A DNA stretch of 64,000 nt from Cerasicoccus sp. TK19100. Its GTDB lineage: Bacteria > Verrucomicrobiota > Verrucomicrobiia > Opitutales > Cerasicoccaceae. The position numbers were made by a program, and so were the translations under genes. Position 1 is the first letter of the stretch. Each line of letters starts with the position of its first letter. The stretch is from positions 310,001 through 374,000 of the forward strand of contig NZ_JAPWDU010000004.1 in the NCBI RefSeq assembly GCF_027257155.1, given 5' to 3'. Of this stretch, positions 1-64,000 are shown one piece after another. Below the pieces are notes generated by a model. The model did not search any database, was not told where the DNA came from, and saw nothing but the letters and a program-made list of their open reading frames with translations.

Positions 1-428
1 GTGACGTCGCGCTTTTTGTTATACTCATTAACGAGGTCGCGCAAGGTAACCAGAACGGAAAGCTGCCCGCTGTAGGCACCCATCAAGTGCGCGCGCGCTT
101 CGGCATCGGAACCGGCCGCCATCGCGGCATCCAGCTTAGCCAAAATCTTGGCCATCTCTTCCAGACTACTGTTGGACAAAAGCAAACGCGTGCGCTTTAA
201 GTCCTCCACCTGATCGCCGGCTAGCCCATTGCGCTCGTATTCCAAAATGATCGCGTCGAGCTGCTGAATGATTTGCTGCGTCCGCTCACGCAAACGCTGC
301 TGATCCATCTTTTTATCGCTCAGGACTGGCTTGGCCGGAACGCTCGCGGGTGCCTCCTGAGCATAGCCAAAAATGGGCGCAAAAAGGCAAAGCATCAGGA
401 GTAACCAACGGCGGGGAAAAGTTTTCAT
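1..428 (-). CDS. Exported protein of the BatA-type operon (3' end missing)
   Basis: The frame opens with ATG at 428 and stays open to the window edge, so about 142 N-terminal residues are visible. It begins with a signal peptide (MKTFPRRW, then a leucine-rich core ending FGYAQ). The rest is charged and helical, rich in Lys, Arg, Gln and Leu, and looks coiled-coil-like. It is the last visible gene of the minus-strand chain moxR-DUF58-batA-VWA-membrane protein, so it probably works in the same envelope complex. I recognise no family. A role as periplasmic coiled-coil partner of the upstream membrane proteins is inference from position. Confidence 0.7.
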   Translation of the reverse strand, partial: MKTFPRRWLLLMLCLFAPIFGYAQEAPASVPAKPVLSDKKMDQQRLRERTQQIIQQLDAIILEYERNGLAGDQVEDLKRTRLLLSNSSLEEMAKILAKLDAAMAAGSDAEARAHLMGAYSGQLSVLVTLRDLVNEYNKKRDV

Positions 429-479
429 AGTGTATAACATGTATGCTTAGGGCAAAAGGTCAAGAATGGTCCGGGGTGC

Positions 480-2225
480 CTATTCCTTCCGCTCAATGAT
501 TTTGCCCAGCTCCTGGCTCGTCTCACGCTGGCCGCTGGCCACGCCGGAAATCTGGTTAAACTTGTCCAGCACGCGGTTGACGAGCTCCGCCTGCTTTTCC
601 TCGGGGGTGACCACGCGGGCCACAAACCGGCGGCTCGCGCTACTGCCCGGTCCGGTAATGTCGTTGGTATCAGTCGCGACGACCCAATATTCGATGATGT
701 CGTTGATGGACAAATCCAGTTCGCCCAACGGCCAGTCGTAGCGGTTGTGCACCGAAGCACCGGGCTGTGCGCCGAGGTCCAACTCGAAGGACTGCTCGTC
801 GCCGCGATTGATTGAGTAATGGAGCTCAACCTTGCCGAGGCGGTTGTCATCCGTGGCCTTGAAGCTAAGCAACATGTTGGCATCCGGCGTGACGAGTTGC
901 TGGATTTCGATCGGGAAAACGATGTCGATGGTCGGTGCTTGGTCTTCAATAATTCGGACCGGATAGGCCGGCGTCGCAGTCGAGGGAACGCCTGCTTCGT
1001 CAAACACGCGGACGCTGACACCGGTCAGGCCCTCAAGCGGAATGTCCACCGAGCCGCGAGCCTGGCTGTCGTTAGCGCCTACAACTTCCATCGGCACCTT
1101 TTGGCCGAGACCAGCCTGGTGAATGTCTCCGCCAGACAGCTCCTGGTTAGAATTTGCAATCAGTTCCAGCTTACCGCCGGGCAGCACATCCAGCTCTTGC
1201 AAGGATAGTGTGCGGGTGCGTTTGCCCGTGTAAGGTGGTGGCGTGTAGCGGGCCTCAACCTTGAGCAGCACCGGCTTGTCCTTGGTGCGCACGGTGTAAG
1301 TTTCACTTTGGCCGTCGCCCGCAAAAACAGTATACTCAAAAGACTCCGGCACGGACTCCAGCATCCGGTGGAAGATCCGCGGATCGCTCTCGGAAACCAT
1401 GATCGGGAACTCCATGCTCCGGCCCGATTCGTAGTCAATTTCAATGGTACCACCTTCCGGGATCACACCCTCGGTGCGGACTTGGATATCGAGGTCGTCG
1501 CCAAAGCCGATCACAGTATCGCCGGTGATGCCGTAAATCATCGTTTTGCGCGGCACGGGCTCCCACGAGAGCAAGGCGCGGCGCATTAAGGCCAAACCAG
1601 TGTCGCCGGCGAGCACAAAACCCGTCACCGCCGCCGCAGTAATAAAGAGCCCGCGCAAGAACATCTTGCCCGCTTCTTTCAACGGCACCGCCGGTCCAAA
1701 CTTCGTCTCCTGGGCCATGGTCTCGGTCTGCTCGTTGAGCGCACGCACCATGCTAACGGCGGTATTCGCGCCCAAGGCACCAGGCTGATTGAGCTGCAGA
1801 GTGGAGATGAGTCGCGACTTTAATTCCGGGTTCGCGCGCTCGACCAACAGCGCCGCCTCTTCGTCCGAAGGCGGATGTTTAAACGGCCAGATGACAAACT
1901 TATAAAACGCGCCGCCAATGAACAGGATCTCCGCAACCAGCGCCAGGAACCGCAGGAACCACGGCATGACCAGCCACCAGTCAATGAAGCAGCGCAGGGC
2001 AAAGAACGCCAGGAATACTGCCGCGACCAGCGACAGTCCATACAGCGCTCGCTCAAACAGATAGCGTTTGCGCACGCCGTCGATCTTACCGATGAAGCCG
2101 AACTCGCGGTTCTCCAAATGCACGGGACGCGTCGGCGCGGGGGGCGTCAGCTTCGGGCGCGCTTCCCAGCGTCGCTTGGCCTCGGCGCTTACTTTGCGAT
2201 ACAGAGCTTGTAGTTTTTCCTTCAT
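480..2225 (-). CDS. Large membrane-anchored protein of the BatA/MoxR operon (DUF4175-like)
   Basis: This 581-residue protein has a basic N-terminus, two hydrophobic helices at about residues 60-82 and 92-114, and a long extracytoplasmic region that looks beta-rich, with repeated Ig-like stretches. This layout resembles DUF4175-type proteins encoded beside BatA genes in Bacteroidota, Planctomycetota and Verrucomicrobiota; that link is from recall of the gene neighbourhood, not an alignment. Its ATG (2223-2225) lies one base after the stop of the upstream gene, so translation is probably coupled. The function is unknown; an envelope scaffold is the likeliest role. Confidence 0.6.
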   Translation of the reverse strand: MKEKLQALYRKVSAEAKRRWEARPKLTPPAPTRPVHLENREFGFIGKIDGVRKRYLFERALYGLSLVAAVFLAFFALRCFIDWWLVMPWFLRFLALVAEILFIGGAFYKFVIWPFKHPPSDEEAALLVERANPELKSRLISTLQLNQPGALGANTAVSMVRALNEQTETMAQETKFGPAVPLKEAGKMFLRGLFITAAAVTGFVLAGDTGLALMRRALLSWEPVPRKTMIYGITGDTVIGFGDDLDIQVRTEGVIPEGGTIEIDYESGRSMEFPIMVSESDPRIFHRMLESVPESFEYTVFAGDGQSETYTVRTKDKPVLLKVEARYTPPPYTGKRTRTLSLQELDVLPGGKLELIANSNQELSGGDIHQAGLGQKVPMEVVGANDSQARGSVDIPLEGLTGVSVRVFDEAGVPSTATPAYPVRIIEDQAPTIDIVFPIEIQQLVTPDANMLLSFKATDDNRLGKVELHYSINRGDEQSFELDLGAQPGASVHNRYDWPLGELDLSINDIIEYWVVATDTNDITGPGSSASRRFVARVVTPEEKQAELVNRVLDKFNQISGVASGQRETSQELGKIIERKE

Positions 2226-2226
2226 C

Positions 2227-4671
2227 CTACTTGAGCCCCGTGAGTTTGCGGATGAGCCACTCGGTGCCCATCATCCCGATTAACAACATGAAGAAAAGCG
2301 GCGACGACCATACGTCGACATCGATCAGCGACTTCACCGTCTCCGACTCGGAGTCGAGGATATCCGGCAGTTCAGCCAAGTCTTCCTCGCGGAAGAATCG
2401 ACCACCCGAGGCCTCAGCCATGCGCTCCATCAGGGGCGCGTTCATGGCGGTTTCACCGAGCTCGAATTGCGCGTCGGAGACCAGTGCTTCGACCTTAGCG
2501 GTCTCGTCGTGATCAAGCGACAGCGTGTAAGTGCCCGGGCGTGCTGCAAGGAATGACGCCTCGTAGAAGCCCGCCTGCTCTCCCGCCGGTTGCAGGAAAA
2601 TTTGCGATGTGGTGGGCATGCCCGCGTCGGCTGAATCCGGCGAAGCTTGGTAACGCAAAGTTGCCGAAACCTGTGCATCGTTGTAAGGGCGATAGCCTGG
2701 CTTAAACAGACGGCCAAACACCTTCACCCGATCACCCGCCACGTAGTCGTTGCGCTCCATGTTCAGTTGGCTGAGCGAGGAGGATGTCAACAGCCGACTC
2801 ATAGCCATGCGCTGCACCACCTGGCTCCAGAAGCCCCAATACGGGTTGCCGCCCCGCAGAGCGCGCCAGCGCCAGAAGTTGTCCGTGCCCAGGTAAAGAC
2901 AGGACCCGAGGCCAAAGCCTTGCAGCGCGATCACCGGCATTTTGCCAAAGCGCGTTGCCCGCAGGAGGGATGGATCGACGGCGAGCACTTCCGTGGTTGG
3001 CTTGGCCTGCGTCACCGGCGACACCCAATAAATCGGCGGCAGCTGCTGCCAGTATTCCGCGTTTTCATCGGGCATCGGCAGGAACTGCAGCATCGGGTTA
3101 CGTGAACCGGCGGCCGTCAGCTCCAGGTTAATCGGCTGGTCAAAATATGAGCCCACAGACTGCAAATTTGCACCGGATTGAAACTCAATCGGGACCAGAT
3201 CCGAAAGCGGCGTGCCGAGGTAATTCCATGGGTTATTTTCGCGCCCGGCGAGCAGGATCAAGCCGCCGCCAAACTGCGACACCCAGTCCTGCATCGACTG
3301 CATGGCACTGTCGCCCATGACAGCCGGCGGCAGGTCGCCCAGAATGATGATATCGTATTCAAAGAGCTTTTCGCGGTCGGTCGGGAACTCCGTGATGTAG
3401 TGCGAGCCCTCGCCTTGCGCCATGGCGGGCGAAGCGCCGTTTAAGAAGATATCCAGATCGATCCGGCGGTCACGGCCCAGCGCGGCTTCGAGGTAGCGGA
3501 ACTCCCAGCGCGGCATGTTCTCCGCCAGCAGCACATTGATCTTGGAATCGATCACGCGGACACGTTGCTTGCGCGAATTGTTCTCCTGACTCGTCTCATC
3601 GCTGCGTGGGTCGATACGCGCCTCCAGCGTATATTCGCCGACCTCAGTGGGCAGCCAATTAAGCGTGGTTGTCTGCTCGTTTCCGGTAAATGTCACGTCC
3701 TCGCCGTCGACAATCTTGCCGTTCACGAAGAGCGCCAAGTTCGCGCGCTGGCCCGCCAAGCCCTGCCCCCGGAAGCGAATCGTAGCGTTGACCTCGTCTT
3801 CCACTGTGACCACCTCGGGCACGTAAAGATTGTTCACGACGATATCCAGCGGCTCGGTGATGCCGACGCCGTAAAAGTAGAGCGGCGCCTTGTCCTGCGA
3901 GGCCGATGCGGCGGCGGCCATCGGCGGCATGCCGCCGTTGCTCGCGCCGTCGGTCATGAGCAGCATGCCTGCCAGTGGTTGCCCGCGCTTGCGGTCGAGC
4001 ATCTCGCGCACCGCGCTGCCCATCTGCGTGCGCGGACTTTCCGCAACCAGATCGCTCAAGGTATTCGCGCCAGCCTCATTCGTTTCGAGCGGATTAGAAA
4101 TCTCCGACACCTGCTCATTGAAGGTGAAGAATACCAAGTCGAACTTTTCATCGAGGCGCGGGATCAGGTCGATGTCTTCATTGCTGAGCACCTCGCGAAT
4201 TACGTCCATACGCGGCACGGCGGAGTATTTATCCGGATTGCCCGTGACGCCCTGATTCAGCCCGCGGTCGGCATTTAAATCACCCTTGGCAATGGCGGCG
4301 CGCACGAGGTCTTCCTGCCGGATGCGCACGTCGGCAATGTTGCTCGACGAACTGGTGTCGATGCCAATCAACAACGTGCGGCGAATCGTTCCTTCGACCG
4401 TCAATTGCAGCACCGGTCGCTGAATCAAAAGCAGCATCAGCGCGATGGCACCAATGCGCAACAGCGTCAGCACCGTGCGGCGGAATTTGCTCATCTTACG
4501 CTGCGTGTGGCGGTAGCTCCAGATCGCCAAGCCGAAGAGCGCGATGGAAAGGAAAATCATCGTCCAATTACCAAGTGGACTGCGCAGCACCAACTCTGCG
4601 CCGGCGAGCTCACCGGCTTGTTCCGGTGAGAGCCCGAGGAGGAAGGCAATGATCTGGTTGACGATATCCAC
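2227..4671 (-). CDS. VWA / glutamine-amidotransferase-like membrane protein
   Basis: An 814-residue membrane protein of the large BatA-neighbour type. Two N-terminal membrane helices lie at about 35-53 and 66-84. A von Willebrand A-like domain starts near residue 99, with a MIDAS-like DTSSS at 105-109 and a later LLMTDGAS strand. An Ig-like segment follows, then a class I glutamine-amidotransferase-like fold around 430-500 (YDIIILGDLPP, GGGLILLAG) with no obvious catalytic Cys-His pair. A single C-terminal helix anchors the end near 790. Such proteins are thought to form protein-interaction complexes with MoxR ATPases. The start lies 3 bases downstream of the batA-like stop, which indicates one operon. 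Confidence 0.8.
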   Translation of the reverse strand: MDIVNQIIAFLLGLSPEQAGELAGAELVLRSPLGNWTMIFLSIALFGLAIWSYRHTQRKMSKFRRTVLTLLRIGAIALMLLLIQRPVLQLTVEGTIRRTLLIGIDTSSSSNIADVRIRQEDLVRAAIAKGDLNADRGLNQGVTGNPDKYSAVPRMDVIREVLSNEDIDLIPRLDEKFDLVFFTFNEQVSEISNPLETNEAGANTLSDLVAESPRTQMGSAVREMLDRKRGQPLAGMLLMTDGASNGGMPPMAAAASASQDKAPLYFYGVGITEPLDIVVNNLYVPEVVTVEDEVNATIRFRGQGLAGQRANLALFVNGKIVDGEDVTFTGNEQTTTLNWLPTEVGEYTLEARIDPRSDETSQENNSRKQRVRVIDSKINVLLAENMPRWEFRYLEAALGRDRRIDLDIFLNGASPAMAQGEGSHYITEFPTDREKLFEYDIIILGDLPPAVMGDSAMQSMQDWVSQFGGGLILLAGRENNPWNYLGTPLSDLVPIEFQSGANLQSVGSYFDQPINLELTAAGSRNPMLQFLPMPDENAEYWQQLPPIYWVSPVTQAKPTTEVLAVDPSLLRATRFGKMPVIALQGFGLGSCLYLGTDNFWRWRALRGGNPYWGFWSQVVQRMAMSRLLTSSSLSQLNMERNDYVAGDRVKVFGRLFKPGYRPYNDAQVSATLRYQASPDSADAGMPTTSQIFLQPAGEQAGFYEASFLAARPGTYTLSLDHDETAKVEALVSDAQFELGETAMNAPLMERMAEASGGRFFREEDLAELPDILDSESETVKSLIDVDVWSSPLFFMLLIGMMGTEWLIRKLTGLK

Positions 4672-4674
4672 GGC

Positions 4675-6864
4675 TTAACGGGAGCGGCTGGACCGCTGGG
4701 CGAGAATGGTTTCGATGATGAGAAAAAGGAATGCGAGAAGGATGAAAATACCGGTCAACTCAGTGCCTGCCCGCTGGGCCTGCATCTGGCCGCGAAGGTC
4801 GGCACCCTGCTCCCAGGTGACGACTTGCACCGCCTCGCTGAGCAGCTCCTTTTGCTGGTCGGAAATCAGCTCGGGACGCGACTCGGTGGGATCGAATTGC
4901 ACGGCGAACTTCAGCACTGTTTCGGGCTGCGTGTTTAACACGACCTGGTAGCCGCCTGCCAGGCGCACGTCGGAGATGCGCAGGCTGGCCTGGCCGTCAA
5001 TCAGCTCGACCGTTTCCACGACTTCAAAGGGCACATCACGCTCGTCGATGTTCGTTACGGTCGCCGTGGCGTCGACGTAGCTATCGCTCAGGTTGAGCAT
5101 AAACGGCTGGCCCGCGCGGATGTTTAACCGGTCGTCCTGACTCTGAATCATGTAACCGATCGCGCGGTGCAAAAACGGCAGGTAAACTGCGCGCAGCGCA
5201 AAGTCATTCCAGCGCGTATCCGCGGTGCTGCCAAAGAGCACCACACGACCATCGCCATAGGCGCGCTCCATGATCGCGGGCTGCCCGTCGCTGTAGCTGA
5301 CGACTGTTACCGGCTTGCCGGCCAGTCGCAACGCTTCGGGGCGCAGGCGTGGACGCTCCTCTTCCGGTGGCCAGGCAGAGGGGACCAGTTCCGCGCGTTG
5401 ATAAAAAACAGCAGTGTTCAACGAGCCCTGCCCACCGGTGAAAATCGCCGGTATCGGGTGCTCCGGCTGGCTGGCGTCAAAGCTGTAAACCTGCCCGGCT
5501 ACCTCCTCGCTTTCATAAACGCTGGCGGGCAAAATCGCATACTCGTCAAAGAGCACATCGTTGTAAAAACCTTCATCGGTGTTTGGTCCGGGGAAGATCA
5601 ACAGCCCGCCACCATTGCGCAGGAAATCCGCGAGGCTCGACACCAGCGCACTGGATAAGTTGGCCACATCTGACAGCACCACGATGTCGGCGCGGGCGAG
5701 ATTGGCGGCGCGGAAATTCTTGGCGCTTACTTCTTCGACTTGGATGTAGAAATCCTTCTTGCGCGAATCCGGCACCGGTTGCAGCGCGTTCTTGAGGAAG
5801 AAGAGCGAGCGATCCTTTTCGTCGCGCGCTTCGGTTCCTTCAACGAGCAACACATCGATAGTATCGTGCGCCTGGAGGGCGATGGAGCGCTGGTCGTCGG
5901 CCTTGAGGCGGTCAGCGGGAATAGATGCAGTGACCGTATGATAGCCGTCCTTCGCCAGCCGCGCATCCATGGAAACGACTTTGGACTGACCAGGCTCGAT
6001 CAGCTCGATCACGGCGTCGTTAATCGGCGCACCGCCATTGAGCGACAGGTAAACATTCGTGTTGCGCGCCTCGGTGTTGCCGTAGTTAGTCACCTCTACG
6101 TAGAAGCGAACCGGGCGGCGCGTCGAGACGAGTTCGGAGTCCGGTCGCAGCATGCTGACGCCGAGATTCGGCTCGGTCCCCTGCCCCAGGAATATCATCG
6201 ACGCCGGGAAGCGCGCCTCCGCCGTTTCGAGCGTGTTGATGATCTGCGTGAAGTCGCGGAAACCAAGACTCTGGCCGTCGGTTAAAATATAGAGCTCACC
6301 CTTCGCGCCCTGGTCGGAAGTCAGCAAATCAATGGCGCTGGTTAGCGGGCTGGCGAGGTTCGTCGACTGGCTGGTGGCCGGGTAATTGCGCAGCGTGCTG
6401 CGGACGAGTGACATGTCCTGCGTCGGCACGGAGATCGCGGGCTCCAGATCATCCGAGGCGAGGAAAATAGCGGCTTTGGACCCCGTGGGCAGCGAGTCGA
6501 TAATCGCCTCACCGGCTTCCCGCGCACGGTCGCGGCGGGTGTCCACGCCGTTGCTGGTGTCCATGCTGTAGGAGTTGTCGATGACCAGAATGGCATTCGT
6601 GCTGGAGAGGCCCAGGAAGTTGTCACCGGGCAAGACCGGACGCGCGAGCGCAAGCGTGATCATGAGGATGATCAGGCAGCGAATGAGCAGCAGCAAGAGG
6701 TCCTCGATGCGCAGCTTTTTCTGGTGCTGTTCGTGGCTCTTTTTCAGGAACTGCATGGCCGCCCACTTCGTCTTTTCGATGCGGGTGCGGTTGAGTAGTT
6801 CCAGCAGAATGGGGATGGCGATCGCCGATGCTCCGAACAACAACGCGCCATTGAGAAATGTCAT
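4675..6864 (-). CDS. BatA-type protein (aerotolerance-like N-terminus, VWA domain)
   Basis: This 729-residue protein opens with the two-helix BatA N-terminal domain: helix 1 at 1-22, the LLELLNR and WAAMQFLKKS motifs, and helix 2 at about 55-76 followed by ALARPVL. A VWA domain follows with an intact DxSxS (DNSYS, 96-100). Next come a CARDB/Ig-like segment, an amidotransferase-like segment (ADIVVLSDVANL, NGGGLLIFPGPN) and a C-terminal helix ending in RSSRSR. In Bacteroides, BatA proteins were linked to oxygen tolerance; here the role is best described as an envelope VWA complex driven by MoxR. It sits downstream of the DUF58 gene across a 182-bp repeat-bearing gap. Confidence 0.87.
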   Translation of the reverse strand: MTFLNGALLFGASAIAIPILLELLNRTRIEKTKWAAMQFLKKSHEQHQKKLRIEDLLLLLIRCLIILMITLALARPVLPGDNFLGLSSTNAILVIDNSYSMDTSNGVDTRRDRAREAGEAIIDSLPTGSKAAIFLASDDLEPAISVPTQDMSLVRSTLRNYPATSQSTNLASPLTSAIDLLTSDQGAKGELYILTDGQSLGFRDFTQIINTLETAEARFPASMIFLGQGTEPNLGVSMLRPDSELVSTRRPVRFYVEVTNYGNTEARNTNVYLSLNGGAPINDAVIELIEPGQSKVVSMDARLAKDGYHTVTASIPADRLKADDQRSIALQAHDTIDVLLVEGTEARDEKDRSLFFLKNALQPVPDSRKKDFYIQVEEVSAKNFRAANLARADIVVLSDVANLSSALVSSLADFLRNGGGLLIFPGPNTDEGFYNDVLFDEYAILPASVYESEEVAGQVYSFDASQPEHPIPAIFTGGQGSLNTAVFYQRAELVPSAWPPEEERPRLRPEALRLAGKPVTVVSYSDGQPAIMERAYGDGRVVLFGSTADTRWNDFALRAVYLPFLHRAIGYMIQSQDDRLNIRAGQPFMLNLSDSYVDATATVTNIDERDVPFEVVETVELIDGQASLRISDVRLAGGYQVVLNTQPETVLKFAVQFDPTESRPELISDQQKELLSEAVQVVTWEQGADLRGQMQAQRAGTELTGIFILLAFLFLIIETILAQRSSRSR

Positions 6865-6879
6865 GGCGTGGGGGAGAAA

Positions 6880-7022
6880 AAGGTTCGAAGGTTCGTAGGT
6901 TTGTAAGTTCGAAAGTTTAAAAGGTAGGGCGCAGTCTCCATTCGACGATGCTCATGGCAGGCTTGACAAGCCGCTGCGCCTGACTGGCGCTTAGCCTTGG
7001 CTGCCATAGAAAGTTCGAACTC
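6880..7022. repeat. Intergenic repeats: TTCGAA-type run and TAGGGCGC-type fragment
   Basis: Between the DUF58 and batA-like genes lies a run of GGTTCGAAGG / AAGTTCGAAAG motifs (about 6880-6920). It is followed by TAGGGCGCAGTCTCC at 6925-6939, a self-complementary GGCTTGACAAGCC, and a final AAAGTTCGAAC near 7010. The first motif recurs at 25972, 26850 and 51985; the second is one arm of the perfect inverted repeat at 34853-34939. The region is non-coding on both strands. Confidence 0.75.
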
Positions 7023-7046
7023 TGTATTGCAAAGCAAGCTCATCGT

Positions 7047-8024
7047 CTAGTGGCGACCGGTTACGCGGAGGCGGGTGGCGAGGTAGCGGTTCAGGACTTC
7101 ACCGACGGGCTCGCCCGTGTTGCAAAGCTCATAGTTGATATCGAACTGCTCGCAGCCGATGCGGATTTGCTTGAGGAATTTTTGCACCTCTTCCTGGTAA
7201 CTCTTGCGGATGGCGTGCGGCTGCAGGGTAAGCTTTTCCTCCACCTCCAGGCCCTCAAATTCGACCGTGCCCTCGAAGGGGAAATCGATTTCGTAGGGGT
7301 CGAGCACATGGAACACGATCACCTCGTGCTTGCGGAAAGCCAAATGGCGCAGGCCGTCGAGCACCTCTTCGATGTCGTCAAAGAAGTCGCTGATGATAAT
7401 CGTGATCCCCGCCGCCTTGAGCTGGTTCGCATAGCTGTGGAGCACCTCGCCGATCTTGGATTGGTCGCTGGGCTCGAAGTTCGCGATCAGCTCGCAGACG
7501 TTGCTCATCGCGCGCGGATTGGTCGTCTTCGGGTAGAAGGCGCGCGTCTCGGTGTCGAACACGCCGAGCTGCAGGCTGTTGCGCTCGTTAACGATCAGGT
7601 AGCATAGGACCGCCGCCAAAATGCGCCCGTAATCGAGCTTGGTGGTGTCGCCGGAGCCATACTGCATGGACTGCGAGCCATCAAGCAGCACGCAGCCGTC
7701 GAAGTTCGTTTCCTGCTCGTATTGCTTGATCAGGTGGCGCTCGGTGCGGCCATAGACCTTCCAGTCCATGTGGCGCATGTCGTCGCCTGCCACGTATTCG
7801 CGGTGCTGGTGGAACTCGATCGCAAATCCGGTAAAGGGCGACTTGTAGCGGCCGGCCATCGCCCCTTCCACCACCTTGCGCGCGTGCATGCCCAGGGCCT
7901 CGGCCTTGGTCAGCGTTTGCGGCTCCAGCAATTTCCCCTCGGCGGTATCGGCCTTTTTCTTCGGGCCGGTGCCGGGGACCTTGATGGAGGTCATGCGGTC
8001 TTTAAGCTTTTTCTTAAAAGCCAT
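7047..8024 (-). CDS. DUF58 domain protein (MoxR-associated)
   Basis: A 325-residue soluble protein with the DUF58 signature: REYVAGDDMRHMDWKVYGRT at about 76-94, then a VWA-like fold with DGSQSM at 115-120 and a second strand, TIIISDFFDD. Members of this family are encoded beside MoxR ATPases and BatA proteins and are thought to be MoxR partners that recognise substrates through the VWA fold. The gene follows moxR by about 40 bp on the same strand. Length and motif order are typical. No membrane helix is visible, so it should be cytoplasmic. Confidence 0.9.
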   Translation of the reverse strand: MAFKKKLKDRMTSIKVPGTGPKKKADTAEGKLLEPQTLTKAEALGMHARKVVEGAMAGRYKSPFTGFAIEFHQHREYVAGDDMRHMDWKVYGRTERHLIKQYEQETNFDGCVLLDGSQSMQYGSGDTTKLDYGRILAAVLCYLIVNERNSLQLGVFDTETRAFYPKTTNPRAMSNVCELIANFEPSDQSKIGEVLHSYANQLKAAGITIIISDFFDDIEEVLDGLRHLAFRKHEVIVFHVLDPYEIDFPFEGTVEFEGLEVEEKLTLQPHAIRKSYQEEVQKFLKQIRIGCEQFDINYELCNTGEPVGEVLNRYLATRLRVTGRH

Positions 8025-8063
8025 GCAGCAAGCTTTGCGATAGAAAGTAAATCAACCGCAGGC

Positions 8064-9227
8064 TTACGCCTTGGGCACGGTCTTGAGGATGTGCTCGATC
8101 AACGATTCCGACGTGATGCCTTCGCTCTGCGCCGAGAAGTTCGGCGAGATACGGTGACGCATGACGGGTAACGCCACGGCAGCAACATCGTCCACGCTCA
8201 CGTAGAAATTACCACGCAGCAGCGCGTAGGCCTTGGCGGCGGCAATCAGCGAAATACTGGCACGCGGACCCGCACCCCATCCGAGGTATTTGCGGGCCCA
8301 GTCGTCCGTCGCCTTCGGGTCTTTCGAGGCGCGCGTCATGCGGACAACCTTCTCGGCGTAGGCAAAGACGTGGTCGGCAACCGGCACACGCTTCACCGTT
8401 TTTTGGAGCTGAATAATCGTCTCCTCGTCGAGGATCGCATGGACCTCTTCGCCCGACGGGCTGGAGGCGCGCTTCATGATTTCGATTTCCTCGTCCGTGT
8501 CGGGATAGTCGACATTGATCAGGAACATGAAGCGGTCCAACTGCGCTTCCGGCAGCGTGTAGGTGCCCTCTTGCTCCAGCGGGTTCTGCGTGGCCAACAC
8601 GAAGAACGGGCTCGGCAGCGTATGCACCTCACCGCCGACGGTGACCTGGCGCTCCTGCATCGCTTCGAGCAACGCGGCCTGGGTCTTGGGCGGGGTTCGG
8701 TTAATTTCGTCGGCGAGGACGATATTCGCGAAAATCGGCCCCTTGAGGAAGCGGAACTGCCGCTCGCCGGTCTCGGGATTTGTCGCCATGACTTCCGTGC
8801 CGGTGATGTCCGACGGCATGAGGTCCGGCGTGAACTGCACGCGCTTAAAAGACAGGTGGAGCGTCTTGGCGAGCGTCGAGATGAGCAGCGTCTTCGCCAG
8901 ACCGGGCACGCCCATCAGGAGCGCATGGTTCTTGGTGAAGATCGCCATCAGCACCTGGTCGATCACGTAGTCCTGCCCGACGATGACTTTGCCCAGCTCC
9001 TGCTTGATCGCGGCATAGCCATTGCGGAGCGTTTCGAGCGCCTCCATGTCTTCGTCGGAGGCTTGCTGCATTGCCTGCTCGGCAAATTGCTCCTCATACT
9101 CGGCAACGGCCTCATCGGTCGCGGCCGCGTCGTATTCGCCCTCGGGCGATTCTTCGTATTGGGTAGCGTCTTGTTCCTCCCAGGCCTCTTGGCCTTCGGA
9201 GTCAATGTCGTCAGAGTGTTTTGCCAT
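8064..9227 (-). CDS. moxR: MoxR-family AAA+ ATPase
   Basis: A 387-residue AAA+ ATPase. After an acidic N-terminal extension of about 65 residues it shows Walker A GVPGLAKT (106-113), Walker B NIVLADEINR (about 167-176), the sensor stretch ATQNPLEQEGTYTLPEAQLDRF, and the C-terminal AAA lid. MoxR proteins act as chaperone-like ATPases with VWA partners, which are the next genes downstream. I chose the ATG at 9227; an upstream TTG at 9281 would add residues unlike the family. The acidic, glutamate-rich extension is longer than in most MoxR proteins. This is the first gene of the operon and is divergent from the CsgG-like gene at 9478. Confidence 0.93.
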   Translation of the reverse strand: MAKHSDDIDSEGQEAWEEQDATQYEESPEGEYDAAATDEAVAEYEEQFAEQAMQQASDEDMEALETLRNGYAAIKQELGKVIVGQDYVIDQVLMAIFTKNHALLMGVPGLAKTLLISTLAKTLHLSFKRVQFTPDLMPSDITGTEVMATNPETGERQFRFLKGPIFANIVLADEINRTPPKTQAALLEAMQERQVTVGGEVHTLPSPFFVLATQNPLEQEGTYTLPEAQLDRFMFLINVDYPDTDEEIEIMKRASSPSGEEVHAILDEETIIQLQKTVKRVPVADHVFAYAEKVVRMTRASKDPKATDDWARKYLGWGAGPRASISLIAAAKAYALLRGNFYVSVDDVAAVALPVMRHRISPNFSAQSEGITSESLIEHILKTVPKA

Positions 9228-9477
9228 GTGGGGGATGTTCAGGGGGTTGAACGTTAAATAAAGCCAATGACAGTGGGTCAAAAACGTAACACACAGTCAA
9301 GCAGAGTTTATATCACATGTTAGACTGACTTTTCACGATAAACTTGATCTTCTCAAAAACCACATCGAGTCATCCCGGGCTAAATCGCATTACCGTCGTC
9401 TGGTATCGGTAAATTTCGGCACGACGAAAACGCACTTTCCTTTTGCCAGAGGCGGTTTGTTGATTACGCTGTGATTC
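9228..9477. promoter_or_regulatory. Divergent intergenic region moxR / CsgG-like gene
   Basis: This 250-bp AT-richer spacer separates two divergent operons and must hold both promoters. I see no convincing -35/-10 pair, no terminator and no clear palindrome. One weak inverted pair, CGTCGT and ACGACG, lies near 9392-9428. Neither start codon has a good Shine-Dalgarno sequence. Confidence 0.4.
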
Positions 9478-10593
9478 ATGCCCACATCGATTTTCCGTAT
9501 TTGGATCCTGTTCATGCTGTGCGTCGCCAGCGTGGCCCATGCCCAATTGGATGGCCGCAAGACCGCGGTTTTTGTCAATAACCTCGCCGGCGTGCAGTTG
9601 GCCGACAAAGCCAATGCGCTGGAGTCCCTGCTCGCGGCGAATCTGAACGGCCAGGGCTTTAACGTAATCAGCCGGCAGGAGGTGGCCAACTCGCTCGCCA
9701 ACGACCCGGAGATCGAAGACCTCGGCCGCGCGCTGGCGTCGAGCTCCTCTGCCTTGCGCCTGGCCCAGACGCTGGGTGCCGACTATCTGCTCGTCGCCAA
9801 CCTTGTCTCCTTCGGCCAGCGCCAAGTGAAATACGAGGGCTACGACATCGCCACGGCCAACACCGTTTATCGCCTGCGCGTCTCTTATAGTTTACTGGAG
9901 TCCAGTGGCGGCGCGGGCCTCGTCGGCGAAGAGATTACCGTCTCCGAGGCGCTGCGCGACGATGCCACGATCGAGATCATTGACAACGACTTGCTCAACG
10001 GCCTGATCACCGAAGCCGCGGCTCTCATCGCCCAGAGCGCCCGCGAAGAGGCCAAGCTCGGCAATATTCCCGTGGCCCCGCAACCGGCAGCCCCCGTTAC
10101 CTTTGCCATCACGCCGCGCCTGCAGGACATCGCCCTGCCCAACGTGGTCATCGACAAGGACAACGTGGTCACCGTCTCTGCGGATAAATTTCCCATCGAA
10201 GCGACTGGCGTGAGCGTGGAGCTCGATGGCGTCGTGCTGGGCAGCGCCCCGGGCACCTTCGAAGCGCGCCCCGGCTTGCACCAGTTACGCCTCATCCGCG
10301 ACGGCTTCGTCTCCTGGGAGCGCAACGTGAACCTCTCCGACGGCTTTGTCCTCGTGGCGCAGATGAATTTTTCCGCCGAGGGCCAACAGCAGTGGCAAGA
10401 ACTGAGCGCCTTCCTGGAGGAGCTCAAGAGCGGCCGCGAACTGGACGACGCCGAGGCCGAGCGCATTCGTGGCGAAGCCGAGGCCCTGCGCCAGAGCGGT
10501 TTCCGCGTGGACACCAACCAGGCACCCAATTTCATCTACGAAAACAGCCTGTGGGGCAACCCATTCCCCGTTCCCTACAAAGAGGCCGAATAA
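9478..10593 (+). CDS. Exported CsgG-like protein with PEGA domain
   Basis: A 371-residue exported protein: signal peptide at 1-23 (cut after VAHA), then a CsgG/TolB-N-like alpha/beta domain with GRKTAVFVNNLAG, a FNVISRQEV strand and TLGADYLLVANLVSF. These are hallmarks of CsgG-type proteins, where a putative regulator of an effect is read out in the periplasm. A PEGA-like beta domain follows at about 240-300 (VSVELDGVVLGSAPG, then GLHQLRLIRDGF), and the tail is helical. There is no lipobox. It is the first gene of a three-gene set with a second CsgG-like protein at 10938. The exact role (outer-membrane assembly or envelope sensing) is unknown. Confidence 0.75.
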   Translation: MPTSIFRIWILFMLCVASVAHAQLDGRKTAVFVNNLAGVQLADKANALESLLAANLNGQGFNVISRQEVANSLANDPEIEDLGRALASSSSALRLAQTLGADYLLVANLVSFGQRQVKYEGYDIATANTVYRLRVSYSLLESSGGAGLVGEEITVSEALRDDATIEIIDNDLLNGLITEAAALIAQSAREEAKLGNIPVAPQPAAPVTFAITPRLQDIALPNVVIDKDNVVTVSADKFPIEATGVSVELDGVVLGSAPGTFEARPGLHQLRLIRDGFVSWERNVNLSDGFVLVAQMNFSAEGQQQWQELSAFLEELKSGRELDDAEAERIRGEAEALRQSGFRVDTNQAPNFIYENSLWGNPFPVPYKEAE

Positions 10594-10621
10594 ACGCCGC
10601 CCGAGCTTCGTTTAACTTGCC

Positions 10622-10909
10622 ATGAAACGCACACCTTTCATCGCCGCCGCCCTGGTCAGCCTGATGCTCGCATCCAGCCTGCCTGCCAAGGTCACCATCA
10701 CCCCATCCACCGCCGACGCGGTGCGCACCGTGCCCACACGCATTCAGTGGGAATACCAGACCTTCGAAGGCTCCACCCCGCTCAGCGAACGACAGCTCAA
10801 CGACTACGGCCAGAAAGGCTTTGAGCTGGTCGGGTTCACCCTTGGTGGCGAGCGCCGCGGCGGTGCCCAATACATCTACATCTTCAAACGCCCCAAAGAG
10901 GTTGAATAA
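10622..10909 (+). CDS. Small exported DUF4177-like protein
   Basis: A 95-residue protein with a signal peptide (MKRTPFIAAALVSLMLASS, cut near PAKA/V) and a short domain with the DUF4177 pattern: WEYQTFE at the start, LNDYGQKGFELVGF in the middle, YIYIFKRP at the end. DUF4177 proteins are small and of unknown function. The gene lies 28 bp after the first CsgG-like gene and 28 bp before the second, so the three are probably co-transcribed. Homology is by pattern only. Confidence 0.65.
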   Translation: MKRTPFIAAALVSLMLASSLPAKVTITPSTADAVRTVPTRIQWEYQTFEGSTPLSERQLNDYGQKGFELVGFTLGGERRGGAQYIYIFKRPKEVE

Positions 10910-10937
10910 ATTCCGTCTCACACCCGTTTAACAGACC

Positions 10938-11813
10938 ATGAAACCAATCTTCGCCCTTTTTGCCCTCCTTGCCGCCAGCGTCGCCTTCGCGGACAAGCCC
11001 ACACTCGCCATTTCGCCGATCAACGTGTCGCCGATCATCATCCAGAGCGACCGCACGCCAGCCGAAACCGATGCGCTGCCCCAGGTGGTCAACTCCCTGC
11101 AAAGCCAGCTCCTCAACGCCTTCGGACAGACGGGCAAGTTTAACGTGATCAGCCGCACCGACCTGCCGCCAATCATTGCCGAGCAAACCCTCGGCCAGTC
11201 GGGCAATATCAACCCCGACAACGCCGCCAAGCAGGGCGACATCTCCGGTGCCAGCTACGTGCTCGTCGTCGGCATCGACTTTTTCAACGTGATGAACGAA
11301 CGCGCAAACTTCGCCTCCATCGCCCGCACGACCACTCGCGAACTGATCACGATCAACGCCGTTTCCCGTCTCTATGACTCCACGACTGGCGCGCTGATCG
11401 CCAGCCATAGCTCTCAGGTGGACAGTGAAGACACGCGCCAGTATTTTGCCTTTGCCAACCGCGAGGGCAACCTGGAGACCATCGTCTACAACCGCGCCGC
11501 CCAAGCGATGGCAATGGACATTGCCGCCAACATCACGAGCGATCTCTTCCCCGCCAAAGTCGTCGCCAAGACCGGCATGCAGATCACGATCAACAAGGGC
11601 ACGGCCAATGGTTTCACGATAGCCCCGGGTCAATCCTTGAACGTCTATGCCGTCGGCGAGGAAATGACGGACCCCGACACCGGTGAATCCCTCGGCGTGG
11701 AGGAAGTCTTCCTCAGCCGCGCCAACATGCTGCGCCAGGACGAACGGACCACCATCGCCATCCTCGAAGAGGACAACGGCGTCGAGCGCGGGCATATTGT
11801 GCGGGTGGAATAG
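10938..11813 (+). CDS. Exported CsgG-like protein
   Basis: A 291-residue protein with a signal peptide (1-18, ending AFA) and a CsgG-like domain: KPTLAISPINVSPI, VVNSLQSQLLNAFGQTGKFNVISR, then GASYVLVVGIDFFNV. A C-terminal beta segment (about 215-291) contains GMQITINKGTANGFTIAPGQ, resembling the FlgT/CsgG-associated C-terminal module. It lacks the PEGA domain of its neighbour at 9478. The last 12 codons plus the stop are duplicated 291 bp downstream as non-coding sequence, so a tandem duplication began inside this gene. Confidence 0.75.
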   Translation: MKPIFALFALLAASVAFADKPTLAISPINVSPIIIQSDRTPAETDALPQVVNSLQSQLLNAFGQTGKFNVISRTDLPPIIAEQTLGQSGNINPDNAAKQGDISGASYVLVVGIDFFNVMNERANFASIARTTTRELITINAVSRLYDSTTGALIASHSSQVDSEDTRQYFAFANREGNLETIVYNRAAQAMAMDIAANITSDLFPAKVVAKTGMQITINKGTANGFTIAPGQSLNVYAVGEEMTDPDTGESLGVEEVFLSRANMLRQDERTTIAILEEDNGVERGHIVRVE

Positions 11814-12064
11814 CCAAGAATTTCCTCCTAACGCACAGCAAGCGATATGGAGTGCGCCAGCCCCCTGGCGCTTTCAGCATTTTCAACTCCGCTGAAAACC
11901 GGCGCAAAGCATCGCTCGATACGCAAGCATCCAAGCCCACACAAAATCCTAAAGCGCCAGGGGGCTGGCGCACTCCAGAACTTAGGTAACGCCCATCCGT
12001 AGCATAGGCGTCCCGCCTGTGCCCGATTCGATCATTGTTATTGCGATAAGCCAGTCGCGAATAG
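11774..12064. repeat. Tandem duplication, copy A (291-bp period)
   Basis: The sequence from CAACGGCGTCGAGCG at 11774 recurs at 12065, giving a 291-bp period. Copy A includes the last 12 codons and TAG of the CsgG-like gene plus the downstream repeat DNA. It contains a perfect 26-bp inverted repeat, left arm 11849-11874 and right arm 11951-11976, which starts GGAGTGCGCCAGCC on the left and is separated by 76 bases. It also carries one arm (GCATAGGCGTCCCGCCTGTG) of a second palindrome near 12000. Confidence 0.93.
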
Positions 12065-12340
12065 CAACGGCGTCGAGCGCGGGCATATTGTGCGGGTGGA
12101 ATAGCCAAGAATCTCCCTAACGCACAGCAAGCGATATGGAGTGCGCCAGCCCTCTGGCGCTTTCAGCATTTTCAACTCCGCTGAAAAACCGGCGCAAAGC
12201 ATCGCTCAATGCGCAGCATCCAAGCCCCTGCAAAATCCTAAAGCGCCAGAGGACTGGCGCACTCCATAACTTAGGTAACGGCCATCCGTAGCATAGGCGT
12301 CCCGCCTGTGCCCGATTCGATCATTATTACTGGGCTCGAA
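12065..12340. repeat. Tandem duplication, copy B
   Basis: The second copy matches copy A closely through the GATTCGATCATT motif near 12325, with scattered substitutions and small indels. It repeats the coding tail of the CsgG-like gene out of context. Its inverted repeat (12138-12163 and 12240-12265) again has 26-bp arms and a 76-base spacer, now with one mismatch. The loop CCCCC in copy A is CCCTC in copy B, and the partner arm changes correspondingly to an A, a compensatory change. Confidence 0.92.
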
Positions 12341-12377
12341 GTATTAGAGTAAAACACAGGCGGGACGCCTGTGCTAC
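12288..12377. repeat. 23-bp inverted repeat of the CACAGGCGGGACGCC type
   Basis: The arm GTAGCATAGGCGTCCCGCC (12288-12310 in full) pairs with 12355-12377 with one mismatch over 23 bp, around a 44-base spacer. Copy A at about 12000-12020 has only the left arm. The right arm ends just before the convergent stop of the YjbQ-family gene, so the hairpin may also act in 3' end formation; that is inference. Confidence 0.85.
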
Positions 12378-12381
12378 TTAC

Positions 12382-12801
12382 CTACTCACCGTTGAACGAC
12401 AGCACAATCCGGCGCGAATGCGGCATATCGCGGTGCTCCCACAAGAATACGCCTTGCCACGTACCGAGGCACAAGCGGCCGTCGACAAAAGGGATCACCT
12501 CCGAGGTGCGGGTGAGCGCCATCTTGATGTGGCTGGTCATATCGTCGGGGCCCTCCAGTGTGTGGGTATAATTGGGGTCGTCCTCGGGGACGAGCTTGTC
12601 CATGAAGTAATGCAGATCCGCGCGCGCCGACGGGTCGGCATTTTCCATGATCACCAGGCTGCAACTGGTGTGCTGGCAGAACACCGTCAACGTGCCCGCC
12701 TGGAGACCCGACTCGCGCAGCGCCGCCGCGATCTGGTCCGTAAACTCATAGGTCTTCCGGCCAGCCGTGCGCAGCGTGAGCGTCTGAGTGAAATTAGGCA
12801 C
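12382..12801 (-). CDS. YjbQ/UPF0047 family protein
   Basis: A 139-residue protein of the YjbQ family (called secondary thiamine-phosphate synthase in databases). Family hallmarks visible are GTLTVFCQHTSCSLVIMEN, HYMDK-like LHYFMDKLVPED, then HTLEGPDDMTSHIKM and GRLCLGTWQGVFLWEHR near the C-terminus. The conserved His and Glu residues of the likely metal site are present. Length matches the family. It starts 5 bases after the stop of the SDR gene at 12807 and is probably in one operon with it. The in vivo substrate is not established. Confidence 0.92.
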   Translation of the reverse strand: MPNFTQTLTLRTAGRKTYEFTDQIAAALRESGLQAGTLTVFCQHTSCSLVIMENADPSARADLHYFMDKLVPEDDPNYTHTLEGPDDMTSHIKMALTRTSEVIPFVDGRLCLGTWQGVFLWEHRDMPHSRRIVLSFNGE

Positions 12802-12806
12802 GTATA

Positions 12807-13622
12807 TTACTTAACGTTGTCCGGGTGACGGATTTTACGCATCAGTTTGCCGGCTTCTTTAGTCAGGAAATTACGCGGCAAATGTTGGGAGAAGAAACAC
12901 ATTAACTTGTTGGCTGTGCCGCAGATGTCGTGCTTTTTGCCTTTGGCGATGGCGTTCAGGCAGACGTCGATAACCTGTTCAGTTTCGACCACGCCCGGCG
13001 GTTTGCCGCTAAAGCCCGCTGCCTCGAAGAACCCGGTGTCCGTCGGGCCCGGACAAATGACGATCGTATTCACCTTAGTGTCCTTGAGGTCATTACCCAG
13101 AGCCAGGCTCCAGTTGAAGACGAAGGACTTCGTGGCCCCGTAAACCGAAAGGACCGGCGTGGGCTGGAAGGTGGCCGTGGAGGCGATGGTCATGACTGTT
13201 CCCCCGCGCTCAAGCAGCTGCGGCAACAGGATCTGCGTCAGGTGGACGACTGCGCGGACGTTGAGGTCGATCACCGTCAGTTGCTGGTCCGTGGGGATGT
13301 CCTGCGCGAATCCGTAAGCCCCTACCCCGCTGTTGTTTACGAGAAGCACTTGGCCGGCCCCGCCGTTAAGTTTGAGCCAGTCGATCACCTTGCCGCCGAC
13401 GTCGGCTACCTGGGAGGGCTGCGACAGGTCCCCGGGAATGTGCGTCAACACGCCATCCGGAAAATTATTTTTAGGTTCCGACCGAGAAATGTTGCATATC
13501 TTCGCGGACGGGTTTAACTTTGCGATCGCAGCAATGAGACCGCTACCTATTCCAGAAGAACCGCCCGTCACAATGACGGCGGTATATTTTTGTACGGCAC
13601 GGGATAAGCTATCGTTGTTCAT
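12807..13622 (-). CDS. Short-chain dehydrogenase/reductase
   Basis: A 271-residue classical SDR. The cofactor motif TGGSSGIG lies at about 19-26, NNSG near 113, the catalytic Ser in IASTATF, and Tyr-Lys in VYGATK. CPGPTDTGFF follows the active site. A C-terminal extension of about 40 basic residues (LPRNFLTKEAGKLMRK) may bind membrane. The substrate is unknown. It is divergent from the ribosome hibernation gene and leads the two-gene unit with yjbQ. Confidence 0.87.
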   Translation of the reverse strand: MNNDSLSRAVQKYTAVIVTGGSSGIGSGLIAAIAKLNPSAKICNISRSEPKNNFPDGVLTHIPGDLSQPSQVADVGGKVIDWLKLNGGAGQVLLVNNSGVGAYGFAQDIPTDQQLTVIDLNVRAVVHLTQILLPQLLERGGTVMTIASTATFQPTPVLSVYGATKSFVFNWSLALGNDLKDTKVNTIVICPGPTDTGFFEAAGFSGKPPGVVETEQVIDVCLNAIAKGKKHDICGTANKLMCFFSQHLPRNFLTKEAGKLMRKIRHPDNVK

Positions 13623-13738
13623 GCATGGAACCTTACGTTCTGGGCCCAGTCTAAGTAAGCAGACAGTGCCTGATGGCGTTAATTAATTTCATTAGTGCTC
13701 CTTTACTGGAGCGAAAACCACAGAACCACAAACGGAAA

Positions 13739-14113
13739 ATGCCAATGAATACCAAAGAAGTCATCATAAGCGGCGTTCACCTCGATCTCACTGAGTCGCT
13801 CAAGCGAATCGTGAAAGAAAAGGCTGAGAAACTCTTTAACCACGAAGAGCGCATTATTCGACTTCGCGTGGAGCTCGAGACCAACTCTCACAAGAGCGGC
13901 CAGGATGAATTCATTGCGAAAGGACACATCGAGATTAACGGCCCCCCGATGGTCGTTAGCGATTCCAGCGACGATCTCTACAAATCGATCGACGGGATGA
14001 TTAACAAACTCGACCGCAAGCTGCGCCGCCGCTCCCGCCTCATGAAGGTGAAGCGCAAGAACAAGCACAGCGTCGACATCCCCGCAGAACTTCCCAAGAT
14101 GGAAGTCGCCTGA
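13739..14113 (+). CDS. hpf: Ribosome hibernation-promoting factor (short HPF/RaiA type)
   Basis: A 124-residue protein from the ATG at 13739 (or ATG 13745). It has the S30AE/HPF fold pattern: VIISGVHLDLTESLKRIVKEKAEKL, the beta strands IIRLRVELE and FIAKGHIEI, then DLYKSIDGMINKLDRKLRR with a basic tail. HPF binds the 30S decoding centre and silences ribosomes in starvation or stationary phase. The long-form C-terminal dimerisation domain is absent, so this is a short HPF. An open frame upstream to 13673 exists, but the added residues do not fit the family. A strong terminator follows. Confidence 0.9.
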   Translation: MPMNTKEVIISGVHLDLTESLKRIVKEKAEKLFNHEERIIRLRVELETNSHKSGQDEFIAKGHIEINGPPMVVSDSSDDLYKSIDGMINKLDRKLRRRSRLMKVKRKNKHSVDIPAELPKMEVA

Positions 14114-14142
14114 CCTGCGCATCTATTCAAATCCATTACCAT

Positions 14143-14172
14143 GGCCCGTCGTGTTCAGCGGCGGGCCTTTTT
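14143..14172 (+). terminator. Rho-independent terminator after hpf
   Basis: Arms 14143-14151 (GGCCCGTCG) and 14159-14167 (CGGCGGGCC) form a 9-bp stem with one G-T pair around a 7-base loop, followed by five Ts. It lies 30 bases after the hpf stop. Confidence 0.9.
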
Positions 14173-14360
14173 GTGGCCACACGCGACGGCGGCGCGCAGC
14201 GAAAATCGGGCAACGAAAATGGTAGGGACGCACCTCCGGGGCGTCCGCGTTCGCGCAAAATTGTCCTTTGAGGCGAGGCAGGCACCCCTAAGTCCGCCCC
14301 GAGGACGAAATGATCCCCCAAAAGCAGGCCAACTGAAGCAACTGAGCCAAAATAGCGTTT

Positions 14361-14568
14361 CCCTATGCTGTGTTTGGCAAAAGACCCATGCTGCTTTTCC
14401 GAAAAGCCTACTGGGTCTTTTTGAAAAAGCCCTATGCTATGTTTTCCAAAAGCAGCATGCTGTGTTTTGAAAAAGCCACTACTGTTGTTTCTCCAACACA
14501 GCCACTGTTGTTGGCGTAACATAGCCTGCTATGTTGAGGCAACATAGTAACTGTTGTCTTTCAAAAAC
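14361..14568. repeat. Degenerate 23-bp tandem array (about nine units)
   Basis: Units align with a period of 23: anchors at 14368, 14391, 14414, 14437, 14460, 14482, 14505, 14528 and 14551. The consensus is roughly CYATGCTGTGTTTTGGAAAAG. Most units can fold as a tiny hairpin: GCTTTTCCGAAAAGC, or CTATGTTG-agg-CAACATAG near 14529-14547. Early units are TTTT/AAAA-type, later ones GTTG/CAAC-type, so arms changed together. The period is not a multiple of 3 and open frames through it look like repeats, not proteins. No Cas genes and no unique spacers, so it is not CRISPR. Confidence 0.85.
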
Positions 14569-14859
14569 CCGAGGGCACTTTTTCCAATCTCCTCCCATAC
14601 GGCATTCCACGAAATGTATGACGGTGAACGCCGTCTCTGCTTCTCACGATTACCCAATAGCGATTCCAGCACCCCCACATAGCATCGTGCGAAAAGTTAC
14701 GAACTGGAATACTATCCGCCACTAAGAAAAATCTACTCTTAATAAGCTGAAACCTTGACGAACTAAAGCTTCACGGCCACTCTCGAGCCAAGAAACACAC
14801 TAATGTTTTACCCAGTTCGTAAGTTTTGAGGTGTCATCAATAGTACTGTTCGAAAAGAG
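14569..14859. repeat. AT-rich gene-free stretch with MITE-like inverted repeat at 14692-14827
   Basis: AAAAGTTACGAACTGG at 14692-14707 pairs with CCAGTTCGTAAGTTTT at 14812-14827: 16 bp with one mismatch, bounding a 136-bp AT-rich unit without an ORF. No clear target-site duplication flanks it. The layout suits a small non-autonomous element or a remnant; the call is structural only. The remaining bases, 14569-14691 and 14828-14859, hold nothing I can name. Confidence 0.6.
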
Positions 14860-15336
14860 ATGAACGACAAAGTAAGAGTCTTAGGCGCATTTGAGCTGCC
14901 TGTTGATGAAGACCTCATACAAAGGCAATTCAAGGCACTTTATTCTCACCTCAGCGGCAAAAAAGAAGAGCAGCAAGCACGCGCATTCTGTGAGAAGCAA
15001 CTTCGATCGACAATTCTCTTTGAAGTGCTCATCGAGGAACCTGATGAAAATTTTAAAGTATGTGATTTTACGCAGCCTATTCCACAAGCTCCTCGTTCAT
15101 CTTGGCAGGCAGCATACATGCATACATATCTATCGCCTTGTGGGGAATTTTTGTATTCAAGGTCATTTTCAACAGTCCCTGCGCCAATTGATGGGGTATT
15201 AAGAGTGACTTTCTTCCTTCATTTTGCATCACCTGAGAAGGAGCTATGGTCGAGTTATGGAAAACACAAAATCCCTGATTTTGAGCCCATGCCTAGAAGG
15301 CTTTCTAAAATCTGTCACTATGAGCCAGTCGACTAA
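14860..15336 (+). CDS. Orphan AT-rich hypothetical protein
   Basis: A 158-residue protein I do not recognise. It starts MNDKVRVLGAF, has a helical, charged N-terminal half and a second half with aromatic stretches (AAYMHTYLSPCGEF, RVTFFLHFASPEKELW). There is no signal peptide or membrane helix. Codon use is clearly more AT-rich than in neighbours, and the gene sits in the repeat-bearing islet at 14.2-15.4 kb. This suggests recent transfer. No Shine-Dalgarno sequence is evident upstream. It stands alone with no operon partners. Confidence 0.6.
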   Translation: MNDKVRVLGAFELPVDEDLIQRQFKALYSHLSGKKEEQQARAFCEKQLRSTILFEVLIEEPDENFKVCDFTQPIPQAPRSSWQAAYMHTYLSPCGEFLYSRSFSTVPAPIDGVLRVTFFLHFASPEKELWSSYGKHKIPDFEPMPRRLSKICHYEPVD

Positions 15337-15420
15337 AACAGTAAATTCGAACTAGACGAGATAGCTGACCCTTCATTCCGCGCCTTTCGGCGCTCCATGG
15401 CGGCCAGCTACTCTTAACGT

Positions 15421-15894
15421 TCAGTAAGAAAAACTCCGCCCCAACATCCCCGCCTGAGCGATCGCCGCATCCCGAAGGCCGTCCAGCGGACCGGGGCCGG
15501 TCTTTTTGCCAAAGCGGGTGAGGAACCAGATCAGTGGGCGCACCCATTTGGGGATTGAGGAATGCGTCATATCGGTCACGTGGCGGACGCGGGTCCGGGT
15601 CGGGCTAATGGGCTCCAGTGTAATGGTTTCGTCGACATAGCCGCCCATTTCGCGCGGGTAGTAGCGCAGCACCAGCTCCCGCAGGGCCTCGAAGGTCAGC
15701 ACCTCGACATCGCTCGTCATCTCGCGGCTTAGCTTGTGCGTAGCCTGAAAGCGATCGCCGACGCGCAGCTCACGCCCCGGGCCAGTGCAGTGGACGCATT
15801 TCGGGTTCCACAGCTCCAGGTATTCGGCAAAGCGCAGCATTTCCCAGATCGGCTCCGACGGCAGGGCAATGTCTATTTGCTCGCGAATGATCAT
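15421..15894 (-). CDS. SRPBCC (START-like) family protein
   Basis: A 157-residue protein from the ATG at 15894; an in-frame ATG at 15921 would add nine residues. It matches polyketide-cyclase-like SRPBCC proteins: an initial strand IIREQIDIALPSEPIWEMLR, then YLELWNP, VGDRFQATHKL, and a curved sheet ending in TRTRVRHVTDMTH. A C-terminal helix follows. These folds bind hydrophobic ligands; the ligand here is unknown. It is divergent from the FmdB-like gene. Confidence 0.75.
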   Translation of the reverse strand: MIIREQIDIALPSEPIWEMLRFAEYLELWNPKCVHCTGPGRELRVGDRFQATHKLSREMTSDVEVLTFEALRELVLRYYPREMGGYVDETITLEPISPTRTRVRHVTDMTHSSIPKWVRPLIWFLTRFGKKTGPGPLDGLRDAAIAQAGMLGRSFSY

Positions 15895-15994
15895 GTGGCG
15901 AAAACGTTTCGACTTGAACAAAGTTCATCGCCAACATTGTAGATTCTTTGCCCATTCGCAATCGCGAACCCGGGCCCGGACATCATTGCCAGCC

Positions 15995-16516
15995 ATGCCA
16001 TTTTACGAATATTACTGCCCACAAAACCACACGATCTACACCTTCTACGCCCGCAGCCTGAAGCACGCGGACAAGACGCCGCGCTGCCCGGCCAACCCCG
16101 AGTGGCCGATGCAGAAGCAGGTGTCGCAATTTTCGTTTGTTAAAGCGCTCGGCGTAGAGGGCGACCCCGCGCTCGACGACTCCAAATACGACGACCCGCG
16201 CTACGAACAGGCCATCAACGAACTGGAGCGCGAATTCCAGGGCATGGACGAGAACAACACCGATCCGCGCCAGTTGGGTAATCTCCTGCGCCGCGTAGGC
16301 GAAGTCACCGGCGAGGCGCTCCCCCCTGCCCTGCGCGAGATGGCCGCCCGCCTCGAACGCGGCGAAGACCCCGACGCACTGGAGGAAGAATACGGCGACG
16401 ACTTGGACGCCGATCCCATGGCCGTCGTCGAGGCCAAGGGCTCTAAGAAATTACTCAACCGCCTGCGCGGCCCGCGCAAAGATGAGACCGTTTACGAAAT
16501 CGAGGACTATCTATAA
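15995..16516 (+). CDS. FmdB-like zinc-ribbon protein with acidic C-terminal region
   Basis: A 173-residue protein from the ATG at 15995; earlier in-frame codons read through the divergent gene's promoter and are unlikely. MPFYEYYCPQNH recalls the FmdB-type start (MPIYEYxC), and a second cysteine follows in TPRCPANP. The classical four-cysteine ribbon is therefore reduced to CPxxH plus one Cys, so zinc binding is uncertain. The rest is acidic and helical (LERGEDPDALEEEYGDDL), ending in a basic then acidic tail. The function is unknown; a nucleic-acid or protein contact role is typical for such ribbons. Confidence 0.65.
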   Translation: MPFYEYYCPQNHTIYTFYARSLKHADKTPRCPANPEWPMQKQVSQFSFVKALGVEGDPALDDSKYDDPRYEQAINELEREFQGMDENNTDPRQLGNLLRRVGEVTGEALPPALREMAARLERGEDPDALEEEYGDDLDADPMAVVEAKGSKKLLNRLRGPRKDETVYEIEDYL

Positions 16517-16529
16517 GGGTGCCTTGGTG

Positions 16530-16601
16530 CTTAGTGCTTGGTTCGTGGTTGGCCTTTCAACTGAATCGACGCCAACACTAAACCAAGAACCAGGCACTAA
16601 G
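16530..16601. repeat. Short inverted repeat CTTAGTGCTTGGTT
   Basis: CTTAGTGCTTGGTT (16530-16543) pairs with AACCAGGCACTAAG (16588-16601) with one mismatch over 14 bp; further partial pairing continues inward (GGTT/AACC). It sits between two plus-strand genes and is non-coding. It is one of several intergenic inverted-repeat families in the window. Confidence 0.7.
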
Positions 16602-16621
16602 AACTAGAACACAATTTTTCC

Positions 16622-18115
16622 ATGGAAACCTACGCCAAACTTACCGCTGCTCTCAAAAACACCGCGTTGCTCGACGCGACCTCGGGCCTGCTTGGCTGGG
16701 ATGAGCAAGTCAACCTTCCCCCCGGTGCCGCCGAGCTGCGCGGGCAGCAAAACTCCGCTTTGGCCGAGGTGGTTCACCGCGAGTTTACCCGCCCAGAGGT
16801 CGGCCAGTGGCTAACCGAGCTGGAGCAACAGGAGCTGGAGCCCGACGCCGCGTGTGTGGTCCGTGAAACCCGCCGCGAATACGACCGCGCCGCCAAGCTG
16901 CCGGCTGACTTCGTGCGACGCAAGTCCGAGGCCGCCAGCGCCGGCTACCACGCCTGGACGCAGGCGCGCAAGCAGAGCGATTTTTCCTCGTTTGCCCCGA
17001 TGCTGCAAACGCAGATCCAGCTCGCCCACGAGGAGGCCAAATACCTGGGCAGCGAAGGCAATGTTTACGACTACTGGATCGACCGCTTCGACCCAGGCAT
17101 GTCGTCGGCCGTGTTCTCGGATTTGTTCGACGAAATGCGCACGCCGCTGCGTGACTTAGCCGAGTCGGTGCTCGCCGCACCGCGCCAGGCCGATGTGTCC
17201 ATTTTCAAGGGCTTCCCCGTCGAGGCGCAGGAGTCGTTTTTGCGCGAGGTGCTGGAGCGGCTTGGCTTTGATTTCCAACACGGCCGCCTCGATACCGCAG
17301 TGCATCCCTTCTGCGGTGGTAGCGGCTGGGACACCCGGCTGACCACGCGCTTCTTCCCCGACAACCCGCTCGACTCGCTCTTTAGCGCGATCCACGAGGC
17401 CGGCCACGGCATGTATGAGCAAGGCCTCCGCCTCGGCAATCCGGACAGCTTCGGCCTGCCGCTCTCGAACGCCGTCGGCATGGGCGTGCATGAATCGCAA
17501 AGCCGACTGTGGGAAAACCAAGTCGCCCGCAGTGACGCTTTCTGGAGCTTCTACGAGCCGCGCTACCGCGAGGCGTTCAGCGCGCAGCTAAAGAACGTTT
17601 CCTCCGAAGACCTGCGCCTGGCGATCAACGCCGTGCAACGCCAGCCCATCCGCGTTGACGCCGACGAGGTGACCTACAACCTGCATGTCATCCTGCGTTT
17701 TGAGATCGAGCGCGCGCTCTTTGCAGGCGACATCACCGTGGCCGACGTGCCGGAAACCTGGAACCGCCTCAGCGAAGAGCTGCTTGGCCTGACGCCGAAG
17801 TCGTTCTCCGAAGGCTGCCTGCAAGATGTCCATTGGTCGGAAGGATTCTTTGGCTACTTCCCGAGCTACTCGTTGGGCAACGTGCTGGCCGCGCAACTAT
17901 GGAACGCCGCCAACACCGATCTACCGAACCTGCAAACGGAGATCGCCGACGGCAACTTTAGCAGCCTCCTCCAGTGGCTGCGCGACAAGGTCCATCGCCA
18001 CGGCAGGCGCTACGGCACCCGCGAGCTAATTCAAAACGCCATCGGCGAAGAAATCTCCCCGGCTCCACTGATCGCCTACCTGCGCGAGCGCTACGGCGCG
18101 CTGTATGGAGTCTAG
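16622..18115 (+). CDS. Metallocarboxypeptidase, M32 (Taq) family
   Basis: A 497-residue M32 carboxypeptidase. It carries the zinc motif HEAGH at 258-262 (H258, E259, H262) in a strongly conserved stretch, IHEAGHGMYEQGL, and the third ligand region GVHESQSRLWENQV at about 285-298. Full length is that of the family. M32 enzymes trim C-terminal residues from peptides in the cytoplasm; no signal peptide is present. The stop is 3 bp before the gluQ start, indicating co-transcription. Confidence 0.93.
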   Translation: METYAKLTAALKNTALLDATSGLLGWDEQVNLPPGAAELRGQQNSALAEVVHREFTRPEVGQWLTELEQQELEPDAACVVRETRREYDRAAKLPADFVRRKSEAASAGYHAWTQARKQSDFSSFAPMLQTQIQLAHEEAKYLGSEGNVYDYWIDRFDPGMSSAVFSDLFDEMRTPLRDLAESVLAAPRQADVSIFKGFPVEAQESFLREVLERLGFDFQHGRLDTAVHPFCGGSGWDTRLTTRFFPDNPLDSLFSAIHEAGHGMYEQGLRLGNPDSFGLPLSNAVGMGVHESQSRLWENQVARSDAFWSFYEPRYREAFSAQLKNVSSEDLRLAINAVQRQPIRVDADEVTYNLHVILRFEIERALFAGDITVADVPETWNRLSEELLGLTPKSFSEGCLQDVHWSEGFFGYFPSYSLGNVLAAQLWNAANTDLPNLQTEIADGNFSSLLQWLRDKVHRHGRRYGTRELIQNAIGEEISPAPLIAYLRERYGALYGV

Positions 18116-18118
18116 CCC

Positions 18119-18976
18119 ATGTCGGCCCGTTACGTAGGACGCCTCGCCCCCACCCCCACGGGCTACCTGCACCTGGGCCACGCGCGGACCTTTTACACCG
18201 CATGGCAGCGGGCCCGCGAGGCGAACGGCACCTTAATCTACCGCGACGAGGATATCGATACTTTGCGATGCAAAGCGGAATACTCACAGGCGGCCATGGA
18301 AGACTTGCGTTGGCTGGGGCTCGACTGGGATGCCGGTCCGGACATCGGTGGGCCCGACGCCCCCTACCGCCAAAGCGAACGCACCGCGCGCTACCTCGAG
18401 GCGTGGCGGCAGCTCAAGGACAGCGGTTTCATTTACCCGAGTTCGCATTCGCGCAGACAGTTGCGCGACGCCGTTGAATCGGGTCTCGCCCAGGAAGCCC
18501 CGGCAAATGACGACGAGCAGGACAGCGAGGCCATCTTCCCGACCAGTTGGCGACCAATCGATAACGCCGGCCTGGACACCACCGAACCCGGTGAAACCAA
18601 CTGGCGGTTCCGTGTGCCCGATGGCGAGACGCTGACCTTTGACGACGGTTACTTTGGATTACAAAGTTTCACCGCCGGCACGGACTTCGGCGACTTTCTC
18701 GTGTGGCGCCGCGACGGCATGCCCGCCTACGAACTGGCCGTCGTCGTGGACGACATCGCCATGGGCGTGACCGAGGTCGTGCGCGGCGCGGATTTGCTCC
18801 GATCTACGGCAAGGCAGCTACTCCTCTACCGTGCGCTCAATGCAGCACCGCCCGCATTTTACCACTGCCCACTCGTCCGCGACGAGTCCGGCCAGCGTTT
18901 AGCCAAGCGCAGCGAAAGCCTCAGCCTCCGCGCCCTACGCGAGAACGGTAAGGCAGCAGCAGACCTGCTCCAATAA
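18119..18976 (+). CDS. gluQ: Glutamyl-Q tRNA(Asp) synthetase
   Basis: A 285-residue truncated glutamyl-tRNA synthetase paralogue. It has the class I signature HLGH (18-21) after RLAPTPTGYLHLG and the KMSKS-like AKRSES near 262, but no anticodon-binding domain, which defines GluQ-RS. The enzyme glutamylates queuosine in tRNA(Asp). The zinc-binding cysteines that usually follow the YPxxC region are missing here (YPSSHSRRQL), so zinc is probably not bound. Start ATG 18119 lies 3 bp after the carboxypeptidase stop. Confidence 0.9.
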   Translation: MSARYVGRLAPTPTGYLHLGHARTFYTAWQRAREANGTLIYRDEDIDTLRCKAEYSQAAMEDLRWLGLDWDAGPDIGGPDAPYRQSERTARYLEAWRQLKDSGFIYPSSHSRRQLRDAVESGLAQEAPANDDEQDSEAIFPTSWRPIDNAGLDTTEPGETNWRFRVPDGETLTFDDGYFGLQSFTAGTDFGDFLVWRRDGMPAYELAVVVDDIAMGVTEVVRGADLLRSTARQLLLYRALNAAPPAFYHCPLVRDESGQRLAKRSESLSLRALRENGKAAADLLQ

Positions 18977-19070
18977 GTCGGGCACGACTTTTGCTCGCAG
19001 CAGGCAAGCATGCCACTAAAAATAGGCTGTTTACGGGAATTTATCAAGGGCACACACCTCTACTGCTAAA

Positions 19071-22000
19071 ATGAAAGCTACAGTAAAATTTATTTCTTTC
19101 ACGCTAACTATGTTCGGTTGCACCGGCATGTGGGCAGACTACACGGTAACGAACACCAATCTAAGTGGCGCAGGATCTTTAGCCGAAGGCATTGCCCAGG
19201 CGAACGCCAGCACCGAGGCATTTACGATCAATTTTGATAACAGCATTACATCGCTGTCTCTCGATTCACAATTAGTCGTTAGCCTAAATGCCGCCAATAC
19301 CAATGGGCTGACCATCAATGGAACCGGGGTGACGATCGACATGCAGTCCAAGGACCGGGCCTTCTATTTTGACGGTGGCAGTGTGACCATCAACGGACTC
19401 ACCATTAAGGATGCGAGTGTCACTGGCGGCGCGGGTGGCAATGGCGGCGGCGGCGGAGGTGGTGGCGCGGGCCTGGGCGGTGCCGTCTTTATCAACAGTG
19501 GCAGCATCAGCCTGAATAATATGCACTTCAGCGGGGCCTCCGCAACCGGAGGAGAAGGCAGTACCGGCTACACGGACAACGAGGTCAACGGCGGCGGTGG
19601 CGGCGGTGGCATGGGCGGTGGCTCCAATACACAGGCCCAGGACAATCAGCCGGGGAGCCAGATTGGCCCAAGCGACTCAACGGTATCCGGTGGCGGCAAT
19701 GGCGGCGGCCCGGGAACTGGCAGCAGCTTCACGGGCGGAACCGGAGGTGCCGGCGGGCACTCGGGTATCGGCGTTAGCACCGAACCCAGCGATGGCAGCG
19801 ATGGCCAGGATTTCGGAGGCGGTGGTGGCGGTGGCGCTGCCGGTGCCTCAGATGACGGATTTGGCGACCACCACCAAGGCTCTGATGGCGGAAGCGGCGG
19901 CAATGGAGGATTTGGAGCTGGCGGCGGCGGTGGCGGCCAAGGAACCAATGCTAAAACATTTTCCGTCCAAGGCGGCTGGAACGGTGGCGACGGCGGCGCT
20001 GGTGGTTTCGGCGGCGGCGGCGGTGGCGGCTCAGGTGGCGGCTCTTCTGAAGATCCCTTAGATGGAGGCGATGGCGGCTCCGGTGGCGCAGCTGGCTGGG
20101 GTGCTGGTGCCGGTAGCACGGGCGAAGTAGGACAATTCAGCTCGCCAGGCGATGGCGGCGCCGGTGGTGGCGGACTCGGTGCAGGCGGTGCTGTCTTTGT
20201 GCGCAACGGAGCGACGCTGGCCATCAGCAATGTCAGTTTCAGCGGATCAGAAGTCACGGCAGGCGTAGCGGATTACAGCTGGGCCGGTTCAAACGATGGC
20301 AGCGCATATGGTCGCGATCTTTTTGCCGGCGGCGATATCACCCTAAGCATGGGCAACGACCTCACCCTCGCCGACAACGCCTTGGGCGGAGGTACTTCTG
20401 TCGGCTCCAGTGGCGATTGGGATAATACGGAAGCGGATGGTTCCTTGACCACAATCGGAAGTGGCACCCTGACGTTGGAAGGAAGCCAAGCGGTCAACAC
20501 CCTCAACATCCAATCACTGGTCGTTTCCGCAGCTGAATCGACGCTAACCGTAGAATCACTAACCATCGGTAGCGAATCCGGCGGGGAACTCCGTTTTCAA
20601 GGCAGTGCCCTCAATGTGCTGGAAGACAATTCCAAGGTCGTTCTTGGGTTAAACGAAGGCGATCACGGTAAGCTTTCGGTGACAAATCTACCGGACTTGA
20701 ACGTAAGCTCTATCGAATCAGGTGCCGGTGTGGGCGAACTGGAGATCAATGTCAGCGAAGGGCAAGGCTATGAATTCAACACGCCGCTCAATTCTCCCGA
20801 CGGCTCCGGAGAACTCAACGTGACAATCCAGGGCGGTGGTGAAGTAAATTTCAATGTCGCCAATACTTACACAGGATCGACCACGGTCTCGAGTTCTCAA
20901 CTGGCCGTCGTCAATGCCAATGCCTTGCAGAACACGTCAGCACTGATCGTTGAGGATGGCGAGGTAGATGTCATGGCCAATGTCTTGACGATCCCGTCAC
21001 TCACGCTGAACAACGGGACGTTGATGGACTCCAGCGGAGGCGGCAGCATCATTACCAACAACTTTTCCAGCCACCGGGGTGGTAATATTAACCTAAATGT
21101 GACTGCCACGGAAACGCTGCAATTGACCGATGACGACATTGCGGGCAACTCGAATACTCTGACCCTCGGTGAGAACAAAACCCTCACCGCCCAGTCGATC
21201 ACCATTGGCGGTGGCATGAATCTGGTTCTGAGCCAAGGCTCCACACTGACTCAAGTTTCGACGGATTCCCCTTCACTCATACTTGGCGATAGCAAAGATG
21301 GCGTGGGAACGCTTACCGTTGGCAGTGACGGCAATGCGCCGTCAATTGGTTTTGAAGCAATTAGTGGTGGTGGTAATGGCGGCAAGGTCGTCTTTAACCA
21401 ATCCATGTCAACGGACGGAAGTTCCGGCGAGTATGTCGTCGGTTACGCTCTTCTCGGGAACCTTTCTGTGGTTCAGCAAAATGCCAATGGCGAAACGGTC
21501 CTGGCGCCGGTATTCACGAACAATACCTACACGGGAGGCACGACGGTAAAGGACGGCATCCTCGTCGTGGGCGCTACGGATGCCGCAGGCACGGGCGACA
21601 TCACCGTAGAAGGTGGTCAGCTAATCATAAAGGAAACCACTGAAAGCCCACGCTCATCGTTTAGCGTCACCAACAAAGTCATCTTGCTTGGCGGTCAATA
21701 TCAGCGGCACCTATACACAGGCCAAAGTTACTCCGTCATGGGTGACCTTCAATCCGAGCGCGGCTCGGTAATGAGTTGGCTCGGCGGTGAATCGTCAGAT
21801 ATTCGCTTCATCGACTTCACCGTCTCTGAAAGCAGCTCAGCTAATAATGACGCCATACGCCAAAGCAGTGTATTCTCGTTTAACAGCTACGACGACGACC
21901 TGATCGTCATTCAGATTTCAGATGGCTCCATCCTCAGCGATAGCTATCTGGCTGCACTCGATTCTGAGAGCAATCTGTGGATTAACGTAACCGAAAACAA

Positions 22001-22253
22001 TGTTGGCAACGTAGCAACCCCTGAACAGATGGGTTTTCAAGGTAGCTTCGGAGACTTTACCGCGCTTTACGGTGATGACCTATCAAGCTACCTGGGAGCA
22101 TACGGGTTCGACGTTACCAACGATGCCGTTTGGGCAGTGATTAACCGCAGCTCTGATTTCTACGCCGCAGTTCCCGAGCCTGCCCAATACGCAACGATCA
22201 TGGCGTTGACGTGCTTGGCAGGCGTTGGGCTACTACGGCGTAAATCCAGATAA
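19071..22253 (+). CDS. Glycine-rich surface protein with autotransporter-type repeats and PEP-CTERM tail
   Basis: A 1060-residue exported protein. After a signal peptide (1-22) and a beta-helix-like N-terminal part (to about 120), residues about 120-380 are extremely rich in glycine (runs of four to eight Gly, coded mainly by GGC/GGT). The middle shows autotransporter-associated repeats such as NTYTGSTTVSSSQLAVVNA and NTYTGGTTVKDGILVVGA. The C-terminus is a PEP-CTERM sorting signal, VPEPAQYATIMAL, a hydrophobic helix and RRKSR. PEP-CTERM signals are processed by exosortase, usually for export to the cell surface or matrix. No beta-barrel domain is present, so it is not a classical autotransporter. 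It stands alone. Confidence 0.85.
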   Translation: MKATVKFISFTLTMFGCTGMWADYTVTNTNLSGAGSLAEGIAQANASTEAFTINFDNSITSLSLDSQLVVSLNAANTNGLTINGTGVTIDMQSKDRAFYFDGGSVTINGLTIKDASVTGGAGGNGGGGGGGGAGLGGAVFINSGSISLNNMHFSGASATGGEGSTGYTDNEVNGGGGGGGMGGGSNTQAQDNQPGSQIGPSDSTVSGGGNGGGPGTGSSFTGGTGGAGGHSGIGVSTEPSDGSDGQDFGGGGGGGAAGASDDGFGDHHQGSDGGSGGNGGFGAGGGGGGQGTNAKTFSVQGGWNGGDGGAGGFGGGGGGGSGGGSSEDPLDGGDGGSGGAAGWGAGAGSTGEVGQFSSPGDGGAGGGGLGAGGAVFVRNGATLAISNVSFSGSEVTAGVADYSWAGSNDGSAYGRDLFAGGDITLSMGNDLTLADNALGGGTSVGSSGDWDNTEADGSLTTIGSGTLTLEGSQAVNTLNIQSLVVSAAESTLTVESLTIGSESGGELRFQGSALNVLEDNSKVVLGLNEGDHGKLSVTNLPDLNVSSIESGAGVGELEINVSEGQGYEFNTPLNSPDGSGELNVTIQGGGEVNFNVANTYTGSTTVSSSQLAVVNANALQNTSALIVEDGEVDVMANVLTIPSLTLNNGTLMDSSGGGSIITNNFSSHRGGNINLNVTATETLQLTDDDIAGNSNTLTLGENKTLTAQSITIGGGMNLVLSQGSTLTQVSTDSPSLILGDSKDGVGTLTVGSDGNAPSIGFEAISGGGNGGKVVFNQSMSTDGSSGEYVVGYALLGNLSVVQQNANGETVLAPVFTNNTYTGGTTVKDGILVVGATDAAGTGDITVEGGQLIIKETTESPRSSFSVTNKVILLGGQYQRHLYTGQSYSVMGDLQSERGSVMSWLGGESSDIRFIDFTVSESSSANNDAIRQSSVFSFNSYDDDLIVIQISDGSILSDSYLAALDSESNLWINVTENNVGNVATPEQMGFQGSFGDFTALYGDDLSSYLGAYGFDVTNDAVWAVINRSSDFYAAVPEPAQYATIMALTCLAGVGLLRRKSR

Positions 22254-22259
22254 TCGGCC

Positions 22260-23345
22260 TTACCGGTTGGCGTCGGCGATCGCCTGCGCGCGCAGGGAAA
22301 GCTCGGATGCCATGAAGGCGTGAGCCTGCGTCATCGCCTTCTCGGTGCGGTTAAGACTGTCGAGGATCAGTTGACCGAAGAACGGAAAGCCGACTTGGCC
22401 ACTCACTTCGATCCGCTGCTCGCTGTCCTGATCCGCAAGGATAATGATGTTACCGGTGTTCGACACGCCGGAATCAAAATACTTGCGCACTTCGATCGTG
22501 CCCTTGGTGCCGGTGATGAAGCTGCGGCCATCGCCCCAGCCACGTGCACCCTTCGGTGAGAACCAGTTGACGCGGGAGAAGCAGGACACGCCGTTGTCGA
22601 GCTTTAGCACGGCCTCGCCGATGTCTTCCAGCTCGGGCTTGTCGGCATTCGCCAAGTTGTCCACGCGGGCGTGCAGCACCTCGCCACTGGACTGGCGCGT
22701 GTAGTGCAGGAACTGGTCGAACTGGTGCGAAGCGATGTCGGTAAGGATGCCGCCGTATTGCGACTTGTCGAAGAACCACTCTGGGCGGCTGGGCTTGTTC
22801 AGGCTGTGCGGCCCAAAGATCTCCATGTGTGCGATGTCGCCAATGGCACCGTTCTGGATCAGTTCGTCCACATACCACGCGGACTCGACGTGCACGCGCT
22901 CGGAATAATAGACCTGATACTTGCGGCCGGTCTTGGCAACGGTTTCACGGGCCTGGTTCAGTTGGTCCAGTGAAGTGAACGGGCACTTATCGGTAAAGTA
23001 ATCTTTACCGGCTTCCATTACTTTGCATCCCAAAGGTCCACGCAGGCTTGGGATGGCGGCGGCAGCCACCATGTGCACGGCATCATCCTCGAGAATTGGG
23101 TCCAACGAATCGACCACCTTCGCTTCAGGACTTTTTGCCAACAGGTTATCGACCTTGTTCTGATTCGCGGCGGGGTTGGGTTCGTAAATATACTTCAGCA
23201 CCCCCCCGGCCTCCGACAGTCCATTGACCTGCCCCATGATGTGGCCGTGATCAAGATGAGTGGCGGCGAAGATAAACTCACCCTTGTCAACGACCGGCTT
23301 TGGCTTGGCCGCAGTCGGCGCATAATTCATTCCGTCTTTAGACAT
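22260..23345 (-). CDS. Gfo/Idh/MocA-family oxidoreductase (altered nucleotide motif)
   Basis: A 361-residue Gfo/Idh/MocA protein. The alpha/beta N-terminal domain and C-terminal sheet are recognisable (KVMEAGKDYFTDKCPF, EWFFDKSQYGGILTDIASH, then YGGILTDIASHQFDQFLHY). The first strand, normally followed by GxGxxG, reads FIFAATHLDHGHIMGQ, so the canonical Rossmann glycines are replaced. The family oxidises or reduces sugars and sugar acids with NAD(P). It follows a second Gfo/Idh gene by 19 bp and is the last gene of the uronate operon. Substrate unknown. Confidence 0.82.
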   Translation of the reverse strand: MSKDGMNYAPTAAKPKPVVDKGEFIFAATHLDHGHIMGQVNGLSEAGGVLKYIYEPNPAANQNKVDNLLAKSPEAKVVDSLDPILEDDAVHMVAAAAIPSLRGPLGCKVMEAGKDYFTDKCPFTSLDQLNQARETVAKTGRKYQVYYSERVHVESAWYVDELIQNGAIGDIAHMEIFGPHSLNKPSRPEWFFDKSQYGGILTDIASHQFDQFLHYTRQSSGEVLHARVDNLANADKPELEDIGEAVLKLDNGVSCFSRVNWFSPKGARGWGDGRSFITGTKGTIEVRKYFDSGVSNTGNIIILADQDSEQRIEVSGQVGFPFFGQLILDSLNRTEKAMTQAHAFMASELSLRAQAIADANR

Positions 23346-23364
23346 GATACTTTGTGTTGCAGGG

Positions 23365-24516
23365 TTAGTTACTGAAAGAACCCGAAAGATCGGCCGGGCC
23401 GGTCTCGACGGTTTTCTTTTTGTGGGTGGATTCGGCGATCAGCTTTTTCAAGTGCGCCTCGTAGGCAGCGCCATCGAGCGGCAGCTTGAGCGTCGAGTCG
23501 GTGAAGCTTGAGTAAAGCATCGCATTGGCCAGCTCCACCGAATGGATGCCTTCGGCTGCGGGCGCAATCAGCTCAGCACCATTCAGGATCGCATCGACAA
23601 AGTTTTTCATGATGCCGATGTGCTGCTCGCCGAAGCCGCTGGTAGGAATCTTAATATCCCACACCGGAGGTTTATCAAAACCACCTTTGGTCTCATTCGA
23701 GAATTCCGTGGTTTGCTTCTCGTTGCGCGTCCACTGGATACCCTCGCCTTCGATAACAACCTTGCCCTGCTCGGCGGCGACTTCCAGGCGGTTCGTGCCG
23801 GGAGCCTCACCGGTGGTGGTGATGAAGACGCCCGTCGCGCCGTTTTCATACTTGAGGTAAGTCGTTACATCGTCCTCGACTTCGATGTCGTGGAAGCGAC
23901 CAATTTGGCAATAGGAGCGCACCTCAGTCGGCATGCCGAACAGCCACTGCATGAGGTCCAACTGGTGCGGGCACTGGTTGAGCAGCACGCCGCCACCTTC
24001 ACCGCCCCAAGTCGCGCGCCAACCACCGGATGCATAGTAAGCGGCGGTGCGGAACCAGTCGGTGATAATCCAGTTAATGCGATTAATGCGGCCCAACTGG
24101 CCGGAGGTGATCAGCTCACGCAGCTTCACGTAGCGCGGGTCCGTGCGCTGGTTGAACATTGCGGCAAACACGAGGTTCTTATTCTGGTGCGCGGCAATAA
24201 GGCGCTCGCAGTCGGCCTTGTGCACGGAAATGGGTTTCTCCACCAGCGTGTGCAAGCCCGCTTCCAGTGCGGCGATGCCCAGCGTGGTGTGCGGGTAGTG
24301 CGGTGTGGCGATGATGACGGCGTCGATCTCGCCGCTGCCGATCAGCTCCTGGGCGTCGCTGAAATGCTTTTGCTCGGAAAACGCCTCCAAGCGCTTGGGG
24401 TCGCTGTCGCACAAAGCGGTGAGCTTCGCGCCGGGAACCTTGCCCGCGATAATGTTTTTGGCGTGGCTAGTGCCCATGTTGCCGACGCCGATAATGCCAA
24501 TTCTTACTTCGTTCAT
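23365..24516 (-). CDS. Gfo/Idh/MocA-family oxidoreductase
   Basis: A 383-residue NAD(P)-dependent oxidoreductase. The Rossmann motif GIIGVGNMG lies at about 7-15, the EKP motif in TLVEKPISVHKADC at about 92-105, and the C-terminal sheet begins RINWIITDWFR. Its place in the same minus-strand unit as uxaC and kdgK, 38 bp after uxaC, suggests work on a uronate-derived sugar, but family membership alone does not define a substrate. Length and order are typical. Confidence 0.87.
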   Translation of the reverse strand: MNEVRIGIIGVGNMGTSHAKNIIAGKVPGAKLTALCDSDPKRLEAFSEQKHFSDAQELIGSGEIDAVIIATPHYPHTTLGIAALEAGLHTLVEKPISVHKADCERLIAAHQNKNLVFAAMFNQRTDPRYVKLRELITSGQLGRINRINWIITDWFRTAAYYASGGWRATWGGEGGGVLLNQCPHQLDLMQWLFGMPTEVRSYCQIGRFHDIEVEDDVTTYLKYENGATGVFITTTGEAPGTNRLEVAAEQGKVVIEGEGIQWTRNEKQTTEFSNETKGGFDKPPVWDIKIPTSGFGEQHIGIMKNFVDAILNGAELIAPAAEGIHSVELANAMLYSSFTDSTLKLPLDGAAYEAHLKKLIAESTHKKKTVETGPADLSGSFSN

Positions 24517-24554
24517 GTGTGAGGGATTTGTGGTTATCTGGGGGGAGGATAAAT

Positions 24555-25967
24555 TTACGCTGGGATCTCGAAGCCAAAGAAATTGGCCGCGTTGTCATGG
24601 CAGATGTTTTTCACCATCGGCGCGTAGAGGTCCCACTCGTTCGGGATAAGGCCTTGCTCGACATCGTTCCCGATGAGGTTGCACAGGATGCGGCGGAAAT
24701 ACTCGTGGCGCGGGTAGCTGAGGAAGCTGCGCGAATCCGTGAGCATGCCAACAAAGCGACTGAGCAAACCGAGGTTGGAGAGCGTGTTCATCTGCCACTC
24801 CATGGCCTCCTTCTGATCGAGGAACCACCAGCCGCTGCCGAATTGAATCTTACCCGCGATGGAGCCGTCCTGGAAGTTGCCAATCATCGTGCCCATCAGG
24901 TAATTGTCCGCCGGGTTCAGATTGTAAATAACCACCTTGGGCAAGGTGTCGTCCATGTCGAGGCGGTCGAGGTAGCGGCTCAGCGCAGCCCCCTGCGAGT
25001 AATCGCCAATCGAGTCAAAGCCGGTGTCCGGCCCAAGCTTGTTGAACAAGCGCGTGTTGTTGTTGCGCATGGCGCCGATGTGCAACTGCTTCGTCCAACC
25101 CTTCTCAGCATCGAGCTGGCCGAAATAAACCATCAGGTTGCTGGCGAACTCTTCCGCCTGCTCCGGCACAACGGCATTGCCCGAACGCGCGTGGTCGAAG
25201 ATCGAAGCCGCACGCTCATCGCTGACGAACTTATCAAAGCACTTTTCGAGGCCGTGGTCAGAAAGACGTCCACCAGCTTCGTGGAAGAAATCATGGCGCT
25301 GCTTGAGCGCATCCTTCAGGCCACTGAAGCTACCCGTGTCGATACCCGAAACTTCAGCCAGCTTGTCGCACCAGGCATTGAAGTTTTCCGTATCGCCGAT
25401 CTTCAGCGCCTTGTCCGGACGGAAGGTGGGATACATCGCCGTGGTGACATTCGGGTCCTTCGCCGCAGCTACGTGATGCGCCAGCGTGTCGGTCGGGTCA
25501 TCGGTCGTGCAGACAACCTTTACCTGAAACTTCTTCAAGATGCCGTTCGCGCTGTAGTCGTCCTGAGCCAAAAGCGCGTTGGCCTTTTCCCAAATGACGG
25601 GCGCGGTCTTTTCGCTGATGAGCTCATCGATGCCGAAGTAGCGAACGAGCTCCAAATGGCTCCAGTGATAAAGCGGATTGCGCAGCGTGTCGGGCACGGT
25701 CTTGCACCAAGCCATGAACTTCTCGTAGTCCCCGGCGTCACCGGTGATCAGCGATTCGTCAACGCCGTTGGTCCGCAGCGCACGCCACTTGTAGTGATCG
25801 CCGCCCAGCCAGATATCGGCAATGTTACGGAAGCGGCGGTCGTTGGCCACGTCCTCCGGCGGCAGGTGGCAGTGGTAGTCAATGATCGGCTCGTCCTTGG
25901 CCACTTCGTGGTAAAGGCGACGCGCGGTTTCACTTTGCAATAGAAAGTCGTCGTGAATGAAAGACAT
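24555..25967 (-). CDS. uxaC: Uronate isomerase
   Basis: A 470-residue amidohydrolase-fold uronate isomerase. It shows the metal motif DYHCHLPPEDV (about 30-40), WKWRALRTNGV-like YKWRALRTNG, KVVCTTDDPTD, and the C-terminal VGMLTDSRSFLSYPRHEYFRR, all typical of UxaC. It interconverts D-glucuronate and D-fructuronate, and D-galacturonate and D-tagaturonate. UxaE at 32484 then joins the two branches, and the SDR at 26067 is the likely fructuronate reductase. It starts 99 bp after the SDR stop, with a TTCGAA-type repeat between. Confidence 0.96.
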   Translation of the reverse strand: MSFIHDDFLLQSETARRLYHEVAKDEPIIDYHCHLPPEDVANDRRFRNIADIWLGGDHYKWRALRTNGVDESLITGDAGDYEKFMAWCKTVPDTLRNPLYHWSHLELVRYFGIDELISEKTAPVIWEKANALLAQDDYSANGILKKFQVKVVCTTDDPTDTLAHHVAAAKDPNVTTAMYPTFRPDKALKIGDTENFNAWCDKLAEVSGIDTGSFSGLKDALKQRHDFFHEAGGRLSDHGLEKCFDKFVSDERAASIFDHARSGNAVVPEQAEEFASNLMVYFGQLDAEKGWTKQLHIGAMRNNNTRLFNKLGPDTGFDSIGDYSQGAALSRYLDRLDMDDTLPKVVIYNLNPADNYLMGTMIGNFQDGSIAGKIQFGSGWWFLDQKEAMEWQMNTLSNLGLLSRFVGMLTDSRSFLSYPRHEYFRRILCNLIGNDVEQGLIPNEWDLYAPMVKNICHDNAANFFGFEIPA

Positions 25968-25971
25968 GTGG

Positions 25972-26066
25972 GGAAGGTTTGAAAGTTCGGAAGTTTGAAA
26001 TGTTCGAAGGTTTATTGGCCTCGGCTCAACTTTCGAACCTTCGAACCGACAAACCTTTCGAACTTT
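25972..26066. repeat. TTCGAA-type imperfect inverted repeat
   Basis: The left half has AAGGTTTGAAAGTTC and TGTTCGAAGGTTT; the right half has the complement, AACTTTCGAACCTTCGAACC and CCTTTCGAACTTTC. It fills the uxaC-SDR gap. The same motif set occurs at 6880, 26850 and 51985. Confidence 0.8.
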
Positions 26067-26846
26067 CTAAATGGTCATTGATGCGTAGCCGCCATCGACC
26101 AGCAGTTCGTGCCCGGTGATGAACGAGCCCGCGTCAGAGGCAAGCAGCAGCGTCGCGCCAACCAGCTCCTTCGCTTCGCCGAAGCGCTTCATCGGCGTGT
26201 GGCCCATGATCTGTGCCACGCGCTCATCGGTCAGCACCTTGCGGTTTTGCTCGGCGGGGAAGAAGCCCGGCACCAGCGTATTGACGCGGATATTCTGCGG
26301 GGCCCATTCGCGGGCGAGATTCTGCGAGAGATTGTGCACGGCGGCCTTGGACGCCGAGTAGGTGAACACGCGGGACAACGGCTTAACGCCCGACATCGAG
26401 CCGACGTTGATCATGCTGCCGCCCTGCCCGCGCTCTACGAAGTAACGCCCGAACACCTGGCAAGCGAGGAACACCGACTTGAAGTTGATGTTCATGATCT
26501 TGTCGAACTCGGCCTCTTCGATTTCGAGGAACGGCGTAGGGCTGTTGACCCCGGCACCATTGACTACGATATCGACCTGACCGCTCTTCTTGAGCACGCG
26601 GTCCAACAAGTCGTCCAACGCTTCCTTGGAGCCTACGTCGCAGGATTCAAAGTAGCTGGCACCGTGAAACTGATGCAGCTTCTTCAGGCGCGCCTGCGCT
26701 TTTTCTTCGTTGCGGCCAACCAGGACCACGGTAGCCCCTGCGCCGGCCAAGCCTTCGGCCATCGCGCCACAGAGTTCGCCCGTGCCGCCAATAACGACGG
26801 CTACTTTGCCTTGCAGAGTAAAGAGTTCGTTCAGGTATTCGTTCAT
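26067..26846 (-). CDS. uxuB: SDR oxidoreductase, probable fructuronate reductase
   Basis: A 259-residue SDR. The ATG at 26846 is the likely start because the in-frame extension to 26897 runs through the repeat. The cofactor motif is [14 protein letters not shown] (near 19-32), NGAG follows, and the active site is [20 protein letters not shown] with Tyr and Lys. The uncommon GGTGELC motif resembles SDR-type D-mannonate oxidoreductases. Context with uxaC, uxaE and kdgK points to D-fructuronate to D-mannonate. A KduD-like role is the alternative. The symbol is inferred from function, since the E. coli UxuB is a different family. Confidence 0.75.
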
Positions 26847-26849
26847 AAA

Positions 26850-26957
26850 TAAGTTCGAAAGGTTGAAAGGTTCGAATGTTTGAAAGTTCAGAAGCAATAT
26901 GCTCTACACGGTGGTTCAACTTTCGAACCTTCGAACATACTAACCTTCGAACTTTCC
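26850..26957. repeat. TTCGAA-type imperfect inverted repeat
   Basis: AAGTTCGAAAGGTTGAAAGG on the left and AACTTTCGAACCTTCGAAC plus CCTTCGAACTTTCC on the right flank about 30 bases of ordinary sequence. It fills the SDR-kdgK gap. Variable spacing and degeneracy suggest an old, non-coding repeat family. Confidence 0.8.
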
Positions 26958-26964
26958 GAGTCGT

Positions 26965-28062
26965 TTATCGAACGACTCGAGCGCCGCCGCCGGACATGAT
27001 CTTTTCCACTTCCTTCTTGCTGGCCATAGTGGTGTCGCCGGGAGTGGTCATCGCGAGAGCGCCGTGCGCGGCGCCGTAATCGACGGCCTGCTGCGGATCG
27101 TTGGTCGCGAGGAAGCCGTAGATCAAACCGCTGGCAAAGGAATCGCCGCCGCCAACGCGGTCCATGATTTCCAATTCCGGGTATGGCGTGGACTCATAGA
27201 ACTCGCCATCGTGCCAGGCAATAGCACCCCAGTCATTGACGGTCGCCGTCTTGACCGCCCGCAGCGTCGTGGCGGTGGCCTGGAAGTTCGGGAACTCCTT
27301 GACCGCCGTCTTGATCATATTCTTGAAGGCATCGATCTCGATGTTGGAGATATTCTCGTCCACGCCTTCGACTTCGAAGCCGAGGCATGCGGTAAAGTCT
27401 TCTTCGTTGCCGATCATCACGTCGACATACTTGGCGATCTCGCGATTAACCTCCTGGCAGCGCTCGTGGCCACCGATGCCCTTCCACAGAGACGGGCGGT
27501 AGTTAAGGTCGTAGGAAACAATCGTGCCATACTTTTTCGCGGCCTTCACGGCCTCGATGACGGTGTCCGGGCAGGTATCACTGAGGGCGGCAAAGATACC
27601 ACCGGTGTGGAACCAACGCACACCGAGCTTGCCAAAGATGTGCTCCCAATCGACATCGCCAGGCTTCATCTGGCTGGCCGCAGTCAAGCCACGATCCGGG
27701 CAACCCACGGCACCGCGAATGCCGAAGCCGCGCTCGGTGAAGTTCAGGCCGTTGCGCACTTCGCGGCCGATGCCGTCGTAGTCACGCCACTGGATGAAGT
27801 CGGTATCAACACCACCCTGCAAGATGAAGTCTTCGATCAGACGACCGACAGGGTTATCCGCAAAAGCGGTTACCACGGCCGTTTTCAAGCCGAAGCAACG
27901 ACGCAGGCCACGCGCAACATTGTACTCACCGCCACCTTCCCAGGCCGTGAATTGGCGGGTGGTGTGCACGCGCCCTTCGCCCGGATCGAGGCGAAGCATA
28001 ACTTCACCGAGTGAAATTTCGTCGTACAGACATTCGGAGGCAGGTCGTAGTTCTATGGCCAT
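26965..28062 (-). CDS. kdgK: 2-keto-3-deoxygluconate kinase (PfkB family)
   Basis: A 365-residue PfkB-family kinase. It has the N-terminal GEVMLRLDPGEG and GGGEYNVARGL signatures of ribokinase-like KDG kinases, and the C-terminal anion-hole/catalytic motif DRVGGGDSFASGLIYG (Asp near residue 305). KdgK phosphorylates KDG to KDPG, the last step before the aldolase. It belongs to the minus-strand uronate unit, 118 bp upstream of the SDR gene with a TTCGAA repeat between. No aldolase (eda) or mannonate dehydratase (uxuA) is in the window. Confidence 0.9.
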   Translation of the reverse strand: MAIELRPASECLYDEISLGEVMLRLDPGEGRVHTTRQFTAWEGGGEYNVARGLRRCFGLKTAVVTAFADNPVGRLIEDFILQGGVDTDFIQWRDYDGIGREVRNGLNFTERGFGIRGAVGCPDRGLTAASQMKPGDVDWEHIFGKLGVRWFHTGGIFAALSDTCPDTVIEAVKAAKKYGTIVSYDLNYRPSLWKGIGGHERCQEVNREIAKYVDVMIGNEEDFTACLGFEVEGVDENISNIEIDAFKNMIKTAVKEFPNFQATATTLRAVKTATVNDWGAIAWHDGEFYESTPYPELEIMDRVGGGDSFASGLIYGFLATNDPQQAVDYGAAHGALAMTTPGDTTMASKKEVEKIMSGGGARVVR

Positions 28063-28082
28063 GATAATCGATAATTCAGGGG

Positions 28083-28727
28083 TTAATTTTTCATTTGAGA
28101 AATAAAGATCTCGGCTTCCTTGATCGCGGTGTTCATCTCGTCGATCAGCGCGGACACATCACGCTCCACGGTGGTCACCTCGTTCTTCAGCGAGGCGATG
28201 GCGCGCGCGTTCAGGTTGTGCTTCAGGAAGAGGACTTGATCGCCAAATGCCGTGAGCACCGGATCCATCTTGGACTCGGCGCGTGTCATCGCGGCGATCA
28301 GGCGATTGTATTCGCGGCGTGTTTCGCGAAGCTGAGTCTCGCTGGCGCGGCGTAAATCGTCGCGTGAGTATTCACCCAGCTCGCTCTCCCACTCGCGGAA
28401 CAAAGACTCGGCAACATCCTCGACCGCGGCAATGCGATCACGGACTGCTTCCGCGCGCTTTTCGCAATCTTGATATTGGCCCTTCAGGCGGTCGTAGCGT
28501 TTCTCCAGCTCGCCACCATCGACGTTGACTGTGGCCCGAAAGGCTTCGAGCGCATCTTCAAATTCTTCCTTTGCTTCCTCCTGACTTTCCTGCGCGGCCT
28601 CGACGCGGTCCACGAGCAACTCACGCTTGTGGATGCCCACTTGCTCGAGTGCGCCATAATACATGGAGGAGCAACCGGCGATCAGGAGCACCGGCAACAG
28701 AACAAATATGGATGCAAAACGTTTCAT
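28083..28727 (-). CDS. DUF2959 lipoprotein
   Basis: A 214-residue lipoprotein: signal peptide with lipobox LLIAGC (Cys at about 19), then a strongly helical, coiled-coil-rich body (RVEAAQESQEEAKEEFEDAL; NLNARAIASLKNEVTTVERD). This is the DUF2959 pattern. DUF2959 proteins are periplasmic and of unknown function. Its position inside the uronate unit, 20 bp after it comes kdgK, is unusual for a catabolic operon and may reflect co-regulation only. Confidence 0.82.
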   Translation of the reverse strand: MKRFASIFVLLPVLLIAGCSSMYYGALEQVGIHKRELLVDRVEAAQESQEEAKEEFEDALEAFRATVNVDGGELEKRYDRLKGQYQDCEKRAEAVRDRIAAVEDVAESLFREWESELGEYSRDDLRRASETQLRETRREYNRLIAAMTRAESKMDPVLTAFGDQVLFLKHNLNARAIASLKNEVTTVERDVSALIDEMNTAIKEAEIFISQMKN

Positions 28728-28736
28728 GCCTGGAAA

Positions 28737-29828
28737 TTAGTCGGCGGTTTTAAAATCCGCAACCTTCCATCGCTCAGCACCGCACTCGTCGGCCAGCTCA
28801 TTGAAGCCGTTAATTTCCGCTTCCGTAAAAAGCAAGCCGCCACTCTTGCGGGTGCGCTCGGCGGCCTGTGCTTCAATTTGGCCCGGCAGAATGCAGCTTT
28901 CGTTGCCCTGCCCCAGAATGTCGGCAAGCACCGCCTTGATGTTTTCCGCCGAGTTGCGACCGAGAGCGAATTCGCCCGCAATCGCGTCCGGGTGGATGAC
29001 TTGGAAATAGAAAGCCGGCGTGTGCTTTTCCTCTGGCTGCTGATCCCAACGCGAACGCAGAGTCGGCAAACTGCCGCCGATAAAGCCCGCCATAATTTCG
29101 TTAATCAAAGACAGGCCGTAGCCCTTGTGCGCGCCAAAGGTAGTCAGCGCGGCAACCTGCTTCGGGTCCGTCGTAGGCTGGCCATTGGCGTCCACCGCGG
29201 CACCTTCAGGCAGGGGTTGACCTTCACGCGCAAATTGCTGCACACGGCCCATGGCGATCACGCTCGTTGCCCAGTCGATGACCACCGGGAAACCCACGGC
29301 ATCCGTCGTTGGGAAGCCCCACGAGTGCGGGTTGGTGCCGAGCGTCGGCGTCTTGCCTTTAAAGGGAACCACCTCCGCTAGCGCCGCGGTGCAATTGGTG
29401 TAGGCGATGTAACCACGGCGCGCCGCGTCCATCACGTAACCACCACCCCAAAGGTAGTGAAATGCATTGTCCACCGACACTTGGCCGATGCCGTATTTAT
29501 CGGCGAGTTCGATCGCGGTTTCGATCGCCTCGTAAGCCGTGGCCTGGCCGAGCTTGCGGTTGGCGTTCCACACCTGCGAGGCAGCAAAGCGACCTTCCTT
29601 CTTTTCGATGGCTGCGCTGGGCTTGCAGCCACCGGCACCGGAGCCAAACAAGTGGTCGAGATGCAGGGCTTTCAGCGCGTTGTGCGTGCGAATGCCATGC
29701 GTGCTCGCATAGGAGGAAAACTTGGCGGCGGCGTTGGCCTCGGCTTCATCAAAGCCACGGCTAAGATACGCCTGCTTGACCAGTGCGTTGTGCTTTTCTT
29801 CAGGGACGACGTAGAATGTTTCGCTCAT
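28737..29828 (-). CDS. Ldh2-family malate/L-lactate-type dehydrogenase
   Basis: A 363-residue NAD(P)-dependent 2-hydroxyacid dehydrogenase of the MDH/LDH type 2 family. Signatures are FSSYASTHGIRTHN near 37-50, GIGQVSVDNAFHYLWGGG, and GAHKGYGLSLINEIMAG. Members act on L-malate, L-lactate, ureidoglycolate or (R)-sulfolactate; motifs alone do not separate these. Its start overlaps the stop of the upstream gene (ATGA). It is in one operon with a D-specific hydroxyacid dehydrogenase at 30206, so the pair could interconvert two enantiomers of one hydroxyacid; that is inference. Confidence 0.88.
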   Translation of the reverse strand: MSETFYVVPEEKHNALVKQAYLSRGFDEAEANAAAKFSSYASTHGIRTHNALKALHLDHLFGSGAGGCKPSAAIEKKEGRFAASQVWNANRKLGQATAYEAIETAIELADKYGIGQVSVDNAFHYLWGGGYVMDAARRGYIAYTNCTAALAEVVPFKGKTPTLGTNPHSWGFPTTDAVGFPVVIDWATSVIAMGRVQQFAREGQPLPEGAAVDANGQPTTDPKQVAALTTFGAHKGYGLSLINEIMAGFIGGSLPTLRSRWDQQPEEKHTPAFYFQVIHPDAIAGEFALGRNSAENIKAVLADILGQGNESCILPGQIEAQAAERTRKSGGLLFTEAEINGFNELADECGAERWKVADFKTAD

Positions 29829-30190
29829 TGGAAATGTATTGGTATGGGTAAAAATGAATAGGCGCGGACAGTTTGCCCACCCTTCGATGGCGTCGTAAAC
29901 TGGCGATCTAACAGGTTCTCTTCAATGATCTCACCAAAGCGTAGGCTGGGCCCCTCAACGGTGTGGGCAGTGACCACGCACCCTTTTTCATCGATCTCCA
30001 GAAAAACCCAATATTTACCGTTAGCGCGTCGATCAGCTCTCAATCCAGGCATCTCTAAAGGCTGGGGGCTAATCAGTGTGGGCGCTTCATCTAACTCCGA
30101 GAATTCGACAACAGTCGCATCGCCAAAGCAACACCCCATGCTGAGGAACAGCATTGCGCCAAAGACAGAACTGTTGCGTAGGTTATTCAT
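29825..30190 (-). CDS. Exported TonB C-terminal-like protein
   Basis: A 121-residue exported protein. After a signal peptide (MNNLRNSSVFGAMLFLSMGC) it has a short domain with features of the TonB C-terminal fold: YWVFLEIDEKGCVVTAHTVEGP, then RFGEIIEENLLDRQF, and a terminal PIPIHFQ strand. There is no TonB N-terminal helix or proline-rich linker, so it is a stand-alone domain of unknown role. Its stop overlaps the next start by 4 bases (ATGA). Confidence 0.68.
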   Translation of the reverse strand: MNNLRNSSVFGAMLFLSMGCCFGDATVVEFSELDEAPTLISPQPLEMPGLRADRRANGKYWVFLEIDEKGCVVTAHTVEGPSLRFGEIIEENLLDRQFTTPSKGGQTVRAYSFLPIPIHFQ

Positions 30191-30205
30191 TGCGGAAAAC
30201 AGTCC

Positions 30206-31189
30206 TTATTTGATCAAGGCTGCGGGGATCGGGGCGTCGTTGACTTGCGCGAGCGGCTTTTCGCCACGCAGCATGTTGATGAGGTTTTGGGTCGCCATCG
30301 TAGCCTGACGCACAACGCTCTCATAGGTGCGGCTGCCGATGTGCGGCGTGATGATGCAGTTTGGTGCCTTGAGCAGGACGTGGTCCGGCGAAGGCGGTTC
30401 TTCGTCGAGCACGTCCGCGCCATACCCAGCCACCTTGCCACTGGCGAGCGCCTCGGCCATGTCCTTGGAGTTGACCAGCTCGCCGCGGGCGCAATTGATA
30501 ATCACCACGCCGTCCTTGAGATTCGGCAGTGACTTGGCGTCGATCATGTCGCGCGTTTCTTCGGTGAGATTCGAGTGCAGGCTCAGGATATCCGAGTCGC
30601 GGAAAAGCTGAGTCAGCCCACCAGCCCGCACGATGCCATGCTCACGCGCAAAGTCTTCGGGCCAGTAGAGATCGTAGCCGATCACCTTCAGGCCAAACGC
30701 CTTGGCGCGCAGCGCGACCTCGCGACCGATACGGCCGAGGCCCACAATGCCGATCGTCTTGCCCATGATTTCATGGCCAGTCAGACGCTTCCAATTTCCT
30801 TCAGCAACGAAGTTAACCTCGGTCACCAAACTACGGAACAGCGCCAGCATGAGTGCAAAGGTGTGCTCGGCTACGGTCGTGTGATTCACGCCCGGGGTGA
30901 ACCCCAATGGGATGCCCATTTCGGTGCAGGCAGCCACATCGATCTTGTCCACGCCGATGCCATACTTGGCAATGATTTTAAGGCGCGGAGCGGCTTTCTC
31001 CAGCACAGCGCGTGAAATGACGTCGTCACCGCAAAGGAATGCGTCAAAATCGCCGGCGAGTTCCAGCATGCGGGCCTCGCTTAGGGGGCCGCGCTCGCGA
31101 ACGATCTCAGCGCCACTGCTGGCGAGCAGCTCATGATGAGGACCAGGCGTATCCTGGTAGGAAGTCGTGGAAAGGAGTATTCGGGTCAT
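30206..31189 (-). CDS. D-isomer-specific 2-hydroxyacid dehydrogenase (phosphoglycerate-dehydrogenase-like)
   Basis: A 327-residue NAD-dependent dehydrogenase. It carries GLGRIGREVALRAKAFG (about 150-166) for NAD binding, the catalytic Arg in NCARGELV (near 233), Glu in LDEEPP, and the catalytic His in TPHIGSRT (near 284). It resembles 3-phosphoglycerate and sulfolactate dehydrogenases. It is the first gene of the minus-strand uronate unit and has an ACACGTGT operator 30 bases upstream. The stop is 15 bp before the TonB-like start. Confidence 0.88.
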   Translation of the reverse strand: MTRILLSTTSYQDTPGPHHELLASSGAEIVRERGPLSEARMLELAGDFDAFLCGDDVISRAVLEKAAPRLKIIAKYGIGVDKIDVAACTEMGIPLGFTPGVNHTTVAEHTFALMLALFRSLVTEVNFVAEGNWKRLTGHEIMGKTIGIVGLGRIGREVALRAKAFGLKVIGYDLYWPEDFAREHGIVRAGGLTQLFRDSDILSLHSNLTEETRDMIDAKSLPNLKDGVVIINCARGELVNSKDMAEALASGKVAGYGADVLDEEPPSPDHVLLKAPNCIITPHIGSRTYESVVRQATMATQNLINMLRGEKPLAQVNDAPIPAALIK

Positions 31190-31218
31190 GGTTTAAAAAA
31201 GGTAACCTCACGCATCAA

Positions 31219-31232
31219 CTAACACGTGTAGG
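31219..31232. promoter_or_regulatory. LacI-type operator before the minus-strand uronate unit
   Basis: CTAACACGTGTAGG is a near-palindrome centred on ACACGTGT, 30 bases upstream of the ATG at 31189. A TTGACG hexamer (31237-31242, minus strand) lies just upstream. The same 12 central bases recur before uxaE. Confidence 0.75.
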
Positions 31233-31280
31233 GTTTCGTCAAGTTTTTTACGTCAATATCGCGGGAAAGGCATGAAAATG

Positions 31281-32342
31281 TTATTTATCCGGTGGCTTAT
31301 CGGTCGACTGTCGCACGATCAGCTTCGGCTTAATCAGCTTCCCGGACGGCTTCTGTTCGGGAGGCGGCCCATCTCCGAGCAGCTCAACCAGACGCTTGGC
31401 CGCTTGCCGCATCAGACGCTCAGCGCACTGATCAATGGTCGTCAGGGTCGGCTGGATGTGCCCACCGATCTCTAGGTTATCATAGCCTACGATCGAGACA
31501 TCACGCGGCGTCTGAACCCCTGCCTCGCGCAGACGGTTCATCGCCCCGATGGCTACCCGGTCATTCAGCGCAATGATGGCCGTAGGCAGCGGCTGCTCAC
31601 CCGCCAACATTTCCTCGGCTAATTCTCGACCATAATCATAGTCGTGCTCTCTCTGGCCGCGACGGTAAAACTGCTGCGCGTTCTTTTGGATGTCGATCTT
31701 GAGCCGTTTGCAATGGCGCTCAAAGGCCGGCCAACGGAAGGCACCATAGGGATTCCCAGGGTCAATTCCCAGCACCGCAAAGCGCCGGTGCCCCAACCCA
31801 TGCAAATGCTCCAAAACGAGGCGCATTGAATAGGGACGATCGATGGACAACTGCTCGCCGCTAATCTTACTTTCCGGATCAACCCAGATGAGCGGCTTGC
31901 CTTGTTTTTGGCAGGCCGTTAGCGCGTCGTCATCCTCCATCAACTGAGAACCGATTAAAACAATGCCTTCGGCCTGCATGGACAAAAAATTACGTAGCGC
32001 AATCCGCTCCAGATCACGGTCACCATTGGTCAGCTCGATCAAGGCATGGTAACCGAGCTCGCGCAGCGCCTGCTGCAAATGCGACACCTTGCGCGCCAGG
32101 ATCGGCGACTCCAACTCCTGAAAGCAGACCCCCACAATACCCGTCCGCCCACCACGCAAACCACGCGCCAGCGTGTTTGGCTGAAAGCCGACTTCCGCCA
32201 TCGCCTTATTCACACGCTCAACCGTTTCCGGCAGGACGCCCGGGTGGCCGTTCAGCACTCGTGAAACGGTCCAACGGGACAGGCCCAAGTGACGGGCCAA
32301 AGCGGCGGTAGTGCCAACGGAGCTGGAAGGATCTTTACTCAA
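31281..32342 (-). CDS. LacI-family transcriptional regulator
   Basis: A 353-residue LacI regulator: HTH with TAALARHLGLSRWTVSRVLNG (about 12-32), a hinge helix region with LARGLRGG, and a periplasmic-binding-protein-like effector domain. The effector is probably a uronate or an intermediate such as fructuronate, inferred from the genes around it. Both ACACGTGT operators flank this gene (31219 and 32422), so it probably represses the operon and divergent uxaE. Confidence 0.9.
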   Translation of the reverse strand: MSKDPSSSVGTTAALARHLGLSRWTVSRVLNGHPGVLPETVERVNKAMAEVGFQPNTLARGLRGGRTGIVGVCFQELESPILARKVSHLQQALRELGYHALIELTNGDRDLERIALRNFLSMQAEGIVLIGSQLMEDDDALTACQKQGKPLIWVDPESKISGEQLSIDRPYSMRLVLEHLHGLGHRRFAVLGIDPGNPYGAFRWPAFERHCKRLKIDIQKNAQQFYRRGQREHDYDYGRELAEEMLAGEQPLPTAIIALNDRVAIGAMNRLREAGVQTPRDVSIVGYDNLEIGGHIQPTLTTIDQCAERLMRQAAKRLVELLGDGPPPEQKPSGKLIKPKLIVRQSTDKPPDK

Positions 32343-32421
32343 ACGAATGGAGGGAATTCAGGGTTATCCAAGATAAAATATGGCCAAGCGCAATATTATC
32401 ACCTTGACATAAAAGCAACAA

Positions 32422-32435
32422 CCAACACGTGTAGG
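32422..32435. promoter_or_regulatory. LacI-type operator before uxaE
   Basis: CCAACACGTGTAGG shares AACACGTGTAGGGT with the site at 31219. A TTGACA hexamer lies at 32404-32409. The site is 49 bases before the uxaE ATG and 80 bases before the lacI start, so it could also autoregulate lacI. Confidence 0.78.
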
Positions 32436-32483
32436 GTCAATCGTCAACCGTAAAAATTCACCTCACCAAAAACACGAAACACG

Positions 32484-33731
32484 ATGACTAACCAAACCCC
32501 TGTAACCCTGGGACTCAAGAAATCATTTGGCTTTGGCGACCGCCTTGGCCTTGCCGGGCCCGGGCATCTGGCCGCTCTCAAAACCAGCGACTTTGCGGGC
32601 ATTATGGCGCAGCAGTCGATCCGCGAAATGAACCGCACCGACCGCACGCCCGAGCAAGTCATGCGCGCTGCCCAAGAGACCATTGCTGCCGCCGAGTACG
32701 CACTCCCATGGGGTGCCGACGCCGACCACCTGAAGTGCGAGGCAGACGTCCAATGGACCGCCGAGGCTGGCTTCTGCTTTTTCACCATCGACCCAAGTGA
32801 ACACGTCGTCAATGAAGCCGATGACATGGACGAAGCCGCGCTGACAGCGGGTGTCGAAAAGCTCGTTGCCAATTCCGTGTTTGACGATGCAAGTTGGGAA
32901 AAACCTTACCTCGAAGGCCAGTGGGACATAGGTTCGCGAGTGCTTAAATTTGATCGCGAGTCCCTCTACCGCGCTGCCGTAAAATACGCCCGCGCCGTCG
33001 AGCACTGCGGCGCGATGTCCGGCTTTATCGCCAAACATAACGCCAACAAACTTTACGAAATCGAAGTCTCGGTGGACGAAACCGATGCACCAACCTCCCA
33101 CTTAGAGCACCTGTTCTTTGCGTTGGAGCTGCGCCGCCGCGGCGTGACGGTTGTCAGCCTGGCACCACGTTTCATTGGCCAGTTCGAGAAAGGCATCGAC
33201 TACAAGGGCGACATCCCCGCCTTCGAGGCCGCACTGGAAGACCACGTTGCCATCGCCAAGGCCATGGGTCCTTACAAAATCTCCATCCATAGCGGCTCAG
33301 ATAAATTCTCGATCTATCCCAGCATCGGCCGCATTTGCGGTGATCTGCTGCACGTCAAAACGGCGGGCACGAGCTACCTGGAAGCCTTGCGTGTCGTATG
33401 CCGCCAGTCCCCTGCCCTGTTCAAGGAAATCATTGCCTACAGCGCTGACCGTTTCCCGGAAGACAAGGCCAGCTACCACATTTCCGTTACCGACGATTGG
33501 GTCGCCGGCCTGGGTGCCATTGATGCCGACGAGGTCAAATACCTCGATGAAGATTTCGGCCGCCAGCTGTTGCACGTCACCTTCGGCTCAGTCCTGACTA
33601 AGGGTAAAGCCGCCAGCGGTCGGAGCTTCAAGGAAGGCATTCTCGAGGTCCTCGAAAACAATGCCGACTTACACGCCGAGCTCCTCGAAAAACATCTGGG
33701 CAAGCACCTGTCGCTGCTCAACGCAGGCTAG
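32484..33731 (+). CDS. uxaE: D-tagaturonate/D-fructuronate 3-epimerase
   Basis: A 415-residue protein of the UxaE family (first defined in Thermotoga), recognised from FGFGDRLGLAGPGH, the EVSVDETDAPTSHLEHLFFALELRRRG region with conserved Glu, Asp and His residues for a metal site, and the SDKFSIYPSIGRI stretch. It joins galacturonate- and glucuronate-derived branches by epimerising tagaturonate to fructuronate. It lets cells do without tagaturonate reductase and altronate dehydratase, which are absent here. It is divergent from lacI, and its stop overlaps the meaB stop. Confidence 0.85.
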   Translation: MTNQTPVTLGLKKSFGFGDRLGLAGPGHLAALKTSDFAGIMAQQSIREMNRTDRTPEQVMRAAQETIAAAEYALPWGADADHLKCEADVQWTAEAGFCFFTIDPSEHVVNEADDMDEAALTAGVEKLVANSVFDDASWEKPYLEGQWDIGSRVLKFDRESLYRAAVKYARAVEHCGAMSGFIAKHNANKLYEIEVSVDETDAPTSHLEHLFFALELRRRGVTVVSLAPRFIGQFEKGIDYKGDIPAFEAALEDHVAIAKAMGPYKISIHSGSDKFSIYPSIGRICGDLLHVKTAGTSYLEALRVVCRQSPALFKEIIAYSADRFPEDKASYHISVTDDWVAGLGAIDADEVKYLDEDFGRQLLHVTFGSVLTKGKAASGRSFKEGILEVLENNADLHAELLEKHLGKHLSLLNAG

Positions 33732-34831
33732 CCCAACAGGATCTCCACCGCCTCGACCACGGGCAACTCGCCCCGCGCGACGTCGCGTTCTATTTGCGGC
33801 AGCTTATCCATCACGGATTGGCTGCCGTAGAAACGCTGTAGGACTGCATCGCGTACCAGCGCTTTGAGCCATTGGCGGTTCTGCTCCGCACGAATATGGG
33901 TAAACTTTTCGGCGGACATAAGTTCCTCGCAAAAGCGCAACACCATCGCCCAGACATCATCCACGCCGCTACCAGTAGCCGCCGAGCAAGTCAGCGCTTG
34001 TGGAGTCCAGCCCTCCGTGTATGGATTCAGGTAATGCAGCACCCGCTTGTATTCGCCGCAGGCGAGTTTAGCCTTGTTGACATTATCGCCATCGGCCTTG
34101 TTAACCGCAATCGCGTCAGCCATTTCGATTACGCCCTTTTTGATGCCTTGCAGGTCATCGCCACCACCCGCAATTAGCAGCAGCAGGAAAAAGTCCACCA
34201 TCGTGCGCACCGCAACCTCGCTCTGGCCGACGCCGACGGTTTCCACAATAATGTTATCGAAGCCCGCCGCCTCACAAAGCAGCATGGCTTCACGGGTCTT
34301 CGCCGCAACACCGCCCAAGGCCTCACCGGCGGGAGACGGGCGGATGAAGGCATTGCTCTCGCGGGTGAGTTTTTCCATGCGCGTCTTGTCCCCCAACACG
34401 CTACCGCCACTGCGTGAGCTGGTGGGGTCAACCGCGAGCACGGCGATCTTCCCACCGCCTTCACAGATCTGCATTCCCAGGCATTCGATGAAGGTGCTCT
34501 TCCCGGCACCCGGCGTGCCAGTAATGCCCAGGCGCACAGAGTTGCCCGCATGCGGCAGACAGCGGCGTAGAATTTCCCGGGCGATCTCACGATGCGCCTC
34601 TGCCTTACTTTCGACGAGTGTAATGGCGCGCGCCAACGTGGTCCGATCACCGGCCAGGATACCCTCCACCGCCTCGTCGGCGGATAGCGTCCGCCGCTTC
34701 TTGCGATGCTTGCGGACAGTCGGCACCCCTTGCACGCCGTGCATCACCTCGGTCGCGTAGGTTCCGTGATGCTCGTCCCCTTGCTTGGGCGTCCATTCGG
34801 TTTTGCGGCTTTTGGAGGGTTCGTCAGGCAT
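33728..34831 (-). CDS. meaB: Methylmalonyl-CoA mutase-associated GTPase
   Basis: A 367-residue G3E-type GTPase from the ATG at 34831; the longer frame to 34894 begins in the repeat and is unlikely. Walker A is GTPGAGKS (105-112), with DPTSSRSGGSVLGDKTRM, VETVGVGQSEVAV and the NKAD guanine motif. MeaB loads and protects the B12-dependent mutase. It closes the mutA-mutB unit. Its stop shares bases with the convergent uxaE stop (CTAG at 33728-33731). Confidence 0.94.
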   Translation of the reverse strand: MPDEPSKSRKTEWTPKQGDEHHGTYATEVMHGVQGVPTVRKHRKKRRTLSADEAVEGILAGDRTTLARAITLVESKAEAHREIAREILRRCLPHAGNSVRLGITGTPGAGKSTFIECLGMQICEGGGKIAVLAVDPTSSRSGGSVLGDKTRMEKLTRESNAFIRPSPAGEALGGVAAKTREAMLLCEAAGFDNIIVETVGVGQSEVAVRTMVDFFLLLLIAGGGDDLQGIKKGVIEMADAIAVNKADGDNVNKAKLACGEYKRVLHYLNPYTEGWTPQALTCSAATGSGVDDVWAMVLRFCEELMSAEKFTHIRAEQNRQWLKALVRDAVLQRFYGSQSVMDKLPQIERDVARGELPVVEAVEILLG

Positions 34832-34852
34832 GATTATTTTTAGATAAATAGA

Positions 34853-34939
34853 TAGGGCGCAGTCTCCAGACAAGCCGCAACGCCGGAGTGGCAAACGCAG
34901 CTCAACATGCGTGACGGCTTGTCTGGAGACTGCGCCCTA
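34853..34939. repeat. Perfect 24-bp inverted repeat (TAGGGCGCAGTCTCC type)
   Basis: TAGGGCGCAGTCTCCAGAC... at 34853-34876 is exactly complementary to 34916-34939 over 24 bp, around a 39-base spacer. It lies between meaB and the orphan gene of the mut operon. One arm recurs at 6925-6939. Confidence 0.92.
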
Positions 34940-34962
34940 CCTTATACTTTCTAACGCAAAGC

Positions 34963-35334
34963 TTACTCCACGCTAAGCAGGAAGTCAGCGATGTAATTCA
35001 ACGCCGTCAGCTTGCCGTCATCACTGCTGATCTCGCCAAAGAACGGGAACATGATGCGCTGCACTTCGTCGAGGACACGAATGTCGGCAAAGACGTGCGC
35101 CTGGCCTTTTACCTCCGCAATCTTGATGAACAGCGTCACCGAGGCACCGTGATAAATGGCCTGAATTTGAAACGTCGAAAAGCCGCAGTATTCCTTTTCA
35201 CAATCCGCGAAATTGAACTTGATGCCGGCAGTATTGAACTGGCCTTTCAGCCAATCCGAAGCCTCGGTCACGACATCATGCGCGAGGTCCGGATTGGCCT
35301 TCTTGGCTGCGAGGAGCATGGCTAATTTTTCCAT
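34963..35334 (-). CDS. Orphan protein of the methylmalonyl-CoA mutase operon
   Basis: A 123-residue soluble protein I do not recognise. It has a helical N-terminus (MEKLAMLLAAKKANPD), a CEKEYCGF segment with two cysteines, then alternating strands (TLFIKIAEVKGQAHVFADI) and a C-terminal helix. It lies 18 bp after mutB and ahead of meaB in the same direction, so a role with the mutase, its cofactor or its chaperone is plausible. There is no signal peptide or membrane segment. Confidence 0.62.
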   Translation of the reverse strand: MEKLAMLLAAKKANPDLAHDVVTEASDWLKGQFNTAGIKFNFADCEKEYCGFSTFQIQAIYHGASVTLFIKIAEVKGQAHVFADIRVLDEVQRIMFPFFGEISSDDGKLTALNYIADFLLSVE

Positions 35335-35352
35335 TGGATTTTGCTGAGGGGG

Positions 35353-37533
<2,181 letters not shown>

Positions 37534-37565
37534 TGGTTCGATTGTTTGGTAAGTTTTCGTGGCAG

Positions 37566-39710
37566 TTAGAGGACGCCGAGTAATTCGAGGTATTTTCGAT
37601 TAGTGGCGTAATTATCGGTTTTGATGAAGATGTAGTCGTCCATGCCAGCAGCCTTGAACGCCTCTTCGTGGTCACCGGGATAACCGGCGAGGAGCACTTT
37701 TACATTGGGGAGCTTGGCCTTGATTACCTTCATGAAGTCGGCAGCCATCGATTCGTAATCCGGGTCGCAACCGCAAATCACGGTTACTTTCGCGCCGGAT
37801 GCCATCAGGGCCCTCGCCGCTTCATCCGCATCGGTGAAGCCAGGTGAGTTGATCACCTCGAAGCCACCGGTTTCTAAAAAGCTTCGGATAAAGTCCGCGC
37901 GAACCTTATGCCGTTTCAGCTTCTCAAGACAGGTGAGATAAATCTTCGGTCCGTGCTTGTGCTTGAGTTTGTAGGCGGTCGATGCGGCGCGCAGCTCCTC
38001 GTAAATTTCGGCAAGTCGGCGGTTCGGCAGCGCTTCGATGCAGACCGGTGCGTCCGCATAAGCGCGCAGTGCGCGGGAGATTTCACCCAGGCTGGCTCCG
38101 GCGATCACGGCCTCAGTAAGCTTCGCCAACTTTGCATCCAGCTTCGCCTTCTGAATGGCACCCAACATCTCGATGATCTGCTTATCCGTTTCCTCATCAC
38201 AGCCGACACGCTGACGCTCCAGTTCCATTGATCGCTTGAAGCGCAGGGTGACGTAGTCTGGAATACGCGGATCGAGCGGAACTTCTTCCAGGTTCGGATA
38301 CTGGTTGGTGCCGACGAGAGACATCCGCCGCTGGCCGACCATTTTTGTCTTTTGCTTGGCGACCTCCGCAATCACGTCTTGGATTACTTTGTCCTGCAAA
38401 GCTTGATAAACGCCGCCGGCAGCTTCGATCTGTTGAAAGACTTCCCAGGCCTTTTTAGCGACTTCGTTCGTGAGGTTTTCAATATACCAGCTGCCACCGG
38501 CGGGGTCGACGACCGCGGTCAGCTCACACTCTTCCTGCAGGATGATCTGCGTGTTGCGCGCAATGCGGCGCGAGAAGGCATCCGGCACGCGCAGTATCTC
38601 GTCGAACGCGCCAACCGTGAGGCTATCCACCCCGCCAACCACGCCACAAAGGGCTTCCGTCGCCGTGCGCAGCATGTTGGCGTAAGGGTCATGCTTGGTC
38701 TTATTGTTAAAACCAGTGCGCGCATGTAGCTTCATGACCTGCGCTTCTTTGTCGCCGCCCAGCTCTTTGATAATGCGCGCCCAGAGCTGACGCGCGGCAC
38801 GGATCTTGGCGAGCTCCATGAAGAAGTTACCACCGATGGCGATCGTGAAGCGCATTTGTTTGGCTACTTCGCTGATGTCCATTCCGCGCTTGGTCAGCGC
38901 GCGCAGATACTCGACACCCGTTGCCAGCATAGCACCAAGCTCTTGCGTGGCGCTCGCCCCCGCAGAGTGATACGGCATCCCACTAACGCCGATTGCGCTA
39001 AAGTTGGGCATCTCCGCCGCATTCGACTTTGCGATGCAAAGCATCTCGTCATACAGTTGCTCAAGTGAAGTGGGCAAAGCCCCCGCACTGGCAAGCACTG
39101 CGAGCGGATCCAGCCCAAGGCCACCTTTTACCGCCTTCAGGTCCACGCCTTTTTGCTGCTTCAACCATGCGCGGAACAAGGCGGCGATGGGCGCACCGGC
39201 GCAACCCGCCTGAAAGTAAATCCCGATAGCCGTTGGCGCGATATCCCGGAAAGCGCGGCTAAAATCCCGGAGGCTCGCGATCGAGAGCCCGCAGGCGCAG
39301 ACCTCGCCATCCTTGGCGGCATCGGGGTCCAGCCCTTTTAGCGTGGCAATGTCGAAGGTAACGTTGAGCGCATTCTGGCCTCGGTAGAGGTCCTGCAGGG
39401 CAATTTGGTTAAACTCCGCGGGCTCTCCATAAGGGAGCTCCTGGGCAATTTCCCAAGGCTCAACCCGGTACCCATCAGCATGAGCCCCGCGAGTGTATTC
39501 ATCAAACCCCGGTAGGGTCGCAGCGGCCGGAGCTGCGCCCAAGTCCTCCCGGCGATAGATGGGCTGCAGCGTGATGCCCTCGGGTGTCGGCGTGAGCATT
39601 TTTTTGTCGAATGGCGCGCCTTTGAGCAGCTTGACGGCTGCATCCTTCCATTCTTCGTAGCTCGCCGCGTCGAACTCGGCAAGCAGGGACTGGTTAGCAT
39701 CATTTTCCAT
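37566..39710 (-). CDS. mutA: Methylmalonyl-CoA mutase, small subunit
   Basis: A 714-residue paralogue of the large subunit. The barrel domain is recognisable ([38 protein letters not shown]), but the C-terminal domain lacks DxHxxG ([13 protein letters not shown] instead), as in known non-catalytic small subunits. It forms the heterodimer with MutB. It is the first gene of the minus-strand mutase unit, transcribed away from the shared control region. Confidence 0.95.
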
Positions 39711-39732
39711 GAGTGAGTGGATTTGTTTTTCT

Positions 39733-39787
39733 AATATTAAATTGATTTAATATTCAAATTACTGTTGACATGCCCATCACCTGTCAA
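39733..39787. promoter_or_regulatory. Divergent control region of the propionate module
   Basis: Between mutA (start 39710, minus) and mce (start 39860, plus) lies an AT-rich spacer. It has a perfect palindrome with 10-bp arms, AATATTAAAT and ATTTAATATT, at 39733-39754 (2-base centre). A second inverted pair, TTGACA (39765-39770) and TGTCAA (39782-39787), is 11 bases apart. An additional ATATTAAAT half-site lies at 39800-39808. The likely regulator is not in the window. Confidence 0.7.
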
Positions 39788-39859
39788 TCAGATTCTTTTA
39801 TATTAAATAACTTCAGTCTAAGTTTTTCTAATCGAAATAAAAAGCCAACATCCACGACC

Positions 39860-40264
39860 ATGATTCAAAAAATCGATCATCTGGGCATAGCGGTAAAGGA
39901 CCTCGACGAGGTCGTTAAATACTACGAGGACTCCCTCGGTCTCCAATGCGAAGGCCGCGAGGAGGTGGCGTCCCAAAAGGTGCGTACCGCGTTCTTTCAC
40001 GTTGGCGAGGTACACATCGAGCTGCTGGAGCCCACCGCCGACGACAGCCCCATCGCCAAGTTCCTCGAAAAGAACGGCGAGGGCATTCACCACATCGCGT
40101 TCGGCACGGACAACATCGAGGGCCAGCTCAAGCAGGCTGCCGACAGTGGTCTGCGCCTGATCCACGAAACCCCCTTTGAAGGTGCGGCCAACAAACTCGT
40201 CGCCTTCCTTCACCCGAAATCCACCCACGGCGTGCTCACCGAATTCTGCATGCCCAAGAATTAA
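39860..40264 (+). CDS. mce: Methylmalonyl-CoA epimerase
   Basis: A 134-residue vicinal-oxygen-chelate protein from the ATG at 39860; an in-frame start at 39770 would put the promoter inside the gene. Family motifs are KIDHLGIAVKDLDEVVKYY, VRTAFFHVGEVHIELLEPT, GIHHIAFGTDNIE and a HGVLTEF end, with metal ligands His, Gln/Glu and Glu in place. It interconverts (R)- and (S)-methylmalonyl-CoA between mutase and decarboxylase. It leads the plus-strand operon. Confidence 0.95.
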   Translation: MIQKIDHLGIAVKDLDEVVKYYEDSLGLQCEGREEVASQKVRTAFFHVGEVHIELLEPTADDSPIAKFLEKNGEGIHHIAFGTDNIEGQLKQAADSGLRLIHETPFEGAANKLVAFLHPKSTHGVLTEFCMPKN

Positions 40265-40301
40265 CACAACCTCAACGGTCACTCAAAACTTACTCTAGGC
40301 C

Positions 40302-41855
40302 ATGGCCATCGATCCCAAATTACTGGAAGACCTGCAAAAGCGCCGGGAGCTCGCCGCCCAAGCCGGCGGCGCTGACAAGCTCGCCAAGCGCAAAGACAAA
40401 GGTCAAATGTCTGCCCGAGAACGGCTGGAATTCTTCTTCGAAGACGGCACGTTTCAGGAGTTCGGCATGCACGCGCAGCACACCTGCCATCGCTTCGGCA
40501 TGGCGGATAAGGCCATGCCCTACGATGGCGTCGTTTGCGGCACCGGCTATGTCAATGGTCGGCCCGTGGCTGCCTTCAGCCAGGACTTCACCGTCGGCGG
40601 CGGCGCAGTGGGCCGTATTCACGCTAAGAAAATTTGCGACCTGATGGAGTACGCACACGAAGCCGGCATTCCGGTGGTCGGCGTGAATGACTCCGGCGGC
40701 GCGCGCATTCAGGAGGGCGTCGACTCACTCTCCGGCTATGGCCAGGTGTTCTTTAAGAACGTTTACCTGTCTGGTGTCGTGCCGCAGATCGCCGTGATCG
40801 CCGGGCCTTGCGCCGGGGGTGCCGCCTACTCGCCCGCCCTCACGGACTTCATCATCATGACGGAGACCAACGCCAATATGTTCATCTGCGGGCCGGATGT
40901 TATTAAAGCCGCCACGGGTGAAAAAGCCGAACTGGCGCAATTCGCTTCGGCCGCCGCGCACGCCTCCATCAGCGGCAATATTCACCTGATCGCCGAGGAC
41001 GACAAGCATGCCATGGAACTCGCCTCCGAGTTACTCTCCTACCTCCCGAACAACAACATCTCCGACCCGCCCCACAATCTGGATGCGGACATCGACTTGA
41101 GCAAAGACCTCGGCATGAACGACATCGTTCCGGCCAGTCCCAAGGAGCCCCTCGACACCCACGTCGTGATCGATCTGCTCGTGGATGACGGAAACTTTTT
41201 CGAGATCCAGCCCGACTTCGCACCCAACATCATAACCGGCTTTGCCCGCATATGCGGCGTCGTGGTGGGTATCATCGGCAACCAGCCTAAGGTCAAGGCA
41301 GGCACGCTGGACATCGACAGCTCGGACAAAGGCGCGCGCTTCATCCGCACGTGCAACATATACAACATTCCGATTGTGAACCTGGTCGACGTGCCCGGCT
41401 TTATGCCCGGGCTAGCTCAGGAGCGCGGCGGCATTATCCGCCATGGTGCCAAGATGCTCTTTGCCTACGCCGCGGCCACCGTGCCGAAGATCACGCTGAT
41501 CATGCGCAAGGCCTACGGTGGTGCTTACCTCGCCATGTGCTCGGCCGATATGGGTGCCGATCTAGTCTTTGCCTGGCCCACTGCCGAGATTGCGGTTATG
41601 GGTGGCGAAGGCGCGGTAAAGGTCCTCTTCCGCAACCAAATCAAGGACGCCGAGGACCCCACCGCAAAAACCAAAGAGCTCGTCGCCGAGTATCAAGGTG
41701 AGTTCGCCTCGCCTTATCAGGCCGCAGCCAACGCCATGATCACCGACGTGATCGAGCCTTCGGAAACTCGCTCAACGATCGCCCTGGCCTTGCGCAAAAC
41801 GCTGACCAAGCGCGACACGCGTCCACCCAAGAAACACGGTAACATTCCACTGTAG
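40302..41855 (+). CDS. mmdA: Methylmalonyl-CoA decarboxylase alpha subunit (carboxyltransferase)
   Basis: A 517-residue CoA carboxyltransferase. It shows DFTVGGGAVGRIHAKKI, GGARIQEGVDSLSGYG, GPCAGGAAYSPALTDF, then DVPGFMPGLAQERGGIIRHG and KAYGGAYLAM. This matches MmdA and the very similar propionyl-CoA carboxylase beta subunit. The presence of membrane subunits mmdD and mmdB just downstream favours the sodium-pumping decarboxylase. No separate biotin carboxylase is in the window. Start 38 bp after mce. Confidence 0.92.
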   Translation: MAIDPKLLEDLQKRRELAAQAGGADKLAKRKDKGQMSARERLEFFFEDGTFQEFGMHAQHTCHRFGMADKAMPYDGVVCGTGYVNGRPVAAFSQDFTVGGGAVGRIHAKKICDLMEYAHEAGIPVVGVNDSGGARIQEGVDSLSGYGQVFFKNVYLSGVVPQIAVIAGPCAGGAAYSPALTDFIIMTETNANMFICGPDVIKAATGEKAELAQFASAAAHASISGNIHLIAEDDKHAMELASELLSYLPNNNISDPPHNLDADIDLSKDLGMNDIVPASPKEPLDTHVVIDLLVDDGNFFEIQPDFAPNIITGFARICGVVVGIIGNQPKVKAGTLDIDSSDKGARFIRTCNIYNIPIVNLVDVPGFMPGLAQERGGIIRHGAKMLFAYAAATVPKITLIMRKAYGGAYLAMCSADMGADLVFAWPTAEIAVMGGEGAVKVLFRNQIKDAEDPTAKTKELVAEYQGEFASPYQAAANAMITDVIEPSETRSTIALALRKTLTKRDTRPPKKHGNIPL

Positions 41856-41862
41856 GCCAGTC

Positions 41863-42258
41863 ATGCAAACGCCAGCCATACTCGCGTCCATGCCGGCGCA
41901 TCCTGAACTCGGCGAGAACCTCCAGTTCATTCTGGTCGGCTTCGTCTTCGTGATCATCGTGCTATTGATCCTGGCCGGAATCACGCAGTTGGTCGGCCTG
42001 CTGTTTAAGCAACCGGCCAAACCAGAAAAGTCCGCCGCCAAGGCGACACCATCTACGGCTGCCAGTTCTCCGAGCAAGAATGAACCTGCCGAAGTTACTG
42101 AAGAGCTCGACCCGGCATTGACCGCCGCCATCGTCGCCGCCGCGGTGCACGCGGTCATCGGCGATCAACCGCACCGCATCCTGAGCATCCGGCCCGCACA
42201 GCAAAGTTGGGCTCAGGAAGGTCGCCGCCAGATATTCTCATCACATACCGTTCGCTAA
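41863..42258 (+). CDS. mmdD: OadG/MmdD-like small membrane subunit
   Basis: A 131-residue protein with one N-terminal membrane helix (about 22-46, FILVGFVFVIIVLLILAGI), a proline/alanine-rich linker, and a tail with AAIVAAAVHAVIGDQPHRI, a pattern of the OAD gamma/MmdD family. In relatives it anchors the carboxyltransferase to the membrane decarboxylase. The gene starts 7 bp after mmdA and is 30 bp before the biotin carrier. Confidence 0.85.
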   Translation: MQTPAILASMPAHPELGENLQFILVGFVFVIIVLLILAGITQLVGLLFKQPAKPEKSAAKATPSTAASSPSKNEPAEVTEELDPALTAAIVAAAVHAVIGDQPHRILSIRPAQQSWAQEGRRQIFSSHTVR

Positions 42259-42288
42259 ATAGTTTTAACCAATTTCCCACTCAATCCA

Positions 42289-42687
42289 ATGAAACGCTTA
42301 AAGATCACCGTTGAAGGTAAAACGTATGAAGTCGAGGTCGAGATGCTCGATGACGACGGCCAACCCATGGCTTCGGCTTCGGCCCCGGTCAAGCGGTCTG
42401 CCCCGCGTCGCGCTGCCGCAGCGCCCGCCCCGGTCGGCGCACCCGCGCCCAAGTCCAGCGGTGGAAGTGCGGCGGCGGGAGATGTTCCCAGCCCGCTCTC
42501 GGCCGTAGTGGTCTCAGTCGATGTCAAAGTCGGCCAGCAAGTCAACGAAGGCGAAAAGCTGATCACGCTCGAAGCCATGAAAATGAATACCATCGTTAAC
42601 GCGCCGGCCGCCGGCACCGTCAAGGCCATCCATGTGGCTGCCGGAGACGCGGTCGAAGAAGGCCAGGGCCTGATCTCCGTCGAGTAA
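42289..42687 (+). CDS. mmdC: Biotin carboxyl carrier protein of the decarboxylase
   Basis: A 132-residue biotinyl protein. The N-terminal MKRLKITVEGKTYEVEVE sequence is typical; an Ala/Pro-rich linker follows (residues 30-60), then the biotin domain with EAMKMNT and biotinyl-Lys at residue 98. It shuttles the carboxyl group from MmdA to MmdB. It is complete and typical in size. Confidence 0.95.
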   Translation: MKRLKITVEGKTYEVEVEMLDDDGQPMASASAPVKRSAPRRAAAAPAPVGAPAPKSSGGSAAAGDVPSPLSAVVVSVDVKVGQQVNEGEKLITLEAMKMNTIVNAPAAGTVKAIHVAAGDAVEEGQGLISVE

Positions 42688-42709
42688 TCTGCTTGAAAGG
42701 AGAACCCAA

Positions 42710-44230
42710 ATGGACCTCAGCAAATTAATCAGTTTAACCGGCTTTGGCGCACTTGGCTGGGAAATGATCGTCATGTGGGTGGTGGTTGCCATCCTGCTTT
42801 ACCTGGCGGTTTTCAAGGAGTTTGAGCCACTGCTCTTGGTGCCCATTGCTTTTGGTGCCCTGCTGGCCAACCTCCCGACAAAGAACATGACCGACACGCC
42901 GCCCGGAGAAATCCTGAGCCCGGTTAGCGGTGTCGTGGTGGCTGCCTACGGTGAGCCCGGGCAATCCGTGCAGATGCCCGCAACGCCTCGCCAGCGTCCC
43001 AACCACATGACCAAGCTCGGCGAAGACGGCATCGAGAAAGTCTTTGACGAAGAGAATCTGCTCTACGGCGAAGGCCGCCAGACCCTGCTCTACGTCATCC
43101 GTGGCGACGAGTCGCACAGTGAAGGCGAACCCGTCTCCGTGCAAGTCCCCTGGCTGGGCTCGGATGAAACAATCACCGTGCGCGGCGATGACTACCTGGT
43201 CTGGGCCGAAGCCTCTGGCCGCATGTCCCAGGCGTTCATCAAAGCGGGTGACGCCGTGACCGCCGGCCAGCCATTGGCCCGCGTTTTCAGTGACCACAAC
43301 GGGGGCTTGTTTCACTACATCTCGCTGGGGATCATCCTGGAAATTTTCCCGCCGTTGATCTTCCTGGGCGTCGGTGCGTTGACCGACTTTGGCCCACTGA
43401 TCGCGAACCCGCGCACGCTGCTTCTCGGCGCTGCCGCGCAGTTCGGGGTGTTCGCTACTTACCTCGGCGCGATGGCCTCGGGATTCTTCACCAGCTCGGA
43501 AGCGGCCGCAATTGGCATCATCGGCGGGGCCGATGGACCGACCTCGATCTTTCTCGCCAATGCGCTTTCGCCAGACTTGATGGCCCCAATTGCCGTCGCC
43601 GCATATAGCTACATGGCGCTGGTCCCAGTCATCCAACCGCCGATCATGCGTGCGCTGACGACCAAGAGCGAACGCCAAATCCGCATGAAAAGCCTGCGCA
43701 AGGTAGGCCGATTGGAAAAGCTGATCTTTGCGCTGATCGTGACCATCTTCTGCATCCTGGTCGCACCCGATGCCTCACCGCTTATCGGCATGCTGATGCT
43801 GGGCAATTTCCTCCGCGAATGCGGCGTCACCCAGCGCCTCTCCAAGGCCGCGCAGAACGAGCTGATCAACATTGTCACGATCTTCCTCGGGGCCAGCGTG
43901 GGCATCACCATGACCGGTGACCGTTTCCTGAAAGCGGAGACCCTCATGATTCTCGCCCTCGGCGTCGTAGCCTTCAGCATCGCGACGGCCAGCGGCATAA
44001 TCATGGCCAAGGGCATGAATCTTTTCAGCAAGAGCAAGATCAACCCGCTCATTGGCTCAGCCGGCGTCTCGGCCGTGCCAATGGCGGCGCGGGTTAGCCA
44101 GGTGGAGGGCCAAAAAGCCGACCCCAGCAACTACCTGCTGATGCACGCCATGGGGCCCAACGTCGCCGGCGTAATCGGCACGGCGCTAGCCGCGGGTTAC
44201 TTCATGGCGGTCTTCGCCAGCTCACATTAA
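42710..44230 (+). CDS. mmdB: Sodium-translocating decarboxylase beta subunit with inserted domain
   Basis: A 506-residue member of the OadB/GcdB/MmdB family, the membrane subunit that couples decarboxylation of carboxybiotin to sodium export. N-terminal helices lie at 19-35 and 38-55; the core follows from TDFGPLIANPRTLLLGAA (about 225-242), GIIGGADGPT with the key Asp near 277, and NPLIGSAGVSAVPMAARVS near the end. Between TM2 and the next helix, residues about 62-197 form an insertion with two half-motifs of a biotinyl/lipoyl-like barrel: ILSPVSGVVVAAYGEPGQSV and QAFIKAGDAVTAGQPLARV. A strong Shine-Dalgarno (AAGGAG) precedes the ATG, which is rare in this window. Confidence 0.92.
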   Translation: MDLSKLISLTGFGALGWEMIVMWVVVAILLYLAVFKEFEPLLLVPIAFGALLANLPTKNMTDTPPGEILSPVSGVVVAAYGEPGQSVQMPATPRQRPNHMTKLGEDGIEKVFDEENLLYGEGRQTLLYVIRGDESHSEGEPVSVQVPWLGSDETITVRGDDYLVWAEASGRMSQAFIKAGDAVTAGQPLARVFSDHNGGLFHYISLGIILEIFPPLIFLGVGALTDFGPLIANPRTLLLGAAAQFGVFATYLGAMASGFFTSSEAAAIGIIGGADGPTSIFLANALSPDLMAPIAVAAYSYMALVPVIQPPIMRALTTKSERQIRMKSLRKVGRLEKLIFALIVTIFCILVAPDASPLIGMLMLGNFLRECGVTQRLSKAAQNELINIVTIFLGASVGITMTGDRFLKAETLMILALGVVAFSIATASGIIMAKGMNLFSKSKINPLIGSAGVSAVPMAARVSQVEGQKADPSNYLLMHAMGPNVAGVIGTALAAGYFMAVFASSH

Positions 44231-44300
44231 ACTTTGCCATACAAAGCCAAATCCGATACATTAACTCTGCATCACAAAGCTACAAAAACTCCGAACAATC

Positions 44301-45812
44301 ATGATGACCATGACGGCAATCCCCGAACTAACTGCAGCCGAAGCCGCTGCGATGATTAACGATGGTGACACCATCGGTTTCAGCGGATTCACCCCCGCCG
44401 GAGCCGCCAAGGCGATTCCACGCGCATTGGCCGCTCGCGCCAAAGCCGAACATGAGGCCGGGCGACCGTTCAAAATCGGCGTGGTCACCGGTGCATCCAC
44501 GGGCGACTCACTCGACGGCGAACTTGCCCGCGCGGACGCCGTTGCCTGGCGCACCCCGTATCAATCGGACAAGTATCTGCGCAAGTCCATCAACGCCGGC
44601 AAGACACGCTTCTTCGACATGCACCTTTCCATGCTGCCGCAGAACGTGCGCTACGGATTCCTCGGCAAGTTCAAGTATGCGGTGATCGAAGCCTGCGATG
44701 TTTCTGAGGATGGCGAGATCATCCTGACAACCTCCGTCGGTGCCACCCCGACTTTCTGTAATGTCGCGGACAAGATCATCATCGAGCTCAATGAGAAGCA
44801 CCCCAAAGGTTTGCGCGGACTGCACGATATTTACGAGCCGCTCGACCCACCCAACCGCCAGCCCATCCCGATAAACACCTGCCGCGATCGCGTGGGCACG
44901 GATGTGTTGAAAGTCGACCCGACCAAAATCGCCGGCATTGTGCGGACGGATCTGCCCGACGAAACCGGCGGCTTCAAGGAGCCCGACGGCATCACGCTCA
45001 AAATTGGTGATAACGTCGCCCGCTTCCTCGCCGAAGAGCTCAAGTCCGGTCGCATTCCGTATAAGTTTTTGCCGATCCAATCCGGCGTGGGTAACATCGC
45101 TAATGCGGTGCTCGGTGCCATGGGCCGCCATCCGGACATCCCTGCCTTCGAGATGTATTCCGAAGTGATTCAAGACTCCGTCATCGACCTAATGAAGGAC
45201 GGGGCCGTGAAGTTCGCCAGCGCAACATCCCTCACCCTGAGCCCGCCCGTTCTGCAGGAAGTTTACGAAGATCTGGAGTTCTACAAAACGCGCATGCTTC
45301 TGCGTCCACAGGAAATCTCCAACCATCCGGAGATCGTACGGCGCCTGGGCATCATCTCGATCAACACCGCGATTGAGTTGGACATCTTTGGCAACGTCAA
45401 CAGCACCCACGTCATGGGCAAGGACCTGATGAACGGCATTGGCGGCTCGGGTGACTTCACGCGCAACGCATTTATCTCGATCTTCACCTGTCCGTCGGTC
45501 GCTAAGGGCGGCAACATCAGCACGATCGTGCCACTGGTCAGCCACCTCGACCACAGCGAGCACAGCGTGCAAGTTGTCATCACCGATCAGGGCATAGCAG
45601 ACTTGAGGGGCAAAGATCCACACGAGCGCGCCCTGGCGATCATCGACAACTGCGCGCACCCGGAGTACCGCGACAAATTGCACCGTTATTTGCAGGCCGT
45701 GAAAGACGGCCACACACCGCAAAGTTTGGGCGACGCCTACAGCATGCACCAGGCATTTCTGCAAACTGGCGACATGCACAACGTGGTATGGTCGTCACCC
45801 AAGCCACAGTAG
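44301..45812 (+). CDS. Succinate/propionate (acetate) CoA-transferase, acetyl-CoA hydrolase family
   Basis: A 503-residue class I CoA-transferase. It has an N-terminal GFSGFTPAGAAKAIPRAL, the oxyanion loop QSGVGNIANAVLG, catalytic Glu in FEMYSEVIQDSV (about residue 289), and GGSGDFTRNA. This matches succinyl-CoA:acetate and propionyl-CoA:succinate transferases. In this operon the fitting reaction is propionyl-CoA + succinate to propionate + succinyl-CoA, closing the cycle. ATGs at 44301, 44304 and 44310 are close; the first is used. A strong terminator follows. Confidence 0.9.
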   Translation: MMTMTAIPELTAAEAAAMINDGDTIGFSGFTPAGAAKAIPRALAARAKAEHEAGRPFKIGVVTGASTGDSLDGELARADAVAWRTPYQSDKYLRKSINAGKTRFFDMHLSMLPQNVRYGFLGKFKYAVIEACDVSEDGEIILTTSVGATPTFCNVADKIIIELNEKHPKGLRGLHDIYEPLDPPNRQPIPINTCRDRVGTDVLKVDPTKIAGIVRTDLPDETGGFKEPDGITLKIGDNVARFLAEELKSGRIPYKFLPIQSGVGNIANAVLGAMGRHPDIPAFEMYSEVIQDSVIDLMKDGAVKFASATSLTLSPPVLQEVYEDLEFYKTRMLLRPQEISNHPEIVRRLGIISINTAIELDIFGNVNSTHVMGKDLMNGIGGSGDFTRNAFISIFTCPSVAKGGNISTIVPLVSHLDHSEHSVQVVITDQGIADLRGKDPHERALAIIDNCAHPEYRDKLHRYLQAVKDGHTPQSLGDAYSMHQAFLQTGDMHNVVWSSPKPQ

Positions 45813-45838
45813 AGTAAGTAGTAGCAGTAGTAGAGTGG

Positions 45839-45878
45839 ACCGGCTCAGTCATACACGACTGGGCCGGTTATTTTTTTT
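45839..45878 (+). terminator. Rho-independent terminator of the propionate operon
   Basis: ACCGGCTCAGTC (45839-45850) pairs with GACTGGGCCGGT (45857-45868), a 12-bp stem with one G-T pair and a 6-base loop, followed by a run of Ts interrupted once by A. It lies 26 bases after the CoA-transferase stop. Confidence 0.95.
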
Positions 45879-45992
45879 AAAATCAGCTTAGCCAATATTG
45901 CCGCAGCTATTTTCTATGTCCAAAGAGACGGTTTGACCGTAGTCCCTTGGGCAAGATTGGTAGCACCAGCGTTTGCGCTTCAGTCCGAGTTA

Positions 45993-46802
45993 CTAGCGCC
46001 AGATCACGCGCGCCAACCAACTGACGCCAAAGCAGGCCGTGGCCGTGAGCACGATGGCAGCACCGGAAGACCAATCGTAGTGGTAAGATACGACCAAGCC
46101 CACCACAATACTCAGCACGGCAATACCCACGGAAACCATCATCGCTGACAACACCGAACGCGCCCAGACTAATGCCGCCGCCGCCGGAGTGATGAGCAGC
46201 GCAGTAGCCATAAGCGCGCCGACCACACGCACCGCCGTCACGACGCTGAGCGCGGTGAGAAGAAGCAACAGCGTGCGCATACGATTCGGCCGGGCACCGA
46301 TCACGCGCGAGTATTCCGGGTCGACGGACGAGAGCTCGATTTCCTTATTAATCAGCGTCACCGCCACCAGCACCAGACAGGTCACACCAAGGCCGAGCCA
46401 GATATCCTGCGGAGCCACACCAAGCACACTGCCGAAGAGCAGTGCGTTGAAATCACGAAACGAATTCACCTGGCTCATCATCAGCACGCCGAGCGCAAAC
46501 ATGCCGGAAAGCACTACGCCAATCGCAGCATCTTCCCCGACTTCGCGTCGACGCGACAACCAACCAACGCCAAACGCAGTCGCCATTGCCGCGCCCAAAG
46601 CGCCCCAGAAAATATCCACTCCACGCAGGAATGCGAACACCATGCCCGGCAATACCGTGTGAGATAATGCACCGCCGAAAAACGACATGCGCCGCTGAAC
46701 AATATACACACCAATCACCGCGCAGTTGACGCCTGCCAAGACGCCGGCAATGAGCGCGCGCTGCATGAAGTCGGCCTCGAATGGATCCGTCAGCCAATCC
46801 AT
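45993..46802 (-). CDS. znuB: Zinc ABC transporter permease
   Basis: A 269-residue membrane protein of the ZnuB/MntB permease family with seven or eight helices. Visible hallmarks are NCAVIGVYIVQRRMSFFGGALSHTVLPG near the N-terminus and LLITPAAAALVWAR near the C-terminus. Its ATG overlaps the ZnuC stop by one base (TAATG), a clear coupling. Metal specificity is set by the periplasmic partner znuA and the adjacent Fur protein. Confidence 0.92.
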   Translation of the reverse strand: MDWLTDPFEADFMQRALIAGVLAGVNCAVIGVYIVQRRMSFFGGALSHTVLPGMVFAFLRGVDIFWGALGAAMATAFGVGWLSRRREVGEDAAIGVVLSGMFALGVLMMSQVNSFRDFNALLFGSVLGVAPQDIWLGLGVTCLVLVAVTLINKEIELSSVDPEYSRVIGARPNRMRTLLLLLTALSVVTAVRVVGALMATALLITPAAAALVWARSVLSAMMVSVGIAVLSIVVGLVVSYHYDWSSGAAIVLTATACFGVSWLARVIWR

Positions 46803-47521
46803 TATACGCTGCCCTCCTCGCGCAAGTGGCCATCGGCCAGGCGGTAGCGCGCATCAAAAAAACCAGCACCGAACTCGAGATCGTGCGTGGCCGTCACCAG
46901 TGTTTTCCCTTCAGCTTTAAGCCCGTGGAGCACTTGGCGAATCAACTCGCGGTTGTCGGAGTCGACCGCGTTAAAAGGCTCGTCCAACAGCAGCAAATCC
47001 GCGCCATGCAGTAGCGTCCGCGCGACGAGTAGACGCTGCTGTTGACCGCCGGAAAGCTCATTGATTCGTCGCTCGGCCAACGGCAAGAGTTGCAGTTTTT
47101 CGAGTAAGCGCTGAGCGGCCTCGTGCTGTTTTTTTCTGGGCCGTAAAAACCAGCCTAAGTGAATGTAACTGCCGGTCAGCACAAAGCGGCGCACGCTGAT
47201 CGGGAAGCCCCAATCGATCTCGCGATGCTGCGGCAAGTAAGCTACCTGGTGGTGGCACTGCCCTACCGCATGCCCCAGCACGGTGATCTTGCCCTGGCGC
47301 AACGGAAGCAAGCCCGCAACGCTCTTCAGCAAGGTTGATTTGCCCGCACCGTTGTCCCCCAACAGTGCAATACTACGACCACGGTCGATGTTCAGGCTCA
47401 CGCCGCTGAGCACCGGGTGCTCTTCACCCGCGTAACCCAAAGCGACGTCGTCAAAAACGAGCGCCGGGGCATCGTGCGCGTGATGCCCGCCACAAGTGGC
47501 ATGGTAGCGTAGGAGTGGCAC
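46802..47521 (-). CDS. znuC: Zinc ABC transporter ATPase
   Basis: A 239-residue ATPase from the GTG at 47521; the ATG at 47557 would overlap znuA by 32 bases. Walker A is LLGDNGAGKSTLL, the signature ELSGGQQQRLLVAR, and Walker B LLLLDEPFNAVD. The N-terminus contains CGGHHAHD, a possible extra metal-binding patch unusual for ZnuC. The stop overlaps the znuB start. Confidence 0.9.
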   Translation of the reverse strand: MPLLRYHATCGGHHAHDAPALVFDDVALGYAGEEHPVLSGVSLNIDRGRSIALLGDNGAGKSTLLKSVAGLLPLRQGKITVLGHAVGQCHHQVAYLPQHREIDWGFPISVRRFVLTGSYIHLGWFLRPRKKQHEAAQRLLEKLQLLPLAERRINELSGGQQQRLLVARTLLHGADLLLLDEPFNAVDSDNRELIRQVLHGLKAEGKTLVTATHDLEFGAGFFDARYRLADGHLREEGSV

Positions 47522-47525
47522 GGCG

Positions 47526-48551
47526 TTAGCGCAGGGAGTCGGTGATGGTTTCCACATTCACCCGCATCAGCGTCAGGTAGTCGGGCGCGGGTCCGTCGGC
47601 GGCAGTGATGTTGTCCGTGTATAGCGTTGCTACGGTCGGCACGCCGGCTTCGCGCTGTATCTGCTGCGCCAGGCGCGGATTCGCCGAGGCATCGATAAAC
47701 AAGGCAGGCGGGCTAAATTGCTCAATCAATTTCAGCAACTCATGAAACTGCTTAGCCGAAGGATCTGGTGCCTCCGTGGACACGCTACCCAGAATGCTTG
47801 CGGGCGTAAAAAAGCCATAGCGGCGGCCGAAGTAACGCAGGTTATCATGGTAGCCGATCAAGATACGCCGGTTCGCCGCGACTTCACCCAGGCGCGCTTC
47901 AGCCCACTCATCGAGCTCAATCAGTTGATCCAAATACGCCTGACGACGCTCGTCAAAATAGTCCGCATGCGCGGGGTCCAGCTCGGCAAAGGTCAGATTA
48001 ATCGCGAGCACCATCATCAGCGCTTGCTGCGGGTCCAGCCAAACGTGCGGGTCGTATTCACCATGATCATGCCCGTGGTCGTGCGCATCATGTTGGTGGC
48101 CCGTCGGCATGAGTTTGCGCATTTTGCCCCACACTTCGTTGGCTTTAATGGCATCCTCCTTGCAACATGGCGGCTTGCTCTCAGCCTTCGGGTAAAGCAG
48201 GGGCATATCTTGCCAAAAGGCGGCACCAAATTCCATTAGCTCGGCATGATCGGTTAAGACGAGCAGCTCCGCCTGACTTCCGCTGGCCTGCATCGCATCC
48301 CCCAGCCATGGCTCCAGCCCCTCGCCAAAACCGATCACCACATCTGCCTTGGCCAAAGCTCCCAACTGGCGCGGTGATGGCTCAAAGTGATGTGGGTCCA
48401 TGCCCGGTCCGGCAAAAGTCGTGACGGATACTTCCTTACCGCCCACCTGCTCAGCCCAGTCCGCCACAATGCCATTGGTCGCCACGACATTGAGTCGTGC
48501 CGACAAACTGGCGGCTCCGCAGAGCAAAAACAGGATGAAGCATTTATACAT
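47526..48551 (-). CDS. znuA: Zinc-binding periplasmic protein
   Basis: A 341-residue cluster A-I solute-binding protein. It has a signal peptide (to about 18), first ligand His in GMDPHHFEP, a His-rich loop HQHDAHDHGHDHGEYDPHVW (about 150-169), typical of zinc ZnuA, GYHDNLRYFG, and a C-terminal Asp site. A CC pair (KPPCCK) is additional. It is expressed as the first transporter gene, 50 bp after the zur gene. Confidence 0.93.
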   Translation of the reverse strand: MYKCFILFLLCGAASLSARLNVVATNGIVADWAEQVGGKEVSVTTFAGPGMDPHHFEPSPRQLGALAKADVVIGFGEGLEPWLGDAMQASGSQAELLVLTDHAELMEFGAAFWQDMPLLYPKAESKPPCCKEDAIKANEVWGKMRKLMPTGHQHDAHDHGHDHGEYDPHVWLDPQQALMMVLAINLTFAELDPAHADYFDERRQAYLDQLIELDEWAEARLGEVAANRRILIGYHDNLRYFGRRYGFFTPASILGSVSTEAPDPSAKQFHELLKLIEQFSPPALFIDASANPRLAQQIQREAGVPTVATLYTDNITAADGPAPDYLTLMRVNVETITDSLR

Positions 48552-48581
48552 CCCGCCAATTTGCAGGCGGGGCGCAGGGAA

Positions 48582-48596
48582 TGCAATTCATTTGCA
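48582..48596. promoter_or_regulatory. Candidate Zur operator
   Basis: TGCAATTCATTTGCA is a near-perfect inverted repeat (arms TGCAA and TTGCA) 30 bases before the znuA start, between zur and znuA. A further half-site AATTTGCA occurs at about 48558-48565. Zur sites of TGnAAATGAnTTnCA form are known from other phyla; the match here is by pattern. Confidence 0.65.
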
Positions 48597-48601
48597 GTAA
48601 G

Positions 48602-48976
48602 TTATGTGGCGTAGCGACCGTAGATAAAGATCTCCACCTGCTCAGCCTGGAAGCCTTCGGGCAGGTTGTCAGGCTGGATTTTGAAATCGACGCCATCGGC
48701 CAAGACTACGCGATTGGTGTCGCGGCAAACGACGAGGGTACGGTGCCCATTACCAGGCAGCATATAGCACGTACGGTGGCCAGGTACCTCGATTGGTTCG
48801 ATCTCGTTGTTGTCCAGCAGCAGTCGAATATTACGATAAACTGTCGCGATTCCTAAGCCCGGCGCCGACTCTGCGGCACGCTCCTGAATCTCCTTGGGCG
48901 TAAGCGGGTGTTCGGCATTTTTTAACGTGTTCAGAATTGCGGCGCGCTGTTTGGTATCTCTAAAATTTTTCCCCAT
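48602..48976 (-). CDS. zur: Fur-family regulator (zinc-uptake regulator) with reduced metal sites
   Basis: A 124-residue Fur-family protein. The winged helix is intact (TKQRAAILNTLKNAEHPLTPKEI, ATVYRNIRLLLDNN). The dimerisation/metal domain is degenerate: the usual HHHHLVC..CG stretch reads NGHRTLVVCRDTNRVV, and the C-terminal CxxC is absent. So at most one Cys and few His ligands remain. Position directly before znuACB supports Zur. An inverted repeat CTGATAG (48981-48987) / CTATCAG (49005-49011) lies just upstream. Confidence 0.85.
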   Translation of the reverse strand: MGKNFRDTKQRAAILNTLKNAEHPLTPKEIQERAAESAPGLGIATVYRNIRLLLDNNEIEPIEVPGHRTCYMLPGNGHRTLVVCRDTNRVVLADGVDFKIQPDNLPEGFQAEQVEIFIYGRYAT

Positions 48977-48980
48977 TTCG

Positions 48981-49011
48981 CTGATAGTTCTTATAACTTA
49001 CTGCCTATCAG
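48981..49011. promoter_or_regulatory. Inverted repeat upstream of zur
   Basis: CTGATAG (48981-48987) pairs with CTATCAG (49005-49011) across a 17-base spacer. TGATAGTT recurs at 49061-49068. The three copies in an otherwise AT-rich region 5-90 bases before the zur start could be regulator binding sites or promoter elements. Confidence 0.45.
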
Positions 49012-49105
49012 CAGATTCGTTTTCAATGAAAAACGCAGAAAAAGTGATATTTACTACTATTGATAGTTAATTCTCAAATATCGTAAAAGAAATACGATTC
49101 ATGTT

Positions 49106-49600
49106 TTATTCCGCAAACGGGCGATTAATAAAATACCAACTAACCACCCACACTCCAGCGGGGCGACCGTCTCGGGGTGGTGACTCCCGCTCCAGGCAAA
49201 TCAGGCCGCTTTTCTTAAAATTAATGCAGTCTGAGAAAACGTCTCCCGTGAGCAGCCACGAGGTCAAAATTGATAAATGCGGGTTATGCCCAACAAACAT
49301 TAGGTCCTGTGATGTTTCCCAAAGCAGGTTACCCAGCGCGGTAGGATCGTCCATCGGAGCCAGGCCAACAGTCTCAACCAAGGGTGCCTCCAGCTTGAGC
49401 CCATCGTGAAGCAGCTCAGCGGTTTGTCGAGCGCGCACCAGCTTACTATGATGGATTGCTCGCAGGCCGGAGAGCTCTTTACGCTTCACGCGGTCGCACA
49501 GCTTGGCGATGGAGCGCACGCCCTTGGGGGTCAGTTCCCGAGCTTCGTCGGTAGGGAAATCGTAACTGGCTTCGGCGTGTCGCAGCAGATAAAGTCTCAT
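49106..49600 (-). CDS. sixA: Histidine phosphatase, SixA type
   Basis: A 164-residue phosphohistidine phosphatase from the ATG at 49600 (MRLYLLRHAEA). It carries LRHAEA, HSKLVRARQTAELL and FVGHNPHLS, with the two catalytic histidines and arginines of the RHG fold. SixA removes phosphate from phosphohistidine on Hpt and NPr-type proteins. Its start context is poor in Shine-Dalgarno. Two earlier in-frame ATGs add residues outside the family. Confidence 0.88.
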   Translation of the reverse strand: MRLYLLRHAEASYDFPTDEARELTPKGVRSIAKLCDRVKRKELSGLRAIHHSKLVRARQTAELLHDGLKLEAPLVETVGLAPMDDPTALGNLLWETSQDLMFVGHNPHLSILTSWLLTGDVFSDCINFKKSGLICLERESPPRDGRPAGVWVVSWYFINRPFAE

Positions 49601-49648
49601 ACTCACATCATGACACAAACACGGTAAAGGTCCAGTCAGTGCTGGCGT

Positions 49649-50074
49649 TTATTCATCCTCGTCGATGTTCGGATCGGTCCCGGCATTGGCAGGGAGCTCG
49701 TGCGGTAAGGCCCAATAATAAGTCATTAGCCAAAGGCTCCAGGCCCACGGATAAATAACGGCTGGCACAACCACCCCAACCGTTGCCCCAATTAGCCCTA
49801 AGGTCGTTAGTGAGATCACCCCCGCTGCATAAAGAGCCAGCAACAGCGGCAAACAACCGAACACCGTCAGCCCGTAATTCCAGACAACTGCCCCGAGAAA
49901 AAACCCGTCACTACGCGCCATCTTCATCGCGCACCGGGGGCAGCGATAGCACAACTTGAACCACGCGCGAAAGATCGGTCGCCCCCCGCAGTTTGGACAA
50001 CGGTTGGTCAGGCCACGGGTAACGATTTGCCATCGGCTAACGGTGGGTGCTTCCATTGCGCCAAGATGATTCAT
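49649..50074 (-). CDS. DUF983 membrane protein
   Basis: A 141-residue protein with a zinc-ribbon-like start, NRCPNCGGRPIFRAW, then CYRCPRCAMKM, and two or three membrane helices (LTVFGCLPLLLALYAAGVI; LIGATVGVVVPAVIYPWAW). This is the DUF983 pattern; function unknown. The tail is acidic. Confidence 0.82.
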   Translation of the reverse strand: MNHLGAMEAPTVSRWQIVTRGLTNRCPNCGGRPIFRAWFKLCYRCPRCAMKMARSDGFFLGAVVWNYGLTVFGCLPLLLALYAAGVISLTTLGLIGATVGVVVPAVIYPWAWSLWLMTYYWALPHELPANAGTDPNIDEDE

Positions 50075-50091
50075 CCACCAAGCAAATCAAG

Positions 50092-51243
50092 CTATGAGTC
50101 GACCTTGGGAGCACGCCAGGAAAACGGTTCAGGCAGGTCGCCGTATGGGTGCGTATTAAACGCCGACTCCGGCTCGCGCCCAAACCAGCGCCAGTCAATA
50201 AATTCTAGCAAACGCGCTAAGTCTTCCGGCGCATAAAAGTGCCCGCCCTCCCGCAGGTGGAAGGCGTGATCTTCCGCCGCATCGAGAAAACCATAAACTT
50301 GCTTAACCGCTCGCGAACACTGCACCATGCCCCGCTGGTTCGACCAGTGGTCATCCAGGGCGTAAGTATGCAGCAAGGGTCGCGGCGCAATCGCTGCCAA
50401 CAAACAATGCTGATCGAATGGTAAACGCTCAGGCTCACCAATGTATTCATCCAGCCCCCGGCCAAACCATGAGTACAGATCACGCACAATGTTCAGCGTT
50501 TCCCCGCCCGGGCCAACATAACGAAATGAAGCCGAGCCGCCGGCACCCGAGGCGTTGTCATGCACCAGGGCAATCCGGGGATCCGTAGCACCCGCCAACA
50601 GAGTAGTTTTACCGCCGCGCGAATGTCCGCTAATAGCAATTTTCGAAGCATCGATATACGAAAGCTCAGTCAATAAATCGACTGCGCGATGATACGCCCA
50701 GGCCCAGGCGGCGATCGCGCCAAACCCCTTGCCCGGATACACATCGTAAAGCCCTCCACTGCGCTTTTGCTTGTCGACCACATCCGGATAAACCAGATCC
50801 TCCGCCATTTCCGTTCGATCAAAGACCGCCAGCGCCATACCTCGACCGAGCACGCTTCGGATCATGTCGTCGCTCAGATAATGCCAGCAACCGTCCCCGT
50901 AGAGTATCGTCGGGAATAGCCCCTCCCCCGCTGGCGCATATATTTTCACCCCGAGCGCAATCGGCCATTCCCCGCCATGGCATCGCACACTGTAGGAGTT
51001 CAAGCGGGAGCCATCGTCCCACCGGCGGATGCGCGCATGACACCTTGACTCGATAACCACATGCTCTGGCGCAGGCGGCATCCCGCCATATTCCAAGTTC
51101 ACGACTTGCTCCAACCAGTATGATGACTGTGCCGCCCATTCTTCCGGCGAGCGGACCCGCCCACCATCCTTCTTCGCGAATAAATCTGCCAGTGGCAGGG
51201 CGTTAATCTTTGACTCGGCGGCAAGGTGCTGATGAGGGGGCAT
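50092..51243 (-). CDS. CE15-like glucuronoyl esterase family hydrolase
   Basis: A 383-residue alpha/beta hydrolase. GHSRGGKTTLLAGATDPR carries the nucleophile Ser of a CE15-type site; further catalytic features are DNASGAGGSASFRY and GGHFYAPEDL with the likely catalytic His. CE15 enzymes cleave esters between lignin and glucuronic acid of xylan. There is no signal peptide, so a cytoplasmic substrate is implied, or the true start is elsewhere. It may feed the uronate pathway. Confidence 0.78.
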   Translation of the reverse strand: MPPHQHLAAESKINALPLADLFAKKDGGRVRSPEEWAAQSSYWLEQVVNLEYGGMPPAPEHVVIESRCHARIRRWDDGSRLNSYSVRCHGGEWPIALGVKIYAPAGEGLFPTILYGDGCWHYLSDDMIRSVLGRGMALAVFDRTEMAEDLVYPDVVDKQKRSGGLYDVYPGKGFGAIAAWAWAYHRAVDLLTELSYIDASKIAISGHSRGGKTTLLAGATDPRIALVHDNASGAGGSASFRYVGPGGETLNIVRDLYSWFGRGLDEYIGEPERLPFDQHCLLAAIAPRPLLHTYALDDHWSNQRGMVQCSRAVKQVYGFLDAAEDHAFHLREGGHFYAPEDLARLLEFIDWRWFGREPESAFNTHPYGDLPEPFSWRAPKVDS

Positions 51244-51370
51244 GCCGGAATAGATTACCGCGATTTCAGGGCAGTGAAAGTCTGTTTTTTTGCGCGGCGG
51301 ACTGAAAACGCGGCTAATTGTTTCAAGTGCAGCTTCTTAGGTGGTGAGCATCTCCGTTTGACAGGCGTGA

Positions 51371-51493
51371 GGACCCAGCCAAGCATTAATCAAAACATAC
51401 GATGAGCAGGAGATTGCCGAGCTCGATTCGTCCGAGCCCACTTACCATATTCGCTTTGACGTCGAGCCACGGCCCGTTACTCAGTCGCAATAA
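51371..51493 (+). pseudogene. Possible 3' remnant of a gene before the NUDIX gene
   Basis: From 51371 to the TAA at 51491-51493 one frame reads about 40 protein-like residues (including EQEIAELDSSEPTYHIRFDV) but has no ATG, GTG or TTG, and TGA stands before it. Its stop overlaps the NUDIX ATG (TAATG). It looks like the end of a lost gene; chance cannot be excluded. Confidence 0.45.
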
Positions 51494-51984
51494 TGGCCAA
51501 GCAACGAATTTCAGCCGGTTTGCTGATGTATGACGACTCCGGTGACGAGCTCCGGGTTTTCATCGCGCACCCGGGTGGGCCGTTCTTTAAAAAGAAGGAC
51601 GCCGGGCATTGGTCCATCCCCAAAGGCGAGCCCGACCCGGGCGAAGAAGACCTGCTGGAAGTCGCGCGCCGGGAGTTTGCGGAGGAAATTGGCCTGATCC
51701 CACCCGCCAAAACAGACCCCAACGTTATTTTTTGGCCACTGGACACGATTAAGCAAAAGGGCGGCAAGGTCGTCCATGCCTGGGCCTTTCGCGGCGATTG
51801 GCCAGAGGGCCGTGAAGTTGTCAGCAACGAAATCCCCATCGAATGGCCGCCCAAGAGCGGTAAGACGGTCTACATCCCGGAAGTCGACCGCGTAGCCATG
51901 GTCTCGCTCAGCGAAGCCAAGCATTTGCTGAAAGAATCGCAGTGGCCTTTAATAGAGCGCCTAGCGGCGGTTTTAGGGCGGTGA
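51493..51984 (+). CDS. NUDIX hydrolase
   Basis: A 163-residue NUDIX protein. The box GEPDPGEEDLLEVARREF-AEEIGL fits GX5EX7REUXEEXGU exactly, and the N-terminal SAGLLMYDDSGDELRVFIAHPGG plus IPKG are typical. NUDIX enzymes cleave nucleoside diphosphates linked to another moiety; the substrate here is unknown. The 3' flank is a TTCGAA-type repeat. Confidence 0.92.
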   Translation: MAKQRISAGLLMYDDSGDELRVFIAHPGGPFFKKKDAGHWSIPKGEPDPGEEDLLEVARREFAEEIGLIPPAKTDPNVIFWPLDTIKQKGGKVVHAWAFRGDWPEGREVVSNEIPIEWPPKSGKTVYIPEVDRVAMVSLSEAKHLLKESQWPLIERLAAVLGR

Positions 51985-52162
51985 GTTCGAAAGTTGGAAG
52001 GTTTGAAGGTTCGAAAGTTTAGTGACTTACGAATATCCCGAAAGCCAATCCCCCATCTCACAACCATCCAACATTCCAACCTTCGAACCTTCAAACGTTC
52101 CAACTTTCCAACCTTCGAACCTTCAAACGTTCCAACTTTCCAACCTTCGAACCCCCAAACAT
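51985..52162. repeat. TTCGAA-type repeat cluster
   Basis: A left part has GTTCGAAAGTTGGAAGG, and a right part has two near-identical 32-base direct copies, beginning AACCTTCGAACCTTCAAACG, with arms complementary to the left. It is the longest of the four TTCGAA clusters. Confidence 0.85.
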
Positions 52163-52347
52163 CCCCTCCTCCTAGCCTCATCACAGCATAAATCTAGGGT
52201 AGAAGCCTTTTCAAAAACCAGCCGGTGAGTGCGAAATCGCCAAGTGATAAGGACTTCTGGGCATTTCCTCCTTTACACGAGGCCGGGAAAGGCGAAACTT
52301 CGGGGCTAGCCCAACTTTATCAACGTAACTAATTCCCATTTTAGCTT
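52163..52347 (+). other. Leader of the pilus operon; possible structured RNA at 52258-52313
   Basis: TGGGC (52258-52262) can pair with GCCCA (52309-52313), enclosing CCTC (52267-52270) / GAGG (52279-52282) and a CGA / TCG mini-hairpin near 52293-52302. This multi-helix potential is suggestive, but I could not match a known riboswitch consensus. No promoter hexamers are convincing. Confidence 0.35.
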
Positions 52348-54081
52348 GTGACATCCGCTGACGATTTTGTTCTCCAACTTATGCAGGACCGCGGCCTGGT
52401 AGGCGCGGATACCGTCGATCAGGCGTTGGCCGAAGCCAGCGCCAAAGAAGAGCCGCCCGAAAACCTCGATGGTGAAGCCATTGAGATGATTGTGGCCAGC
52501 GGCGCCTGCACCCACCAACAGATTGTTGAAGCCCTCGCCGAGGAATTCAACATGGAGACCATTGACCTCAATGACATCCGCGTCTCCCACGAGGCGCTGG
52601 AACTGGTCAAGCGCGACATGGCCGCGCGCTACCACGTCTTTCCCATTGAGGTCGATGGCAACACCCTGGAACTCGCCACCTGCGACCCGCTCGATGTCGA
52701 CTCGATCGACAGCCTCAGCCACGTGCTGAAGATGAGCGTTAACACCCGCTTGACCACGCCCGAGCAGATCGCCAAGGCCATTGAGAATTACTACGATTCT
52801 CCTGAAGCCAGCGGACTGGAAGGCATGGACAGCCTCTATAAAGACGTTCTCGGCGAGGATGACATCAACATCGAGCTCCCGACGGGTGACGAAGACAATA
52901 CCGACGAAGAGGCCGCGCCGATCATTCGCTATGTGCACATGATCATCACGGAGGCCATTAAGCGTCGCGGGTCCGACATCCACATGGAGCCGCTGGAAAA
53001 GCGCTTCCGCGTCCGCTACCGCATTGACGGTCGCCTGGTGGAGGTGGAAAACCCGCCCAAGCGCCTGCAGCCGGCTATCATTTCACGCATTAAGCTGATG
53101 GCCAACGTGTCCATTGCCGAAAAGCGCGTCCCGCAGGACGGTCGTATTCAGATGCGCGCTTCCGGCAAAGATATCGACTTGCGCGTCTCAGTGCTACCAA
53201 CGGTTTACGGCGAGTCTATCGTCATGCGTATTCTCGACAAGGAAGGCCTCAATCTCGGCCTGCCGCAGCTGGGTTTCTTCTCGGACGACCAAGCCAATTT
53301 CGAGAAAATCATTGCGATGCCCGATGGCGTGTTCCTCGTCACCGGTCCGACGGGGTCGGGTAAGTCCACCACGCTTTATTCCGCGCTCAATTACGTCAAC
53401 CACCCCGACCGCAAAATCATCACCGTCGAAGACCCGGTTGAGTATCAGATGGGCGGCATCAACCAGGTGCAGGTCCGCAAAGATGTCGGCATGACGTTCT
53501 CCGCCGCGCTTCGCTCGATGCTTCGCCAAGCGCCGAACATCATCATGGTCGGGGAAATTCGAGACTTGGAAACGGCTGAAATCGCGATTAATGCGTCGCT
53601 GACCGGTCACATGGTGTTCTCCACGCTCCACACCAATGACGCGCCAAGTGCCGTTACCCGTTTGTCGAATATTGGCGTAAAGCCGTTCCTGATTTCCGCC
53701 GCTTTGCGCGGTGCACTGGCGCAGCGACTGGTGCGACGCATCTGCAACAATTGTAAGAAGCCCCACCTGCCGGAAGTCCACGAAATCAACGCCATGGGTA
53801 TGCCCGACTCCCAACTAGCCGATATCGAATTCTTCAAGGGTGAAGGCTGTGGCAAGTGCAACAACACCGGTTGCAAAGGCCGTATGGGCATCTTTGAGTT
53901 CTTCGTCGTTACCGAGGAAGTCCAGCAGATGATTTACGAAAACCGCACCCTGGTCGAACTGCGCACCAAGGCGCGCGAGGCTGGCATGCGCTCCATGCGC
54001 GAGGACGGCTTCCGCAAGGTTGTCGCTGGCATGACCACCATCGAAGAAGTCCTCCACGTCACCGTGGGCGACATGAGCTAA
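52348..54081 (+). CDS. pilB: Type IV pilus extension ATPase (PilB/GspE family), copy 1
   Basis: A 577-residue traffic ATPase beginning with GTG at 52348. The N-terminal MshEN-like domains are followed by the core: Walker [12 protein letters not shown] (near 333), Asp box, [12 protein letters not shown], His box [12 protein letters not shown], and a zinc site CNNC ... CGKCNNTGC. It powers pilin polymerisation. A second PilB follows at 55295. Confidence 0.94.
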
Positions 54082-54089
54082 TGAAATGT

Positions 54090-54165
54090 AAAATGCAAAA
54101 TTCAAAGTTCAAAAATCAAACAGGCACCAGACTGGCTGCGGTTATTTTTTTGCATTTTGCATTTT
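54090..54165. repeat. AT-rich inverted repeat between pilB and pilT
   Basis: AAAATGCAAAAT (54090-54101) pairs with ATTTTGCATTTT (54154-54165) over 12 bases; neighbouring AAAATTC/GAATTC segments extend the pairing imperfectly. It fills most of the 109-bp gap and ends close to a good Shine-Dalgarno (AAGGA) for pilT. Confidence 0.75.
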
Positions 54166-54190
54166 TAATTTTGAATTCAGAAGGACGCCC

Positions 54191-55267
54191 ATGAGCTACG
54201 AAATGAATGAATTGCTCAACCTGATGTGCGATGAAGGCGCGTCAGACCTCCATATTCAGGTAGGCCAACCTCCCACTCTGCGCACCGGCGGCTCGATGGT
54301 GCCAGTCGATGGTCCGGACCTGGAGCCCCAGGACACCGAGGCGCTCATGGAGGCCATCACTTCCGACGCCCATCAACAAAAGCTAAAGACCGTCGGCGGG
54401 GCGGACTTCGGTTTCGCCTTCATGGACAAAGCGCGCTTCCGCGTGTCCGTCATGAAGGCCAAGGGCAACTACGGCATGGTGCTTCGCCAAATCCCGAACA
54501 AACTGTTCGGCCTGCGCGAGATTGGCCTGCCCGACAAAGTAAAAGACCTTCTGACCCGCCCGCGCGGCCTGATCCTCGTCACCGGTCCAACCGGCTCCGG
54601 CAAGTCCACCACCCTCGCCTCGATGATCAACTGGATCAACGAGAACCTGGACGGCCACATTATCACGATTGAGGACCCGATTGAATATTACCACGACCAC
54701 AAGCGCTGCATCGTCACCCAGCGCGAAGTCGGCGTGGATGTTCCCAGCTTCGCCGAGGCCATTCGTGGTGCGCTTCGCCAGGACCCGGACATCATTCTCG
54801 TCGGGGAAATGCGCGACCTGGAAACCATCGAAGCCGCTGTTTCGGCGGCGGAAACCGGCCACCTTGTTTTTGGCACCCTGCACACCACCGGGGCTGCGCG
54901 CACGGTCGACCGTATCGTCGACGCATTTCCTGCCGAAACCAAGGACCAGATTCGCACGCAGCTGGCCTCGTCCATCGTCTCTGTTATTTCGCAGGTGCTT
55001 TGCCGCAAGGTCGGCGGCGGCCGCATCGCCAGCTACGAGATCATGGTCACTACCGACTCCATCTCCGCGCTGATTCGCGAAAACAAGACCTACCGCATCA
55101 ATTCCGACATCCAGACGGGTGCCAACCTGGGAATGATCTCCCTGGATGCTCACCTGCTCAGCCTTTTCAACCGCGGGTTTATCACCGGAGAAACCTGCAT
55201 AGAAAAATCTCAATTGCCCGACGAGATGCGCCAGAAGGTCGCCTCCATGGCCGCGCATAACCGTTAA
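54191..55267 (+). CDS. pilT: Type IV pilus retraction ATPase
   Basis: A 358-residue PilT. Walker A is [13 protein letters not shown] (near 132), then [29 protein letters not shown] and the AIRxAL region [11 protein letters not shown] typical of retraction ATPases. It depolymerises the pilus. A Shine-Dalgarno is visible. It stands between two PilB copies. Confidence 0.96.
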
Positions 55268-55294
55268 CACATCGCCCGCTTTTGTTGCCTACCC

Positions 55295-56989
55295 ATGTTT
55301 GAAGATCACAACGACACCATTTACGAGATCCTTCAGGAAAGTAACCTGATTGATACCGCTCAACTGGACGACCTGAACCAGGCCCACATCAACACCGGCA
55401 AGGCCCTGGCCGAGGAAGCCATCGACTCTGAGCTCATCGATCGCAATGAGCTGCTGCAGTTGGTCGCGGACTACCTTCAGTATGAGTATCTGGAAACGCC
55501 TCCGGAGCGCATCGACCAGGAAATCGTTGAGTCCGTCAAGCCCTCCGTGGCCCGCATGTATGCCGTTTTACCACTGCGCGTTGACGACAGCTCGATCGAC
55601 CTCCTCGCCAAGGACCCGTTTAATAACAGCATTATTGACGACCTCACATTCTCGCTCAGCAAGGATGTAAACCTCGTCATCACCGACCCGGACCACCTGG
55701 ACAACCTCATTGTCCAGCACTATGGCAGCGAAGACTCCTCCATCGACGACCTGCTCGATGAAATCCGCTCCTCCGAGGCGGAAGTCGACGCCAGCCAGGA
55801 CATGTCCGCCAGCGAGCTGACCAACCTCGCGAACGAAACGCCGATCATCCGCTTCGTGAACCTCGTCCTCCAGCAGGCGATTCGCGACAAGGCGTCCGAC
55901 ATCCACTTTGAGCCCTTTGAGACGCAATTCCGCATCCGTTACCGTATTGACGGCGCGCTCTATGAAATGGCCCCGCCCCCGAGTAACCTCGCCGTGCCGG
56001 TCATTTCCCGTATCAAGGTCCTCTCCAGCCTGAACATCGCCGAGCGCCGCATTCCGCAGGATGGTCGTATTAAAATGACCATCGCCGGCCGTCCGGTCGA
56101 CCTCCGTGTATCGACGCTGCCCACGCAGTTTGGCGAGTCGGTCGTGTTGCGCGTTTTGGACAAATCCGTCGTCAACCTGGACCTGGAAAACCTGTCCATG
56201 CCGGACGACATCATGCAGAACATCCGCCGTCTGGTGGCGCTGCCGAACGGTATTTTCATTGTCACCGGCCCAACCGGTTCCGGTAAAACGACCACGCTGT
56301 ACTCCGCGCTGCGCGAGGTAAACAAGGTCGACACCAAGATTTTGACCGCTGAAGACCCGGTGGAATACGAGATCGACGGCATTATGCAGGTGGCCATTAA
56401 CCACACGGTGGGTCTCAACTTCGCCGCCGCGCTGCGCTCCTTCCTGCGTCAAGACCCGGACAAGATCATGGTCGGTGAGATTCGTGACCTCGAAACCGCC
56501 CAGATCGCGGTGCAGGCCTCCCTCACGGGTCACGTGGTGCTCTCAACGCTCCACACCAACGATGCCCCCGGCGCGGTGACCCGTATGATCGACATGGGTC
56601 TGGAGCCGTTCCTGATTTCCGCATCACTGGAAGGCGTTCTTGGCCAACGCCTTGTGCGCCGCATCTGCCCAACTTGCCGCACCGCTTACGAGCCCGATGC
56701 TGAGTTGATCGACGTCCTCGGCATCGACCCGTTGGAAATCGCCGACAAGCAATTCTACTACGGCAAAGGCTGCGCCGAGTGCAGCCAAACCGGCTACCGC
56801 GGTCGCCAGGGCCTCTTCGAGATGATGGCCATCAGCGACACCATTCGCGATCTCATCACCCAGAAGGCACCCACGCTCGTGCTCAAGCAGAAAGCGCTTG
56901 AGCAAGGCATGCGCACCCTGCGCGATGACGGCCTCCGCGCAATTTTTGACGGCGCAACCACCATCGAAGAGGTGTTAAAGTATACCTAG
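55295..56989 (+). CDS. pilB: Type IV pilus extension ATPase (PilB/GspE family), copy 2
   Basis: A 564-residue PilB, related to copy 1. It has an N-terminal MshEN-like domain, Walker [14 protein letters not shown] (near 324), [29 protein letters not shown], and zinc site CPTC ... CAECSQTG. Two PilB-type ATPases flanking PilT suggest separate assembly modes or heteromeric motors. It starts 27 bp after pilT and is followed by pilC. Confidence 0.94.
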
Positions 56990-57107
56990 AGTTTAGAAAC
57001 GCGGCATTTTCACCTTTATCCGTGCCGTCTGGCGCACATTAACATTGTCACTTTGACGCCATCATCCCAACTTAAACGCTTCCTTACCTGACACACGCTT
57101 AGACCCC

Positions 57108-58379
57108 ATGGCAAAATATAGCTACACCGCAATTGATCCTTCCGGCAAACAAAAGACCGGCAATATTGACGCATCCTCAGAAGAAGACGCACAAAACAAG
57201 CTCTCGGGCATGGGGTTGATGGTCAGCAGCATCAATAAATCTGCTGACGCGCCTAAGAAGTCCCGACGAGCCACCACCGCAGCCAAGGCCGGCGGCAAGA
57301 AGAGCGGCGGCTTGAACTTCGGTGCCGTCATCAATCAGGAAGACCTGACCATTTTCACCCGCCAGATGGCCACCCTGCTCCAAGCGGGCCTGCCCCTGCT
57401 GCGAAGCCTGGAAGTGATGATCCGCCAGGAGAAGAACCCGCGCTTCAAAGACGTCCTCGTGCAAATCGCCGACAACGTTCGCTCGGGTAACAATCTTTCC
57501 GACGGCCTCGCCCAGCACCCCAAGATTTTCAAGCCACTTTTTGTCAATATGATCAAGGCCGGTGAGGCTGGCGGCGTCCTCGACGTCGTTCTGACCCGTC
57601 TGGCCAAGTTCATGGAAAAGGACCTGAAGACGCGCAAGAAGATCAAGTCCGCGATGATCTACCCGATCGTCATTATCTCGGTGGCACTCATCATTGTGAT
57701 GGGTCTGCTCATGTTCATCGTGCCGAAGTTTCAGGAAATTTTCGAAACGATGCTCAAGGGCAAGTCCATGCCAGCGCTAACGGAGTTTGTCATTAATGCC
57801 GGTAACATCGTGAAACCCACCGGCATCATCGACTTTTTCATCAAGATCATCGCTCTGGCGATCATCATTGTCATCTTCAAGGTCCTGATCGGCACCGGCC
57901 CTGGCCAGAAGGCCAAAGACTGGCTCGCGCTCAATACTCCCAAGGTGGGTGAGCTCGTCAGCAAGGCTGCGATTTCGCGCTTTACCCGCACCTTCGGCAC
58001 CCTGCTCTCTTCCGGCGTGCCGATTCTGCAATCCCTGAACATCACCCGCGACGTCATCGGCAACAGCCGTATTGCCCACGCCCTAAACCGTGTGCATGAC
58101 CGCGTTCGTGACGGTGAAAGCCTCGCAACTCCGCTGGAACAGCAGAAGATCTTCCCGACCATGGTCACCAGTATGATCGACGTTGGTGAGGAAACCGGTG
58201 AGCTGGCCGAGATGCTTAATCGCATTGCGGACAACTACGATGAAGACGTGGACAACGCCGTGAACTCGATCACGTCCATCATCGAGCCGATCATGATTAT
58301 CTTCCTCGCGATCATTGTTGGTACCATCGTTATCGCGCTGTTCTTGCCGATTATCTCCATCATTCAGAACCTCACCTAA
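57108..58379 (+). CDS. pilC: Type IV pilus inner-membrane platform protein
   Basis: A 423-residue PilC/GspF. After a short N-terminal [17 protein letters not shown] stretch there are two T2SF domains (about 70-195 and 280-400), with [19 protein letters not shown] and [19 protein letters not shown], and membrane helices near 190-212, 245-262 and 393-415. It connects the motor ATPases with the pilus. A terminator follows. Confidence 0.96.
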
Positions 58380-58398
58380 GCAGGTTTAATCTTTACGA

Positions 58399-58432
58399 AA
58401 AAGCCCGGTTCGCATGGACCGGGCTTTTCTTT
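58399..58432. terminator. Bidirectional terminator between pilC and the nuclease-like gene
   Basis: AAAAGCCCGGT (58399-58409) pairs with ACCGGGCTTTT (58418-58428), an 11-bp perfect stem with an 8-base loop and T/A runs on both sides. It serves pilC on the plus strand and the convergent gene ending at 58436. Confidence 0.95.
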
Positions 58433-58435
58433 TGG

Positions 58436-59137
58436 CTACTCCGCAGACTGAAATATCGTCAACTCACCACCGTAGAGATCACGGTTACTGGCGTTGAACT
58501 CGATTTTGACCTGGCAGGCCAATTCCGCCAGATCCAGCACGTGAAATTGATCAAGCTGGTATTGGTTTTCGGCGATCTCCTTCATCTCGAAACCAAACAG
58601 CAAATGAATGGCGTCTTCCCGAATCTTGGGATCCTCCGAAGGCGATAGGTAAAATGAACGCTGGGTGGAGTTCTCCGTTTTCGCGCTGTAGCATTTTACT
58701 TCGATGTAGAAGGTCTCGCCATCCTTCCGCGCCACCAAGTCCGGATAGCCTGCGCTTTGCCGACGCCCGGACTGCGTGCGCGGCGTATCAACCGTGAAAC
58801 CTTCTGCCACGAGACGTTCACCCAGCAAATCTTCCACTTGGTTCCCGACCTCATTGACACGCCCCGACTGGATTGGATTAGCCTGCGAATGCCTCAGCAC
58901 TCCCTCGGCGGCACTACGCAGTGCCGCCAATTGCTGCCCCGACCATGGAACTACCTGATAGCCCGAGATCATCGGGATGAGCTCCGTCATCGGGTATGCG
59001 TGATCATTCTGGGTCGCAATCATTGCCGGCAATTGCGCGGTCTCACTTGCCCCGGATTCCGCGTGCGAGAATACCGGCGCAGCCAGCAAACACAACCAGC
59101 CAACAAGCGGATAGATCGATGTATCGGGCATCTCCAT
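58436..59137 (-). CDS. Exported protein with PD-(D/E)XK nuclease-like domain
   Basis: A 233-residue protein with a signal peptide (about 1-26, ending FSHA). The mature part has a helix GNQVEDLLGERLVAEGF, then GYPDLVARKDGETFYIEVKCYS, which fits the E ... PD ... ExK pattern of PD-(D/E)XK nucleases with about 13 residues between PD and EVK. A beta/helix tail follows. Exported nucleases of this fold are uncommon; a role in DNA processing near type IV pili (competence) is inference. It is the only gene of its unit, divergent from the kinase gene. Confidence 0.7.
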   Translation of the reverse strand: MEMPDTSIYPLVGWLCLLAAPVFSHAESGASETAQLPAMIATQNDHAYPMTELIPMISGYQVVPWSGQQLAALRSAAEGVLRHSQANPIQSGRVNEVGNQVEDLLGERLVAEGFTVDTPRTQSGRRQSAGYPDLVARKDGETFYIEVKCYSAKTENSTQRSFYLSPSEDPKIREDAIHLLFGFEMKEIAENQYQLDQFHVLDLAELACQVKIEFNASNRDLYGGELTIFQSAE

Positions 59138-59174
59138 TTACAAGATGATGCTTGAAACTGCGCGGCATTAATCA

Positions 59175-60359
59175 ATGTTGGAATGCATGCCTGAAGCGAA
59201 TGAGGACATTGAGCCAGTTTCCACCGATCAGAAGTCTGATCATACCATGGAACAGACGATTATTTTAGGGAAACTCGCGCGTGGGATTGCCCACGACATC
59301 AATAACCTCGTAACCAGCATTCAGGGAAATGCCCAATTGGCCGAACGAGCCAAGGACAACCCAAAGGAACTGACGAAATCGCTAAGCAATATACGCTTGG
59401 CCTCGCGGCTGATCACGGAGCTAACCGGGCAGATTCAGGCCTTTAGCCGGACGCATCAGATGCCGACCAGTTGCTTCGACCTCAAGGTCGTGGTCGACGA
59501 AATCGTGCTGTTAATCGGCTCCACCCTCGCCCCAGGCATCACTCTGCAAACGGAAATCACCAACGAACCGGTTTACGTTGTTGGCGCTTCCAGCCAGCTG
59601 GCCCAGGCAGTCATGAATCTCTGCACCAATGCCCTGCAGGCGCTTGGCCAGGAGGAGTCTGGCGAGCTCACGATCAAACTTATCGCGCAAAACGGCAAAG
59701 CTTGCATACAAGTTGCCGACAACGGCCACGGCATTGACCAGGATATGCTCGGGCGCATCTTTGATCCCTTTTACACGACCAAACACTTTGGCATGGGCAG
59801 CGGGCTCGGCCTCGCCGTCGTCAAGAGCGTGATCGACGCACACAAGGGAGTCATCAAGGTCGAGAGCACCATCAAGCAGGGCGCAAAGTTCGACATCCGC
59901 CTCCCACTGGCACCGGCGGATGCGGTCGAGAAGTTCACCGCCGCACCGACTAAAGAATACACTCCCAGCCAACGCACATCCAATGCCTACAAAATCCTGC
60001 TGGTCGATGATGAGCCGACGATTCGCAGCCTCGGCGTGGATGTCCTGCACTCGCTCGGATATCGCGTCACCGTAGCCAGCGATGGACGAGAAGCCTTCGA
60101 GATCTTCGAACGGAAACCCGAGTATTTCGACATCATCTTGAGCGATTCCCGCATGCCCGAAATGACTGGCCTGGAGCTGGCGGCCGCCGTGCGCAAACAC
60201 CGCGAGGACATCCCCTTCATCCTGATCACCGCGTTTGACGACACCCGCGAAAACCCGCTCTTTGATCAGCTTTCCATTACCGACATCATTCCCAAGCCTT
60301 TTCGGATTGAGCAGCTACAGCGTAGTCTCCGCCAGGCAATGCTCGGCAAGGAAGCTTAG
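59175..60359 (+). CDS. Soluble hybrid histidine kinase with receiver domain
   Basis: A 394-residue protein. The HisKA His is H40 (RGIAHDINNLVTS), the HATPase has N-box-like MNLCTNALQAL, DNGHGIDQ and FYTTKHFGMGSGLGLAVV, and a C-terminal receiver has KILLVDDEPTIR and phospho-Asp near residue 323 (IILSDSRMPEMTG). No membrane helix or sensor domain precedes the kinase, so input must come from a partner protein. Layout recalls CckA-like kinases without their sensors. Confidence 0.92.
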   Translation: MLECMPEANEDIEPVSTDQKSDHTMEQTIILGKLARGIAHDINNLVTSIQGNAQLAERAKDNPKELTKSLSNIRLASRLITELTGQIQAFSRTHQMPTSCFDLKVVVDEIVLLIGSTLAPGITLQTEITNEPVYVVGASSQLAQAVMNLCTNALQALGQEESGELTIKLIAQNGKACIQVADNGHGIDQDMLGRIFDPFYTTKHFGMGSGLGLAVVKSVIDAHKGVIKVESTIKQGAKFDIRLPLAPADAVEKFTAAPTKEYTPSQRTSNAYKILLVDDEPTIRSLGVDVLHSLGYRVTVASDGREAFEIFERKPEYFDIILSDSRMPEMTGLELAAAVRKHREDIPFILITAFDDTRENPLFDQLSITDIIPKPFRIEQLQRSLRQAMLGKEA

Positions 60360-60364
60360 CCGAG

Positions 60365-60778
60365 TCACCCTAAAAAGCGCTGCATTGCAGCCAGTGTCTC
60401 GTCGCTGATGTGGTGCTCCAGCCCCTCGGCATCCGCGTGTGCCTGTTGCTCCGACACACCGAGCTTCAGCAAAAAATCGACCACCAGATTGTGCCGCTTG
60501 GCCGCCTCGGTTGCCATTTTCACGCCCTCCTCGGTGAGCTGTAGACCCTCGTCGGACCGATTGAGCAGCCCGCGTTTTTCGAAGCGCTGCAAGGCACGCA
60601 CGACCGATACGTGCGTCACGCCAAAAATCTCCTGCAGGTCCGTTACCCGCGGCGTTTGCCCAGCTTCTGCCAACTCGTGAATTGCCTCCACGTAGTCTTG
60701 CGCCAGCTCATTGGAATGCTGGCGACGCACACGCTGGTGTCGGCGGGCGGGTGAGGCGACGGACTTTTCTGCGGTCAT
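60365..60778 (-). CDS. mntR: Manganese-responsive DtxR-family regulator
   Basis: A 137-residue MntR-like protein from the ATG at 60778; longer in-frame starts reach into the operator region. The winged helix is visible (ELAEAGQTPRVTDLQEIFGVTHVSVVRALQRFEKRGLL), and the metal/dimer part has DAEGLEHHISDETLAAM, a DtxR family hallmark. It is divergent from the porin gene with three palindromic operators between. Confidence 0.88.
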   Translation of the reverse strand: MTAEKSVASPARRHQRVRRQHSNELAQDYVEAIHELAEAGQTPRVTDLQEIFGVTHVSVVRALQRFEKRGLLNRSDEGLQLTEEGVKMATEAAKRHNLVVDFLLKLGVSEQQAHADAEGLEHHISDETLAAMQRFLG

Positions 60779-60821
60779 TAACCAAACTAAATGCATAAAA
60801 AATCGATTGACAACCCCAATA

Positions 60822-60837
60822 TGTAGCACAGGCTACA
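60822..60837. promoter_or_regulatory. MntR operator 1
   Basis: TGTAGCACAGGCTACA, a perfect inverted repeat TGTAGC-N4-GCTACA, 44 bases upstream of the mntR start. Confidence 0.85.
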
Positions 60838-60844
60838 ACCATCA

Positions 60845-60860
60845 TGTAGCCCGTGCTACA
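60845..60860. promoter_or_regulatory. MntR operator 2
   Basis: TGTAGCCCGTGCTACA, same TGTAGC-N4-GCTACA arms, 8 bases after operator 1. The TAGC-N4-GCTA core matches the known E. coli MntR box. Confidence 0.85.
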
Positions 60861-60900
60861 TCCAATTCGGGCTGCATGCGATTCTTCATTTATCGACCAA

Positions 60901-60916
60901 TGTAGCCTGTGCTACA
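60901..60916. promoter_or_regulatory. MntR operator 3
   Basis: TGTAGCCTGTGCTACA, identical to the reverse complement of operator 1, 16 bases before the porin ATG, where binding would block ribosome or polymerase access. Confidence 0.85.
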
Positions 60917-60931
60917 TCCGCCAGCGATCTT

Positions 60932-62185
60932 ATGAAACGCACCATACCGACAGCCATCATCAGCCTAATCGCCCACGGCCTCCTCGCCCAGAATGCCGAC
61001 AGCGATGAGCAGCGCCTGTCCAGCACGGTGCTGGACAACGACTGGCTCGGCAGTGGGGCGCTGACCGGCGATTGGGGCGGCCAGCGCGATTCATTGAAAG
61101 AGCTTGGCTTGGAGCCCTACCTTGAGCTAACCCCGCAGTTCCTCGCCAATGTCGACGGCGGAGCGGACACCGGATCGGCTTGGGAAGCACTGGTCGACTT
61201 GGGTCTCGAAGCCGACATGGAAAAGCTCGTTGGCTGGACTGGCGGCAGCTTTTTCGTCAGCGCCTTCTACTTTCACGGCAACGACCTGAGCAGTGACTAC
61301 GTGGGCGATTTCAATGCGATTAGCAACCTCTACACCAACACCGACTTCAACCTGTTCAACATTTACGTCGGCCAAAGCCTGCTCGACGACAAGCTATTCA
61401 TCAAGCTGGGCCAGATCGCGGCGGACGACGACTTTATGGTCGCCGACAGCTCGCTGTTGTTCGTCAACTCCGCCTTTGGCCCGCTGAGCCTGGAGTCCGG
61501 CAACATCGCCGCCCCGATCTACCCACTGGCTGCGCCGGGTGCCTTTGTGTCAGTCGAGGCAGTGGAAAATATCCGCTTTCAAACGGCGATCTACGCAGGC
61601 GACGCCGGCCCCAACCAATCCAACAACCACGGCTTCAAGTGGCGCACCGGCGGCAGCGTAGGCTGGGCCTGGTTTGCCGAAACCGCGATCGACTACGAGC
61701 TGCTGGGCAGCGGCGTCTTCAAGCTCGGCGGCTACTACGCCACCAGCGAGTTTACCGACTTCAACACCGGCGCGACCGAGCGTGGCCTGGGGGCCGTTTA
61801 TGGCGTGATCGACCACCAATTCCTCAAGCCGCAAGGCGGGCATCCCGGCCTGTCGGTTTTCCTGCGCGGCGGTGCCTCACCCGATGACGACGTTGCCACC
61901 GTGACGGCCTATGTCGACGGAGGCTTTGCAATGCAAAGTATCTGCTTCGAGAACGATGCACTCGGCATCGGCTGTTCGCAAACGTGGTTTGGTGATGATT
62001 ATCTGAACGCCACTCGCGCGGGCGGCACCGCAGTCACGAGCAGTGAGACCATTATCGAGGCCACCTACAGCGTGGCCCTCGCGCAGTGGTGCTCCCTCCA
62101 GCCCGATCTGCAATACATCATCAATCCGCACTACAGCCACGACAACGCCCTCGTCCTGGGGGCCCGCTGCGCCATCGTTTTTTAA
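60932..62185 (+). CDS. OprB-family porin of the manganese operon
   Basis: A 417-residue outer-membrane protein with a signal peptide (about 1-19, ending LLAQ) and the OprB pattern: LTGDWGGQRDSLKELGL, a beta-strand series with alternating aromatics (FFVSAFYFHGND), and a terminal LVLGARCAIVF strand. OprB members usually pass sugars. Here three MntR-type operators lie in front and metal transport genes behind, so passage of manganese is the likely role. Start ATG 60932, 9 bp before the next gene's start after its stop. Confidence 0.85.
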   Translation: MKRTIPTAIISLIAHGLLAQNADSDEQRLSSTVLDNDWLGSGALTGDWGGQRDSLKELGLEPYLELTPQFLANVDGGADTGSAWEALVDLGLEADMEKLVGWTGGSFFVSAFYFHGNDLSSDYVGDFNAISNLYTNTDFNLFNIYVGQSLLDDKLFIKLGQIAADDDFMVADSSLLFVNSAFGPLSLESGNIAAPIYPLAAPGAFVSVEAVENIRFQTAIYAGDAGPNQSNNHGFKWRTGGSVGWAWFAETAIDYELLGSGVFKLGGYYATSEFTDFNTGATERGLGAVYGVIDHQFLKPQGGHPGLSVFLRGGASPDDDVATVTAYVDGGFAMQSICFENDALGIGCSQTWFGDDYLNATRAGGTAVTSSETIIEATYSVALAQWCSLQPDLQYIINPHYSHDNALVLGARCAIVF

Positions 62186-62194
62186 ATCTACGCC

Positions 62195-63163
62195 ATGAGA
62201 AAATACATCCTGAAAATTAGCCTACTGTTCGCGGCCTGTTGCGCCGCCCTTACCGCTCAAGCCGAGCCCAAAAGTTACCCGTATGAAATCGTCACCACCG
62301 TCGGTATGATCACCGACATCGTGCGCAACGTTGCGGGCGACAAAGCCCGTGTCGAAGGCCTGATCGGCGAAGGCATCGACCCGCACCTCTACAAGCCCAC
62401 CCGCGCCGACTTGATCGCCCTCAAGCGCGCCGACATCATCTTTTACAACGGCCTGATGCTCGAAGGCAAAATGGCCGACGTTCTGACCAAGCTCGCCCGC
62501 CGCGGCCAGCCGGTTTACGCCGTCACCGAGGGGATCGATGATGACAGCGACTATGTCCTCAGCGACGAATCCGAGCACTACGATCCGCATGTGTGGATGG
62601 ACGTGCGGGGCTGGATTTCCGCAACCTTCGTTGTCGCCAAGTCCTTGTCGGAGTTCGACCCAAAGAACGCCAGCTACTACCAGTCCAACGCGCGCACCTA
62701 CGCCGCCGAACTGGAGACGCTCGACAACTACGCCCGCGAAGTCATTGCCAGCATCCCCGAGAACCAGCGTTACCTCGTCACCGCGCACGATGCGTTCAAT
62801 TACCTGGGCCGCGCCTACGGTATCGAAGTGCGCGGCGTTCAGGGGCTCAGCACCGAGTCCGAAGCGGGCGTGCGCGACATCGAGCTGCTGGTCACCTTTC
62901 TCGTGGAGAACCAGATTCCCGCCGTGTTCATCGAGTCGTCAGTAAGCGATAAGAACGTCCGCGCCCTCATCGAAGGTGCCAAAGCCAAAGGCCACACGCT
63001 CAAGATCGGCGGCGAACTTTTCTCCGACGCCATGGGCCCGGCCGGCACTTATGAGGGCACCTACATCGGCATGATCGACCACAACGCGACCACCATCGCC
63101 AACGCCCTCGGCGGCGAAGCCCCCGCCAAGGGCATGAACGGCAAACTCAGCGACGCCCATTGA
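62195..63163 (+). CDS. mntA: Manganese/zinc-type ABC transporter binding protein
   Basis: A 322-residue cluster A-I binding protein. It has a signal peptide (to about 24), ligands His in GEGIDPHLYKP, YDPHVWMDV, Glu in SESEAGVRD-like STESEAGVRD, and Asp in IDHNATT, with no His-rich loop. Lack of the loop and the MntR operators favour manganese. It follows the porin by 9 bp and precedes the ATPase. Confidence 0.9.
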   Translation: MRKYILKISLLFAACCAALTAQAEPKSYPYEIVTTVGMITDIVRNVAGDKARVEGLIGEGIDPHLYKPTRADLIALKRADIIFYNGLMLEGKMADVLTKLARRGQPVYAVTEGIDDDSDYVLSDESEHYDPHVWMDVRGWISATFVVAKSLSEFDPKNASYYQSNARTYAAELETLDNYAREVIASIPENQRYLVTAHDAFNYLGRAYGIEVRGVQGLSTESEAGVRDIELLVTFLVENQIPAVFIESSVSDKNVRALIEGAKAKGHTLKIGGELFSDAMGPAGTYEGTYIGMIDHNATTIANALGGEAPAKGMNGKLSDAH

Positions 63164-63191
63164 ATGGAGCGGAAAATGCTATAAATTATAA

Positions 63192-64000
63192 ATGACCATG
63201 CCCGACTTGATTTTTCATAAAAAGCCGAAGACGACGCTCCCGCTCCGCGAGGACGACCATTCGCCGCGGGCGCCGCTCTCCATCCACGACCTCACCGTGG
63301 CCTACCACCGCAAGCCGGTCCTGTGGGACATCGACCTCGACATCCCCGAAGGCAAGCTCGTCGGCATCGTCGGCCCCAATGGTGCCGGCAAGAGCACCCT
63401 CATCAAGGCATGCCTCGACCTGACACCCAAGGCATCGGGCGTGGTTCAAATTTACGGCCAACCCTACAAGCGCCAGCGCAGCGTGGTGGGCTACGTGCCG
63501 CAACGCGAAAGCGTCGACTGGGACTTCCCCGTCAGCGCGCTGGACGTCGTCACTATGGGCCTTTACCGCGACATCGGTTGGTTTAAAACCGTCCGCAAGC
63601 AGCACAAGGACATCGCCCGCGCCGCCCTGGAGCGCGTCGGCGTAGCACACTTGGCCGACCGTCAGATCAACCAGCTTTCCGGCGGCCAGCAGCAGCGCGT
63701 TTTCCTCGCCCGTGCACTGGCGCAGGACGCGACCTTGTATTTCATGGACGAGCCCTTTGCAGCCGTCGACGCCGCCACCGAGCGCGCCATCGTCACCTTG
63801 CTCAAGGATCTGAAAACACAGGGCAAGACGACGCTCGTCGTGCACCACGACCTGGCAACTGTCACACAATACTTCGACTACGTCATCCTGCTCAACATGC
63901 GCGTGGTCGCCGCAGGACCGACGGAAGAAGTCTTCACTGCGGAGAACCTCCACCGCACCTACGGCGGCAAGCTGACCCTGCTCGCCGAGGCTGGCCATGC
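63192..64000 (+). CDS. mntB: Manganese-type ABC transporter ATPase (3' end missing)
   Basis: An open frame from ATG 63192 (or ATG 63198) continues to the window edge, about 269 residues visible. Walker A is VGPNGAGKSTL, signature QLSGGQQQRVFLAR, Walker B LYFMDEPFAAVD, and a HHD switch (VVHHDLATV). It belongs to the same family as ZnuC at 46802. The permease is expected just beyond the window. Confidence 0.92.
   Translation, partial: MTMPDLIFHKKPKTTLPLREDDHSPRAPLSIHDLTVAYHRKPVLWDIDLDIPEGKLVGIVGPNGAGKSTLIKACLDLTPKASGVVQIYGQPYKRQRSVVGYVPQRESVDWDFPVSALDVVTMGLYRDIGWFKTVRKQHKDIARAALERVGVAHLADRQINQLSGGQQQRVFLARALAQDATLYFMDEPFAAVDAATERAIVTLLKDLKTQGKTTLVVHHDLATVTQYFDYVILLNMRVVAAGPTEEVFTAENLHRTYGGKLTLLAEAGH

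Follow-up and report, generated by a model that had tools for sequence, protein, structure and literature searches.

A biotinyl/lipoyl-type barrel lacking the biotinylation motif fills a variable loop of a predicted sodium-pump beta subunit in Cerasicoccus

The window analysed here, a stretch of 64,000 nucleotides from Cerasicoccus sp. TK19100, contains a compact methylmalonyl-CoA decarboxylase sodium-pump operon on the forward strand, with the gene order epimerase-mmdA-mmdD-mmdC-mmdB-CoA transferase. The methylmalonyl-CoA epimerase gene (39860..40264) is recognised by TIGR03081 at 157.8 bits, above the cut-off. (Note that the start at 39860 is our choice and that the listed open reading frame opens at 39770.) It is followed by mmdA (40302..41855), which encodes the carboxyltransferase subunit (Carboxyl_trans, 580.7 bits; TIGR01117, 722.7 bits, below the cut-off of 998.8), by mmdD (41863..42258), which encodes an OAD gamma or delta-type scaffold subunit (OAD_gamma, 45.2 bits), and by mmdC (42289..42687), which lies directly upstream of mmdB and encodes a real biotin carrier with the motif EAMKM (Biotin_lipoyl, 63.6 bits). 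Downstream of mmdB, the gene at 44301..45812 encodes a CoA transferase of the acetate/succinate/butyrate type for which three NCBIfam models exceed their cut-offs (NF053666 at 812.6 bits, TIGR03458 at 754.7 bits and NF053853 at 643.1 bits); the butyryl-CoA:acetate model scores best and the succinate types next. On the opposite strand, at 37566-39710, is a methylmalonyl-CoA mutase-like gene whose mutase N-terminal domain is over the cut-off and for which the small-subunit model is below it.

From its sequence, mmdB (42710..44230, forward strand, 506 residues) is assigned as the beta subunit of a methylmalonyl-CoA decarboxylase-type pump, that is, as the putative carboxybiotin decarboxylase and Na+ translocator. 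The Pfam model OAD_beta (PF03977) matches it over its whole length at 505.7 bits against a cut-off of 31.6, and TIGR01109 matches at 512.3 bits against a cut-off of 190.6. The AlphaFold2 model of the whole protein, built from a 70-sequence alignment (mean pLDDT 90.0, pTM 0.84), superposes on 6iww_A over 395 residues at 3.3 Å with a Z score of 46.9, and MmdB thus has the fold of the solved beta subunit. A search of the window's genome (97% complete) found no OadB besides it. The only solved beta-subunit sequence that MmdB matches is that of the Salmonella oxaloacetate decarboxylase (OAD; 6iva/6iww), with which it has in common the whole core, the equivalent of Glu39 and the insertion point between helices T2 and T3'.

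At that insertion point insert-less OadBs have a loop of a few residues, and MmdB has about 140 extra residues (57-197; 42878..43300). The helices on either side are placed by the AlphaFold2 model: T1 (residues 17-34) and T2 (residues 40-53) are encoded at 42758..42868, and T3' and T3 (residues 200-224; 43307..43381) together span the membrane once between the insert and the T3-T4 loop. Glu39, in the T1-T2 loop (42824-42826), is by alignment the equivalent of Salmonella Glu40. The alignment of MmdB with Salmonella OadB (6iva) spans residues 5-66 and picks up again at residue 200, and the extra residues take the place of Salmonella domain E. An earlier note on this DNA had reported a barrel-like insertion in MmdB; the insertion is real, with its extent corrected to residues of about 57-197 and the barrel proper running from about 67 to 193.

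Structure prediction argues that the insert is folded. Within it the pLDDT of the whole-protein model is 86-97 per block of ten residues, and the domain modelled alone (32 sequences) reaches a pLDDT of 90.1 and a pTM of 0.85, with low values at the ends only; these confident models rule out a disordered linker. Because whole-model Foldseek matches were all to core transporters, we folded and searched the domain alone, for which the best Foldseek E-value was 7.8e-3 (none below 0.001), with probabilities near 1. Superposition on 2ejf_C and 9yx4_J defines the core of a biotinyl/lipoyl-type barrel at residues 67-193 (42908..43288): the predicted barrel matches the carrier 2ejf_C over 69 of 69 residues (1.7 Å, Z 9.4), 9yx4_J over 68 of 68 (1.4 Å, Z 9.3) and 2d5d_A over 70 of 70 (2.0 Å, Z 9.1). 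(Note that 2ejf and 2d5d hold one common sequence, which the PDB names as the gamma chain of a Pyrococcus methylmalonyl-CoA decarboxylase.) Among structural neighbours in the PDB, biotin carriers come first, from Z 9.4 downwards, and adaptors come next (BesA 8.6, EmrA 8.4, ZneB 8.3 and HlyD 8.2). Since the carriers and the adaptors lie within about one Z unit of each other, the fold class is clear and the nearest family is not settled.

Profile comparisons point to the same superfamily. By hhalign, an alignment of five minimal inserts matched 16 biotin carriers with a probability of 99.3% (score 100) and an alignment of 32 inserts matched them with a probability of 98.3% (score 78). In contrast, 100 column-shuffled carrier alignments gave at best 4% with the minimal inserts and 30% with the 32 inserts (scores of at most 17 and 25, respectively), and a reversed carrier control gave less than 1%. 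The half-motifs quoted in the earlier note, SPVSGVVVAAYGEPGQSV at residues 70-87 and FIKAGDAVTAGQPLARV at residues 176-192, are present as quoted and, on these comparisons, are more than chance resemblances. Profiles were needed to see the relationship: the insert sequence alone gave weak matches in the PDB (best E 0.26), and against the Pfam model Biotin_lipoyl it scored 20.3-20.5 bits, slightly below the cut-off of 22.1. Three of the five relatives' inserts that were scanned exceed that cut-off (L027 at 31.4, L029 at 25.3 and L025 at 23.4 bits), the other two fall below it (18.9 and 15.9 bits), and a Biotin_lipoyl match at E <= 0.01 is found in 23 of the 32 aligned inserts. With a complete barrel and both half-motifs supported by the AlphaFold2 models, by PDB superposition and by hhalign with shuffle controls, we regard it as secure that the insert is a biotinyl/lipoyl-type (barrel-sandwich hybrid) domain.

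The assignment to the superfamily does not settle the exact donor. Searched against the PDB, the minimal-insert profile found the lipoyl E2 chain 7b9k first (3e-12, summed over several domains) and biotin carriers next (2e-9), and the full-insert profile found the MacA adaptor chimera 4dk1 first (1.9e-6) and a biotin carrier next (3.7e-6). Thus lipoyl domains and adaptors match the insert by sequence as well as or better than carriers do, over about 70 aligned residues. The adjacent mmdC could conceivably have been the donor, which we offer as conjecture. Other identities were tried and set aside. The suggestion in the earlier note of a hybrid barrel held for the biotinyl/lipoyl type and failed for the M23 (LytM) type, for which Peptidase_M23 scored 16.5 bits against a cut-off of 28.7 and matched one of 32 members at E <= 0.01. 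A periplasmic adaptor (membrane fusion protein) was likewise not recognised, with HlyD_3 at 18.1 against 22.2 bits and TIGR01730 at 17.1 against 94.9 bits for the insert. A sequencing or assembly artefact is ruled out, as 59 genomes of the order, out of 372, carry the insert.

The biotinylation lysine, said in the earlier note to be missing, is indeed missing. The motif searched for, MKM, occurs in none of 55 barrel-type proteins, MmdB among them, and the insert, lacking the (A/S)MKM lysine of the hairpin tip, would by its sequence not be a functional biotin carrier (BCCP). Aligned with carriers by hhalign, an arm at residues 132-160 (43100..43192) replaces the biotin-bearing hairpin tip. A helix has also been added within the barrel, at residues 105-120 of the AlphaFold2 model (43022..43069), between the first half-motif and the strand at 126-132. 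Bare barrels with neither kind of extra segment are found in L027, L029 and L071/L196, and nearly bare ones in L167 and L169. Position conservation marks Arg131 and Asp161, which flank the arm, and Trp165, just past it. These residues surround what was once the biotin-bearing tip and could either hold the arm in place or mark a contact; they could also form a site for binding a partner rather than an internal brace. The MmdB insert as a whole is acidic, with 11 K/R against 21 D/E.

As a separate observation, three relatives of family f4 (L198, L199 and L208) have OadB frames of 605-627 residues with a long stretch at the helix site within the barrel. Judged by eye, this stretch is probably a coiled-coil helix, reminiscent of the hairpin that efflux adaptors carry.

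On which side of the membrane the insert lies bears directly on what it might do. In the available part of the paper on the Salmonella enzyme (PMC7274780), the essential Glu40 of the T1-T2 loop is counted at the cytoplasmic face, Thr148 and Asp149, after T3, are likewise at the cytoplasmic face, and the gamma tail is cytoplasmic. Because the insert is one crossing away from Glu39 and one from the T3-T4 loop, both cytoplasmic, it should face the periplasm; this placement is our own parity count from a homologous structure and from loop charges. Over 70 OadBs, the mean number of K+R residues summed over the six loops assigned as cytoplasmic was 13.9 (6.7 of them in T5-T6), compared to 2.3 (1.7 of them in T8-T9) for the six loops assigned as outside, and these loop charges agree with a periplasmic insert. 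The same part of the paper describes domain E as four helices, poorly conserved and missing in some organisms, with helix E4 touching its neighbours in a small trimer contact. It further describes a central cavity lined by T3', T3 and T8 and open to the periplasm, and a proposed elevator motion in which the core moves against a scaffold that includes T2 and T3' (PMC7274780).

In the class, an OadB over the cut-off is found in 63 of 286 genomes, and of the 56 distinct OadBs that parsed in the class survey, 12 have a barrel (a count that excludes two places over the cut-off, in G065 and G095, and about 14 unparsed OadB-like frames). In the order Opitutales, 118 of 372 genomes have an OadB over the cut-off and 59 match the insert profile at E <= 1e-8. 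A folded domain of this kind at this site is unusual, as the earlier note had it, and these surveys do not find the insertion in most verrucomicrobial OadBs. Insert-bearing families in the order are f1, f2, f3 (one genus), f4, f5, f7, f62, f67 and f70; note that the profile takes in a short conserved flank of OadB and that f67 and f70 match its first 43-45 positions only. Minimal barrels were seen by inspection in f66 (L196, whose insert is that of the Opitutales-labelled L071) and in the families f48 and f50 elsewhere in the class; the members of all three came from OadB searches and not from the insert profile. Two insert carriers lie outside the order, elsewhere in the class. A survey of the phylum with the insert profile, which scored at most ten candidates per genome and can miss minimal barrels, gave matches at E <= 0.001 in 28 of 387 genomes. 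In nine of these, all from the window's order, the insert lies within a frame of OadB size, and the remaining 19 matches are weak (E of 5e-7 or worse); five of the 19 (L223-L227) have no open reading frame of at least 200 residues that matches MmdB.

Other lineages have unrelated sequence, or no insert, at the domain E site. In the class survey, the 44 OadBs without a barrel have inserts of about 4 to 184 residues there, and the 59 parsed rows of a scan of genome contigs (rows drawn from the 80 top matches among at least 594) have inserts of about 4 to 138 residues, which bears out the view that this position is variable in length. A trimmed barrel profile matched 56 of 56 barrel-type frames, among them the 32 sequences from which it was made, and none of 159 other OadB-like frames, the roughly 14 unparsed ones included; the minimal-insert profile matched 55 of the 56 and again none of the 159. 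The variety in length and sequence, taken with this profile test, marks the site as open to insertions in general, the barrel being one of its fillings.

Several further observations concern relatives of MmdB. In the Akkermansia-like family f9 (L019, L026, L033-L041, L045, L047-L055 and L070), non-barrel inserts of about 90-184 residues stand at the same site; those scanned (L019, L045 and L048) have no Pfam match, and no f9 insert matches the barrel profile. A Clostridia metagenome-assembled genome (L087), from another phylum, has about 140 extra residues there, also with no barrel-profile match. In family f7 it is common for one genome to encode two barrel-type OadBs at different loci (L042 and L024 in G281, and likewise G312, G321, G332, G350 and G447). 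Several f3 genomes have a divergent beta subunit ahead of a canonical OadB. In L061 this subunit (2317-3609, forward strand) lies about 0.7 kb upstream of the OadB (4293-5561, forward strand); its nearest family is the malonate decarboxylase MadB (TIGR03136, 476 bits, below the cut-off of 597), and a similar spacing, by coordinates, occurs in G093, G538, G544 and G562.

The insert is, by its substitution rates, kept by selection. Its dN/dS is 0.12-0.31, compared to 0.02-0.08 for the core, in the 11 of 18 pairs in which insert dS was measurable (insert dS was saturated in the other seven pairs, and several dS values exceed 1), and it evolves several times faster than the core. That it is faster than the core and lacking in relatives of the order argues that it is not essential to the chemistry of the pump and may be close to dispensable; being under selection all the same, it fits a structural accessory rather than a catalytic part. 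On a tree of the OadB core made without the insert (and omitting 25 near-identical loci as well as L079-L150 except for six of these), the barrel proteins cluster strongly, needing four changes compared to a mean of 35 in shuffles. An AU test does not reject a single group of barrel proteins, as one origin would give (p-AU 0.168, with the log-likelihood lower by 16.5); for this test the group was defined with the first tree already in view, and ten further long-branch rows were omitted.

The reading to which we lean, with about an even chance of being right, is that MmdB is an elevator-type pump subunit in which a degenerate carrier-type barrel in domain E serves as an outer brace of the trimer. 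MmdB would then be an ordinary elevator-type carboxybiotin decarboxylase and Na+ pump subunit that has gained a barrel in an outer loop; the biotin-bearing tip of the hairpin would have been lost, with a 30-residue arm in its place and a helix added. Short linkers would hold the barrel to the static scaffold helices T2 and T3' beside the three-fold axis, so that three copies might sit over the periplasmic mouth of the trimer as a cap or clasp. Such a cap would brace the beta trimer, much as helix E4, in the available part of the Salmonella paper (PMC7274780), does slightly, and would leave the decarboxylation chemistry at the cytoplasmic face unchanged. The bracing itself is a function that we infer.

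The same data can be read in other ways. The loop could be a tolerant one, filled differently in each lineage, with the barrel a near-neutral or lineage-specific decoration of little effect on the pump. We regard this as possible, if doubtful: the poor conservation of domain E, as reported for OadB in what is available of PMC7274780, the spread of insert lengths, the lack of recognisable relatives of the barrel among the other inserts and the faster change of the insert than of the core all speak for it, but a dN/dS well below 1, a fold maintained across many families and the conserved non-glycine positions Arg131, Asp161 and Trp165 do not. Those positions, around the former biotin end, would suit instead a periplasmic binding module that resembles the lipoyl domains of efflux adaptors and might bind, for example, the delta subunit at its outer end, another barrel beside it or a protein of the envelope. 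The structural neighbours include adaptor barrels (BesA, EmrA, ZneB and HlyD), MacA is the best PDB sequence match of the full-insert profile, and three f4 relatives have the long, probably helical stretch within the barrel; yet no adaptor model reached its cut-off and no candidate partner gene was seen in the operon region between 39.5 and 47.5 kb, and we consider such a module unlikely.

Two readings start from the likeness of the barrel to a biotin carrier. The earlier note had proposed that the barrel offers a dock for the biotin carrier or a shield for the carboxybiotin site, an idea to which a carrier-like fold inside the very subunit that handles carboxybiotin lends some appeal. With the insert predicted to be periplasmic, across the membrane from the carboxybiotin cavity, and carboxybiotin arriving from the cytoplasm, the barrel could neither dock the carrier nor cover that cavity, and we hold this proposal to be highly improbable. 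It is also conceivable, though improbable, that the pump copied its own carrier domain into the outer loop, lost the biotin site and came to use the copy as a periplasmic trimer cap that shapes the exit of Na+ or the entry of H+; the best PDB profile matches, to a lipoyl E2 chain and to the MacA adaptor, make this less likely. If it were true, a carrier domain would have crossed the membrane and come to serve a primary ion pump mechanically or as a gate.

Compared to known systems, the trimer-brace reading would place MmdB as a familiar pump with a new part. Domain E of Salmonella is four helices (in the available part of its description) of about 60 residues by alignment, whereas that of MmdB is predicted to be a beta barrel of about 140. 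The insert has the fold of the biotin carriers (MmdC; Pyrococcus 2ejf/2d5d) over the whole carrier, together with profile homology, but unlike them it is without EAMKM, has a 30-residue arm for the tip and an extra helix, is embedded in a membrane protein and is predicted to lie outside the cytoplasm. The lipoyl domains of E2 (7b9k), which the minimal inserts match best by sequence in the PDB, likewise differ from it in that the insert is predicted outside the cytoplasm; the modification motif searched for in the insert was MKM. Efflux adaptors (BesA, EmrA, HlyD, ZneB and MacA) resemble it in having a non-modified lipoyl-type barrel with an insertion, outside the cytoplasm, whereas no adaptor architecture is over the cut-off in the MmdB insert. 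In those adaptors the helix lies between the two half-motifs, and in MmdB it lies between the first half-motif and the strand at 126-132, not between the half-motifs. Among the matches listed in a search of open-licence literature, no title or abstract opening describes such a domain in decarboxylase pumps.

Taken at the strength of its models, then, the locus presents a known pump with a new domain variant in its beta subunit, in which domain E is predicted to have a recognisable fold in one lineage. There, a poorly conserved domain gains a fold and an evolutionary relation, and its purpose becomes testable. It would be a biotinyl/lipoyl fold reused without its cofactor within a biotin enzyme's own membrane subunit and probably across the membrane from its usual place, and it cautions against assuming that any carrier-like domain of a biotin enzyme handles biotin.
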